64,000 nucleotides of DNA, taken from positions 310,001 to 374,000 of the forward strand of contig JAQJZZ010000007.1 of assembly GCA_030077755.1 (NCBI GenBank), read 5' to 3'. The notes below the pieces were generated by a model that worked only from the letters and a program-made list of their open reading frames with translations, was not told the origin of the DNA and ran no database searches. This DNA comes from Filosporella fistucella (Eukaryota; Ascomycota; Leotiomycetes; Helotiales). Made by a program: the position numbers and the translations under genes. Each line of letters starts with the position of its first letter. Within the stretch, counting starts at the first letter, position 1. This document shows, piece by piece, positions 1 through 64,000 of this stretch.

Positions 1-27
1 CGCATGATAGATATATCACAGCTTATC

Positions 28-1091
28 TCAGTCTTCTTCTTTCTTCCTGTTATTCCGCCAAGTCCTCAAGCATTCTTTTCTCTGCCTCCTCGAACGCCTC
101 CAGTAAGTCTCATCCATTTCTTCGCCGCCACAGCTGCTACTTGTGACAGCATCAACATCATCCGCTGTACTTACTGTGAGTTCTGCAATTTGCTCCATGT
201 CATCCTCCCCTAGAACCACGCCGCCAGCAAAAATATCATCGGGGTGAAGCTGAAATGCATTCTCAGACATCGTCGCCTTTCCATCCCAGACTTTAAGCTC
301 TATCTTCAGTAACTGGAACCTCGCCGCCCAAACCATCCTTCCAAAAAGCTGGGACTCCACCTCAACTGATGTTCCCTGGTTTATTTCTACGGATGCTCCG
401 ACTGGCGCGGTGCACAGCGCTGTAACTGCTGCAGGATCGATTCCGAGTTTGAGACCGGTCTGCTTGCTTTTGACAGTATGGGACTTTGCATCCTCGAGCT
501 CAAGAAGGCCCGTCAACATCCAAATCTTGGGTGTCCTTGTCAAACCGGTTTTCATCATGATGTACTGACTCCTTGTCACCGATGTCCATAGCTGCAGCTT
601 AGACTTAGCCTCTTGATTTGCAAGGACTCGTGAAAGAAATATATTCGGGCTGGCCAGATCTATCAGCATATTGTGTGATGTTCTGCGATTTGGTTTACTC
701 TTTGAGCTCAATGCGACGCCCCTTCTCGGCCGAAATCACTTTCTTACTCTCGGTCCAAAACTGCGGACCAACTTCACCACCGCCAAGCACAAGCAGGTTG
801 ACCCCCTGGTTTCCATTCTTCGACGTGGTCAGATTGCCCTTCCAATCTCTGATATATGCCACATCGTTGAGCTCAGAGACACTTTAGCAATTAGAAATGG
901 CTCTCAGCTTCGACAAGATTCAGTGCGTTTAATGAAATAAGTGGTAGGTCCTACCTCAGGAGCGGAAAGGAGTGGTATTTTCTTTTCGTAGGATTTTCAT
1001 AACCTTCCAACACAAGGTGACCTAATGCTAGCTGTTCGGGCTCAAAGCCCCTTCCATATAGGAAATACGTCCCTTCTTCTGTATGTGGCAT
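28..1091 (-). CDS. Gasdermin-like pore-forming cell-death protein
   Basis: My model has three exons (955-1091, 748-881, 28-659) that join to an open frame of 300 residues, about the usual size of fungal gasdermin-like proteins. The N-terminal part carries the motifs YFLYGRGFEPEQL, YIRDWKGN and LGGGEVGPQFW. The middle part carries LASPNIFLSRVL and KIWMLTGLLELEDAK, followed by a strand-like segment MVWAARFQLLKIEL. This order resembles the beta-rich pore-forming domain of gasdermins. After the core comes an acidic linker and then a charged tail beginning near DETYWRRSRRQR. Known fungal family members (RCD-1, HET-Q1) are membrane-permeabilising and are activated when a protease removes the C-terminal tail. 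Here the head-to-head neighbour encodes a CHAT protease-like protein, which fits that scheme. The second intron (660-747) has a good GTAAG donor but a poor branch site; without it the frame breaks. Family assignment is from motif memory, not a search. Confidence 0.62.
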
Positions 1092-1532
1092 CTTGGAGAT
1101 TGAATGTAGAAGAAATTTTCGGTCGAGAGATATATTTGCGGCAGTTTGACGCTAAGTAAACTTAGTCTTAGAGCTGAGTTACTATTCCGCGTCTTCACAT
1201 GTGAGATTTCAGCCTCTACCTAGCAAAGACAGAGATGCTTTCCACCTCCGACAAATTGCAGCTGTTGCACGACCGTCGACCTGGAGGGCGTAAATATGAC
1301 CTATCATAGGGAATTTCTGCTGGCATCTTCCGAATGAAGCGTCGCATGACCGTCATAATTAGCTAATCCATATCTACACCCAGCTGAAAGTTTTACCACC
1401 CAGACCCAGCCATAGTCGTCATGGCCTTGTTTATCTTCCAAAAACTCCCACACCAGCCTGTCCCCAATGATTCTCTATGTCCGGTAAGTGCTAGAATCAA
1501 TTTCCAACTCACCATTATCTTAACCTGTATTG
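1092..1532. promoter_or_regulatory. Shared intergenic region of the divergent gasdermin-like/CHAT pair
   Basis: The two divergent genes are separated by about 440 bp between their first ATGs, or about 330 bp if the CHAT gene starts at 1421. The spacing is short enough that both genes could share control elements. No specific operator can be named. The right-hand part (1421-1547) may be a first exon and intron of the CHAT gene. Confidence 0.45.
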
Positions 1533-4500
1533 ATGGATCTGTTCGAGCTCTCACAATTATTTGGCGGTTCACTCTTTGCGGATGATTATCGAGGGGACTT
1601 CGAGCAGATATCTGCCTCAATCGAACGACATGAGACGAACAGCGGATACGGACACTCTCATGATCATCGTTTGCTACTCAAAAAGTTATTGCAGAAAGCA
1701 GTGTTTTGGACATTATCTGGAAATCATGCCAAGGCACGACAATGGCTACAAAGCTTGAGGCATCATTATGATAGCATTGACAGGCAGTGGGAGAGCCGTA
1801 TAAAATGCTACGAACTGCTCAACTTGGTCGATCGGCTCCATCCGCCAGCCATTCGGTTCCGCTCTCAACTCGGTAGTTCAGCAGCTATTATCTTTGAAGC
1901 TCAGAACCAACTGTTAGTCGACGAAATACTTTCATCCAGTTCAGAACATGGCAGTCTAGAACAGCTAGAGCTTTCAATGCCTCTTCGTATATACCAATAT
2001 AACCATTTTCTATGGACAATGCAATGTCAGCACCCTAAATATGCACGTCCGGAATTTGCATTGGGCAGCTCAGATATGTTGTCCCGTATTGGCAGCCCTT
2101 TTCCAGTCGGATATGTCGAATCAGCAATGCGGATGAACCTAGCTGGTATTGCTGGCTCACTGAAGCGACTTAGTTACGAGGCTGAGGTAGCCCGATTTCC
2201 GGAGATCCAAAACGATCTCCTAACAATGGTCATGGGGTTCTCTGAACAGAAACAAGATCTTGTTGGTGAGGCATTGTGCCTCATCAGCAAAGCAGACAAG
2301 CTAATTTCGCCGCCGTTCACGAGTCCACTTTCCCTTAACTTTATTGTTGAAGGAAAACTCACCGGAATGGTCGACGGTGTATGGGACTTCGAAGAGCCCA
2401 AATTTGCACTTCGAGCAAATGCAGAGGCTGAGTCTCACTACCAGAATGCCCTCCACCTGATGGAAGCCGCTGGAAGTCCGAGGGGCTGCGCCGCTGTGCT
2501 CTTGAGACAAGCGACTGTCCTCCACATGGAAGCGTTATTTCAAAGCCAGAGCCGAAAATCTCATGCCACGCAACAATTGAGTGAGGCGTCATCGAAACTG
2601 GAGGGGGCCCTTCTTGGATTTAGAGGAGACGAAGCCAATCTTTGTCTAGTGAACTGCCATCAAATCCTTCTCGAGATCAGCCAACATAACCTAAATGCGG
2701 ATGACAGTGCATTCTCAGTCGAGACCAGAGCGGCTGAAATTGGCCTATGGGGCAAGAGCGCTGAGAACACAGCGTTATCACAGTTCTGCGCACTTTTGAT
2801 GCTTCGATTTGGACGACGTATGTTCTTGGACCACTCCCACCTTGACGTCGCATTGCTCTGCGTTTCTTGTGCTAAGTCAGTTCTCAAGTCGTCCGATGAC
2901 AAACAATTTTATCTCCAAGCTATCTTGTCTGAGGCCGATTTGGTTCATTCATCCGGAAACTTTGCTCAGGCTGAGCTGATACTCCGCGAGGCTTGCAAAC
3001 CGTCATTGGATGTGGTTTTACAATATTTGAAAGAGCTTGGGCAAGCAAGCAGCACAGCTCAAACAAGCCTAAAAGGACCTACAGCGAACCTTCTTCTATT
3101 CTATGATAGAATTGCTTCCAAGATACTTATGAGTGCGGCTGATGCAAGCGCCCTGCAACTTTGGCGGGATGAGTATTCAAAATTGGAGTTTGAAGTAGGC
3201 GCAGATCGCTTCTTCGAAATGCCCCAAATATCTAGCTTCCGAGATACTGTTCATGCTTCAGGTAGCACGGCATCATCGCCATTGGATTTCGCCGCAATTC
3301 TGCAGGAACAAAATGAGAACAGGAGACTTGGGGAATTGTACAGCACGAAGTCTAATGCCGCCTATGCAGAACTCGAAATAGGGAATATCGATGGTTACGA
3401 TGGTCAACTTGCCAGCTTCCTGGCTTCAGTCGATTCCGTCAGAGCGTCGAAGGACCAAATTGCAACATTCAAGGTTATTGCTAATTCTTCGCTTGGATTT
3501 TTCAGCGAAGCCACTCGTTATTTCCCGCTAGCAGTTCCAAGACTCTTTGGATTGGAGGAGACAAGTGCCATCGAGACACTTCGTCGAGTCTCTTACCTCG
3601 GAGTGACTGTTGATAATTCCCTTCAGATGGATAGGAATCAGGCAGAAAGAGGAATTTCGCTGTCCTTTCTTTGTCATGACTGGACATCGGGACTAAGACT
3701 GTTGCACAACGCCAATCAATCAGTCCCTGGATACTTGAACATTAATGATGATACAGCAAGAGGCCACGACTGGAAGCTGGATTCATGGATTGGTGCTATA
3801 TACGAGCACAACAACCATTATGACGAGGCGCTCAGGTGGTATCTACGTGCACTGCATGTTATGGAGACGTACCGCAGCCGAAATGCGGATGCCGCCGCCC
3901 GGAGTGGATCTCAGTCGTCTATTCATGGTGCAGAGCTATTCTCCGGTTTAGTTCGAGTCTCTCTCAGCAAAGGGGCCCGCTCTTTACACTCTCGCCCAAA
4001 TTCCTGGGGACTTCCGACCAACAGCTGGTATGACCAGGCATTGATGTTCACGGAGCAGTCTTCAGCGAGAACGCTGCTTGAGTTTTTGATGTCGCAGCCG
4101 GAGCTTGTATATCAAAGTGAAAACGGTGCTGAAAAGTTGGAGCAATGGGCGGAGTACACTTATGTCAATCGTCAAATCACTGACCTGAGCACCATACCAG
4201 GTCAGCAAGAGTCGGAAGCGGTCAAGACAGAGTTGGCCTCATTGAGAAAGCAGCTAAACAAGATCAAGGACAATCAAGCAGTTGCTAGGCAACTGCCGAA
4301 AACGACACAAGCTTTGCTGCAAGCGTCACGTTTCAACATCTCCATGAAATCATTGCTCGCCGCTATTCCTCATAAAGCCGCCGTTATTGAGATTAACATG
4401 TCTCGGAGTGGCATTGTCGTTTTCTGCGTAACGCGTACAGGCATCCAACGGGTCCATCAGAGTGGAACAACCATCATCCAAATGAGGCGACTTATTTTGA

Positions 4501-5690
4501 AGTACTTGGAAGAGATTTCAAAGTATCAAAAAATGATTGCCAAACCATCGTCCCGGCTGGCCACTTCGACAGCGTTACCAATGCCAGACTCTGTCGAGGA
4601 TCTCAATTATAAGTCGGCTCGTATCTCGGACGAAATCATTGCCCCATTCACCAATATCATTGCTGAGAAAGAACATGTCATATTTGTTCCATCTGGGGAA
4701 TTCAATGTTTTCCCTCTAAGTGCTTTGATGTATGAAGGGCAGCCGTTGTTTGTCTCCAGAGCTGTCTCGCAGGTCCCCAGCTTTGCCACCCTGGCTCAGC
4801 TCACTTCGAGGGCTCTGCCTAAGACCCCGCTTGTCGTTTCGACAATTTTCAACACACATGAGCGAAAGAAGGTCGGTCCAATACCGAAGGCACCAGAGCG
4901 GTCACCGAATGCACTAAAGCCGATGCTGAATGCACCAGTACCCACTCCTATGGTTGGCGTGAGTGCTCTTCTCACGTCGCAACTTTTCGGTTCATATCCC
5001 ATCTACGCTCCTGATTTGACGGAGGAGGATTTCCACTCAACTTACAACAAGTCTGACATTGTGGTCTTGTCCACACATGGTATAAGAAGCCAGTACTCGC
5101 CATGGCAGTCTTACATCAAGCTTGCAAGAGACTTTCGGGTTATGGAATTAGTAAAATTCAGAACCCATGCGGCTTTGGTCATCTTTGGTGCCTGCTTGTC
5201 CGGCATGGGGCGTGTGACAGCTGGTAATGATATTCATGGATTCTCGCATGCTGTCCTTCAATCCGGTGCACAGACTTACATGGGTGCCCTCTGGAGCGTC
5301 AGTGACTACACTACCATGTTGCTACTGCTCGCCTTTTTCCGAAAAGTGGCAGACGCAAAAAGCAACATTAGTCTAGCAGACTGTTGGCAGCATGCGCAGA
5401 AAGTTCTCTATTCCCTCGACAGTACTACAGCTTTGGACATGCTCAAGCAAATTGAAAATGAATTGGATAGGCTTAAAGCCGATGGGGTGAGTACAGCGCC
5501 TCTCGGAAATGACGAGAATGGCAAGAGGCAGCTCTTGCGGATGATCAAGGATATGCAAGACGGGGTATTAAAGACCAACTTCAAACATCCGTACTACTGG
5601 GCGCCCTTTGGTCTGGTAGGCAACGGTGGACTATGTCTTTACGGAGAGAACTACTCTGAACTTCGAGCGGCTGCTGGCTCTGCGACATAG
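1533..5690 (+). CDS. TPR-CHAT caspase-like protease, probable partner of the gasdermin-like protein
   Basis: An uninterrupted frame encodes about 1385 residues. Roughly the first 900 are helical, Leu/Ala-rich repeats of TPR type, for example around the AEAESHYQNALHLMEAAG and WYLRALHVME segments. A charged helical segment follows, and from about residue 960 a CHAT domain (caspase HetF associated with TPRs). The CHAT catalytic pair is visible as His in VVLSTHG (about residue 1182) and Cys in LVIFGACLSG (about residue 1221); the later GALWSVSD motif is also typical. CHAT domains are clan CD cysteine peptidases, and TPR repeats usually sense a ligand or partner. The gene lies head-to-head with a gasdermin-like gene, so a plausible role is triggering pore formation by cleavage. 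An alternative first exon at 1421-1483 with a GTAAGT donor, spliced to 1548, would replace the first five residues with 21 others in frame. Confidence 0.82.
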   Translation: MDLFELSQLFGGSLFADDYRGDFEQISASIERHETNSGYGHSHDHRLLLKKLLQKAVFWTLSGNHAKARQWLQSLRHHYDSIDRQWESRIKCYELLNLVDRLHPPAIRFRSQLGSSAAIIFEAQNQLLVDEILSSSSEHGSLEQLELSMPLRIYQYNHFLWTMQCQHPKYARPEFALGSSDMLSRIGSPFPVGYVESAMRMNLAGIAGSLKRLSYEAEVARFPEIQNDLLTMVMGFSEQKQDLVGEALCLISKADKLISPPFTSPLSLNFIVEGKLTGMVDGVWDFEEPKFALRANAEAESHYQNALHLMEAAGSPRGCAAVLLRQATVLHMEALFQSQSRKSHATQQLSEASSKLEGALLGFRGDEANLCLVNCHQILLEISQHNLNADDSAFSVETRAAEIGLWGKSAENTALSQFCALLMLRFGRRMFLDHSHLDVALLCVSCAKSVLKSSDDKQFYLQAILSEADLVHSSGNFAQAELILREACKPSLDVVLQYLKELGQASSTAQTSLKGPTANLLLFYDRIASKILMSAADASALQLWRDEYSKLEFEVGADRFFEMPQISSFRDTVHASGSTASSPLDFAAILQEQNENRRLGELYSTKSNAAYAELEIGNIDGYDGQLASFLASVDSVRASKDQIATFKVIANSSLGFFSEATRYFPLAVPRLFGLEETSAIETLRRVSYLGVTVDNSLQMDRNQAERGISLSFLCHDWTSGLRLLHNANQSVPGYLNINDDTARGHDWKLDSWIGAIYEHNNHYDEALRWYLRALHVMETYRSRNADAAARSGSQSSIHGAELFSGLVRVSLSKGARSLHSRPNSWGLPTNSWYDQALMFTEQSSARTLLEFLMSQPELVYQSENGAEKLEQWAEYTYVNRQITDLSTIPGQQESEAVKTELASLRKQLNKIKDNQAVARQLPKTTQALLQASRFNISMKSLLAAIPHKAAVIEINMSRSGIVVFCVTRTGIQRVHQSGTTIIQMRRLILKYLEEISKYQKMIAKPSSRLATSTALPMPDSVEDLNYKSARISDEIIAPFTNIIAEKEHVIFVPSGEFNVFPLSALMYEGQPLFVSRAVSQVPSFATLAQLTSRALPKTPLVVSTIFNTHERKKVGPIPKAPERSPNALKPMLNAPVPTPMVGVSALLTSQLFGSYPIYAPDLTEEDFHSTYNKSDIVVLSTHGIRSQYSPWQSYIKLARDFRVMELVKFRTHAALVIFGACLSGMGRVTAGNDIHGFSHAVLQSGAQTYMGALWSVSDYTTMLLLLAFFRKVADAKSNISLADCWQHAQKVLYSLDSTTALDMLKQIENELDRLKADGVSTAPLGNDENGKRQLLRMIKDMQDGVLKTNFKHPYYWAPFGLVGNGGLCLYGENYSELRAAAGSAT

Positions 5691-7092
5691 CATCACCCTT
5701 TGCAGAGAAGAAGCCATGAATCCCGGCTTTCTCCTCGAGGTAGCGAGCTTGGAGCTATACTTACGAGATAGAGATGCCACTGCATATTCATGTGCTGAAG
5801 GATCCCATGATATCTGACGTGATTCTCCTGCCTCGTTGAGGGAGGACTACTCTGTAGTGACAACCACTTTATCAATGTTGCAGCCGAATTTTTCCCTGTT
5901 AGCGTCAGAACTGTATGGTGGTGTTTCAATATAGTTTTAGTTCCCATGTCTGAGTCTATTTCATCGTCGGAATTGTTGATAAATTGTTAGCGTGCTCAGG
6001 GATGTGTGAGGTGCAGGTCGAATGAGTATTATTGTTGCTGGGGTCCTTACAAAGAATATGCTGAAGCCAGCATCATTATTTCACTAATCGCCTTATCAAT
6101 CTGGTGATTTTGCGGTGGAATATTGTATGAATTTGTCAGGAGGACGAAATAGGTGATCTGGGGCTTGCCAGAAAATTGCGACGCGGCTATGATCTGTCTG
6201 GTTCCTGGATTCCTTTTAACGTTAATGATAATTCTTTCAACATGAATGATAACTGAGAAATATGTTTTGAATTCATTGGTCTTCGTGAAGTCAAATATGA
6301 GATCTTAGGTTTCGATTCTCGGATCCAGGAATTGGGAATTGGCATCCGTGAATCAAGCCCTTGGTGAAAGGCGAAATGTATGAGGTTTAGTAGTCTTTGG
6401 AGGTTGTTAATTCTGTTGTGCTGAAAGCTGTTTAGATAGTCCGATTCTCCTCAGTCTGTGGCTGTACTTTATGTGACAGATACAGCAGTGTAATATACTA
6501 TAATCCAAAATAACTCTGGTTTCGCATTGACAGAGCTTAAAAGTGAAGCCGATTTTACGAACCACAGCAGACTTGGACACCCTGTCTCGCCTGTAATCAT
6601 AGGGTCGATGGGGCCTCGCTTCAACGCACCACTGATAGGCATGCCAGAATCCAGGGGACAGGGTCTCCAAAAGCTTTAATTTCTCTGCATTACTCAATTT
6701 CGCGACTTCGCTGCACACAGGTCGCGTTAAGATCAATTGATTCTATTCATACGAAAATCTAGCTTGATTATGGAGATAATCACCGCTGCCAAGTTACTCG
6801 AGTGGCCTTAACTATCAGGTGCCTGGAGCAGATCATCATAGGTATCTACCAAGGTACCATGCAATACGAGCCTGCCAAGTCTTCTTTTGCCCTCGTATCG
6901 TGACGAGGGGACAGAAATAAAACTTTATTTGGATAGACTTCGGAAGTTCGGTGCAGTCTCCATATTTATTTGGATACTTGGATTCTTCTGCAGGACATAT
7001 AAGGGATTCATCGCTTCTAATCATGAGATCTACGTCAGGACGGCTTCATTCCTCGAGCACATCAATTGAATAGGGAACCTTCTTCAACCACA
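5691..7092. other. Intergenic, no supported gene
   Basis: About 1.4 kb of A/T-leaning DNA between the CHAT gene and the serine protease. Only short open frames without recognisable domains or splice structure are present. It should hold the 3' end of the CHAT transcript and the promoter of the protease; CAAT- and TATA-like strings occur but none is decisive. Confidence 0.6.
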
Positions 7093-7975
7093 ATGTCTTT
7101 CATTTACAGACTATGGCTTGCGATAGCGTTTCTGCCATTCAACCTGGCAGCTCCAAATCCGAGCAAGATTTCGTCTCGAGTTACAGGTGGTAGTCTCGCC
7201 GAGCCAGGAGAATTTCCCTTCCTTGTTGCCCCTCAGCGCAACGGGCTTCAATGGTGTGCTGGTACCTTACTCAACAACTTTACAGTACTTACCGCTGCTC
7301 ATTGCTCGATCACCATCCCACCTGAAGACGTTACAATCCGTGCAGGCTCCACTGTACGTATGCTCCGAGCCAGAAAACATGAGATATAAACTGATTGTGG
7401 GAATAGTACTGGCATTCTGGTGGTATTGTCGCAAATATCACAGAGATTAAGATTCATCCTTTATACAGACCCACATTGGGGCTTTACGAGTAAGTTCCCC
7501 CAACACCGAATTGTTTACAAACATATATTGAAACAATTTTCTGTATAGCGTTGCCATCTGGCATCTAGCAATCCCGATTCAGCCTTCAGAAACAATCAGC
7601 TATGCGTCCCTCGCCACTCAAGGCGAAGACCCAGCTGTTGGACTGAACGCTATAACGGTCGGCTGGGGCAACACAGCTGATAACCAGACCACGGAAGGAT
7701 CAAATGAGTTGAGATGGGTCAGTGTCCCGATTGTTTCGCGGCAAGATTGCTCTATATATGGCCAAGTCTCTTCCAACGAGCTTTGCGCCGGTGGAGAAGA
7801 AGGGAAAGGCAGTTGTCCGAACGACTCCGGTGGACCAATTCTAAATGCAGAAACGCGCGAGGTACTGGGTACGGTGCACTCTGGTGGTGGGTGTGGTCTA
7901 AAAGGGGTGCCGATTGTATATACCAATCTGGGAACTTTGGGCGACTGGGTGCGTCAGAATATTTGGTCTGCTTGA
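7093..7975 (+). CDS. Secreted trypsin-fold serine protease (family S1)
   Basis: Three exons (7093-7353, 7407-7489, 7549-7975) encode 256 residues. Residues 1-20 form a signal peptide ending near NLAAP; a short propeptide runs up to SSRVTGG, where chymotrypsin-fold enzymes are activated by cleavage. The catalytic triad is His70 (TAAHC), Asp115 (YDVAIW, built across the second intron) and Ser208 (NDSGGP). Residue 202, which corresponds to chymotrypsin position 189, is Gly rather than the Asp of trypsins, so cleavage after Lys/Arg is not expected; chymotrypsin- or elastase-like preference is an inference. The usual Gly just before Asp-Ser (position 193, oxyanion hole) is Asn206, which is unusual. 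The protein is probably extracellular and acts on host or substrate protein, or on the fungus's own secreted proteins. Confidence 0.9.
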
Positions 7976-8734
7976 TGATAGGAATTGAAGAAGTGGGTAG
8001 ATAGAGCTTTCTATGCAGGAACGTATCATCGGGTCATTCAAAACCAATTATCGTTCTAGAGCGCCTGGAAAGTTTGGACTGATATTGAGTTGTGGAAAAT
8101 GACTCAACGCCCGTTGAGATTGAGGTTGCGTCGTGTTTGGTTGAAGAATTTATACACAAATTTTCCAGACCTGAGAAGAGAAGTATAGAACAAACTGAGC
8201 TTCTTATAGAAATAAGCGCCAGTTGTGTCATATGATCACGTTTTGAATTATGTTTGGGTCTCGGTGGATGGTGAAAAGCATCGTACAGAATTTATGGAGG
8301 GTTCAAATTGCCAAGAAAAGCCACAAATGGCCTAAAAGACTTTCGCAGTGAGTCATACTGCTATGTGAAATACTTTTATCAATAAATCTCGTCGTATTTA
8401 TGTCAACATATCAGTTTGGGGTCAATTGGAATTGGAATTCCTTCACAGCAATTCTGTAGGGTGCTTTATATCTAAGGAGTCTTTTTTTGGTGGTGGTGAT
8501 AATCATCAAAATAAGCGATATCAGTCCTGAATTCTGACCGCCACTACTGCACTGCTTCGCCGCAGATGTGAGTGATTAGTGCCTCGGCAGCTTAGGTTTC
8601 AGCCTGATGCATCTCACAGGCGAAGTCTGAGAATTAATGACGACATGTGTTTGATGTGTCCGTTCTTTCATAAACCCTCTTTCAACGCCTCTCATCGCGT
8701 CCTCCCCATATAGGTACCATCGTATCTCCACGTG
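7976..8734. other. Intergenic, no supported gene
   Basis: About 760 bp between the S1 protease and the mannosidase. I see no coding sequence or RNA gene; it should contain the protease 3' UTR and the mannosidase promoter. Confidence 0.6.
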
Positions 8735-10539
8735 ATGGTCAGGATGCGGATAATACGAAAACGAATCCTCTCTTTGCGACGCGCATTCAGGAAGCACTTC
8801 ATCGCGTCAGCCATTCTTCTCCTGCTTGCCATTTGGTTCGTAACTGGAATCCTGTTCCCTCGAGCACCATCACGACCGAAATGGGCGAATCGCGCAGTCA
8901 CGCCTGCTCAACGAGCCGAGGTCGTCAAAGATATGTTTAAGTTTGCCTGGAAGGGTTATTACAAACATGCCTTTCCTAATGATGAACTCGTACCCTTTTG
9001 GAATTGGTATGGCAATTCCAGGTACGTGGCTCTCTCCGACGTGACAGTAATTCTCATTGGCCCTTATGCACCCTTCGCCTGACTGCCTTCCATTCTAACA
9101 GCAAATATTAGAAATGGGTGGGGTGCGACGGCCGTAGAGGCGTTGGGCACCGCAGCCATTATGGATATCCCTGAGATCGTAGACCAGATACTAGATTTTA
9201 TACCTACAATCGATTTCACAAAAAGCGACGATCCAGTAGACTTGTTTGAAACAACAATCCGCTATCTGGGAGGTATGCTTTCAGCATACGAGTTACTCAA
9301 AGGTCCTATGCATCATTTGGCTCAAAATAAGGTGAGCAAGCGGTCAAGAGAATCGCTGCTCATTCGACACACTAACATGTCCAGCCAGAAAATGTTGAAG
9401 CACTTTTAACCCAATCGACTACTATAGCCAACACCCTTAAATTTGCATTCGATACCCCTACAGGAATTCCATGGAAAAAGCTTCACCTGGACAAGCATGT
9501 GCCAACTGAACCTACTATAAATACGGCTGGTTCAGTTGGGACGTTAGTCCTTGAATGGACTCGACTTTCTGATATTACAGGCGATAGACAATACGCTGTC
9601 CTCGTTGATAAAGCGATGGGATACCTGCTTGATCCAAAACCACGGATGACTGAACCGTACCCAGGCATCATAGGAACTTGGATCAATGTGGATAGTGGCG
9701 AGTTCACAGATGCTTGGGGGACGTGGGGTGGGGGTGGAGACTCATTTTATGAGTATCTAATTAAGATGTTTGTGTATGATCAGGCTCGCTTTGACTTGAA
9801 CAAGGAGAGATGGATTAGGGCTATCGACTCAACTATTGATCATGTTTCCGAGACACCACAGGGAGGAAACCTGACTCTCCTCTCTCATACCACCGGCAGG
9901 AGTCTAGACCACGAGTCTGGTCATCTCCAGTGCTTTGCAGGCGGCAACTTCATCCTCGGTGGCAAAATTCTGAATATAACTCGCTATGTCGACTTCGGTC
10001 TCAGAGTCACAGAAACCTGCCACGAAATGTACACTCGCACAGCGACGGGAATCGGACCAGAAACGATCATTTGGCCGCCCGCAAGAATGACACCAGAACA
10101 AGAGGAACAGTTCAAGACCCTTGGTTTTGGCATCACGAATGCTCATTACGATCTCCGACCCGAAACAGTGGAGAGCTACTACTACGCTTACCGCGTGACA
10201 AAGGATCGAAAATATCAAGATTGGGCCTGGGAAGCATTCGTTTCCATCGTGGCTCATACTAAAACGAGGAATGGATTTTCCCCAATAAGCAATGTTAATA
10301 AAGTGGGTGGTGGAATGAAACGAGGCAAGCAAGAAAGCTTCTTGTTCTCGGAACTGTTTAAATACTTATATCTCATATTTGCTGAGGCGAGTGAAGATTT
10401 CTTATTTCCAGCGTTGTTTCGCTTCCTCGCTAACATGAACGTGCAGGACAGTGAGATCCAGGTCAAATATGAAGGGTGGGATGAGTGGGTGTTCAGCACT
10501 GAGGGTCATCCCCTGAGAGTCTCTAGGACTGCGGCGTAG
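8735..10539 (+). CDS. Class I alpha-1,2-mannosidase, GH47, type II membrane protein
   Basis: Three exons (8735-9021, 9112-9331, 9385-10539) encode 553 residues. A short basic cytosolic tail precedes one membrane anchor at about residues 23-42, so the enzyme should face the lumen of the ER or Golgi. GH47 signatures appear in order: [63 protein letters not shown], and the C-terminal STEGHPLRV, whose Thr normally binds the catalytic calcium. The family trims alpha-1,2-linked mannose from N-glycans. Several positions differ from textbook sequences (VEALGTA for the common IDALDTL), so this may be one of the divergent fungal GH47 paralogues rather than the core processing enzyme. Both introns fall on codon-compatible boundaries. 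Confidence 0.9.
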
Positions 10540-11766
10540 ATAAGTTGGAGGGAGACGTGTAATGTAGATTGCAATGGCATTAAGCAAACGAAGCAATGAG
10601 CTATAAACATAATTATAGGATATAGAATTGAAATGTAAATAATCGGGGAGACTTACATAATAGAGCTAATCTTTAACAAAGGGATTGCGAAATAGGAGTC
10701 GCAATCATCCTAATCAAAAACTGTGTTGAGTTGAAAACCCGAAACTGAGGGTTCAACCCGGAGTTCCAGATTTTCCTCATGATTGAGTAAATCTAGAACA
10801 TAGAGGTGGCCCGAATCTGTTAAATCTCTGGTCGCATCTAACAGGAGCAGCACAGATCTCAGATGTATATACCACATATGCTGTTTGAGCCATGTTCTTC
10901 CCATTCGAAGTGTATTGACGGAGGCGGGGCTGATCGGGTTATAGCAATGTTCATGGCCAAAGCCCTATTGCTCATGAAAGAAGAGGAACAGATTGCGAAC
11001 ATATAAGTGTGGTTTAGATTATGAGTAGTTTCTGCATCATCAACATCTTCAATCTAATTTCTTTCAACCAATCACTAGTTGCTCATTTCGAAGTTGCTGA
11101 CGCGTAGCTCGCCGGGACCGAACACTAGGCGAGCATGACTGACGACAACTGCCAACATCCCCTCAACATAAACATTGCGGGGAGGGAAAACGCAGCCTCG
11201 AGTGACGAATCAGTTTGTTTGTATTATCCAAGTATACAGGAGGGCAAGATTGATGATGCGGAGAATACCGTGAGCTTATCTGATCCTGGAGGAAATGCTA
11301 GGGGTTCACATTGTGGAGAAAATATATTTATCGTCCGAACGCTGCGAACCGTCACGCACGATGCCCAGCCATGATCAAGCATCATTGTTCGCCCGGGGTG
11401 AATGCTTAAAGTGGAGGTTCTCTGTGGAATCTATTCATATACTGGCCTTGAATGGCTCACACGACTCTTGAAGTTTCAAGTTTGCTGGCATCAATGCCTC
11501 GTCATGTTCTTGCCAAGACGCTTAAGAAAAGCTCTTGAGCCTCGTTGCTGGGCGCCACATTGCATATGCGTACGCGTTGAAGTGGACATTTTGCAATTAT
11601 ACTCTGCAGAGATGTTCATCATGGCAATTTGGGTCATGGCCAAACTTATAAGTATGATGTCTCTCCATGTGTTTCAAAGTCATCAACCAGCTCAGCACTC
11701 TTCAGATCTCTTACAGCTCGTTCCTCTGCAAAAGTCATTCTTTCTCGATTTCCAGCTACCACAATC
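10540..11766. other. Intergenic, no supported gene
   Basis: About 1.2 kb. A 79-codon frame at 11135-11374 and frames overlapping the next gene's leader lack domains, splice signals or codon pattern that would support them. CT-rich leader sequence just before 11767 looks like the promoter and 5' UTR of the next gene. Confidence 0.55.
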
Positions 11767-13101
11767 ATGGTTTATATTACCAAAGCCTTCCAAGTTGCTG
11801 CAACTGCATCTTTGCTCAGCCAAGTCCTTGCACATCCAGGCCATGACCTAACTGCAGAAATTGCAGAGCGGAACACTTTCATTCAATCCTCAAAGCGAGA
11901 CTTGAGCCATTGCGAAGCTTCTCTTCGCAAAAGGGGCCTTCATACAAGCCAGCAAGAACGTAGACATGCAGCAGTTGCCAAAGCACGCGCAGCTAGAGGA
12001 CTTCAGGAGAGTGAGTATATTTCTGTCTTTGTTTGAGTAACTCAACGGCACCTGACAAGATATAGAACGCGATGCTGTGAAGAGAGACGCCACCGATGAA
12101 TCTCACTTGTCAACTCTTGATGTGACACCAACCACTTCGGGTGTGGAGGATATCATCTTCGGAAACTCGACTTGTCTCCTTTCCCCCGAGGGAGAGGAAG
12201 GTCCATACTGTAAGTTATGCAATGCAATCTGTGAACGCAACTGACGAAAACAGATGTCAAGGGAGAATACATTCGCTCCGACATCAGCGAGGATCAACCC
12301 GGTGTCGAAGTAATCTGGGACCTCCAATTCATCGATGTCAATACATGCGAACCCATCGAAAATCTCACTTCAGACATCTGGCACTGTAACTCTACTGGAG
12401 TTTATGCCGGAGTCATCGCAACTGGCAATGGAAACACAGACGATACCTCTAACATCGACAAAACCTTCCTCCGTGGTCTGCAAACCACTGATTCAGAAGG
12501 TGTCGTACAATACACCAGTATCTTCCCAGGTTATTACTCCGGCCGAGCCACTCACGTGCACGTGGAAACCCATCTCAACGGCACTATCTTGGAGAATGGA
12601 ACATACACTGGCGGAAGTGTCGCACACATCGGACAATTCTTCTTCGACCAAGATCTCATTACTGAAGTCAACGCCCTCTCACCTTACAATGAGAATACCA
12701 ATACCATCACCGAGAACGCCGATGATCGTGTGGTCTCTGCTGAATTGGAGAACGATGCTGATCCTTTCTTGAACTATGTCCTCCTCGGTAACACTGTCTC
12801 GGATGGCTTGTTCATGTGGGTCACAATTGGTGTAGATACCACCGCATCATATACTTCTTCGCCAGCCGCTGAGTTGACTGCCAACGGTGGAGTGGAATCA
12901 AGCAGCAGCTCGTCGGGTCCAAGTGGTGTTAACGGTGGTAATGGTACAATGATGGGTAACGGAACTGGACCGGGAGCTCTTCCATCAGGCGTTGCGGGAG
13001 GAAATGCAACAAACGGAACTTTCTCTCCTTCTGCTAGTGCTAGCAGTGTTGTCGTTACCAGTGGTGCAGGTAGAAGAAGTGTCTTTGGATTTTTCTTGTA
13101 A
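11767..13101 (+). CDS. Secreted intradiol ring-cleavage dioxygenase-like protein
   Basis: Three exons (11767-12010, 12066-12209, 12254-13101) encode 411 residues. Residues 1-22 are a signal peptide ending at VLAHPGH. The middle of the protein matches the protocatechuate 3,4-dioxygenase fold: EGPYYVKGE (at the exon 2/3 junction), WHCNSTGVYAGV and FPGYYSGRATHVHVE. The Tyr residues of the second and third motifs and the two His of HVH are the expected Fe(III) ligands. In catabolic enzymes the reaction opens catechol rings between the two hydroxyls. Secreted fungal members of this group are common, and their substrates are mostly unknown. The C-terminal 90 residues are Ser/Gly/Asn-rich, end in a hydrophobic stretch (SVFGFFL) and carry N-glycosylation sites, which suggests wall association or a weak GPI signal. 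All splice junctions keep the frame. Confidence 0.88.
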
Positions 13102-13749
13102 AGAGTCTCTTTTCATGGGTACTTATACACTGCATAATATTTTGGGGCTTCACACTTTTATTTATGGGAAGAAGACTTGTCTATTTACGTTTGCTTCGCC
13201 CTCCTCTTAAATAGTCTAGCAATCGAGTTAAGATATTTTTAGAAGTCACATGATAGCCCTCCCATTGCATTTCAGTTGACACTCCCAAACATCCTACGAG
13301 AACCAGGAAACGGGATCAAAACCCAAACCTACACCCCAGGAAACCGTTCAAAAAAGCCTTGCCCTACCACTAAAACGACCACTCACAATCTGCCAGCTGT
13401 ATGTCGAGTCCTCCAATTGGTTCAAGCAAGCCATCGGATATCCAGCCCGCCATCTCAGCCTCGCAGCAATGCAAGCCACCGGAGACAATCCAGCCACAAA
13501 TTTTGTTCTCATCCATACAGAATACCACAATGTTTTACTAGGCGATCATGACTTGTTCCTGCTGGCGTGAAGCTGAAAACAAACGGCAGAGGTGAGGGCG
13601 TGGAGGAATGGGGTTGCTGAGGTTATAAGTACCCGCGTTGCTCGTCTGATTGATTTCTTTACCTCTCGAGTATTATTTGCTGTTGACTGTTACTGAATCG
13701 TATCAAGAAAAGAAATTATTCTTGCAGATTCAAACCCAATACTATCAAT
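13102..13749. other. Intergenic, no supported gene
   Basis: About 650 bp. It holds the dioxygenase 3' UTR and the promoter of the small cysteine-rich gene. Open frames here are short and lack signal peptides or motifs. Confidence 0.6.
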
Positions 13750-14316
13750 ATGCGTTTCTCACTTATCACCTTTGCTTGCTTGGCGAGCTCTGCTCTTGCT
13801 CAAACGTGTAACCAAGTGTAAGTAAAAGAAGACATTCCCACTGTTCAAAACTGACAATATAATTTACAGCTCCCTCTTATCATGCGTAGCAGCACCAGTT
13901 AGCACTCTCTGCACCACAAAAAGCGCAGATTGGGGATGTGTCTGCTCTCAATTGAGTGCTCAAAGCTCGTAAGTCACACAAGCAATCCTTCCTGTCTTCA
14001 TTCTACAGACTTTCCTATACCATCCTCATAATTCTCTACAAAAATATGAGCTCCTTACTGATTTCTCTCTCCCAGATGCTATCCCCAATTCTGCCCCACA
14101 TCCACCCTCGACGACACAGTCCAATCCGTCATGAACGCCAATTGCGGAGGAAGCCACGCAGCCACCACAACTGGGAAAGGCACTGCTGCTACAGCTACAG
14201 CAACTACAACTGGTACAGGCGTCGCTGCAAAGACTGGTGCTGCAGCACATTTGGCCGTTCCGATTGTTGCTGGACACTTGGGCGCGATTATTGGTGGAGC
14301 TTTCCTAGGACTTTGA
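13750..14316 (+). CDS. CFEM-like cysteine-rich secreted protein with GPI-type tail
   Basis: Three exons (13750-13817, 13870-13968, 14076-14316) encode 135 residues. A signal peptide ends at SSALAQ. Eight cysteines follow in a compact domain that includes the ADWGCVCSQL motif, with the CxC, then about 9 residues, Cys, 4 residues, Cys, about 14 residues, Cys spacing typical of CFEM domains. The first two Cys are farther apart than the classical Cx3C, so this is CFEM-like rather than a textbook member. A Thr/Ala-rich linker and a hydrophobic C-terminus (AVPIVAGHLGAIIGGAFLGL) indicate a GPI anchor. Fungal CFEM proteins act at the surface in haem/iron uptake, adhesion or as effectors; which applies here cannot be told. 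Confidence 0.85.
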
Positions 14317-14983
14317 ATGCTTGGTGTGTGGTGATAAATGATGGGTTGGACTTTTTGGAGGAGGAAACTAGTTTCATGTTTCTGATAGGATGTCTCGGAA
14401 TATACCATAGTTCAGGTTCTTACTCTCTGAAATTTTAGTGGTGGCGTGATGTCAGTTATGATTACGCTCAAAGTGAACTTCTCCCCCCAGTTACAGAAAT
14501 ACTATGCTGAACATGAAACAATTGATTGAATCCTAAGACAATTCTCCACTTCTTCAATTTATTGTATGCATTGCAGAGCTTGCATGGAGTTCAAGCGTTG
14601 AACGGGTCCCGCATTTATGTTGAACCGATATTGCATCCACGTGACCCGCCAACTCATTTCCAACGCTACAATAGCCAATGCTCAGCCGCTCAGTTCTGTT
14701 GATGGAGATCTTTTTGGAGCAAATGTAACCATGTCATATTCTCCTTACTGTTGGGGCCGTGCTTTCGAGTCTTCAATCGGGACTTCGAAAGGTTCCGTCA
14801 TAACGTGTAGCTCGCGGCTACAGGAAGTTAGCACACTAAGGACCCAAAGTATGATACGAAGCCAACATTCTTACTCCAAGGTGAGTGAATGGCTACCCAA
14901 GTGAGCCTGAAATTTTTTAATCCATATATATCTAGACTTAAATTTTGCAAACTTCTCTCACGATTCTTTCTGCAAATTCATAC
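14317..14983. other. Intergenic, no supported gene
   Basis: About 670 bp. A 95-codon frame at 14617-14904 shows no domain or splice structure. Nothing else stands out. Confidence 0.55.
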
Positions 14984-15774
14984 ATGGCGGCTTCATCAAT
15001 TTACAACCACACAACTTCATACCATAAACGATATCCCCTATCACCCACTGAAACAATGACAAGAATGCGTACGCGCAATTCTCGGCCGATTTACAGCGAG
15101 ATTCCTCATTTCCCTCCAGAAGTTTGGGGTATGATAGCTGAAGTGCAATTTTGGAGCAAATCGACCTGTCAAATTTAACGTCGCTCCAGCTCTCAATTGT
15201 GAAAGATGGCGACGACGAGGATTGGTTCACAAACCTGGAGGCTAATTCTCTCCATTCTCGAATACTCGGAAAGCTGGACTCCTTCGCGATTACTGTGGCT
15301 GTATACAAGGAAGATGAACTGGTGAGTTATCCATTTCCTCATGGAGTTTCGCATATTAAGCTAACTTAAAAGAGCGCTCTTATGGCTCTTTTACAAAGAA
15401 TGCCCAAACTTAGACAACTCAGGGTGATGCCAAGATCCAAGGATGATTCGGATAAGCCTGTCAATCAAGTGGAGAGATACTATCCAAGAACATTTGCGCA
15501 TCTCCAGGAGCAATTCTATACTATTGCATTCGCACATAAACTCAGTGGAGAAGTTCCTCTGCTGAAGATAATCGCTGTGCAGCACTGGGCATGGGAGGTT
15601 TTGGTTCCAGGACAAATGTACCACCCGATCTTGCATTCCGAGTGGCCAGCTATGAAGCTCATGAGTTGGAGGTTTGATTCTGAGAAGTCGGGTGTGGCGG
15701 CAGAGGAGAGAGAGTCCGAGAAGAAAACGAGGCCGTTTTCTACCAGGATTTTCAAGTTCAGCAGGAGCAGTTGA
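14984..15774 (+). pseudogene. F-box-like protein gene with a broken frame
   Basis: The first frame starts at 14984 and reads a basic N-terminus followed by an F-box-like start (EIPHFPPEVWGMIAE), then stops at 15178. The adjacent frame continues from about 15139 with a leucine-rich, LRR-like stretch (SAILEQIDLSNLTSLQLSIV). That frame crosses a well-formed 51-nt intron (15322-15372, GTGAGT donor, CTAAC branch, AAAAG acceptor) and reads on to a stop at 15772. No plausible intron bridges the two frames near 15139, so I call a frameshift, possibly with loss of sequence between F-box and repeat region. F-box proteins of this kind are putative SCF ubiquitin-ligase adaptors and form large, fast-evolving families in filamentous fungi. 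A sequencing error or a missed upstream exon is possible. Confidence 0.5.
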
Positions 15775-15986
15775 AGGAATCGAGATGACAGCGCACCCGC
15801 TGATCGCAGGATTATCGACGGGAGGGGAAGTTCATCTTAGAACCTCGTGAGTGAGCGTGGCATCAATCTCAAGTTCCAGCTAGCTGTTTAAAGGAAAGAC
15901 ACTGGAAGATATGTTCAGTTCAGTTCAACCGAAAAGTAGTAACGAAGTTGAGGGTAGTGCATCTGCTTCCATTTTATACTCCCCAG

Positions 15987-18900
15987 CTAGTAAATCCCTT
16001 CGTCATCTTCTGCCTCGTTTCCAAAGCTCATGTCAACCTCCTTTCCTTTTCCTTTATCCTTCCTCCTCATACCATTGCCATTGATACCCTCGTCAAAGAA
16101 TTCTCTGTCCTCATCCTCGGACCCATCATCCCATCTACCGACTGCCTTCCCTTTTCCCTTTCTATCAACAGCTTTTTCTTTGCCTTTTCCCTTGCCATTA
16201 CTCCTCGGTCTCTGATCCTCTTTCTGCCACTCCGGAATGCCATCAATAGCTTTCCCCTTTCCTTTCGTATCTTTCTCTTCTGGTTTCTCGAATTGTGCTC
16301 TGACCATTCCATAATGCTCCAATTCCTTGGCGCTGACGCTGGGCACTAATTCGCTCTCGGCATTCAGGAAATCTTCTTCTGTTACCATGACTGCCACATC
16401 TTCTGGCGTCGCGAAATGATCAAAGAAATAGGCTGTAGAGATCTTAGATTTGCCATTGGCACGATTTGTAGCATTGATCTGAGAAATTTTTGAGTCGACA
16501 AGAGACGCTTGGCGGGTGACTGCTTTAAGCATGGCATCGGAACAGAGAGCATAGAAATCGGCTCCTGTATATGTAAATGGAAGGCGTGAGGCAACTCGCG
16601 GGAGAGAAAGTGTGGGGTGCAGTGTAAATCTACTTATTAGCAACTACTATGGTAAAGGAGGAGAATACTCACTTCCGTGTCAATGCTTCCATTATGGTAA
16701 GCTGCTTCTCGTGTGTATCACTAACTCCGAGGTAAAGCATCTTGTCGAAACGACCAGGCCGCAGGAGCGCGGCATCAAGCAAATCAGGTCGATTCGTAGC
16801 ACCGATCACGAAGACACCCCCGCCACCATCCTCACCATCCGACATACCGTCGAGCTCAGCCAAAAGCTGGGAGACAATTCTGTCCATGACTCCACCACTG
16901 TCGCCTTGATTTCCACGTTTCGGTGCCACTGAGTCTAATTCATCGAAGAAGACGACACAAGGTCGGGCATCTCTGGCACGTTGAAAGACCCGACGGACAT
17001 TGGCTTCAGACTCTCCAATATACATATTGAGTAGTTCTGGACCCTTGACACTGAAGAAATTCAAGCTGAATTCGGTAGCGATGGCTTTGGCAAGTAGAGT
17101 CTTTCCAGTACCGGGTGGGCCATAAAATAGAATACCAGATCGCTTCTTCATGCCCTTGGCAAAGAGCTCAGGCCTCTCAAGGGGAAGTTGGATAGTTTCC
17201 ATCACTGCATCTTTGACATTTGTCAGACCTCCTACATCATCCCAACCTACATTTGGAATCTTAGGCGCTCCTATGGCATCGGCAAAGTTCTTCCGAGCTG
17301 CTTCCACCGCGATATCAAAATCTGCTTTTGTGAGACATCGACCAGCTGGACCACCAGCTACCAGGACATCACGAACGGTGACAGGATTTTCGGGCTGAGA
17401 GGTGGATGAGGCAAGTTCCTCCAGACGAGAATTCCTTGCTACAAGCGCTCGATCAACTACATCGACAAGATCACCAGCTACAAGAGCTGCAGTCTTGACA
17501 GCAACACCGCTGAGGTCGACTTCTGGTGCAAGGCCAACTGGTTGATCATCAATGACGCTTCTCAAGATACCTTCTCTTTCCCATTCGTCTGGAGCATTCA
17601 TTTCAAGCTCATGAGTGAACAGGCCACGGACTCCGTCAGGTATTTTGTCCACTTCTGTCGTGGTGGCAATCAGGACCCTCGCGCCTGCCAAGATATCCTT
17701 CAAGGCAGTAATCATCCTGTCGGCCGTGAGAGCCTCGATATGCCGGATAAGAAGAGCACAATATTCCGGTCCACAGCTCATTGCTCGTTCAGCACGAGCC
17801 TCAAGAAACCCAGCTGTCTTTACGTCACTTCCTGCACCACCTTCACTTACAATATCGTAAGCATCAATAGTGAAAGTATGCAACCCAATATCAGCGCATG
17901 CTCGATTGGCAAGAGTTGCCTTCCCAATATTTCGTTGAGTTGAGACAAGGAGAATGGCCAGTGGCTGTAGTTTTAAATGAATAGCTCGCGGACTAGTAGC
18001 TGCAGCAATTAATTCCCGAAGCCGGCGTTGAAGGGTAGGAATGTGATGTCGACGGGGTTCCAGCATTAGTGTGGTATCATTTTCGGACTTGGAAACTGAT
18101 TTCAAGCCCAGGTAGTATTGCCAGGGGCTTTCCATTGTAGCAGGCAATCTGCTGTTCTCGCTGCCAGTTTGCATCATGTGCGTCGACGAGACATCGATAG
18201 AAGCTACCCCACCCCATAGTTCGTCATCTTCAGAGGTCTCTGCATTCTCTTTCGCTATCCCGACATAGCCTATCTTGAACCAACCGACACCTGTAACGGC
18301 GAGGGGCTTGGTTGGCCGAGGATCATCAAGAGTGGTATTCGATAGGAGGTCATCGATTTCCAGATCATCTGCCGCAGCAGGCTGATACAGTGTGCGGCCA
18401 AGGTCTTCGTCAACTGGAATACCAATAATATCACCTTTCCGGACTATTCGGGTCCGAGTTGCAAAGTGTCTTTTTAATCCAGAAAATAAGGCGTTTTGCA
18501 GAGTTCTTTCGGTTGAAAATGGTGTAGAGATCTTCAGTAACGTCAGTTCTCTTGCGAAAGGCGGCTTTGATGCTCCTGTTATCTTTGCCTGTGGGGCTTT
18601 GAATGGAACAGGACTGCGCTTCAAAGGAGACAGTCTACAGTACGGAGTGTCCTCCATATTTGCTAACAATATTGGAGACATATATGCGGTTGGGCTTGAT
18701 GGCTTCTGAACCTGTGATTCAAAAAAAGACATTCGCCTGCCTTCTTGCTTGCTGCTCGGAATTTTCGTTACTGGACGATGAGAGTAGCTCTCGGGTAGTC
18801 CGAAAACTTTCACAGGGCGCCACAAAGGATCTTCTTCTTCAGTGGCACCGAAGCTGCCTAACCCCCATAAGCCTGCTCCTTGGGGTGGTGGTTCCGCGGC

Positions 18901-20288
18901 AGCCTCAAGCCTCACCCAGTCACCAGAGAAGCAGCCGATTTTGGTCAAGGAGTTAATATCAACAAATATACGAGCTTCTTCGTCATCATCAGAAGCTGGC
19001 TTTGGATGCAGCATTTCCTCTGGTAGTGGTTTGACCAGACCCTGTGCTTTAAACAGGCGACCTCGTTGTCCACCCGCTCGGGCAGTCGTTGCAGTAAAAG
19101 TTGAAAATACCGAGCCCGGGGTTCTGATTCCATCTGCCATTCGTCCTCTGCCGATAGTATGAGGTGTCCCAGGTTGTATTGTCGATATTCCACTTGCATT
19201 ATGAGCTGGCAAAGTTGGGGCATGTAGTGAAATCATGTCATCCATTGAATCATCCGAAAGATCGTCATTTTCCACATCCGATATCTCAGTCTCAGTCTCG
19301 GTCTCAGAGCCGTCATCCTCTACCGCTGTGTCTGTCTTGTAGCGATCTTCTGCGGCCGAGAAGAATTGGTCATTTGAAGTGTCTTCGTCATCTTCTGCTA
19401 ATCCATTCAATGCCCGAGGAACCGGGAGAGTTTGCGAACTTCGAACACTCTTGCTATGGTGGCCAGTTTGCGTTATGATTATTCTAGTAGTGGCAGACAG
19501 AATGCCTTGTCCTACCGGTTCAGAAAGCGTAACCTTCGCAGGCGGCGGAGGCACATGGGTAATCGGATGTGGAGGCAGTGGCAATGAGAAGAAGTCTCCG
19601 GTATGTACAACTTTGAGGGAACCTAACGCTTCGCGGATGGCAGCAGTCAAACGGTCTTCTGGAATTTTTGGTGTTGATTTGCCATTTGGTATTCCAACTT
19701 TCCTAGCATGATCTCCATGAAATGTGCCCTCTCCATTCTCTAATCGCCGAGCCAATTCTGCCTCAATTGTCACAAAAACAATATCAAGTGGCAATGGAAC
19801 TACATCCAATATACGAATCTCGATCCCACTTCGACTATGGCTGGATAATTTCGATGGAGCAACCTTTTGTAGGGCTTCCGCAAAGCTTTGAAGTGCCAAC
19901 GATGAGGGCGAAAACTGGACGGTAGAATGTGCAAGAGCACTTGAAGGTCTGACCGGAACCACTGTCCATGTTGAGTCTTCGACTGAGATTGCAGGGCCCC
20001 AAGGAGCAATTGCGACATGGTGGAATTCAGGTGTGTTGGAATTTCCATTCCCGTTTCCATTTTCTTGTGCTACATGTCCCATGTAATTAACGCCTTGCCT
20101 GATACAAGAGCAACCAAAAGCTTACCAAGGGCTACGGAAGGAAGCAAATCCGCAAACAGGTCCTCCGAGAGTATGCCGACATCACCTTTCACATGGTCGT
20201 CTAGGACCAGTCTGGCAGAGATTGCAGATTTGTCTTGTCGCCGCCTCTTGCGCTTTCGATTCTGGATGATTGGTACGATGTCTGCCAT
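15987..20288 (-). CDS. PEX6: Peroxin-6, peroxisomal AAA-ATPase of the PEX1/PEX6 export complex
   Basis: Three exons (20126-20288, 16673-20069, 15987-16629) encode 1400 residues, the normal size in filamentous fungi. The N-terminus is basic ([20 protein letters not shown]). The region to about residue 700 is the divergent N-domain with acidic spacers. A degenerate first AAA module follows. The second AAA module is fully conserved, with Walker A GPPGTGKT (about residue 1035), Walker [10 protein letters not shown] (about residue 1097) and the ATNRPDLLD and LRPGRFD motifs. The last intron (16630-16672) interrupts the second AAA module at ALTRK/FTLHPT. PEX6 with PEX1 pulls the mono-ubiquitinated import receptor PEX5 out of the peroxisome membrane. 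The C-terminal 120 residues contain several KGKGK blocks and acidic patches not needed for the ATPase fold. The first intron is only 56 nt; an ATG at 20082 would otherwise start a shorter protein. Confidence 0.96.
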
Positions 20289-21375
20289 GGTTCTTCTTCC
20301 CCTAGTTCCACCTGAAAGATCGCGTTGATATGCGCTGGACGCGTCGAAGGGCTTGGAGCTATGGAGTCATGCTCTAGAACGTCAGGGCGGGAGAGACAAT
20401 TAAGAGAGGTACTGACAAGTTGACAGAGAATATGTGAAGGGAAAAAAAGGATTATATGTACAAATGTTTGCAAGTACAGAGCACAAGATCAAATCGAGGC
20501 CATTCAATCTGCTGTCTTCCCAATAAATCTGACTGCTCGGCTGGCCCAGAATTGGCCGAGGTTGGCCAAAAAGAGGCTAGAGCGAAAACGGTATAAGATG
20601 ACCTGCACATGACGAGCAGCCTACCATCTCCTTCATACGAACAAGATATCCAGATACTTTCTTTCCTTCAATATTTGCCATACCCAGATACAAGTGAAAT
20701 TATACACCTTTTTGCATTCATAAATATTGTTTAAATCTTGGGGATCCTCAATCACCTCAGTCTGTAAGTCCATATATCAAGCTTGTTGAATATATGCTTG
20801 TCACAGTATTTGTATGTGCGGCTTAGCGGTGCGAAACATACCGTAGCACACAAACTTGAGAGCAAAGCTTTTAGCCAGCACTCTGGAATTTTACGAAGTC
20901 GCTCACAAATAGTCTTTCAAGGTCAAGACTCATTGTTCTTATCTCGGGGCACATTCCATTTGAGATACTCCATAGCTTGCAGCACATTGCTGGAACTAAC
21001 TGTTGCCAATGCATACCGTAACGTAACATGCCAGCATTAACGCTCGTCTGTATAATTATTCCTACCTATTCTGCCCAAACAAAACAACGTACTCGGCAGA
21101 GTCGAGAGAAGCAAGGGATCCCAGTGGGCCAGGGACGATGCATCTCAATTTGGGAGCGGTCAGAGAATGGGCGCCGCGCCCTTTCACTCTATCGATTTTA
21201 CACGCCAGTAATTCGTTTGTTTTGCATACTCGATGATGTTTTCAGCATTGTGGTTGCCATCATATGTGGTAAAATTCCTGGCAAGAAGGATCGATTCTGG
21301 TTTTTCGACGTTGGACGCACTCGATGTTTTGTATTTTTCCAAGCTTGGAAATTCTATAACGCATATAGAATCTAT
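20289..21375. other. Intergenic, PEX6 promoter side
   Basis: About 1.1 kb between the PEX6 start and the kelch relic. Several short frames exist (for example 21028-21381) but none shows a domain. The right-hand end may contain further decayed sequence of the kelch gene. Confidence 0.5.
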
Positions 21376-22390
21376 AGTTGATACTTTTATTCAGCACCCA
21401 CACTCTCGATCGACTTGTCTACTTCGTGGACGGCATCATCCATTGCAATAAATCAACTTAGTAAGACAATTGATAATTTGAAGCAACCAGGCCTATTCTA
21501 GTTTGAGGCATAGCGGTCGATAGTCGCTTTCTGAGGAGATAAATACACAACATCGACGCCAAACTTTATCTTGGCACTTTCTGTCGGTAAAAGTGTCACC
21601 GGAGATGGTATATGGACACAAGTACGAAGCCCTTTAGATACCATGTGGGGCAATGTGGTTTGGCCTCATTATTCATCATATGCTATAGGTTCTTTTAGAG
21701 GCATCATGATAGGAGGTGTCGGGAATGATGGGAAGATGCTGCTTAGTGTGACAACAATCAATGACACCACCAATCACTACACCACAGATTCGGGGACTGG
21801 AACAGTTTTTACAACTGGTGGCGTCGAAGAAAGGGCGGGGTACCATATTTCATCTTTTGGTACTGGCCAAGGAATTGCTGTTTTCCTCGATATATGCTAC
21901 AAATACTCCTTTGGAAATATACAACTACGCCCCATGACCGAAATCACAGTATATGATACAGTGACAAAGCAATTTTATACTCAAGCAGCCGGTGGAGACA
22001 AAAGGAATTTGTGTATCACTGAAGCATAGGGAATCAATACTACGGCTTATGAGCTGTAAGCCCACATTCAAGGGAGAACCTTTTAAATCTAACATACGGA
22101 ATTAGATTTGTGTATGGTGGATCATGTCCAAGCTATTTTCAGTGCCTCCCATGATATTCCAATAAATTTTACAGACTTACTCTCCCTAGCTTCCACTACA
22201 TCCAGACATATACAGTGAGCTCATATCGAGCAGGGTCAAGCTGCAATACCATCAAGAACCAAATGTTGAGCTTCGGTGGCTTTGATCCAACAGGAGCAGT
22301 GCTCCTGGATTCAGATGATGTACTTAGCATCGTTACCGTTGTCTTCTCCCTGCGAATGGCGGAAGCCAGATATTTTCGTTGCTTCAAATA
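21376..22390 (+). pseudogene. Decayed kelch-repeat protein gene
   Basis: Pieces of one kelch-repeat protein lie in order but in different frames. Near 21380-21470 the frame reads APTLSIDLSTSWTASSIAI, the start of the fungal kelch family. The frame 21571-22029 carries ITVYDTVTKQFYTQAAGGDK, a typical blade. Near 22105 comes FVYGGSCPSYFQ, and near 22185-22310 LTLPSFHYIQTYTV and QMLSFGGFDPTGAV. In-frame stops and frameshifts separate the pieces, and at least one recognisable blade is missing. Fungal proteins of this type have an extracellular kelch propeller, a membrane segment and a cytosolic tail; their function is unknown. Introns could explain some breaks, but not all of them. Confidence 0.6.
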
Positions 22391-22543
22391 GCGTGGTCAG
22401 AGTGATATTTTTCACAGCTTCACACTTAAAAAAGTGTTATGATCATTAAAAGTGAATTTATACGATCCATATCACCTCCCTTCCAATCTCTGCCCTCTAA
22501 ATTCTTTTATTTCTTCGAAAACCCATCACCACACTCCCTCATC

Positions 22544-22880
22544 ATGTCCTCTAGAACTCCGGCCGCGGCAAAAGATGGCACAGCCATCTCTCAAGCCTCC
22601 ACCATAGTCGCCGAGAGCGCACCAATCCCCTACTCCGTCTTCACCAAGTGGCAAAAGAGATTCATTGTCGGTCTCGTTGCATCAGCAGCATGGTTCTCAA
22701 CACTCAGCAGTTTCATCTACTACCCCTCTATTCCGTTGATAGCCAAAGAGCAGGATCTCTCAATCACACATGTCAATCTTTCAGTCACGGCATATATGGC
22801 TATCGTTGGCTCCATCGTTGACGGGCGATGCAGCGGATATCTATGAGAATATTCCAATGCAGAGAATTACCCGTAGAATT
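22544..22880 (+). pseudogene. Truncated MFS drug:H+ antiporter (DHA1-type) stub
   Basis: The frame from 22544 encodes the usual N-terminus of a fungal DHA1 transporter: a cytosolic tail, then YSVFTKWQKRFIVGLVASAA (first membrane helix) and YYPSIPLIAKEQDLSITHVN. After TAYMAIVGSI the frame runs to a stop at 22846. The adjacent frame at the same place still reads SLTGDAADI, the conserved loop motif that should follow, so there is a one-base frameshift. Beyond about 22,860 nothing of the remaining ten helices is recognisable, so the gene is also truncated. Active relatives export drugs or small metabolites across the plasma membrane. It sits between the kelch relic and an intact Zn2Cys6 regulator. 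Confidence 0.75.
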
Positions 22881-23686
22881 GCTTGACTTCGTACTTCCAT
22901 CCGAATCCCCAGTTCCCCTCTGCCAACCGTTCCCGTGATCTGGGTCAAGAGTATAGTATGGTAACTGTTGTAACACTGGAGATAAGCTTTCTAGAAAACG
23001 ACATTTAGGCTATGAATCGAATTATCGATAGTGTTGCAATGATAATGACACGATTCGACCGCCACTCAGCGAGCAGAAATATTCTGGTGTGGTACTCTCA
23101 ACCTTCTCCCTTCATCCACATGATAGATGCATTGTTTATGCTGCTGCGCAGAATTCTTGAAAATTTCTTCAGCGGCAAACTGATCCATTTCATCAGGCCT
23201 TGATGAAATATGATAAGAGAACAGAAAGCCGGTGTCCTGGTGGTAAGGAGGAGAGAACCGGTGGCAAAAAATCGGTAAATTAGAGGCGAAGGATCATACT
23301 TTCAGGGAGATTGCATTATTTGAATGCGAAAGCTTTTCGTATTCGGAAGTTTGACATGCTTCATAGCCCCCAGATATATGAAGATTGATTTGTATAGGCA
23401 GGTACTCGATCAGGAAATTCTTTTCGTGCTCCTTCCAATTTAATGTATGTTCATTGTCCCTATCTCAATATTTCAACAAGCCGTCGGCACCTGATGCCAA
23501 GTCTGTGCCCCGCTCCTGCTGACCCCCTGCTTATAAAATCCATCAGGATGCCAAGGGATCAACTGGGGCGAAGCCGTGTGTATTTATGCTGAATGCAATT
23601 CTCTAAACTAATCCTCTCCTTTGATGATGGCATTCCAAGAAAAATCTTCAAATGATGCACCTACATCTTGAAAAAGACGATGAATC
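22881..23686. other. Intergenic, no supported gene
   Basis: About 800 bp between the MFS stub and the Zn2Cys6 gene. A 63-codon frame at 23012 has no recognisable domain. The region must include the regulator's promoter. Confidence 0.55.
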
Positions 23687-25368
23687 ATGAACGTTGATGC
23701 CGAGCAGGTGAAACTGAAGCGGAAGAGCGCCCCCAAGAAAAGAACAGGGTGCCTGACTTGCAAGTATGTAGACTTAGTATCTATCAGGGAGAGATTCTAA
23801 TATGTGTGAATAGAGCAAGAAAAGTGAAATGTGACGAAGGAAAACCAAAATGTCAACGATGCGTCAACGCGAGATGGGTATGTCAGGGTTATGCTCTGCC
23901 AACCCTTCCCGCTCCAAAACCCAAATCCAAAAAGCTCGTACCTGTAATTCTCCCAAAGCGTGAAGACAGCAGTGTGGCAAGAGCAATTGTTCCTGTCGTC
24001 TCAAATGACAATGAAGAACGTAGCTATTTCTACTCTTTCCGGCAGGATGCGGCTGTCACGCTTTCGGGATATGTCAAGTCTCCTTTCTGGACGGAAATCG
24101 TGCTTCAAATAGCCCATGAAGAGCCATCTATCATGCACGGTCTGGCTGCTCTGGGAGCATTAACGAGAGCGCATCCTGCGTTGGCTTCAAGACGTGGACG
24201 TCACGATTTGGATGATGTGCCGCCGAGGCAGAGAACATTCGCTCTGCAGCAGTACGGGAAAGCCATTTCCAGTCTTCGCAAAACGTTGTCCGCCGGGCGT
24301 AATTGGAGAACAGCACTAGCAGCTTGCTTGCTATTCGTCTGTATCGAAACATTGCAGGATAATATGTCTTCTGCATTGGGTCAGATGGGATGGGGGATCA
24401 GTATGCTCGCTCAGGCACAGAAAGATCACAGCAGTCTCGAACCTGGCATATTTCTCACATTCAACAATTTGGCTGTGCAATGCTACTTGCTTTGCAACGA
24501 GATGTCTGTTCCTCAATTCGTCAATCTTTTCACAAGTCTCGATGCAAGTAGTCTCTTACCGCATCACATATCGCTGCCCGTCCAAACCCCACCAGATCTC
24601 GAACCTATAAGCACAACATCAGCGCCCACTACCACACCTCCTGTATTTCACGACGTATTGACCGCGAAAGCCTCTCTAGACATCCTCCTTCTCCGCACTC
24701 TTCAATTACGACAAGAACAGAAAACTCGACCAGAAGAGGAACGAAATTCGCTTCACATATGGCACCAGGCTCAATTAGATATCTGGGAGACTGCTTTCCG
24801 AGACATGAAAGCCAGGGTCGATACCACAGGCAAAGAGGAGCCTCTCTTGATCTTACGTGTATATTACAATATCGCTCTTATCCTTCACGTAGGCGGTGCA
24901 TCGGACGATGAGATGGCATACGATACCGTGCTACCCGAGTTCAGAACTGTAGTCGAAACATCAGAGAAGATCCTTCGGAAACGCAAACAGCCGCGGGGAT
25001 TTAAATTCTCGTTCGAAATGGGTCTCACGCCGCCTCTCTTTCTCGTCGCCTCTAAATGTAGAGATCCGTGTCTGAGAAGGAAAGCAATAAGTGTGTGTCG
25101 GACACTGGGAGGACAGGAGGGCCTCTGGCTTCCGGATGGATTGGCTGACTTGGGGGAATGGATTACTGGTGTTGAGGAAGACGGATGGGATCGGAGTTCA
25201 GGGGAACCGATTAGGAGGAGAGTCAAGCTTTTGAATGTTACGTCAGATAAGGCGGAAGGGTTGGTTTATATATCGTTTTTGAGGACAAGTGGGAATTTGG
25301 AGGAAGCGCCAAAGATATTTAAGGAAGCATTTCCGATTTCTGTACATATGGATTCGTGTATGAAATGA
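23687..25368 (+). CDS. Zn2Cys6 fungal transcription factor
   Basis: Two exons (23687-23763, 23814-25368) encode 543 residues. The binuclear zinc cluster has the canonical spacing C22-x2-C25-x6-C32-x6-C39-x2-C42-x6-C49, and the intron splits it just after the second Cys, a common position in this family. A basic stretch (KLKRKSAPKKR) precedes it. The rest is a helical regulatory region with SIMHGLAALGALTRAH and RTALAACLLFVCIETLQ, as in the fungal-specific trans-acting factor group. The protein should bind DNA in the nucleus. It neighbours a dead transporter and a dead kelch gene, so it may once have regulated a small local cluster; its present targets are unknown. Start is the first ATG in frame with the cluster. 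Confidence 0.92.
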
Positions 25369-26908
25369 ATTATGATGATCCGGGCTCTGGTCTTATTTCG
25401 TATGCTTGAAAAGTTCAGGGCCAAAGACGAAAGTGATTAAGAAATCGGCAAGTGCTTAGACATATGATCTCTTTGCGCTTCGAAATTCTTGTTAGAGATG
25501 AAAAGAGAAAATTATTAGCAAGGTCAAGAAGTGTTTCCAAATGGCGTCTTGACTGCTGTATGAGTCTCTTTAGCTAAGTGACTGTGAAGACGGAAATCAT
25601 TCAAAAAGTTTAGAACTAATTAGTAACATAGTTTGGGAGTTTGTGTAACAAGGTCGAAGCCTCCGGGTGCACATGTTACACAGAGACGTGCAACAAACGA
25701 GGAATATCCGGACTATCTTGAAATGATTCGCATGATACCCAAGTCCATTGATCTCTGACTAAAACCCATCGACAGTACAGTTGGTATTTCTGCCTCCCAA
25801 ATTAGTGGACTCGTAATACAGTCGCCACTTGTAACCTTAAATCAACTTTAATATCAGAAATGTTCCCTGGCACGTGATATAAGCACCTTCAACTTTTCAA
25901 GCCGGCTCCACTTGAAGAGTCCATCGAAATCGAGGCCACCCGAAAATATCTCACCCAATAATTCTTTCTCCGTTATTTATATTCGGCATGTCTCGACCGA
26001 GCTGCCGAGACCGTTCTCCTGAATCATGGATGGCGCTTGAAGAACTTTCTTCTTGGGTCTGCCTCCTGCCCAGTGCCCAGCTGTGGCAAAGAACAGAAAT
26101 AGATGGAGACCTCAGTCCTCATCCAAGGCTGTCATTTGGAGTAGATCAATACTGCGATCGTGAATTGCCGCCGTTGCAGTGCAGAGTCCTGCATGATGGA
26201 AGAATATACTAGATAATTGTGGTGTGCGGATCCCCAGCTGATGACATCGTATGTTCAAGGTTCTGCTTCGTCTGTCGAAATTCCATGTCCTGATTGAAGG
26301 CAGAAGTCGCAAGGACAACAACCTTGAAGCGGCCCCTTGCCCCTGTTCTGTGCTGCTTTCCCCGTATTCAACTTTCTTCACCTCCTGCCGTTGACCCTGC
26401 AACTAGAACCAAGGTGAGCAGGGCTAAAGACTTTTAAGTAGCATTACGGAGCTTTATGGACCCCTTTTGGACCAATGAGAAAGTTATTCGCAGCGCAAGA
26501 TCCAGTTTTCGTCGCTTAGCGGAAATGGTTGCACGGCCGACTCCCCTGCACAGTGGCCGCTGTGGTGGTGGCTCTAAACACAGCCCAAGTCGAGTCGCAA
26601 TTTCTATTTCAAACCAATCTCCTCCCACTCACCTCATCTCATCTCAACCTTCCTTCTTTCACATTCACTCTGCACATCTACCTCTACATCTGCACAACTT
26701 TGACCTCACTTTGAGTATCTCTCTTCAATTTCTTCAACCAGAAATCTATCGAGTCTTACTTTGAACATTCGTTCTTCAAGTAAGTCAAGCCACCCGCATT
26801 CCACTGCGCGTCAAGTCGCGTCCCTCGAAATAAGGAGACTGATCCTTTTCCAGTTCACGGTCGCTACACACTACACACCCCACAATCTTCAATCTTCAAT
26901 TCATCAAG
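25369..26908. other. Long intergenic region with pyrimidine-rich leader
   Basis: About 1.5 kb without a supported gene. The last 200 bp before 26909 are strongly CT/CA-rich (CACACTACACACCCCACAA and repeated ATCTTCAA), as in the leaders of highly expressed fungal genes. Frames on both strands around 26110-26760 show no domains. Confidence 0.55.
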
Positions 26909-27606
26909 ATGCAATTCTCAACTGCTCTCGTCGGCGCTGCCGTCTTCGCAATTGCCAATGCCGCCAAGTTCACCATGCCAGGGAGCTTCTTCACCAATGT
27001 TCCAGCAGGAAGAGGTGCCAACATCACCTGGAATGAGGCTTCCGGACCTGTCACTCTCTTGTTGAAGAATGGTGTCTCAACTAACCTTCAGACGGTCGCC
27101 ACTATCGCCAGTAAGTAGTGATTCCCAAAATCAAAACAAGGCAATGATTAACATGATTCAGCTGGCTTGACCGGTAACTCTTACGTCTGGACTCCAGACA
27201 CCAACTTGGTTGCTGGAACCTACGCTTTGGAGATCACTGATTCATCTGGACCAAACTACTCTCTTCAATTCCCTATCTCTGGTGCTACCGGTACTGCGTC
27301 TGCCTCTGCCTCATCTACTACTGGAAGCAGCTCCGCCAACAGCACCTCCACTGCTTCAAGTTCGAGCACAACTTCAGCAGGAAACTCTACCGTCACCACC
27401 ACTGGAACCAGAAGCACAACTTCAGGTATGCATGATTTATGGTTTGCCAATTGACGAATGCTAACATGTCCGCAGCCACACGAACTGGAACTACCACCAG
27501 CTCAACCTCAACCTCCACCACCATCCCCAACAGCATGGGAAACAGCATTGCTTCCCCTCTCGCTCTCGTCTTCTTGGCCGTAGCAGCTTTGATGACTCTC
27601 CAATAA
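26909..27606 (+). CDS. GPI-anchored Ser/Thr-rich Kre9/Knh1-like protein, copy 1
   Basis: Three exons (26909-27110, 27162-27425, 27476-27606) encode 198 residues. A signal peptide ends at AIANAAK. The N-terminal domain (FTNVPAGRGANITWNEASG through YVWTPDTNLVAGTYALEI and NYSLQFPI) is the Ig-like Kre9/Knh1-type N-terminal domain. A Ser/Thr/Ala stretch suited to O-mannosylation follows, then a GPI signal (NSMGNSIASPLALVFLAVAA). Proteins of this type sit in the plasma membrane or cell wall; Kre9/Knh1 of yeast affect beta-1,6-glucan, but small GPI members like this are uncharacterised. It is closely similar in layout to the gene 2 kb downstream. The strong CT-rich leader suggests high expression. 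Confidence 0.9.
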
Positions 27607-29628
27607 ACAATTCACTTCACCTTCTACGAATGTCTAAATACTTGTCGAGTTTGGAGGATATGGTTATTGGTTCATAATAGCATAGCGCACAAATCGATTA
27701 CTTTTCTCGTGTAATTGGTAATTTTGCGTCGCAAGGCGGTACAATAAAACGAAATTTGGGGGTTCTTAATGGATGCATATGGGAGGCGTAATTGAAAGAT
27801 TGATCAACAGCAGTGCTGAGGAGGAATTCTTTCTTTCTTTTTGTGGAAAAGGGGAATGGTACATTTGGTATCTACAGGATTCATTTCTTGTGGATGCTTG
27901 ATTGTGTGCTGTAGATAGATTCAATGATAAATTTTACCAACAATTTCGTTCAGATCATTCGATTCTCTTCGTGACTTCACCTTATCTATCTTGCTTCTAC
28001 CGGATGCCCGGGGTCCACAGTGAGGATATTAGATCTTGGATTAATCTCCAGGATAGCCGTTTCAGAAACCTGGCTCACACGTCATTCTCAACATCTATAG
28101 TAATCTCATCATCATCATCATCATAAAAACATATCTACCCTCCTCTATCTTTCCTCTATCTATGGTATTCAAATTCAAATCCGAATGACGCACCTAATCC
28201 ATCCCCAATCTCATCGCAATCCCTTCCCGAAAATAAATCCCATTCAGGGTCAGCTCACCTCAATCCCCATGCACAAACCTGCATCACAGTGGTGCACACA
28301 GCCAGCAGCCAAAGTGGCGTGCTCCAAGCTCCCTCTCCCTGTTGGCTGCCCACCACTTTTTTTCCGTAGGTAGATTCAATTCAGCTGGGTGTGCAGATAC
28401 GAGGTGTTTGCGCGTCCTCCTCCCTCCTGCTTTTTTTGCCGAGTATTTTTTAATTGTTCAATTTTTCAATTGAGGGGTGGAAAATAAGGAGGAGTGTGAA
28501 GGGAGAGAGAGATGTCACGTATTTCTCAAGGGGAGTTGGTTCGGAAGAGCTGGATACTGGTGGAGTACCTAAGTACCTTAAGAAAGAAATGGAGAGCGGA
28601 TTGAATATTGGAACTTAGTACCCCCAGTCCCGGATTTGAGTTTTCTTGGCGTGCTACTTGGGTACTTGCGAAGTAGAGTGGGTCTTTTTGGATAGATCGG
28701 CAGGGGGAGGCACATGCACATCCACATGTAAAGGTGACAAGAGGAAGAGTTGATTATGTCAGCTGTACCTTTGTATTTGTACTGTGTGCGGGAATGGTTG
28801 GAAGAGCGACGCAGAGAGTGGAGACATTTATGCATGCATGTGAAATGCAAAACCTGGAAATGTGATTGGAGATTTTGTACCTGCGTTATGCATAATAATA
28901 GCTTGGCGCGAATTATTCGCGTCTTCCCTTTCTCTCCCTTGCTTTAAGCTCGAGCTCGTATTTGGTTATTAATTGCCAAACTTCCTACCTCTTTTTTCAA
29001 ATCTTTCCATACAAAATTTATATCTTCATTCTCTCCCACAGATATATACCCGACACAACTTTCTCACTCCTGGACCTCCTTTCTCTCCCTCTGAGAAAAA
29101 ATCAAGATATCCCAGCAACAACGGCAACTTCCCCTCTCTCCTCAATAGCGTTAGCTTGATCTCCCACTAGGAAGGGAAAGCTCCATCCAAGCTCCAAACA
29201 ACGGGCTTGCTTACCTGCCGCTTGACGCTCTCGGTCACCCAGAAAATAAATGAGCATGTCTCTCCTCCCATCGAACGCACCTGTGTCTGCGGAGAAAATA
29301 TCGCCTAGCAGGCTACTAAAAGAAAGTAAAAGCCTGTTTCTTGGTTTGTTTTGGTGGTGCAACGGTAGGTAAGATTAAGGCTATTGGGTTCTATGTAAAT
29401 AGAACGGCTTCCCCTTCTTCCCTTTTCGTCTTAATCTTTCTTCTGCTTTCTGAGATTCTTCCATCTGCTTCGAGTTTTGGCATATTTTGATACGTTGGGT
29501 ATTGTTTATATTGTTCATATATACTGCATATATTTTTTCGAGAATTTGTGCATACGGCATACATACATACGATAACACGATAATCATCAATACACTCGAA
29601 TCAAATAGAAAGAAGGAAGACCGCTAAA
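27607..29628. other. 2-kb intergenic region between the two paralogues
   Basis: No supported coding sequence. A short ATC trinucleotide run is at about 28107-28123. Around 28900-29100 there are pyrimidine-rich stretches, and 29500-29560 is AT-rich with TATA-like strings shortly before the next start. Such a long upstream region may carry a long 5' leader or a leader intron of the second paralogue. Confidence 0.5.
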
Positions 29629-30386
29629 ATGCAATTCTCATCCATCATCTCGGTGCTAGGCATGGCTGTGTTGGCCGCAGCACAAAACCCGTTCTCGTTC
29701 ACTACGCTCACTTCCGTCACGGCGGGTACTCCATTTAATATCACTTGGTCACCATCGACTGGGACAACGGATACCGTATCTTTGATCTTGAGACGGGGAG
29801 AATCTTCTGCGCTGGACACGATTTTGACGATTGCTTGTATGTATCCCTCTCTTTCCTTCAATTCTTTATCCTCAAAATCTCCCACTCCCTCCAATCTACC
29901 GTCCTATGCCCGAGAAAAAGAATCAAATTAATACTCGATAATATAGCAAAAATCCAAAACACCGGTTCATACCTCTGGACACCACCCAATACCCTTGTCG
30001 CAGGCTCCGGCTACGCCTTCCAGATCGTCGATGACGGAAACACAAGTATCGTCAACTACTCTTTGCAATTTAGCATTATCTCCACCAACACCGTTTCGTC
30101 CTCTGCCTCGAAAACTGCCTCCTCATCTGGTTCCGTATCTGCAAAGACCAGCGGAAGTACAAGTGTGACTGGCACATCGACTGGAACGGCTGCTAGTGCT
30201 ACAGCCAGCGGAAGCGGAAGTACCACCAGTGCCACCGGAAGTCAAACTAGTGCTAGCAAGACCACATCCGCAAGCAGCTCGACTGGAACCGGAAGTGCTG
30301 CTACTACTGCGCCGACGGGAGCGGGTAACAGCTTGAAGGCCGGGATGGGATTGATGGGTGTTTTGGGTGTGATGGCTGTGTTGTAG
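29629..30386 (+). CDS. GPI-anchored Ser/Thr-rich Kre9/Knh1-like protein, copy 2
   Basis: Two exons (29629-29836, 29947-30386) encode 215 residues. A signal peptide ends at VLAAAQ. The Kre9/Knh1-like domain contains VTAGTPFNITWSPSTGTTD, SLILRRGES, SYLWTPPNTLVAGSGYAFQI and NYSLQFSI, matching the upstream paralogue motif for motif. A long Ser/Thr/Gly repeat-like stalk (SGSTSVTGTSTGTAAS and similar) ends in a hydrophobic GPI signal (AGMGLMGVLGVMAVL). The first intron is at the same place as in copy 1, just after the TIA codons. Copy 2 has lost the second intron of copy 1 or never had it. It should be a cell-surface protein. Confidence 0.9.
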
Positions 30387-30925
30387 ATGAGGAGAGCAAT
30401 GAGTGTATATTGTGTACATATTGGGTCTGAATTGTGTTTGAGTAGGACATATCGAGGTTGTATCTAGGGAAATGGCAGATACAAGATCGTATAATGGATT
30501 TGAAACCACACCAGGAAACAATGGTCTTTGAGCAAGGTAGAAAAATTACTGTCTGAGTAACTTGGGGCATAGAAATCGGTCGTGTTATAGAAAGTCCTGT
30601 ACCAGTCGCTGATGGTGGGTATACCTGCAAGTGCAGGCTGCCGAATAGTCAAGATTCAAGATTGCCCACAAAATTCTACTTGTCGCGTTGCTGCAGCTGG
30701 TCAATTGAACTGTATATCCCAGGCGCGTATCGCCAAACTTTGTTTTGGCGCTCATTCATACAGTTGTGCTCTTTTTTTGGAGCAAGTGCTTTCGACATTC
30801 AAGATGACCTCGAAAGAGGAAAGTTCCCCGATAAATTGCTCTCCGTAAATACGTCAAGTCTTGAGTGAGCTGGCATTGCATTTGCGTCATTTAGTTGCCT
30901 CTGGATTCCACCTCCTGTTCAGAAT
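30387..30925. other. Intergenic between convergent genes
   Basis: About 540 bp between two convergent genes. Only short frames, no domain. It should hold both 3' ends. Confidence 0.6.
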
Positions 30926-32068
30926 TCAGAGCCATTTAAAGCCTTTGACAAATGCTCCCGCAGGCAAACTTCTGAGGCTGATGAGAGACTCAATGAGCAG
31001 AAAGGCTCTGGCGGCAAAGTAAGCCAGCAACACAGTCACGAAGAACGGAGCAGCCACGATATCGAAATCCCCATTGTGGATGGGGTAAAACAATTTCCTT
31101 TTAGAGGAGACTGCCTTCCACCACAAAATCCATATCGTCCCCCAGAGAGGCATAGAAGTTAGCACAATTGCAGAGCCTCTCCGCAGCCATTGCTCAAATT
31201 TTGTCGGAAATGACGAGGAAGACAAGGCAGCAATGTGTGCGCCTCCATATAGGAAGTTAAAGAGAAAATGTAACCCTTTTTCTGAAGAGAACTCATGGCC
31301 GATATCTGTGCTCCAAGAACCCCACACTTGTCTAACAGCTAAATTCTCAGAATTGTCTCGAAGGAAGTCCCAATTTTGGTTATTTATTTCCTTTTTAGTC
31401 AACCCCTCCTTGATTTTCAGCATCTCTACCGCACGTTTTGCCGATGCAGCAATAGTCATCAATTTGCGCTCTCTAGGGTCGATGTTGCCCTCTGTGAGTG
31501 AATTTTCTGAAGCAAGATCTGTATATCGTTCGATCGCCGTTGTCAGCGGCTCTTTCAGCGGACTCATTGGCGGCGGATCGTAATCATGTAAATTGTTTGC
31601 TGCACGACCAACACGATCTTTCCAATATTGAACGCGTGCGCTTTGGAACTCTACGAGTAATTGAGTGTGCTTTTCGGTCATCGTTCTTGAAAAGGTGAAT
31701 AAAGCTCCCATGTCTCTAGCTCGCGGTTCTCTCAAAACATTGGAGAACCGAACATCGTAGGGCTTCTTCATCCATAGCAGATATATCAAAATTGTGCACC
31801 CAACGTGAGCAGTGGTGTGCGTTTCGAGAAGAGTCACTGGAACATGTGAAGTGAGTCTCCCAAGAACCTGCAAGCCGAACCAAGTGATTTGTGCCAGTAC
31901 AACCATTTTCATAATGACATCGGCATTGCTCCTTTCCTCGATGTCTGCGGAGGTGAAATGGGGGATCAGGCCGAGCTTTGCTAGCTCAAGTGCACCCGCG
32001 ATGATTACCTCTCTGACCTCGGGACAATAAGTGTAATTCTTAATCTGCTTCACTATCAGGGATACCAT
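30926..32068 (-). CDS. Multi-pass membrane protein of a fungal multicopy family, N-terminally short
   Basis: One exon, 380 residues. The sequence belongs to a family I recognise from filamentous ascomycetes but for which no function is known. Landmarks are ADVIMKMVVLAQITWFGLQVL, PVTLLETHTTAHVGCTILIYL, WMKKPYDV, YGGAHIAAL and RAFLLIESLISLRSLPAGAF. About four to five membrane helices are predicted by eye: two in the first third and three near the C-terminus, with a charged loop between. Typical members begin with a signal peptide and an RGT..ILW segment about 150 residues earlier; that part is absent and I could not find it on this strand upstream. The copy is therefore either a short variant or 5'-truncated. 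A decayed relative that keeps the missing N-terminus lies at 50297-51855. Confidence 0.75.
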   Translation of the reverse strand: MVSLIVKQIKNYTYCPEVREVIIAGALELAKLGLIPHFTSADIEERSNADVIMKMVVLAQITWFGLQVLGRLTSHVPVTLLETHTTAHVGCTILIYLLWMKKPYDVRFSNVLREPRARDMGALFTFSRTMTEKHTQLLVEFQSARVQYWKDRVGRAANNLHDYDPPPMSPLKEPLTTAIERYTDLASENSLTEGNIDPRERKLMTIAASAKRAVEMLKIKEGLTKKEINNQNWDFLRDNSENLAVRQVWGSWSTDIGHEFSSEKGLHFLFNFLYGGAHIAALSSSSFPTKFEQWLRRGSAIVLTSMPLWGTIWILWWKAVSSKRKLFYPIHNGDFDIVAAPFFVTVLLAYFAARAFLLIESLISLRSLPAGAFVKGFKWL

Positions 32069-32426
32069 TCTTGTCTCTATACGGCAGACAAACTCTCACT
32101 CAAATTCTCTAGGCTACCATTTTATCCCGTTTTACCAAATCCAAGTTGTTTCTTTCTTCCATGATGGTATATGCTTCGAGGATATCTCAAAAGGCTTCCT
32201 CGAGTATTCTCGCCAATTGTAGAGAGGAGTGTGATAGCATAGAGCTACACACTCTCCGGAAGCCTAAACTTCCCACAAGCAACCTTTTTATAGTAGTAAG
32301 ATATTGAGTCGTCGATGCTGGATTCAGACCTCGTCCTTAAGGGACTAGATCGAGGAAGAAAACATTTCTTGATCATGTGATCCACCTCCTGAAAACGGTT
32401 TTTCGATATTGGCTAATGGAAACAGA
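32069..32426. other. Intergenic upstream of the membrane-protein gene
   Basis: About 360 bp, no supported gene. I looked here for the missing N-terminal exon of the minus-strand gene and did not find it. Confidence 0.5.
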
Positions 32427-33350
32427 TTGTTGCACATCTCAATTCTCAATGCGGATACGAGATGATTATATTTGATCTAGTCAAAGCTCCCTTTCCTTGG
32501 CAATCTTACTCGCTTCAGTGTTTCTATCTTACTTAGAACCAAGTGAATCATAGCATTCCCTCATATCACTATCTAGGAATCTATCAAACACCACAATCTG
32601 GAGTAATAATTCTGATTAAATTTTTAGCAACAACTTAGCTTCCTAAGGTGATTTATGGATTCGGGAATTTGACCTGTGCAACGAACCAATTTAGAAACAG
32701 AAAAGTCTTTGCAGCTTGTTACAATTTCTAATTTGAGAAAGGCTTTGTCTGCAAACCATTCATTCTGCGCCTGAAGCAGTGCATTGAGCTCTATATATCT
32801 GTTGCACATCGCATCCAAAGGTGTGGTAAGACCTCAAGGGTCAAGCCTGAAACCGTTTGGTCCAAGTCAAATTTGACACTTTGCTACCGCACTATCCGTC
32901 ACAACCACTTCTTCTATTTTGCCTGGATATTTATTCAAAACAATATATAAAGTCTGTTGCACATCGTATTTCTGCTCTCAGACCATTATCGTAATTAGAA
33001 CTCTGATTTCAGCCACAAAGCAGCAGTTTCGAAACATAATTCCCAAGCTCGGTCCAACGAACTTACCAGGAATTTCCTTACCAACACTTGACGAGAATAA
33101 CGTTAAAATGTCCCAAAAGTCAAAATTTCTTTGTTGCACATCTCAATTTGGTCCTCGGACTCTAGATTTAATATATATGGAGATTTGAGTAGAGTTGGTA
33201 AACATTTCTGAAACTGGCTGAATTTGAGTTAGATTATGGATGTCTCGAAAGAAGGTTTGGTACACACTTGAGAATTTTGGCTGAAATGAACATTACAAAT
33301 AGATTCCTTTTGTTGCATGTCGAGAATTGCGGTCTCGGACCTCTTCGTAT
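32427..33350. repeat. Degenerate direct repeats with a TTGTTGCACATC core
   Basis: A core close to TTGTTGCACATCTCAATT recurs at about 32427, 32799, 32954, 33131 and 33310. The last three copies are followed about 20 bases later by GGTCTCGGAC-like sequence (GCTCTCAGACC, GGTCCTCGGAC, GGTCTCGGAC). Spacings are about 372, 155, 177 and 179 bases, so the unit seems to be 155-180 bp and heavily diverged, with one unit perhaps missing after the first. A weaker match (GCTGCACATTTGAGG) is near 33652. There is no coding potential. It may be an old tandem array or a decayed repetitive element. Confidence 0.5.
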
Positions 33351-34227
33351 ATATTTCCCTGTGAGGTGAGGTAATTGTGCGTGGTTCGACTGATGTAGTT
33401 TGGTTTGCAGATGTTTGCCCAATCTTCGAGGGGGTGTTTCCACATCTGAAATAATGCCTCGTATTGCTGCATTGGGTTCTTTGGCGATCAGATGAGTAAA
33501 AGAACAATCCAGAGAGATCAGAGCCTGATATTCCTTCAATCATTGAACCACAAATTGCTCTTGGCGCTACTTTCAAAGCAATATTGTATCATATTTGACT
33601 CAACTGCATAGCTCAATTGAATACAAATAGAAAATGGTACTAATTCAGATGCTGCACATTTGAGGCTGATATTGTTATAAAAGGAACGCACCTCCTCTTT
33701 CCTCCGGTGTTTAGTATATTCGTAGATGAATAGCTAGCACTTACTGGCCCTGGCTGATGACTTTAAACAATTATATTGAATATGGAGACTTGGCAAAGAA
33801 ATATGTTCTATGAGCACGAGAGGAACATCACTTGCTATTTTCGCCTCCATCTATAACCGAAACACGAAATAATCACTCACTTGAGTTGGAAACCTTGAAC
33901 CGTTGGAATTATCGAGAGACACAAATTTGTGGAACAATTACATTCACCAAGAAAGTCCTAAAGAGGAGAAATTGGTGGAATAATATTGAAGAACCCATAT
34001 TTCTAATAGAATGGAAAATGTACATAGCTTCGGGTAGTTAAATGCAGTGGGCGGCTTGCTGAAATACTTTGTTCAACATCACTTCCTTATATGGTCTTAA
34101 CGGTTCATGGTGGGGTAGTGCCACGTGAATTTGTCCGTTAACTCCGAAGATTCGCGGGGTCGGAGCCGTCTTGTACTTCTTCTCCCGACACCAATCGGAA
34201 CTTCTGGATCAATCAATCACCGACACC
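33351..34227. other. Intergenic, no supported gene
   Basis: About 880 bp, AT-rich, continuing the repeat region; one weak further repeat core near 33652. The last 150 bp should be the promoter of the next gene. Confidence 0.5.
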
Positions 34228-35121
34228 ATGCCGCCAAGAAAGCCAAAGCTGTCATCGTCACCAGGCAAATTACACCCTGGCTGGCAACCACAAAACTCCA
34301 AGGCAAAACCACCAGCGTCCGGAGAATCACGATCAAAGGGCAACTCTCCCAGGCAGGGGAAGAACAATATGCCTTCACTTACTCTCGACACAGAGACCGA
34401 TCATACGAATCTGTCCAGCTCACGATCTGCTTCTCCTGCGCGGCCTACATACTCTCCAATCACCCCAACAATAGCGAGCGCAAGTCTCGCCTCGTCACAT
34501 CAGCCAGAGCGAGCAGCCCTATCGATCTCTCGCCCTGCAACTGAAGCCATGCCACTTCCACCTCTGCAACCTATTGATTTCGACAGCAATCCGGATGTTC
34601 TCGCTCTTCAATCTACGATCGCAATCTTGCAGATGCAAGCACGCAAGGCGGAAGAGGACATGGCCAAACTGGCGAGGCTGAAGCGCGAAGCCCTGGCGAA
34701 TCCAGATGAATTTGTCAGAGCCCTTACGGCTGGAGAGATCAAGACGACACCTGATCCACTATTCCATCCTTCCGCGGAGGACGATGACGAGGAGGATGAA
34801 GTCAAAGGCGAAGGGGAGATTAAAGGCGAGGTTCAAAACAAGAAGAAGTGGGAGGCATTTCCGACTCCACAAAATGTTGTGCGCTGCCCACCGATTAACT
34901 GGAACAAATATGCTGTTGTTGGTGAGAGCCTGGAAAAGCTACATAAAGATCAGGTGGCAAGACCTAGTGATGGGATTCCACAGAAACTAGGAAGCGATGG
35001 TCAACTCATACCTGGAGGAGAAGGACAAAAACGAGCTGCAGAATTGGGTATCGCCTCACCTTATCAACCTGGCCGGGACAAAATCGAAAAGCTGGGAACC
35101 AAGAAAGGTGGCAAGCGTTAG
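34228..35121 (+). CDS. Conserved fungal protein of unknown function
   Basis: One exon, 297 residues from the first in-frame ATG (MPPRKPK). The N-terminal 130 residues are Pro/Ser-rich and probably disordered. A helical segment follows (LQSTIAILQMQARKAEEDMAKL and LARLKREALANPDEFVRAL), probably a short coiled coil, then an acidic patch (DDDEEDEV). The C-terminal block FPTPQNVVRCPPINWNKY and VVGESLEKLHKDQVARPSDG looks strongly conserved among ascomycetes in my memory. The tail is basic (KLGTKKGGKR). The composition suggests a nuclear or chromatin-related protein, which is only an inference. I do not recognise a named function. Confidence 0.85.
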   Translation: MPPRKPKLSSSPGKLHPGWQPQNSKAKPPASGESRSKGNSPRQGKNNMPSLTLDTETDHTNLSSSRSASPARPTYSPITPTIASASLASSHQPERAALSISRPATEAMPLPPLQPIDFDSNPDVLALQSTIAILQMQARKAEEDMAKLARLKREALANPDEFVRALTAGEIKTTPDPLFHPSAEDDDEEDEVKGEGEIKGEVQNKKKWEAFPTPQNVVRCPPINWNKYAVVGESLEKLHKDQVARPSDGIPQKLGSDGQLIPGGEGQKRAAELGIASPYQPGRDKIEKLGTKKGGKR

Positions 35122-37145
35122 GAGATATAGATATGGTTACTTTTTGCGATAATCTGGCGTTACGGATGTATATGGAGAGCTTATGAGACATGAAAGAACA
35201 TGACTGGATGGCATTTTGCTGGCGTTTATGGGCATGGTAGATGGGGATGGTTTGGAGTTCAGGTTTTGCGAGAAGAACTCCATGTATTTCTTGCTGCAGA
35301 ATGTTCTTGCATCTGCTTTGCATGCCAACACGTTTCATGCAGTGCATGCAATGGAAGAAAAGTCGCCGTTTAGCACGAATTCTTTTCTCTGTCGTTCTGA
35401 ACATGCGAAGAGTGAATGAAAGAAATGCTTGTCATGAACTTGCGAAAAGTGATTTTATTTACCACTTCCGTTCCCAAAACCAGTCATGGGTCGATAATAC
35501 ACCACAATATGTATTAGTTACGAAAAGTATAATCCCCCTTTAACACTTCTAAACACGGAGATGTAGCTGAGACTTCCGGGGCAATATAAGCTGAAAGAAC
35601 AAAGTGCCTTTCTGAGACTGGTTGTCATAATCCTTTTCTTAGATGTCATGAAGTCTTCTTGACATAGACATATATGTGTAGTACAACGATACATATCTAG
35701 GCATGCATACGAAAACAGCAGGCTTTGACATTTACCTCACAGTTGAAAATCAGAGTCTGATTCTAGCAAGGAGCCACTTGCAATTCTTTTCTAGGTCAGT
35801 AGAATTCGGTACTAAACACCCAGCTTGATGTAGGCAATGTGTTTGTAACGAAATGTAAGTTCCCGGTGGTGCCCATGTAAGAACGGGTGTTCACTTCTCC
35901 AAGACTAGCGTGCATCGTGCAACGACTTATGCTTGGTTGCCCGTGGATAATATTAGATGAAACTTCAATTCTCGTTTACGAAATGGGTGTCTTGTAACGC
36001 AACGCTTTCTCTTCCTGTTAGCATAGCATATATAATATCCACTGCCTCCAGGGCCGCTTTGGAGTGTCCTACAATGAAATATAGAGTACATGCAAAGATT
36101 TTCATAGAAGCCATCTTTCATGATTTAGTCTTGAATGCCTCGCAACAGAACTTGTATGGATGATAACCAATTCTATAGCAAGTCTGGATGAATAACTGGG
36201 GACGGTTGTACCGTTGTGTCAACTTGCCAAGACTTCTGACTGCCTCCAAATACACTTAGTGGCCTGCATATAAGGATTGCGAGTTTCCTAGCTGGATTAT
36301 ACCACAATATGGGCTGATAAAGCATAAGTGACTTTATCAAAAAAACCCCTTTAGTTGAATCTAAAGACAATGCTCCGGAGAATTCCTGAGTAAACCCAAA
36401 GATCCAAGCAGTTGGTCTGAGGCGACAGATGCGCCCCGCTTGTGGGGCTCAGAAACATACCCAGCATTCTTCTAGAACGTTACCCTTCATAGCTCTAGCG
36501 TCGGCAGCGGATAAACTGTTCGGATAGTTTAAATGGATTCAGTGAAACATCCCTCGAGTGATCAAGAAATATATTCAGTCTTGTGAACTGCCTGACTTAG
36601 TCACGACCACACTTTATAAACCCGCAGACTTTCATCTGTCGTGGTGGGCCCGTCCAGGGCAAAGTTGTGCTCTGCCAGAGGCAATGTAAATTCATCCACA
36701 TTTGGTTGCTCGGAGGACCGTCACTAACGATCAATTCACAGACACGACAGTGAAGCTTCATATGTATTCCGGACCTCTCCAAACTCCAATGTGAAGGCGT
36801 ACTCGTCTTCCCACGCTCTTTAAAAGCTATTGGACTCTCTTTGAAGGCATAAGTATACTGAAGGAGCTTACCAAGGTCTCGTCCGGTTTCCCACCATCGA
36901 ATGCCCCTCTCGAGACTCCAGAACGGATACCAAACTATATATCAATGTTAATAAATAGAGAGAACACGCAAAGACTCTCATTATCGGTGCCTCGAGGTTA
37001 GCAGCGTTGCCTGGCCTCGATTTTGGGCTCCGCTCTTGAGATATATCCCAACTAGGAAAGTAAACGCTCTCACGTCAACTTCAGATCTGCAACCTCGCAA
37101 GATCTGCTGCATGTACACGAAACCTCCAGTCCATCAAGCATCAAG
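35122..37145. other. 2-kb intergenic region, no supported gene
   Basis: Many short frames on both strands but none above about 130 codons and none with domains or splice continuity. The right-hand part contains the promoter of the checkpoint kinase gene. Confidence 0.55.
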
Positions 37146-40100
37146 ATGGAGGAAGAAGCTACACAGCAAGGTACTTACAAATCATCTCCTTATTCTCAAT
37201 ATGACAATCTTACCTCCTCACATCTTGTCCTCATGGCCCCTGAGGAAATCGCTTTAATTCCTCAAGAAGTTTTCTTGCGAATTGTGCAAATCAACCCACC
37301 TAGCAGATCAATAACTGATGACCCATACTATGTAGCAACTCAAGTGGTCATTGATCCTCGAAGACTCGGTCAGCCAAACTCGGGACTGAGTGACGAAGAC
37401 CTCGGCGACATCTGCTGCATCCTGCACCCTTCCACCATTCCGGCTCATAAAGCTGCTGCTTGTGTCTACGATGACTCTCCCGAATTCACAATCAGTACAG
37501 ATCGGGGCGCAAATATTCGAACGAGAGATGATGGACCTGATGATGAGGCTGGTAGCTTTGAGCTGGAAAGGGCAGGCATCGATACATGTGACATTGCACT
37601 TCGACTTTCCGCTAATCTGAAGGACCCTTTTGGGGGTTTCTATTTTGGTCGGAACAAGCAACGTTGTGATGTACTCATTGGCCGTAACGATGCTTCCAAG
37701 AGAATCAGCAACGTCCACTTCAGAATCTATATCAACGAATTCGGTATTCTCATGCTTGAGGATCAATCAACCAATGGTACTGCCGTTGATGGTACCTTGC
37801 TTCGAGGAAAGGAAAAGGAGAATGGACATGAGTACAGACACACATTGCAAAATGGCTCTGTCATCATTCTGACAATGACCCCTCCTGATATTGATTACAA
37901 ATTTATAGTTCGGGTACCACAACGAGATGAGGAGTCTGAGGCTCTGTATCAAAATAATCTTACGGCATTCTTCCTTCGTCTAAACAACCTGAAGTTGGAC
38001 ATGGAGGCTCGTATTGCCGCAGCAGCACCTGGTACCACACGCGGAGATGGCGTAAGTGTCACTACTCCTGAGATGTGACATGAACTAACATTCAAAAGGT
38101 CAATCTATTTCCCACACCAACACCTGGTCTTCCTACTACATACTCGTCTACTATGTCCTCCGGTAGACATGTAAAGGAATGGAGAGGCGGACAAAAATAC
38201 AACAAGATTGGTACAATTGGCAAAGGTGCCTTTGCTGTAGTCTACAAGGTCACCGCCAAATTTGATGGTGTGCCATATGCTGCGAAAGAACTCGAAAAGA
38301 GACGATTCATCAAAAATGGAATTCTTGACCAGAAGGTTGACTCTGAAATGAAAATCATGAGAAAGATCAAACACGTAATTGAATACTCTTATCGGCTGAA
38401 GCTATTGCTAACTTTCATAGCCAAATGTTGTCCAGTTTATTGAACACATTGACTGGGAGGAATTTCTATACATCATCATGGAATTTGTCCCAGGTGGAGA
38501 TCTTGGCAGCCTGATCAACAGAGATGGATACTTGAATGAGCTTGATGTGAAGGCGATGGCAAGTCAAATGCTTAGTGCTCTCAAGTACCTCCATGAGATG
38601 AATATCACTCACCGCGATGTCAAACCTGACAACATTCTCATCAGGAGCCGCGATCCTTTCCACGTCAAGCTGACAGACTTTGGTCTTTCCAAGATGATTG
38701 AGAGCGAGGAAACCTTCTTGCGGACATTCTGTGGTACATTACTGTACTGCGCACCTGAAGTGTATTCCGAGTATCGAGAATATGATGGCAACGGAAAGAG
38801 AAATCTTCGCAATGTTGACAAACGCTCTTTACCACCGCAACGATATGGTAACGCTGTCGATGTTTGGTCTTTGGCCGGAGTATTGTTTTATGCTCTTTGT
38901 GGCGCGCCTCCATTCCCTGTCAAGAATGGCACAAGCTATCAAGAACTGCTGAACCGGATCATGACCCAGCCGCTCGACATTCGTCCTCTTCAACGTGCAA
39001 ATATCACCGAACAAGGTATTAGATTTGTTCGCAAGATGCTGCATGTTCGTCCTGAGCATCGTGCCACCATTGATCAGCTTGAATGTAGCTCTTGGATCAT
39101 TGGTGGAGATAGTATGGAAATGTCTATGGATGAAGATGACGAGGTTGACCTTGTTGCTGATAATTCTATTGATGACCAGGAGCTCGAAGAAGGCGCATCG
39201 CAATTGAGCCTCCATCATCATGTCGACCGCGAGATTGGTGACAGTCTCGACTTGGAGGAAAGCGTAAGCGAGACTCCTGAGCTACAGCCTCGTGAGATCC
39301 CTAGTAGCTTCAACACTAGTGACGCCAATTCCCATGCAAACGACAGCTACGGATTTGCGCAAAGTGCAGTACAACCTGGTGGCAGATTGTTTGGTGAAGT
39401 TGATTTATCTGCTGTGGGTAGCTCTGGTGCTATTCCAATGAGTCAGTTGAACCTTCCTGTCCCAACGCGCGAGCAGGCGCAACTTGCCAGCGATCCTGCT
39501 CGTGGAACTGCGCAAACTCGACATATCCCAGTCTATCTTCCCCCAGGTATGCCTGCTGGTCTTCAAGCTGGTCCGTTAACTCCTGTTGTGAACCAATTCC
39601 CGTCAAATTCTCGCGTCAGCGACAGTCATAGGCCTTCGAGTCTCATGGGTGCGGAGTCGATGGTCAACAATCTTCATGTCCACTCTCCAGCATCTGCTCT
39701 TTCTCCTGCACTCTCACCAGCCGCGGGTAGCCCAGCTACAACCGATAACGCTCACGGCAATATGACAAGTCTTCGCAGACCTCGAGAGGTAGAATATGAT
39801 GTGGATGATGATCGTGATTGGCGTCCAGCTGATCTTCCTCCCAAGCGACCACGTCGATCCTCCCGAGAAATCGATCTGCTTGTACCTCCCACCGTGTTTT
39901 GGGATCCAGCAGACAGATCGACTCACCATACTAATTATCCACGTATGATGAGCTCTGATTACCACCGGTATCAACAACATGCCGAGAGTAAAGGCGAGCG
40001 TTTTTTCCATGGTCAGAAGATCTTCGAGCAGACAATGCAATCTTTTCGCAGTAGCCGTTCACCTTCATTGGAGGCTGATACTCGCGCCCAATCTGAGCCG

Positions 40101-40973
40101 ACTCAAGACGAAGGACGACGCATGTTGATGAAGCGTGACGAGAGACGACTTTCTGAAGACACAGGCAGTACCCGTGCCTTTGGAAAGGAAGATTTTCTCC
40201 CTGTCAGTGGTCCTCCAGCAGATGCGCCTTACAAACCCATTCCAAGCATCGAATCAAATACCACAAATCTGCATCCTGTCGTCGGTCACGATTTTCAGCC
40301 ACCAAAACGTATCCTTGCGAAGCTGATCTCCACCAGCGATAGCTGTCTTCCCACCATTAGCCTGAACATCACAGAGACTCTGACGAGTTGGGGCCGGGGC
40401 GAATACACTACAGTCCGCTACGTCAACTTGTATGAAGATCGTATTCCAAAAATGGCTTTCAAGATTCTAGTTTACAGGCCAGGATTTTACAACTCTGATG
40501 GCACTGTTAAGAATCCCCAAGGTTGGCGTGATGACGATACCAATATGATGTTTTACATTTCAACCAAGGCCTCGAGAGGTATCTGGATCAATGGTGCACA
40601 TCTGCCAAGTTGGGACCACAAGAATACTACAACTGAGTCCAAGTGGTGGTCCGAGATTCGACACGGTGATATCATTACTGTTTTTGACTTGGCTGCGTAC
40701 GGAGGGAAGCCAGCTCAGAACGTCAGCTTTCGCTTCGAATGCTTTTGGGGTGAGTGCAAAGTGGCAAGAAAACCCGATGAAACAACCTATTATCTGGCAA
40801 ATCAAGGCAGTGCACTGTTGAAGGAACTCGAAGAAGCCTGTCTTCAACAAGAGCAGGAGTTGACTGAAGAAAATCGTCGTCGCCATGATGAAGATCGAAA
40901 GGTTGTTTTGGAAGAAAAGGGAACCACAGTAGCCAAGCAGACAGGTAAAGGCAAACAAAACGCCTCGGTTTAA
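37146..40973 (+). CDS. CHK2/RAD53-type checkpoint kinase (FHA-kinase-FHA-like)
   Basis: Three exons (37146-38051, 38099-38374, 38421-40973) encode 1244 residues. The N-terminal FHA domain (about residues 155-265) has FYFGRNKQRCDVLIGR, ISNVHFRIYI and DQSTNGTAVDG, the phosphothreonine-binding residues Arg, Ser, His and Asn-Gly. The kinase domain (about 325-650) has GTIGKGAFAVVYK, AAKELEKRRF, HRDVKPDN, DFGLS and APEVYSE, so it should be active. A long, probably disordered acidic and Ser/Pro-rich linker leads to a C-terminal FHA-like region (about 1010-1170) with FYISTKASRGIWINGAHL. This FHA-kinase-FHA order is that of yeast Rad53, a DNA-damage and replication checkpoint kinase in the nucleus. 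A Lys/Glu-rich coil closes the protein. N. crassa PRD-4 and MUS-59 are related kinases; I cannot say which is the orthologue. Confidence 0.92.
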
Positions 40974-42493
40974 CTGCAACTCACCACTAAATCTTCTTGA
41001 ATCGTCTTCGCATCATACCTACGATCCATAATTGTATAACAACTTTTCTTTTACACACCGTATACACAACGGGGGGTGGTTATTGCAAGTGAGCACTTTG
41101 CACCTCGGCGTTATCAAAAATGGAGTTTTGAGAATGGAGGCATATCATGGATCGAGATAAAGCAGTTGCGCCAGCCCTTGGGAGGACATGGCTATTCGTT
41201 GCAGATGGCAATGCAGCAATATGTGAACAACTAGCTAGATGAATAAAATGGATTAATAAACTACCTTGAAGATGTGAGCTTGGGGAAGGGTGGAGGTAAG
41301 GATAACTGCAATGATAAGCAATTCGACAAGTCTTGAACGGCGCCTTTCCCTACTAATCAGAACATACAGGTCTTCAAGCGATCCAATCAGATCGGGAACG
41401 AAGGACATGTTCTGGCACCATAAAAGCTTATGCTCCTATTAGATTCTTAGCATCTCCATTTCTCTACCTAGCTAAATTCAAGCTTCTGGCACAATATATA
41501 ATAGGCGAGTTTCTACAGGAATCCCACCCAACTTCCTAACTCTCCAACCGTCTTCCCCATCGGCGAGATTGCGACAGGATTATGCGGTCATAACCCCAAA
41601 TGATTGCACAATCTAGATTCTAGTCGGACTCAATGTCAAAAGTAGAGTAAAAAAAATCCCCAAAAAGGATTTGAAAATGGCAAAACTCTAGCCTCCCAGT
41701 CGAACAGGGAGACCGTAGAAAATCCTCCGGTGAGGATTTTTGAAGTCGTGTGGTTTTATTTTTACGTTGACTTGATCGTCTTGTCAACAGACCACCACTA
41801 CGCCACACTTCCATGTGACGATCCTTATGGCCTAGTTACTGGGAAGACTATTTCGATATATGTATATGAAGAATACTGAGAGAATTAATTGATGATTCTC
41901 TCGCGCACCAAACCTCGCCTCGTCAATTCGGAATCGGAAAATCCGACGAACCTATCTACAATCCTTACCTTCCTAATCCCAAATGGCGTGCGCGAAATGC
42001 AAACGTACCTGCAGGATGAAGACCCAGGATCGCGTCTTCAGATCGTATTTTCCCTTGGTTGTCTCAGATTAAAGATCTACCCCGGTAATTGGATTTCATC
42101 TATTTTGCGGCACAGCTAGCTGGTGGGAAACGGAGGTATGGGCTGGTTTCCCGGTTCGGACGGAACGACAGGAACATGATTTTTAGCTAGAGGAGTTTGA
42201 CTGGGGATAATCAACTGTCCCTTTGCGCAACGGTGGGATGTTCTGAAATCAGAGAGATGCAGATGTCCTCCGGAGGCGTGGAGGGCCGACCTCCTTTTCA
42301 GATAGGCTTGCGAGTGCGTTGCTTTCTTGCGCCTTGAATGGGTAACCGTCTCTTCTTTTCTTCGGTACGCCCCACATTTCCATTGTTAAACTTTTAGAGT
42401 TATCTTCTCTAAGTGACTTCTTGATTGTCAATTTGATGTCTATGTCTATGTCTATCTACGTTTGATAATCGTGAGCGTTTGTGCTGCTTCAGA
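40974..42493. other. Intergenic with a perfect hairpin and a short hexanucleotide repeat
   Basis: About 1.5 kb without a supported gene. Besides the hairpin listed separately, a TGTCTA hexanucleotide is repeated three times at about 42437-42456, in the leader of the next gene. Confidence 0.55.
41719..41740. repeat. Perfect 9-bp inverted repeat (hairpin)
   Basis: AAAATCCTC, loop CGGT, GAGGATTTT. The stem is perfect. It lies in gene-free DNA and is followed by more T, but far from the kinase stop codon, so a role in RNA 3'-end formation is doubtful. Confidence 0.6.
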
Positions 42494-43880
42494 ATGGCGA
42501 ATGTCACGCTGGTGGCGGGACATATACCGAATTATGTGAATCCGGTATCGAGACAGCCATTACTTTTGGGTGTCAATATCGGCATGACTGCGTTGGCTGT
42601 CGTTTGTGTTGCGTTGAGGGTGTATACCAGGAGATTTCTGAGGAATATTATGGGTGCTGAGGATTGGGTTGTTATGTTTGCTGCTGTAAAAGGTCTCATG
42701 ACTCCCCGTATGGTCATTGCTGACTATCTAATAGTTACTTGCTACAATTGCCACGATTTGTACTTGTCTTGGTTGCAAACTTGGTGGAACTGGACTTCAT
42801 TACTGGGACATACCGCCAACGGTGAACAAGAAGCTCAATCAAGAGGTACAAGTTTTGTTCACCGACTTAAGCACCCCTGAGACTAATTGATGTTTGCAGC
42901 TATCGTATGTGAACCAATTCCTCTACCAACCAATTTTACAACTCACGAAGATATCAATCCTCCTCTTCTACACTTCCCTCAGCCATGCGAAATATCTCTA
43001 CAAATCCTCGTATGCAGGAATTGGAATCTGCACAGCCTTCTGTATTGCTTGCACGGTTGTGGAAGTTGTACAGTGTAGCCCGGTCCGAAAATCAGTCTAT
43101 GGAGCTTCTGTGCCTGGTAAATGTATCTTCCAGCCTAACTTCTTCATTGCGACCGGATTTGTTAATCTATTCCTTGATCTCATGGTTTTGGCACTTCCTC
43201 TGCCGCTTTTGTGGCGATTGCAAGCACCACTCAAGCAGAGAGTTGCTCTAATGTGTATTTTCTGTGTCGGAATCTTGTGAGTTCATTCTTCAACTTCAAA
43301 GTGGTGAGAATAGATGCTAAGAAGGCAGTGTATGCATCTGCAGTATTGTACGCATCACCATCTGGTTCCATGTAATCGGAGACGGTAACAGGAACAATCC
43401 TGATTCGTCTTGTAAGTTCTTGAGGGCTCAATTTTTCTGTCTCGAGTAACAATTGTAGGGACGAGAGTTGAAATCACAAATTGGTCTGCTATCGAATACT
43501 GCGCAGGTCTAATTTGCTCATCTCTTCCACATCTTCGACCTCTCATCACCAAAGCGATTCCCGGATTCCTCTCTACAAATCGTACTCGTACGAAAGAAGG
43601 TTACAATTCAAATCTAGGATCCAAGAAGTACAGGATCCCAGTTGGGAGTACAGACGGAAGCGATGCTTTTTATGGATCGAAGAAAGGTCACCAGAGTAGC
43701 ATTGTGACAGGAGGTATAACAACCACACGAGCAGAAGGTCATTCGGATGCAGATTCTACAGATGAGATATATACGACTGTTGGGCTCGGGGTCCCTACAA
43801 AGGAGAAAGAAAATTGGCATATTATGAAAACGATCAAGGTTGATGTTCAGAACGCTGATGATCACTCAAGACACCATTGA
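42494..43880 (+). CDS. Rhodopsin-domain seven-helix membrane protein (SatC5/PTH11-related)
   Basis: Five exons (42494-42685, 42735-42845, 42900-43276, 43329-43411, 43459-43880) encode 394 residues. The frame is continuous across all four introns. The family pattern is clear: PLLLGVNIGMTALAVVCVALRVYTRR (helix 1 and loop), GAEDWVVMFAA, GLHYWDIP, FLYQPILQLTKISILLFYTSL, GKCIFQPNFFIATGFVNLFLDLMVLALPLPLLW and WSAIEYCAGLICSSLPHLRPL. The last 110 residues are a hydrophilic cytosolic tail. This plasma-membrane family is very large in filamentous fungi and includes PTH11-like putative receptors; substrates and ligands are unknown. The N-terminus is short and outside, with an NVT glycosylation site. Confidence 0.9.
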
Positions 43881-44602
43881 ATATCGCTACTTAGCACGCA
43901 ATGAATATTATGACCAGGAATCTGAACATGTTCCCATACTCTTACACCCTCGCTCTTCGGCCTTTCTCAAGATCCATCTGACTTATCCGGTGATTCCTGA
44001 TAGCAAATGGCCGCTCCTCCGCCAACAGGAAAATTCTCTAAGAAATCGTATTGTTTTTGAACTTGAACATAACCCCCTGGAATTCGCTTCCCGGCTATAT
44101 CGGTAGCCCCTGACTGGCGTCAAGCAGGCGATTGTGCCTGCATGTCATCCCAGCAATTCGTGCCTCTGTGTTGCCACCGATCTTTAGTACTTTACTCACG
44201 AATCTTCAGAAAGAGAACACGCATATTATAGACTAATAAACTTTCTCACGAGTCTCTCGCTTTATGTCTCCACTTAACTATTGCTTTGACATTTCAAGGC
44301 TGGGAAGTTGACAAGCAGTCTTTCTGGACCGGACCCGGTATCCGGCCTTTCCAGTCGCCATCACACCAATAGTAACCCCCTCTCAAAATATGCAAGGACG
44401 GACATTGACACCAAGGAAGCTTGAAGGAAGATTACCGTTCATTTCACCCGCCGCACATGTCCCCACTATCTTTTCTGCAGACGGACTTTCGATAGCTCCC
44501 CACAAAAGTGGACAGTGGACGGATTTCAAGGTCTTATTTCCATGATTCCCCTCGTGTTTTGAGAGAATCAGAGGTGTTTGTACGAAACATTTCCAGGCAA
44601 CG
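43881..44602. other. Intergenic, no supported gene
   Basis: About 720 bp between the rhodopsin-like and carboxylesterase genes. An 88-codon frame at 43840-44106 overlaps the previous gene's end and has no domain. Confidence 0.55.
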
Positions 44603-46282
44603 ATGGTTCTTAATGGGTTTTTTGGTAGTGATAGCTTTGCTAAGGCTTTGAGATTGATGTCTGTGGGGCTGGTCGGAGTTAATGCAGCAGCGGTTGTTTC
44701 AACGACGCCAATTGTGGATCTGGGGTATGCGATTCATCAAGCCTCACTATCTATCGTAAGTTTAAAATGATCTTATATTCATGATGGGTAATTGAGTTTT
44801 GAATAGTCAAACCAGAGTAATGTCTACTATAATTTCAGTAACATTCGATTTGCAGCTCCACCTCTTGGCAATCTTCGATTTGCTGCAACTCAACCGCCAC
44901 TCAACAATCGAAGTGCTGGTGTTCAAGATGGATCGTACGGAAATATCTGCCCTCAAGCGTTCGCAAGCTGGCAGATTGGCGCTCTATCTTTGAACCCTGG
45001 AGCCAGCAACGAAAATGAAGATTGCTTGTTTCTCGATGTCGTAGTGCCAAAAGGTGTCTATGACAACAGATCCAAGAGAGGACCTGTACCAGTAATCGTC
45101 TGGTTCTATGGTGGTGGCTATACGCTGGGAAGCAAGTATGCTGCTGGTAACCCAACGGGACTGTTGGACCAAAGTCTGGACATGCAAGCCAAGGGACAGA
45201 TCTGGGTAGGATTCAATTATCGACTTGGAGCAATGGGTTGGTTAGGTGGCCCAACATTCGCAAAAACGGGTACTCCAAACGCTGGATTTTATGATCAGAG
45301 AATGGCTTTGAAATGGGTGCAAGACAATATTTGCCTTTTTGGAGGCGACCCAAGTCAAGTCACTGTCATGGGGGAGTCTGCAGGAGGCGGAAGTATCATG
45401 CATCAAATTACAGCGTATGGAGGTGTGAAGGCACCTTTCCAGCAAGCTATAATGCAGAGTCCGGCATTTATCCCAAGACCATTGATCAGCCAGAGCGAGA
45501 ATGCATTCCAAAGCCTAATGAAGTTTGCCAATGTCAGCACATTGGCAGAATTGAGGAAGGTCGACACGCTCGTCTTGCAACAAGCCAACAAACTCACTCA
45601 ATCTTTGGCTTTCTATGGCACTTTCACTTTCGGTCCAGCGCCAGATGGGACATTTGTCCAAGATCTTCCTGGTAAACTTCTCCTGGAAGGGAAATTCGAC
45701 AAGTCTCTCGCCATCATCGCAGCACACAATACCAATGAGGCTGGTCGATATACACCACCAACAACCACAACCTCGGACAACTTCACAACATTCATGAACC
45801 TTTACTTCCCAAACATCTCCCCAGCTGCCCTCACCTACTTAACAACCGTCCTCTATCCCGCGGTATATGACGGTAGTCAGCCATATGTAACACCATTCTA
45901 CCGCCTCAATCTCGCCATCGCCGATTTCACTTTTACTTGCAGCACCAACTGGCTCGGCCATGCCTATGCCAACAAAACACACAATTACATATTCTCTGTC
46001 TCTCCTGGCAACCATACCATGGACGTACCTTACACCTACTACAACGGTCCCATCGCATCTGTCAAGAACGAAACATTAGCTGTCATGATGCAACGCTATC
46101 TGACAGGATTCGCGGAATCAGGCACCCCGAACAGATTGGGATTGGATCATTGGGTAGAGTATGGGAAAAGTAGCAAGGTGTACAATTTCAATCAGACGTT
46201 TACGGATACGAGGGTTGACACTGCGACGGCGAATAAGAGGTGTGATTGGTGGCAGCAGGCCCTTTATGGAAGCGATTGGTGA
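44603..46282 (+). CDS. Secreted type-B carboxylesterase/lipase
   Basis: Two exons (44603-44755, 44807-46282) encode 542 residues. A signal peptide covers about residues 20-33 of the N-terminus (SVGLVGVNAAAVVS). Family landmarks are NIRFAAPPLG, SENEDCLFLDV-like NENEDCLFLDVVVP, the oxyanion loop WFYGGGYTLGS, FYDQRMALKWVQDNI and the nucleophile elbow GESAGGGS with Ser242. The acid is probably Glu in HNTNEAGRY and the base His in NHTMDVPYTYYNGP, a spacing common in fungal members. Such alpha/beta-hydrolases cleave carboxylic esters; fungal secreted ones act on lipids, plant esters or xenobiotics. The true substrate cannot be read from sequence. Many NxT/S sites fit secretion. Confidence 0.92.
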
Positions 46283-47698
46283 GTAGATTTGAGAAAGTTT
46301 GGAGTGAGATAAGTGTAACGATTCTTGTATATAACTGATATATAGAGAGATAGAAGTATTAAACATACACAGTACGTACGTGATGTTCCTTTAATGATCC
46401 TGAAGTCCACTGAAAAATCGTTTCGCCTTTTCGAATCGCTTTCCTTTCTGATTTTCGATTTCCTATGTTCTATGTGGTGACGTAGTTGTATTTCCAGTCA
46501 GAGAGAATTTACAATAATTGTTTGCACTACTGTGCATGGCAAGGCCTAGTTTCCATACATGATCAAATCAACTTTCGACCTTTGAAAAACTCGCTAGGAA
46601 GGGAAGAAAAGCTTATCTCTGTCCGCAAGCATTCGGTACCGATAAGAATCTAGATGCTGATCTTGCGATAATTCAGGAGAAAACCGCATTGCTAATCAGG
46701 GATAATCCTTTTGCACAAGTCTAACGTGGTACCTCAAGCTGAGAAGTCTTCCTGAGATCTCTGAGACTACTTCATAACGTGCTTCTAATTGATTGGAGTA
46801 GTTCCAGCAAGCCGTCTTCCGTATTCGCCTAATGAGGTAGTGAAGATACACTATTGTTCAGCCCTGCGCCATCGAACTTAAATGTTGGAACTTCCCGAAT
46901 TTTCGGAAAATCAGTGTCAGTGCACCATCCCATCTTCCCTCTGATAATACTGACTCGTTGAGACAGAGTACTGGCACTCGTTACCACCCCAGATCAGTAA
47001 ATAATCGTTTATGTCCATGCTCGAAACGTATCTTGAGCTTGAGCATTGAGAAGAAATACCAATATGAACCAGAGGCTTATGAGCTAGATTGAAATCGGAA
47101 GTAAGTCCAGGTAGTGGGTAGAACTTCCAAATTTGGGATACATGACGTGGGGATGTTGCTTTGCTCCTTGCTTTTGCGCTTCAGCTGTCGGGATAAGACC
47201 TGAGCGTGGCGTCCGCCTTCAGTAGATGAAAAATGCCCGAACCCTGAGAAGCTTGAACGACCTCCTGTTCTATACATGGCCATGGCGAATTACCCCATTT
47301 TTAGCCTCTCATATAGACTACTCTGGCTGGAAGCAATGTTGTCTTGAATACAAACTAGCTGCGCACATTCGTTTCATTTTGTCTCTCTGTCTTTCTTAGC
47401 GAAGATGTTAGGTGCTCCGAAGTCCGCAGACGCTACTTGTGGTACATGGGGGTGTGATATCAGAGGGGGAATTTCCTGCTTCTTGGCAAATATGCATCGT
47501 GCATCTGCATCTGCATCTGCATAGTTTTTGGATTTGGTGGCACTGCTTGATCCCGCAGAGTATAGTACAAAGCAAAGTCCCCCACCTCTGTATATATTTT
47601 GAGGTTTCTCCGCTAGTCAATCAGTTTGCCTTGGATCTTCTCCTTCTTCGGTTGCCGGCAGTGATAACCTTGACAATAGAGTGGCAATTACTCCTAAA
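46283..47698. other. Intergenic with a short GCATCT repeat
   Basis: About 1.4 kb, no supported gene. A GCATCT hexanucleotide is repeated at about 47502-47522, some 180 bp before the next start codon. Confidence 0.55.
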
Positions 47699-49330
47699 AT
47701 GCGATACTCTTTCGTTGCAATTTGGGCAACGCTACACACTGGTGTACTTGCGGCTCCAGCTCTGGGAAGTCCTGTGGAATTGCAAGAGCGAGCAGTTCCC
47801 ACAGCCTGTGCAAAGCCTCCTGCTGTGTCCTTGGCCTATAACATCTTATCGGTCCTTCACGCAAGCCCTTTTTGTACTCAATGGCTAGGTATCGTTACTA
47901 AAACTGTTTCTGGTAAGTTCCTCACACTCTTGACTTGTATTATCGATATTGATTACTGCAAGCGACTGTCGATATACCTGTCACAGTATCTCAGACTGCA
48001 TCTGTGACGTCTACTGCAATAGTAAGTCAACATAATTACGCTTTTCCGGTCTTCAATGTTCTGATTTGGAACTTACTTGACGTGAAAGGAATTGACAACG
48101 GCATCAAGCACGACTGTTGTTGACACAACGACGACCGTTTCGAACACCGTCACGGCTCCAACTGGTAAGGCGATTTGCAAATCAAAAAGGAAAGAACCAT
48201 CTGTATTGACGTTGATCAGTTACAAGCACCGTTTCTGCATCTACTACAGTGTTTTCATCTGGCACCACCACAACAACTTTGGTTATCACGAGTACTTTGT
48301 ACGTCAGAATTTCATCCAGTCTGCATACTGACCTTCATCCTCTTACATTACGTCTTGTTAGGACATCCACAACCTTCCTCTACGATGTCGAGGCGAAGAG
48401 GAAACTGAAGAGGGCGAAACCCACCAAGCTGGCACGTATGGTCCACTCCACCTTTTGCAGTGAATTGGTGTTAAGGTCTTATTTAGAGCTTCGTGCCGTT
48501 GCAGACACAATTGTCTCATCTGCGTGTTCGTGTCTAGCAACGACACCAACCGTCACAGCCACAGCTAGCCGTAGCGTAACTTCGGTTGTTCAAGTCGTGA
48601 ATACCGTCTTGACAACTCAGGTATCGATAGCAGCCACTGTAACTGAGACAACTTTTAATGTTGTCACGGAAGTCTCCACTGTCACAGAGACGGTATGTCA
48701 TTCCCTTCATGACTGTCCGAGCACGAAATTTGACTGATTAACACTGCCGTAGCCGTCGACGAGCATCACATTTGTGGTAACTTTGACCTCACCTACGATT
48801 GTTGCAACCCAAACGGCAACCCGGACACAGACATTTGTTTCATTGGCTATTATCGATGTCATTATTATTCCCATCGAACTAGATGGTTGCACCGTTGGAA
48901 CAAATTTTGCCAGATTTAACAACATTGGTGGAGCCACCTTTGAAGCTGCGGGACAACTCTGTGCAGCACGCTGTGTTGGTGAGACTTGCCCAGAAACTGC
49001 CTGATTTCATCTGATGTGTGTCTAATATATGCAACAGCGGCCGGAAAAACAAATTGCGATGACTTTTTCACCCAACAAAACTTACCTGGGGGAACTTGGG
49101 ACTGCTTCCTGTAAGTGACTTTCTAGTGCGTCATGTCCAGACTCGATGTCGCTAATTTATGGCACAGTCTCCGAGTGCAAGACGAAGTCAACACAAACTT
49201 CTTCTGTAATAATCCAAACATTGGTAGAGCAGCTGAATGGATGTAAGTCTTAATTGCTCAGAGATAATGTCCACATGATTTCGTTTACTAATACAGATAC
49301 ACTATAGCATTATTTACTAGGACGGCATAA
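47699..49330 (+). CDS. Ten-exon secreted Thr/Ser/Val-rich protein of unknown function
   Basis: My model joins 47699-47912, 47963-48021, 48089-48164, 48220-48298, 48362-48435, 48487-48692, 48753-48978, 49038-49110, 49168-49242 and 49297-49330 into 371 residues, all in frame. A signal peptide (MRYSFVAIWATLHTGVLAAP) is followed by a Cys-containing segment (PPAVSLAYNILSVLHASPFC) of a kind common in fungal secreted proteins. A long Thr/Val/Ser-rich region comes next (TTVVDTTTTVSNTVTAPT and similar), with a Lys/Arg-rich island KRKLKRAKPTK, a possible processing site, and then CSCLATTPTVT. The C-terminal domain has six Cys spread over GCTVGTNFARFNNIG, CAARCVAAGKTNCDDFF and TWDCF. The exon at 48436-48486 could instead be read through. 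Probably a wall or matrix protein; no named function. Confidence 0.75.
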
Positions 49331-50296
49331 TCAATCATGATTTTCATTGAATATTCATTCAAGAAGCATAAAAAGTCCTTGACCTAGCAAATAAACCAAA
49401 TCATTGACTCTTCAAACTTCTGGACGTTCTTCTTGTCGCCTCAAAGTGCGACTAATACATGCCCCAGCCGATTGCTATTGGGAGCACGTGACAATAATTC
49501 TATGGATGTGTTCTTCACTCCATTAATCAGCAAACATTTAGTTCCTAAATAGTTACAGAGCAATTCCATAACCGTAACCAGAAAGCTGCAATGTGCAACA
49601 AAAATTGTGATTCTCCATTGTGTGACCAATACGAAATGTGGGTGATGGAAAGGGGTGTATGAACTGTCACGTGCCACAATGCTGAACAGGCAGATGAGGT
49701 GTTTTTTTAACTTCAGTGCTACTTCATGGATTAGCGTAGAGCTATAGGTAGTCTTCTCATATATTCGGAGGGTTGCTATTCACATATCACGTTTTCAATG
49801 TTGGTGAGAGAGTATTTGGTCAACTCGCTTCAGGCTGGACAGGAAAAGGGGGCACAGTAGATCACTTCGCAGCTTCAGCAACTCAGAACCCTTTAGATTC
49901 AGGATATTCTTGTGCGAAATAAACAGGTAGCTTTCGATATAGAATCACGTTATGTTAATCATCTTATATTTTAATTTGATGATGAAACAATTGACAAGTG
50001 CGAGTTCATCAGGTTGTGCATGTACCAGTTTCAGCATTTCAGCTGAGGACAGCCCGAATCCTCTTGTACTACATTAAGCATCAAACAGTTATTTGGAGCT
50101 TATCAGATCGGTTCAGACACCCTTTCCTTTGCCTTGTTGTTTTACCCTCCTACTTCCCAGATCTTTTCTCCTTTGAAATTAAAAGACGGTTACTGCTTTT
50201 CTTCAACTTATCGTTATACCTTTCTTCAAGAGGCACAGCCCTACGGGGCTCCAATAATTTTCCTAGTCGCGACCACATAGGTTCATTTCAGCTGCC
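49331..50296. other. Intergenic, no supported gene
   Basis: About 970 bp. Frames on both strands are short and without domains. Confidence 0.55.
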
Positions 50297-51855
50297 ATGT
50301 CCCTAGCCTCGTCTCTCTGCGGTGTTTTGCTGGGGTGTCTGCTTCTGAATATGGTCAACGCCCCAACATTCCAACCGAACTGCACCCTACACCATGGAAT
50401 TACAAACTTCGTTTCCGCACCAAATTTCAGAGGTACTACAACAATACTATGGTCTTCACTTTCGATTAAAATTCTTTGCACTTGGAGTATCCAGCGTCTA
50501 AATGTCCCTGTCGGCCGACCTTACTACGATAAGCGCAATGGCAAAGCCTATGGAACGGCTCAGATAATATGGTGGGCAATTATAGACTCGAACACAAAGC
50601 TCAAATGGATATTTTGACTGTCATAGTACCGGAATATCTTATGGGAAAGGCACTCAACTAGCTGCTATCGGCAAGAGCGGCATATTCTCCTTTGAAGGAG
50701 TGGCAGGACACTAGTAATGGTGAAAATCGATTCAAAATGATCCATGCCTATGCTATGAACATGCGAGCGTTCTATCTCGACTTTCCAGATTTGTTCCTTT
50801 CAGATGACAAGAAGAACTACTTCCAGGATTTGGTACAGGACATTTTGGATTTTACTAGCCACAGGACTCTGACTTCAGTCGACCACATCAACTTGTCGCG
50901 CTTGAAGTACAGAAAGTGGGTGCTGACATTTAGCTAGATCAGCGTTGGAACATGTCACAGGTTTTTTTATTCCGATATCCTGCCTAGTATTTCAGCACAA
51001 GACTTGGAAAGATCAAGCAGCTCGGATACATTGGTCAAAGGGTTAGCAATGATACAAGTTTCTTGGCTCATGATCCAACTTCTCGGCTGAAAAATCTACG
51101 GATTACCATCTTCACAACTCGAGATCGCAGCTCTCGCTTTCTCAGCTTCAAGTTTTATCACTTATATTATGCTTTGGAGTCATCCGCCAGAAATGCTACT
51201 GAGGTACAGGACCCACCCACTCGACTTCCAGATAAGCACACGGTAGAAGCCATCATGAATTGTGGGCGGAAATTTCAGTGGACACGTCGAGGTGGGGAGT
51301 CCAAGAATGACGGCGATTAGACTTGCTCCCAATTCCGAATGACGCCAGTCACAATATCCCAAATACAAATGTCACCAAAGGGGGAAGCCTCCAACTTTGG
51401 TTACTTTCAATAACGGCGAAACTTTGAGCATGTTAAGTGGCTCTATCTTGGGAGGGGTAATTTTCAGAGGGGTTCGCTGCCTGGCTTGAAACTTCCAGTT
51501 TCCTACACTCGTCGAGCAGCTTCTATGGAGGATATCGGCAATTCTGACAACTGTTCTACCCCTTCTATCGATACCATCTAATATGATATGGGCTGCTTGT
51601 AATGCATTTGGTAGCCCGAACATTTATTCGGGAAAACGGAACCTGATTAGCCCTAATAAGACGTTGCATATGATCTGCGGTGGCCATCTTTTAGTCCCAT
51701 TTTTCTTTCCATATGTGATTGCACGACTTTTCATTATGGTAGAAGTTTTCAGAAGTCTGTTCTATCTATCGCCTGACGCTTTTATTACCACTTGGTCCGC
51801 AAACTATCCACACGGAGGATGGGAGAAAGAGCTCGAATGGTGTTGGTGTGAATGA
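50297..51855 (+). pseudogene. Decayed member of the same membrane-protein family as 30926-32068
   Basis: The frame from 50297 keeps a signal peptide (SSLCGVLLGCLLLNMVNA) and the family start FVSAPNFRGTTTILWSSL and CTWSIQRLNVP. At about 50618 the frame hits a stop while the adjacent frame continues with TVIVPEYLMGKALN, then an in-frame TAG, and then the usual middle segment (AYAMNMRAFYLDF). Farther on, 51583-51855 reads PYVIARLFIMVEVFRSLFYL, which matches the C-terminal ARAFLLIESLISLRSL of the copy at 31 kb. Frameshifts, stops and missing helices between the blocks make this a dead gene. Some breaks could be introns, but the TAG inside a conserved block is not explained that way. Confidence 0.7.
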
Positions 51856-52385
51856 TAAGCTACATCAAACCAATAATATTTATGGTTCTAGTACATTCCT
51901 AGAATAATGTCTTTACTCAAATACTGTCGACAAGTAAAATGTTGCTATGAAGTTGCCTACACTAGCAAATTGTTGCCCTGCAGCATTCAAAAAGGACTCG
52001 ATATCCAAACAACCTTTACTGGCGTGGAATTTGGAAGCAATGTTTCCAATCGCAGACTGAAAACAGACTTCCTTTAGGGCAGGGTATGATTACAAAAATA
52101 CAATTAAAAGAAAATACGCATTTTGGGACCCGTCCCAACCATAACACATCAGAACAGAGGCATTCTCGATTAGTTGAAAAGTTTACACCTCTCGTATTGG
52201 AAATCAAGGATAAATTCACCTTCAACACACCCTCGTTGTTGAGATAGATATGTCAGCTGTTCCTTCTTCGCCAAGAAATTTCTATATTCACTTTTCAGCA
52301 CCGACTTTCTGTGAGATACTTCTATTTAAAGACTGCTTCTCTATCGGGTCGAGGATCTTCCTCTGAACAATTACATCTTTCAAAA
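51856..52385. other. Intergenic, no supported gene
   Basis: About 530 bp containing the promoter of the MYND gene. Nothing else seen. Confidence 0.6.
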
Positions 52386-53554
52386 ATGGCAGACCCAGAA
52401 CCCATCCCATTGAGGGCACTCATAGTTCTCATAAGCTACGAGCTGTTCACATCAGATCCAAGATTCTTCAATCAAAAGTTGATCAACTCAAGTGTCGCAA
52501 GCCAAGAGTTTCTCACTCAAGCAAGAAGGGATAACGAATTCTTGGGCAGAGAGCCGAAGTCAATTGAGTGAGTACAATTTTCTCTCACAGAAGCGTGGTG
52601 AAATTGACCAGCGACAGAAAGATTGAGCTGCACAAGTTCGAACCTGAAGAAGAACGCCAGATTCACGAGCCACTTTCAACAATTTGTAAGATCCATCCTA
52701 AGGCCGGCGATGAGGTCAAGAAGCTAAATCTCGCTCAACGCGAACGTATCTTTTACACTACTCGTGGACATGACGGATGCTTCAAGGCAGCTGGTCTGTT
52801 CCAGTTGATTTTCGATCTTTGTCCTCCCTCGCAACAGATCACCATACAAATCAAAGACGAGGTGAGGACCAGATGAGCGTGGATAATGTTGTGCTTTAAC
52901 TCTGACAAGCTTTAGAAACCCGTGCTGATGCATGTACGACTCCGCAAAATCCTCGAGTTCAAGGTGAAGTCTCCAAAATTTCATGGCGCCTCCCTCATCC
53001 TGTCTTCCCCAGGCTTGCCAATTCCACAAGCTACAGATCACTACCCAACCGGTTCAAGAGACATGGAGGACCATTGTGTTGTTGCTTTCCTCCGACCTGC
53101 CGCACGCGATGATCCATATATAGTCGACTTGACTCGAATGCAATACGGAGACGCTGGACGAGGCACTTATGGGGAGACATACTTCCTCGGCACACTTCAC
53201 GACTTCATGACCAACACTCAAGAGAAGATTTGTGAGAGGCTGGTTTACTCGGGGGAATTGGACAAGATACACCCTGAAGCTCCAGAGAAGGAAGCTAAGA
53301 CCGGAACAATGGCGAGATTGAAGGGTTGTGCCGAGCGGGTTTTGAAGAGATGGGAGAACAGAGCTATTGAGAGCTGGTGCGAGTATTGCGGAGAAGGGGG
53401 ATCGAGTCTAAAGAAATGCCTTGGATGTACCACTGCTTCGGTTCATTATTGCTGCAAAGAGCATCAGAAGGCTGGATGGAAGCTGCACAAGTATACATGC
53501 GAGAAAATGCAGAAGCGTCCATTAATGGTAGGCGGAGACATCGTGGAAGACTGA
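52386..53554 (+). CDS. MYND zinc-finger protein
   Basis: Three exons (52386-52567, 52612-52861, 52916-53554) encode 356 residues. The first intron is 44 nt, short but in frame. The MYND finger is near the C-terminus from Cys299: CEYCGEGGSSLKKC, then LGCTTASVHYC, CKEHQ and WKLHKYTC, giving the C-x2-C, C-x2-C, C-x3-C, H-x3-C set of zinc ligands. The preceding 280 residues have no domain I recognise but contain a globular-looking part (EKPVLMHVRLRKILEFKVKS). MYND fingers bind Pro-rich peptides in partner proteins; here no SET domain is present, so a methyltransferase role is not supported. Many fungal MYND-only proteins of this layout are uncharacterised. Confidence 0.85.
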
Positions 53555-55852
53555 TGCAATTCTTGCAGCTTCAGATTGTATTATAGAATTCTTGCTGTGG
53601 CAACTGGGGCTGCGGAGATGATAGTTCTCGTTAGGTCGTCGACGAGCAGATAACATACATCTTCTCGCACATTACCCAGAAACTTCCGAATACACATCAT
53701 TCCCATCCTTAATCTGCTGAAATTTCCTTTTCTTCCTGGAGTCCTCATTCTTGGGCCCATATTTTGCAACATTTTTGTTTCTTTTTATAATTGCTGATAG
53801 CAGGCTAGCAGAAGCAGGAGACTCTTCGCAAAGTTCCAACATCGCTCTACATAGTGCAGCCGTTGACAAACAAGCGGTGTCGCAGGTCAATTCGAACCTT
53901 TTTGTCTTTGATGTGAGAGATTCGGAGTATAGAGGGGCATTTACTCGCTCATCCGATGTAGCTGCATTGTCCAGGTCGAGTCGAGGGGAGAAACAGTTCT
54001 GGGTTTTGATCAGCCCTTATCCAGCGCACAAGCTAAACAATAACAACGGATGGATACTAACTTTTCGAGCGGTGTGCTTGGTACGAGCCATTTTGAGGTT
54101 TCAAAAAGTAATGGAAGTAAAGGCCCGAATGGGGGGATTGATTTACTTGTAAATAAAGAGCACTGCCTGCTCGGTGTAACATGAAAACGCCTCGAGCCCG
54201 TAATCAAAGCCCGGATACTTTGTACATCCAATAGCTAAATTGTTGATCACTAGAAGTTGACTGATCCAGAAGGATTCGTAGTTCCGAAGTGGAAGTACAG
54301 GCAGACTCCACAAGCAGGTATCTATCCTCGAGAGTGCGGGGAGAAAGAGGGTGAGACCGATTTGCTATCAACCATTAAGCCCAAAGAATACAATTATTCC
54401 AATCCCGACAATGACATCCATCATCAATTACCTTTCCTTGGCTCCAATACTGATGACCATTGTCATCAAACAAATCGCACAAAATTCGTGACGAAGGACA
54501 ACGCAGCGTTGGAAGGAGGCAAGGAGGGGTAGTATGAAAAACGACAAGTTGGAGACAATCAGTTTGTGGTAATAGATGACCAAGGAAAACATAAAATGGA
54601 AGGAATCGTGCTATTTTAAATACAGAATCGGGGATGGGGCAAAAGAAAGTATGACTTTGAAAGAAGAACAAATGAGTGGCTCAAACTTTGATGCAACGGA
54701 CGAATTTCAATTAATACAAATCAGGCAATTGACAAGAAGGAAATGTTACAGACCAGTTGCTCTCCCGTTATATAGCCACACACAATTAGGTGAAGCACTG
54801 GTATTTCGAAGTAGTCGCATGCCTGGGGCACACAGTTTATCGGAGATATCTTGGAGGATAGCATCGAATGGCAAGTAACTAAACTAGATATAGCCTGGAG
54901 GATTTCAGAGTAACTAACTCTGTCCATGCAAGATTCGGTGAATGAGACCTAGGTGAGGGCGAGATCTAAGCCATCCATGGATATTTACGTCCCTGTACCT
55001 GCTGAGCAATATCAAAGGTGACATTATTTCCTCCAGTTCTCTTTTCCTTCCTGGCAATCCCCCAAAATCTACTACAAGGACCAATATCCCCAGACACCAA
55101 TCATAGACGAAGAAGTTGAGAATTGATTCTTCCATCTTTTGTTTCCGCTCTGACCTTCAGACATGAGCAACTACTGTTCGGTGAGCAGACTGAGCGAAAT
55201 TATTCGACACATATGGAGGTATTCATGTGCTGGGGCCGTTCAACAACATATGGAGTACCCCACAGCCACTGCATAGTTTCCTCACCGAACAATACTCGGC
55301 GTCCTTGATGTGCTGCCATAAAAATTTCCAGCTGCAGCCAGCCCTGAAAATAATTCGTCGAAGGGCACATGGAAAATTGTTGGTTGTCGATGCTGCATGA
55401 TACAGGGCGACCAATCCGGGATCTTTGAAGTGCACACATCTATTTTGATTCACCTACGAGCTCTGCCAAGCTCCTCCACCGTAGTTTCGTTTTCCTCGCC
55501 GCAGATACCGTAGGTGAAGTCATCTCCATGATTCCCCCAGTTTGCATCCAAATGGGCTGACAGTGAGCCATATCGATGCACCTTCCAGCTCACAAGGCCA
55601 CACCGGCGTATCGTGCATAGGCTGCGTTGATCGCGTGGCACATGTAACATTTCCCTGTCATTAAGAACACAATGCTATTGAGGTCGTACTTAGCACAATA
55701 GATGTTTTTGTAGGCTGTGAGGCTGGCTCTACTCTCTTACTGAAACTTATAATACCGAAAAGGTCCTCTGCTGCCTGTCCTTGGGTTAATTTCTGACAAC
55801 TCGACTGACTTTCTCTCAATTTATCAAAAGTATTTGTCTACTCGACCTATCC
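53555..55852. other. 2.3-kb intergenic region, possible decayed sequence on the minus strand
   Basis: No supported gene. Minus-strand frames between about 55155 and 55690 are unusually open in several pieces (for example 55200-55439 and 55450-55650), but I recognise no family and no splice pattern joins them. Confidence 0.45.
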
Positions 55853-57579
55853 ATGACTCCATACGTATACTCACCGCTCGATCTGAACGAGGATAATATC
55901 CGACTCTTGAGAATCGAGAGAGGCTATCGATCCGATCCTATCAAATGCTGGCTCTTTGAATCTCCAAAAAAAGGGATTGAGTACAAAGCCTTGTCCTACA
56001 CATGGGGTGAATCTGGGCCTAAGGGGATCATTGAGATAGAAGGTCACCAGTTCGATGTATCAGAGAATCTGTACTCTGCTTTGAAAGAAATCCGCAGCCA
56101 ACACCATGACGTGATAGTATGGGTTGACGCAATTTGCATCAACCAAAACAAGGCAAACGAAAAAGGACACCAAGTGAAGCAGATGGGTACTATCTATAAG
56201 AGTGCTGTGGAGGTACTCATTTGGCTAGGCTCGAGCGACCATGGTATCATAAGCCTCATGGACTCCATCAATTGGATCCACCATAGTGCCGCTAGAGAGA
56301 AATCCAAAGGGATTGAGAAATGGCCTGATTTATGCGCGCGGTTTACGAAACAGCGATTTTTGGAAATTGGATGGGGTGCGTATCCAACACAAAAAAAGAC
56401 TCTTCAGCAGCTCCTGGGACATCGGTGGTTCCATCGAGTCTGGATTCTTCAGGAAGTTGCCAACGCCAGAGAGGCCGTAATTATGTGCGGATCCGAGTCT
56501 TGCCCCGCAAAAACGTTCGCTCAAATGCCTGCTTCTATGGAGTTGGAACTGCAAGCCGACGGGCATGTGCAAGCCGTGCTGGATATCATGCCCGGCTACC
56601 GAACGGCCACTTGGTGGACCACAAGGCGCTGTCTACACTTCCTTCTTTGGAAATTCGCCGAGAGCGAGGCTGGAAACCCTGTCGATAAGATCTACGCCCT
56701 GCTTGGTATTTCAGAGGATGCGAACAATCATCAAATGTTCTACCCGAATTACGAAAAAGACGAAACCAGGGTTCTTCAAGATACCTTATCGTTCTTGTTG
56801 TTCAAGCAAGTTCTCTGGATGACAGCTATGCCTTTCCGATCATCGGGTTCCAAGAGCTGCGACACTCTATAACTGAACTGGCCGTTGAAACGCTCGGATG
56901 GACACTGACCGAAGAAAACATCCAGAATGATGCCGCACGCCGAACGGCGGAGAAGGTCGTTGAATTAATCAACCAAGGACAATTCAAACGAACGGATCTG
57001 TTGTCTGCTCTTGATGGGGTGCTTGCAAAAGATAGCGATCGAATGCGGAGTTTCTTAAGTGATCAAAATTTGGATGACAAAGGGGACATTAGCCTTATTC
57101 TGACATTTGAAGGGAGGGTTGCTACTTTGACAATTAAGTATAAAGAGGGGGTTCGAGTTGATCGAAGCTTTACCTTCCCTCAGCAATCGTTCAGAGTTGG
57201 AAGACACTCAGTGGAGCTCAAAACGCCTACTGTCCTTGAGAGCCTCAAGTTGGTGCCAGTGCCATTCGGAGAAAATGAAAACATGGCAAGGACGATACTT
57301 CAGTTGAAGTTGAGTGGGGCATCGAAAGAAGAGTTGATGAGGGCATATACCTGGGCCGGTGATGTTGAAGGTGTTCGGGCGCAGCTTGATGCTGGCGCTG
57401 TGATAGACGGGGCAGACAGCAATGGCTCAACTGCACTTCACTTGGCTTCAAGGCGTGGTGATGAAAATATTGTTGCGTTATTGATTGCTCAAGGGGCAAA
57501 TGTGAATAAGGAGGATGAAAGTGGTTGTACACCACTTCACGTGGCTTCTGCTGGCCCAGGGGGCATAGAGGTGAACTAG
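55853..57579 (+). pseudogene. HET-domain/ankyrin protein gene with a frameshift
   Basis: The frame from 55853 encodes a good HET domain: EYKALSYTWGESGPKGIIEI, VWVDAICINQNKANEKGHQV, EVLIWLG and RWFHRVWILQEVA, then WKFAESEAGNPVDKIYALLG. Near 56800-56825 the frame changes: the first frame stops at 56872, while the adjacent frame continues with SLDDSYAFPIIGFQELRHS, the expected next segment, and runs to 57579 with two ankyrin repeats (STALHLASRRGDENIVALL, CTPLHVAS). No GT-AG intron of proper size and phase bridges the break. Just after 57579 a third frame seems to carry a further ankyrin-like piece (LVLLVRYG), so a second break is likely. Intact HET proteins trigger cell death in non-self recognition. 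A sequencing error cannot be excluded. Confidence 0.7.
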
Positions 57580-58424
57580 ATCCCGAGCTCTAGTCCTGCT
57601 GGTAAGATACGGTCGCTGTGATTATTCCGTGCTAGTTGTCGAAATGCCGGGCGGAGAAGATGCAAGGCTTCGCAAATTGCTCAAAATTCCTTGGAGAAAA
57701 GAAATAGTCTTATACACTTAATAATTTCCTTACAGCTTTTCTTCTTCTCTATCTTTCTTGCTTCCTTCGTAATATACCTAATAGTATACGATTAGCCTCC
57801 ACCTTAATTCTCTTCTTATACCACCGCTTATTGTGTGATCGTTATACCTGTCCATAAAAAACCTAACCTTAAGGCTAGCTTCATTAGCTCGTCTAAATTT
57901 AGCCTTCTTTGATGTGTAGAGTGAGAAGAGGATGGGAAGAAGTAAGAAAGTGGGATAGAGGATGGGTGGGAGTATATGTGAGAAGATGAGAGGGAAAATA
58001 TGTGAAGGCAAGGGGGGGAGACAGCCATTTACAGAGAAAGACCCAAGTCAACGGCAGAGAACAACATCAAACACCCTAAAGTTAAGGCGCCAGAAAAAGT
58101 TCCTCCATGTTGGTATTTTGAATCAAGATATGCGAACGGGATAACTGCTTGAGAATGACTTGTAACTGATATAGGTCGTGAGGATGCAGCGGTAACAGAT
58201 TGGGATCACTGGTGGGGAAAGGGTCCTCTTTAAAAGTTAATGATTTCTTGTGATATGGGTGAGCAGACCTGAGCAGAAGACCTGAGCAGACATGGGCCGA
58301 AAGCTGAGCCGAGCCTGATCTAGCTTGAGAAGAGGCGGCGCGAGATCACCTGAAATCGATGGTTGGGAGGTGTCGGGATTCTGGTCATATAACAAATTCG
58401 TCAACTTAGGGGGAATTAGGGGAT
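57580..58424. other. AT-rich gene-free stretch, possibly decayed repeat
   Basis: From about 57700 to 57900 the sequence is AT-rich with many TA steps and a pyrimidine bias, unlike the flanking genes. It could be a repeat mutated by RIP, but I see no terminal repeats or element proteins. Confidence 0.4.
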
Positions 58425-58932
58425 CGGCTTATTGCGTTGGAAGGTATTCAGGTGAGTAATGAGCATTTCCAAGGGGCAGCACGGTGCTGATAGCAATACA
58501 GCATCCCGAGGAGACAGAATTGCCTTTCAGTATGGTGTTTATGGGATTGTTAGTATTCGTGGAGGTAAGAATTCTGTCTGCATCCTTGATGATGATAGGA
58601 TCGATTAATGATGAAAGGCCGACAACTCGACGGAGCAGTTAGGTCTTTGGAAATGATGCCCAAGATCGCGGACGCAGTTAGCGACGAGCTTACGGTAATC
58701 TTGGATAATGGTATCCAAGGAGGTGTTAATATCATCAAAGCCCTCTCACTTAGAGGGGAAGCTATATTCGTGGGTCAACCAGGACATATGTTTTAGAAAC
58801 TGCCGGAAATATAAAACCTCTCGTTATAGTCTTTCGATATTGACTACTGAAATCTCCAAATCGAAGGCTGGCGCGAAGCAGGTTCTACATCGAATTCTTG
58901 CAGACCTTGGCCAGTCCCCATTTTATTTATAG
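58425..58932 (+). pseudogene. Relic of an FMN-dependent alpha-hydroxy-acid dehydrogenase
   Basis: Only the C-terminal third is present. Around 58425-58451 it reads LIALEGIQ, then an apparent intron (58452-58500), then HPEETEL and, one frame over, AFQYGVYGIVSIRGG. A second apparent intron with a GTAAGA donor and AAAG acceptor (about 58565-58617) leads to GRQLDGAVRSLEMMPKIADA and VILDNGIQGGVNIIKALSLR and EAIFVGQP. A final piece AGAKQVLHRILADLGQS ends near 58920. These are the FMN-binding and active-site motifs (GGRQLDGA carries the catalytic Arg region) of the L-lactate/glycolate oxidase family. The substitution of the His and Asn of SNHGGRQLDG, the frameshift and the missing 5' two thirds make it non-functional. 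Retained introns show it came from a normal gene copy, not a retrocopy. Confidence 0.72.
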
Positions 58933-60294
58933 TTGACACAACCAAAATATTTACCTCTCAAAAGAATATCTGATAAAAATATGATGAATTAGAATAGTAT
59001 GAAAGTTCTCTTAAAAATAGAGGGGTTTCGATAGAGGATTGTTCGTGCTTTGAACCTCGATTACATGTAGTTATATTGTATTTCGCGGACGAGGGAATTA
59101 GCAACAAGTCGATGTTCGACAACTTTACCAGACTTGCTGTGCCACCTATTGTTTCAATCGGGAGCCAGTCCATGGGACTTGCAGGTATCTGCAATGTCGA
59201 GGGCTTTGAACGGTCAGTGATTAGGAGAATCCAATATTGTGGCGATGCCGAGTCATCGAACTAAATGCGTCGCACGTGACGAACAGTCACTATTTCAGCA
59301 ATTTGCTGGCTGCCTATCTGTTAGTGAAGACTAAGTATTTAAAAAATGTATGAATGTATTGTGAATATGTGACATTGGAAAGAGGCTGCACATGAATATT
59401 ATTATTAGAATTCCGCTGTACTCAAATTTTGCATCAAACCTGAACCCGAAAGTGCTGTGTTTTAGCGTGTTTCGATTTCCCAGGCTAATTTCCAGGCTTT
59501 TTCTCAATCATCCCGCTCTGTGACTTCGACATTTCAACACAATAATGCACCTCTCGGTCCACATCATTCCCTATATTCTAATCATGGTTTCACTTGCAGC
59601 GCTTTATCTGCCACGCTCAAGACATTCCAATACAACAGTTTCAGGCTCGGTACGTGCCAGAAACTTTTCATAGGCGCTTGAGGCTCTCCTTACCGTTCAA
59701 ATGCCCATCCCGTGTCACCGAGAACTAGTGTTCTCCCCACAAGAATTTCAAACGTAAAATCCTTCTTTCCCGCTTCCAAAATTGTTCTGTATCACTGGGC
59801 AGCGGCAGTGTCGTTATCTCATGACCCCACATGTTAATCCTCCCAGGCTGCTTCTTTGACAGATTCGGCGTGCGTTGAGAAGCCTTGCCGTTGCTCAGCC
59901 TCATTCATGTCAGGCAACCGAGATTTCTGTACACCACACCTTCCTTTTGCATTTCTCATTGATCCAATTCTACCACTCGGAAGAGAGAAGTGCCTCTTTA
60001 CTTGCTGAGCTTGCTGCTCCCATTTGCTGTGCGATTGTGAAATGTGCACGGCCTTGATGGGTCGAGCTTTACTCCCATCGTGGGTTGGCATTTTGCACTA
60101 AGTCGGTTCTCTCGTGGCTATGAGGATCATTTGGGCTCACACGAAGGACTGACTCTGATTGAGGCTGGATTGTTAGGGCGGTCAGAATCAATGCCTTCTT
60201 ATTCCCAGTTCGATCCTCTGAATCGTGAATTGTTCATATTCACTTCTTGTTCGGGCTCCATTCACACTTTTCATACAAAGTAATAATTCAAAAA
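58933..60294. other. Intergenic, no supported gene
   Basis: About 1.35 kb. A 62-codon frame at 59076 and others near 59834-60283 show no domains. The last part is the promoter and leader of the RBR ligase gene. Confidence 0.5.
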
Positions 60295-62743
60295 ATGGCA
60301 TTAGTGGCTAGCATTCCCGGCCATTGGCCAACTCAATCACAAAACGACATAGATAATATGGATGAATTGTTTATTCTCCCAAAACTCAGGACAAATCTCG
60401 AACCATCGAATCTTCAAGTTCCAAGGTCTGTCTCAGCGACATCATCAATGGACAGTCGCGATGAATTGTTTTTCGACGCTCCTAGCCCAGGCCCGGTCCC
60501 TGGACGGTTCGATGAGACCAGTATGCCATCGTACCTAAGTTTCGAGCCCGTGGTAGAGAGTGTGACGTCCAGCGGCCCTCCAGACTGGCGAAGATACGAT
60601 CCACCTGAGGAGCTCTTACATGCTCAAGAAGATACTTCAGATTCGCTCCGTTTAGTGCTTCCACAATCAATAGACAGAATAAGATCACGAATTACAGAGG
60701 AAATTGAGAGTAGAGACGCACATTCTCGGAGTGAGAGGCCGTTGGGAAGAGCTGGCCGCGCATCGGTCAAACCTCCAAGACCGCAGGTGAGTAACATGAG
60801 GCCTCGGCGGCAGTAAAGCTTAACTGACTATTCTCAGCCATTAATGAGTGGAGGCTTATCTCCTCTCAATGCAAGCCATCACCAATCCAGATTGAGTGCT
60901 GGAAGTGCAACATCACTATTGTCGGCAGATTCCGGGTATGTATCGACAGCTTCTGAATTCCCTACCGCGACACATTCCGAATCACCAAGGACGAGACCGA
61001 GTATTTTCACCAAATTCTTCAAGCCCAAGGACCAACCTGTATCAGCTTTAGCAAACCTAGGTGGTAAGAGTCCCAGCATCAAGTCGGCGATAGCAAATTC
61101 GATTGTCGTCGCAATCCCTTCAGCTATATCTAAAGGCTCAACAATCTCTGCATCAAAGCCTGCCTCGTCGCCGGTAACTACACAGCCATCAACGAGGTAT
61201 ATTTTTCTAACTCCGCATTTTTAAGATGGATAGATGGGCTAATGGTTAAAGTGAATGTGTGTCGTGCCTCGATGACTTTTCCCGTGGGGATATGATACAC
61301 CTTACCTGTCACAGCTACTGCAATGATTGTTTCCAAAGACTCATAACGTAAGCTCAACCCTGAAACCCCAAAATTCGTACTGACATACCTAGAACGGCTC
61401 TCGAATCGGAAACTCACTGGCCTCCAAAATGTTGCTTAAATCCAATCTCGGACAAAAATATCCTTCCACATATCGATGCGCCAATACGAGATAAATACAA
61501 GCAACGAGCATCAGAGTGGTCCATCCCCACATCTGACAGGATATACTGCTCCCACGCCTCTTGCTCTACCTGGATACCTCCGAAGAACATCAATATCCCA
61601 CGGCACAATGCTAAATGTCCTAAATGCTCTAGGAAAACATGTGTTGCATGTCGCGCGGCAGCACACACAAATGGCGAATGTCCGCAAGACCCTGCCCTAC
61701 TAGAGACGACGAGATTAGCCGAACAGGAGGGGTGGAGGAGGTGTTACAGCTGTCATGCATTTGTTGAGCATAATAATGGGTGCAGACACATGACTTGTCG
61801 ATGCAAAGCCCAGTTCTGTTATATTTGTGGGGCTCAGTGGAGGACATGTGCATGCACAGACGCCCAATTAGCTACTGTAGCGCAACAAGCAGCAACTAGG
61901 AGACAAGCTGCCGAAGCTAGAACCGCGGCTGAAATTGCAGAAGCAGCAAGAAGGGCAAGGGAAGAAGAGGAAGAAAGACTCGCTATTCAGCAAGTCGAGG
62001 AATTCATGCGTGCTGAGGCGGAGAGAGAAGCTGCTGAAGCAGAAGCACAGAGAATGCTAGAGGAAGCTGAGCGTCTTCAACGAGAGGAAGAAAGACGACA
62101 AAGAGAAGAAGCGAGAATTGCAGTCGTCAGCACGCAATTCCGAAACTTAAACACTGAATTAGACTCCCTCGGTGATATTCAACGAGTCCTCATGGCCGAG
62201 CGCTACGAATTCGAAGTCGAGATGATGAAGAAAGAGCAATCAGATGCGTTGGCCACTTTGAGTCTCCGCCATCCACAAGAAATCCAAGCATTAGCAGCTG
62301 AATCGAAAGCGAAAATCGACGACTCTGAACACAAATTCAGAGAAGAATACCGACTTCGTCTCGCAGAAGAGCGACGTATCGAAAATGAATATGTCGACGA
62401 ACTGAACAAATATTGGAAGGGAAAACCAGATGGGGAATACAAAGCTAGAGATGCGAGGGATGAATTGAGAAGAGACCAAGAAAAAGAATACAAGTACTGG
62501 GATTCTTATCGGAGGAGGCAATTACTTGCTATCAAGGAAGGAGAAGCAAGAAAGATGGAGGCATTGAGAGTGAAACACAGGAGTGAGATTAAGGCTGTTG
62601 AAGGTAGAGCAAAGATCGATGAGGTGGAGTGGGCGAGGAAGAGAGAAGCGGAGGGGAGATGGGTAGTTGAGGTAGTGAGGGAAAGAGGCGTGTTATTGCA
62701 AGAATTAGAGCAAGTGGCTTATGCCAGAAACGAGACCGAGTAG
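60295..62743 (+). CDS. RBR-type (RING-IBR-RING) E3 ubiquitin ligase
   Basis: Four exons (60295-60786, 60838-61196, 61252-61347, 61393-62743) encode 765 residues. The first 280 are Ser/Pro-rich and probably disordered. RING1 starts at Cys286 (CVSCLDDFSRGDMIHL, CHSYCNDCF), the IBR follows (CSTWIPPKNI, AKCPKCSRKTCVACRAAAH) and RING2 starts at Cys433 (CYSCHAFVEHNNGCRHMTC, FCYICG). Cys446 in NNGCRHM is the expected catalytic cysteine that receives ubiquitin before transfer. From about 470 to the end there is a long Glu/Arg/Ala coiled coil. RBR plus coiled-coil proteins of this layout are frequent in ascomycetes; targets are unknown. Every junction keeps the frame, and introns have CTAAC-like branch sites. 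Confidence 0.93.
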
Positions 62744-63249
62744 AGTTCCTCTTTGTTTAGACTTCTTGTATCCAATTATTCCACCTAATCTATACTCATT
62801 CTTATTTTTCCGTCCACACTCGGCGTCACGATCTTTTTCCTCCGGCTATGGCGGTGAATGCCCAAACTCCCTGCAGAACGAGTCATGACATTCTAATATT
62901 CACGATAACTTCTCTTTAATCGTACCTAGCATATTTCCGTATCGCGAATAATTCCTTTTTCTTTCAATCTCAATATCACCAGTCCATATCGCCCGACTTC
63001 GTTCCACCACATTTGCGTTGCGCCCGCAGACACGTAAACGGGGCGTAGTCACCTGCGTCAACGCCCAACTCGTTCACCGATCTAGGCTTTATTTCTACAT
63101 ATTTCTCTTCTCCCCCATTTCAGTGATCCATAACCCATCTTCCATTTTCCATATACACCTCCCAGTCACCAACTATCTCTCCTCAAACCTTTCTCTTCAA
63201 ATCCAAATCCATCGAGCGTTCTGGATTCTCTATCTATATACTACCCAAA
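62744..63249. other. Intergenic, pyrimidine-rich leader
   Basis: About 500 bp. The last 150 bp before 63250 are rich in C/T (TCTCCTCAAACCTTTCTCTTC and similar), like a fungal promoter and leader. No gene seen. Confidence 0.55.
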
Positions 63250-63570
63250 ATGCCACTCTACCTCCCACGCACACCTTCTCCAGACAGCATACCCAAAACC
63301 CACAATACACGTCCACCAAACTGTATACATGAATCCCGCCGCGAAGCCTGTTTCTGCTCTTATCGCTTCTCGGTACTGTTGAATAACGCGAATATGTCTA
63401 GACGTAACGGTAGTGAGAGGGAGGGTGAGAGGGAGAAGTGGAGGTGTGTGCATGAGGCGAGGAGGGAAGATTGTTTTTGCTTTAGGAGGAGGGAAGAGGC
63501 TTTAGGTGGTGGGGATGGGAGGGGGGTTGGGGGGTTTAGTTCTGTGGGAGGGGAGGGGAGACGGCGGTAG
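63250..63570 (+). CDS. Small protein with a duplicated CxHExRRExCFC motif
   Basis: An open frame of 106 residues follows a pyrimidine-rich leader and starts in a good context (CAAAATG). It contains the same 12-residue motif twice, CIHESRREACFC at residues 25-36 and CVHEARREDCFC at 66-77, 41 residues apart. The conserved Cys, His and Glu could bind a metal, or the four pairs of Cys could form disulphides. There is no signal peptide. The C-terminus is Gly/Arg-rich (LGGGDGRGVGGFSSVGGEGR). I do not recognise the family. The duplicated motif is the main evidence that the frame is translated. Confidence 0.6.
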   Translation: MPLYLPRTPSPDSIPKTHNTRPPNCIHESRREACFCSYRFSVLLNNANMSRRNGSEREGEREKWRCVHEARREDCFCFRRREEALGGGDGRGVGGFSSVGGEGRRR

Positions 63571-64000
63571 TTGGATGGGTTGGGAGGAAGTTGAGGAGGT
63601 AAGGGTAGGATAGGAGAGAGAATGGGGAATACAGTGAAGGTGATGGGTTGATTGATATTTAAAAGGGATTTCAAGCGTCTGGGAATTTTTGAGTAGAGCG
63701 AGGAGTTCAAGGGATGATTTTGATTCTGAATTTGGGTGGAGCGGGCTAAGGGAGAGGAAAATTGATAAATAATGCGTCTTTAAAATATCTAATAACAATA
63801 ATCTAAATATTAAATCATCCAGAAACAATCACTGAGTTTTTGTACATATCAAAAACACTAACTTCAGGAAATACTCTTGAGTTGATGAGATTTTGGAAGA
63901 AAAATGCCACCCCCTTTTCGCCTCTAGCGAGATACCCCTGAGCTTCCAGTTCAGCCAGTAAATTCTGCGGCAGCGATAGTCTCGACAGACTTCAATGATA
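63571..64000. other. Window end, no supported gene
   Basis: About 430 bp of purine-rich then AT-rich DNA after the small ORF. Minus-strand frames at 63360-63828 are low-complexity Pro/Ser/Leu translations of the purine-rich plus strand and are not supported. Confidence 0.5.

What the first reader, a model, noticed from the sequence alone, without database searches (positions are those of the whole stretch)
28..5690. Head-to-head gasdermin-like pore protein and TPR-CHAT protease: a candidate fungal pyroptosis-like module
Seen: two divergent genes about 440 bp apart. One encodes a roughly 300-residue protein with gasdermin-like core motifs, an acidic linker and a charged tail. The other encodes a TPR repeat protein ending in a CHAT domain with the His and Cys of the catalytic pair intact (STHG, GACLSG). 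Known: fungal gasdermin-like proteins (RCD-1, HET-Q1) kill cells after proteolytic removal of the tail, and their genes often lie beside protease genes; bacterial gasdermins are also paired with caspase-like proteases. Inferred: the TPR region senses a trigger and the CHAT domain cleaves the linker of the neighbour, causing membrane permeabilisation, perhaps in non-self recognition or defence against parasites of the fungus. I know of no description of this particular pair.
Basis: partly seen in the sequence, partly recalled or inferred. Interest (0 to 1): 0.9.

Follow-up and report, generated by a model that had tools for sequence, protein, structure and literature searches.

The report
Fungal gasdermin with CHAT protease partner
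A fungus carries, back to back, a gene for a gasdermin-like pore protein and a gene for a caspase-like protease that probably switches it on to kill the cell; this is a real but already described kind of gene pair, of which this genome appears to hold eight.

Summary
A minus-strand gene of about three exons (1091-28) faces an intact gene (1533-5690) with a Pfam CHAT domain and both catalytic residues. No Pfam model or direct PDB match names the first product. Its relatives in the same genome do: a nine-member profile including the window's last exon finds Neurospora RCD-1-1 as best PDB hit (E 9.2e-6), and a model of one full-length paralogue matches gasdermins in Foldseek ranks 1-8 and VIA ranks 1-10. 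Of 10 CHAT matches in the genome, 8 lie head to head with a gasdermin-like gene, and the partners diverged together (r 0.81; 65 of 40,320 permutations as high). [quoted passage not shown] New member of a known kind. Lead: one CHAT gene faces a non-gasdermin protein whose only detected paralogue lies near a subtilase match.

The parts
955..1091 (-). Exon 1 of the gasdermin-like gene (MPHTEEGTYFLYGRGFEPEQLALGHLVLEGY...), start codon at 1091
   Evidence: gene models; similar first exons in two paralogues
699..881 (-). Exon 2 of the gasdermin-like gene (junctions approximate)
   Evidence: aligned with paralogues
28..649 (-). Exon 3 of the gasdermin-like gene: second half of the pore-forming domain (PKIWMLTGL, GRMVWAARF) and the C-terminal tail; the 5' boundary may be 659
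   Evidence: profile A5, which includes this exon, hits RCD-1-1 at E 9.2e-6
28..240 (-). Tail after the core, last 70 residues: acidic linker (LGEDDMEQIAELTVSTADDVDAV...GGEEMDETYW), then a basic end whose frame is uncertain
   Evidence: 18 D/E and 11 K/R in the last 70 residues; alternative frame visible
1092..1532 (.). Shared 441-bp region between the two start codons, presumably a bidirectional promoter
   Evidence: function inferred. Gaps in the other seven pairs are about 0.3-1.7 kb (C1 recounted by hand; on the CHAT side mostly the top of the open frame, not the start codon)
1533..5690 (+). Gene for the CHAT protease partner, 1385 residues, no intron needed; N-terminal about 900 residues with only weak TPR matches
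4626..5624 (+). CHAT (caspase-like) domain, His codon 5076-5078 and Cys codon 5193-5195
   Evidence: PF12770 E 3e-31; same place found; catalytic columns; codon positions counted by hand

Best explanation
A two-gene fungal cell-death module. The minus-strand gene makes a fungal gasdermin: a pore-forming N-terminal domain held inactive by a short acidic C-terminal tail. The plus-strand gene makes its activator, a large protein with a repeat-type N-terminal sensor region and a C-terminal CHAT cysteine protease. When the sensor region detects a trigger (unknown; perhaps non-self after hyphal fusion, or infection), the CHAT domain cuts the gasdermin near its linker. The freed domain oligomerises in the plasma membrane and kills the cell. 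Shown here: both genes, the catalytic dyad, family relation to gasdermins, fold of a paralogue, repeated and co-diversified pairing. Inferred: cleavage, site, sensing, trigger, death.
Confidence: 0.82

Rival explanations
1. The pair is a functional module, but the gasdermin is activated otherwise: for example, like RCD-1, by contact with a divergent allele or partner, while the CHAT protein regulates or degrades it.
For: RCD-1, the nearest solved relative found here, is not activated by cleavage (passages of PMC12881547). The tail of the window protein has an uncertain frame.
Against: Eight head-to-head pairs with His and Cys in all eight CHAT domains and co-divergence fit a protease-substrate relation; a Podospora pair of this type is reported to work by activation.
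Confidence: 0.1
2. The window copy is decaying: the gasdermin's tail has drifted out of frame and the locus no longer works as a death switch, although family members elsewhere in the genome do.
For: An acidic stretch resembling paralogue tails is visible in another frame of the last bases.
Against: The core of the gene can be read through three open exons and the 1385-codon partner is open; the C-terminus may simply be spliced differently, and tails vary greatly between the eight.
Confidence: 0.1
3. Chance neighbours: the CHAT gene serves something else and the small protein is unrelated.
For: Pfam gives no family for the small protein.
Against: The chance that one locus lies within 5 kb of any of ten CHAT matches is 0.2%, yet eight of the nine family members counted do so.
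Confidence: 0.02

Closest known systems
Fungal gasdermin / HET-Q2-like CHAT two-gene clusters (Clave et al. 2022, not held; known to me here only through reviews PMC12881547, PMC10197012, PMC10989679)
   Same: Gasdermin-like gene adjacent to a gene for a CHAT protease with repeat-type or NLR sensor region; [quoted passage not shown]
RCD-1 of Neurospora crassa (PDB 8jyz, 8jyy)
   Same: Best sequence and fold match of the family
   Different: Works by pairing of two allelic variants, without cleavage, according to PMC12881547 passages
HET-Q1/HET-Q2 of Podospora anserina
   Same: Gasdermin losing a short C-terminal fragment to a protease (passages)
   Different: HET-Q2 is a subtilisin-like serine protease and its gene an idiomorph of het-Q1, not a CHAT gene beside it
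Bacterial gasdermins clustered with protease genes
   Same: Pore protein and protease as neighbours (passages); bacterial gasdermin structures are Foldseek ranks 5-6
   Different: Bacterial; no sequence comparison made here
hetB of Aspergillus fumigatus (PMC11138114, passages)
   Same: A 1,327-residue CHAT protein is one allele of a heterokaryon-incompatibility gene
   Different: Idiomorphic with a short protein; gasdermin involvement not shown there

Membership tests
Fungal gasdermin (RCD-1/HET-Q1 family) | Sequence relation to known fungal gasdermins | tested here: met
   Family profile with the window exon: RCD-1-1 E 9.2e-6. Window protein alone: no significant hit; window group alone: none
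Fungal gasdermin (RCD-1/HET-Q1 family) | Gasdermin N-domain fold, in a paralogue | tested here: met
   C16 paralogue model (pLDDT 61): Foldseek ranks 1-8 and VIA ranks 1-10 are gasdermins
Fungal gasdermin (RCD-1/HET-Q1 family) | Gasdermin N-domain fold, in the window product itself | not tested
   Spliced protein not handed to the folding tool, whose rules exclude it; the nearest paralogue's exon gave a useless model (pLDDT 32)
Fungal gasdermin (RCD-1/HET-Q1 family) | Short C-terminal inhibitory tail | tested here: inconclusive
   More acidic than basic residues in the last 70 of all eight, but the window tail's end has an uncertain frame and inhibition is untested
Fungal gasdermin (RCD-1/HET-Q1 family) | Membrane pores and cell death | not testable with these tools
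   Needs expression and permeabilisation assay
CHAT protease | CHAT domain above Pfam's cut-off | tested here: met
   109.4 bits against cut-off 24
CHAT protease | Catalytic His and Cys | tested here: met
   Both present in the window protein and in 8 of 8 paired CHAT domains; of the two unpaired, C6:648k keeps both and C10:336k has Tyr in the His column
HET-Q2-like gasdermin-controlling receptor | Protease gene within 10 kb of a gasdermin gene | tested here: met
   441 bp between start codons
HET-Q2-like gasdermin-controlling receptor | Superstructure-forming repeats (TPR, ANK, WD40) | tested here: inconclusive
   TPR_1 E 0.0017, below the curated cut-off
NLR with CHAT effector | NACHT or NB-ARC domain | tested here: not met
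   None listed for the window protein at E up to 1; NACHT/AAA matches at C10:1209k and C4:712k, all below Pfam's cut-offs
HET-Q2-like gasdermin-controlling receptor | Cleavage of the neighbouring gasdermin | not testable with these tools
   Needs co-expression and blot

The most novel reading that the evidence does not exclude
The genome carries a set of at least eight insulated, co-diversified protease-gasdermin death switches, each CHAT receptor matched to its own gasdermin. The same receptor type also controls a second, non-gasdermin effector family: a CHAT gene (C6:648k) faces an unrelated 291-residue protein whose only detected paralogue lies about 3 kb from a subtilase match, repeating the CHAT/S8 partner swap known for fungal gasdermins.
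Probability: 0.2. Interest if true: 0.6.

Novelty: new member of a known kind. Interest (0 to 1): 0.32.

Why it matters
It adds a well-supported case to fungal pyroptosis-like modules. Eight co-diversified pairs in one genome make a natural test set for protease-gasdermin specificity: one can ask whether each CHAT receptor cuts only its own gasdermin. The non-gasdermin partner could reveal a further effector type.

Tried and rejected
Direct evidence on the window protein alone failed: Pfam (best MlrC_C, E 0.06, below cut-off, taken as chance), PDB by sequence (best E 0.82, a transporter subunit, taken as chance) and PDB by the three-member window-group profile. Pfam on six other family members found no gasdermin model (best DUF6671, E 0.041). 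The first AlphaFold job, on the nearest paralogue with three rows, gave pLDDT 32 and was not used. Single-sequence PDB searches with the C16 and C4:712k paralogues found nothing up to E 10. In one search an unrelated ribosomal protein (E 0.1) ranks just above RCD-1-2 (0.11). BFVD gave one match under 0.001 (E 7.4e-4, a phage assembly protein) and a listing largely of phage maturation proteins; rejected as chance. VIA rows from rank 11 on include cholesterol-dependent and perforin-like pore proteins. A phage-collection search was negative and uninformative. The bacterial promoter scan of the spacer does not apply to a fungus. A weak tenth gasdermin candidate at C13:719k (E 1.3) was dropped from the counts. 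Whether S8 subtilase genes of this genome also sit by more distant gasdermins is not settled: of 27 S8 matches none lies within 10 kb of the nine gasdermin loci, but their neighbourhoods could not be fetched. The Mantel and tree tests rest on only 8 very divergent pairs with long branches; of five inner branches each tree has one well supported and three open, and the nearest relatives of C10:1209k disagree. So r 0.81 is supportive, not proof.

Full report
What is there. The window lies in a 45.8-Mb genome of 19 contigs, as C6:310001-374000. At its left end two genes diverge. The minus-strand gene starts at 1091, needs two introns and ends at 28; a script printed ten open three-exon models of 295-313 residues. 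The plus-strand gene is one ORF from 1533 to 5690, with a CHAT domain at 109 bits against a cut-off of 24. There are 441 bp between the start codons. Two details are softer than stated: TPR repeats score below Pfam's cut-off, and the last about 20 codons of the small gene read basic in the reported frame but acidic in another.

Is the small protein a gasdermin? On its own it has no Pfam family above cut-off and no significant PDB match. The shared protein database was switched off, so I built the family from the same genome. The window product finds a paralogue on C1 (E 2.1e-6) and, weakly, one at C3:2197k (E 0.028). The C1 paralogue weakly finds one on C16 (E 0.2). The C16 protein finds others on C9 (7.3e-20), C3:6k (5.7e-13), C10:1208k (1.8e-4) and C4:453k (0.0014); the C10 protein finds C4:713k (2.6e-6). 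Three of these (C4:453k, C10:1208k, C4:713k) I first saw by reading the neighbourhoods of CHAT genes and then recovered genome-wide. The weak C1-to-C16 link was tested separately: a profile of the six proteins outside the window group scores the C1 protein at E 2.1e-13 and the window protein at 6.2e-4. The C3:2197k protein reaches only E 0.31, and the best of 9,000 shuffles E 1.9. Profile-profile comparison of the two groups gives probability 97, E 8.7e-11.

Is the pairing real? The genome search lists 10 CHAT matches (such counts are lower bounds). At 8 of them a gasdermin-like gene lies head to head with the CHAT gene: C6 (window), C1, C16, C9, C3:12k, C4:457k, C10:1209k and C4:712k. The gaps are 324 to 1,709 bp, counted on the CHAT side mostly from the top of the open frame; for C1, where the gasdermin side was also the top of the frame, a recount gives about 1.1 kb. 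The two without are C6:648k and C10:336k. At each I ran the gasdermin profiles on one 9.9-kb stretch; for C10:336k I also listed ORFs of 150 residues or more in two flanking stretches. Seen from the other side, 8 of the 9 gasdermin-like loci with E up to 1 face a CHAT gene. The ninth, C3:2197k, has no CHAT match near it and no S8 match within 10 kb. The chance that one locus lies within 5 kb of any of ten CHAT matches is 0.2%. All eight paired CHAT domains keep His and Cys. Of the two unpaired, C6:648k keeps both and C10:336k has Tyr in the His column.

Did the partners travel together? Distances among the eight gasdermins correlate with those among the eight CHAT domains (r 0.81; 65 of all 40,320 permutations as high), and the nearest relative agrees for 7 of 8 pairs, C10:1209k being the exception. 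In both trees window and C1 form one side against the other six (99/98 and 100/99); most other branches are open. Two CHAT partners (C10:1209k, C4:712k) carry an N-terminal CHAT domain followed by NACHT/AAA matches, all below Pfam's cut-offs, so they look NLR-like. In the other six the CHAT domain is C-terminal; of these, C4:457k and C3:12k have a TPR match above cut-off, C9 and the window one below it, C1 and C16 none (for C9 only its 823-residue last frame was scanned). Eight very divergent pairs are few, and long branches limit the trees.

How it most likely works. From the established biology of gasdermins and from the reviews seen, the small protein is a latent pore-former whose acidic tail keeps it inactive. 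The large protein is a sensor-protease that removes the tail when triggered. Which signal the repeat region senses is unknown. Non-self recognition after hyphal fusion and response to infection are both plausible; nothing here decides.

Comparison with what is known. Section 15 of PMC10197012, read in full, states that about 80% of fungal gasdermin genes are clustered with protease genes, about 63% with S8 and 19% with CHAT within 10 kb, and that dozens of NLR or NLR-like partners carry CHAT. [quoted passage not shown] 2022, which is not held. Passages of PMC10989679 and PMC11138114 fit this. The pair is thus a new member of a known kind. The share of CHAT-linked gasdermins here (8 of 9) is higher than the published 19%, but my search was seeded from a CHAT-linked gene and may miss S8-linked subfamilies. 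Paper searches made; no listing I saw names this locus, and the library omits most subscription journals.

A lead outside the finding. The CHAT gene at C6:648k faces a 291-residue protein with no Pfam family, no PDB match up to E 1 and no relation to the gasdermin profile. Its only other match in the genome (E 3.5e-5) is at C15:2132097-2132696, about 3 kb from an S8 subtilase match at C15:2128297-2128965. This repeats the CHAT/S8 exchange of protease partners known for fungal gasdermins and may mark a second effector family. It rests on two loci, and the C15 region could not be read.

Noticed in passing
L021:522-1394 (-), G000:C6:644021-644893, beside the CHAT gene L021:2235-5321 (+): A CHAT gene faces a 291-residue protein that is not a gasdermin by profile; its only other match in the genome lies about 3 kb from an S8 subtilase match on C15. 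Candidate second effector family controlled by CHAT or S8 proteases.
   Followed up: partly
L026:4510-5259 (-), G000:C10:336k: A CHAT match without a detected gasdermin neighbour has Tyr in the column of the catalytic His, so it is possibly inactive.
   Followed up: partly
L018:4311-5285 (+), G000:C3:2197k: A three-exon member of the window's gasdermin group without a CHAT gene in its 9.9 kb; by eye its neighbours look like metabolic enzymes and a permease.
   Followed up: partly
window 28-240 (-): The end of the gasdermin-like gene reads basic in the reported frame, whereas an acidic stretch like paralogue tails appears in another frame; the C-terminus needs transcript data.
   Followed up: partly
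window 55790-57576 (+): HET-domain (E 5.2e-33) and ankyrin-repeat matches in two overlapping frames: a second incompatibility-type gene in the same window.
   Followed up: no
L020:201-2552 (+), G000:C9:1927.5k: An ORF that from its sequence looks like a HET-domain gene (recalled, not tested) lies about 2 kb from the C9 CHAT gene.
   Followed up: no
window 7093-7975 (+): A gene that looks like a secreted trypsin-like serine protease with an intron lies next to the CHAT gene; judged by eye, not searched.
   Followed up: no
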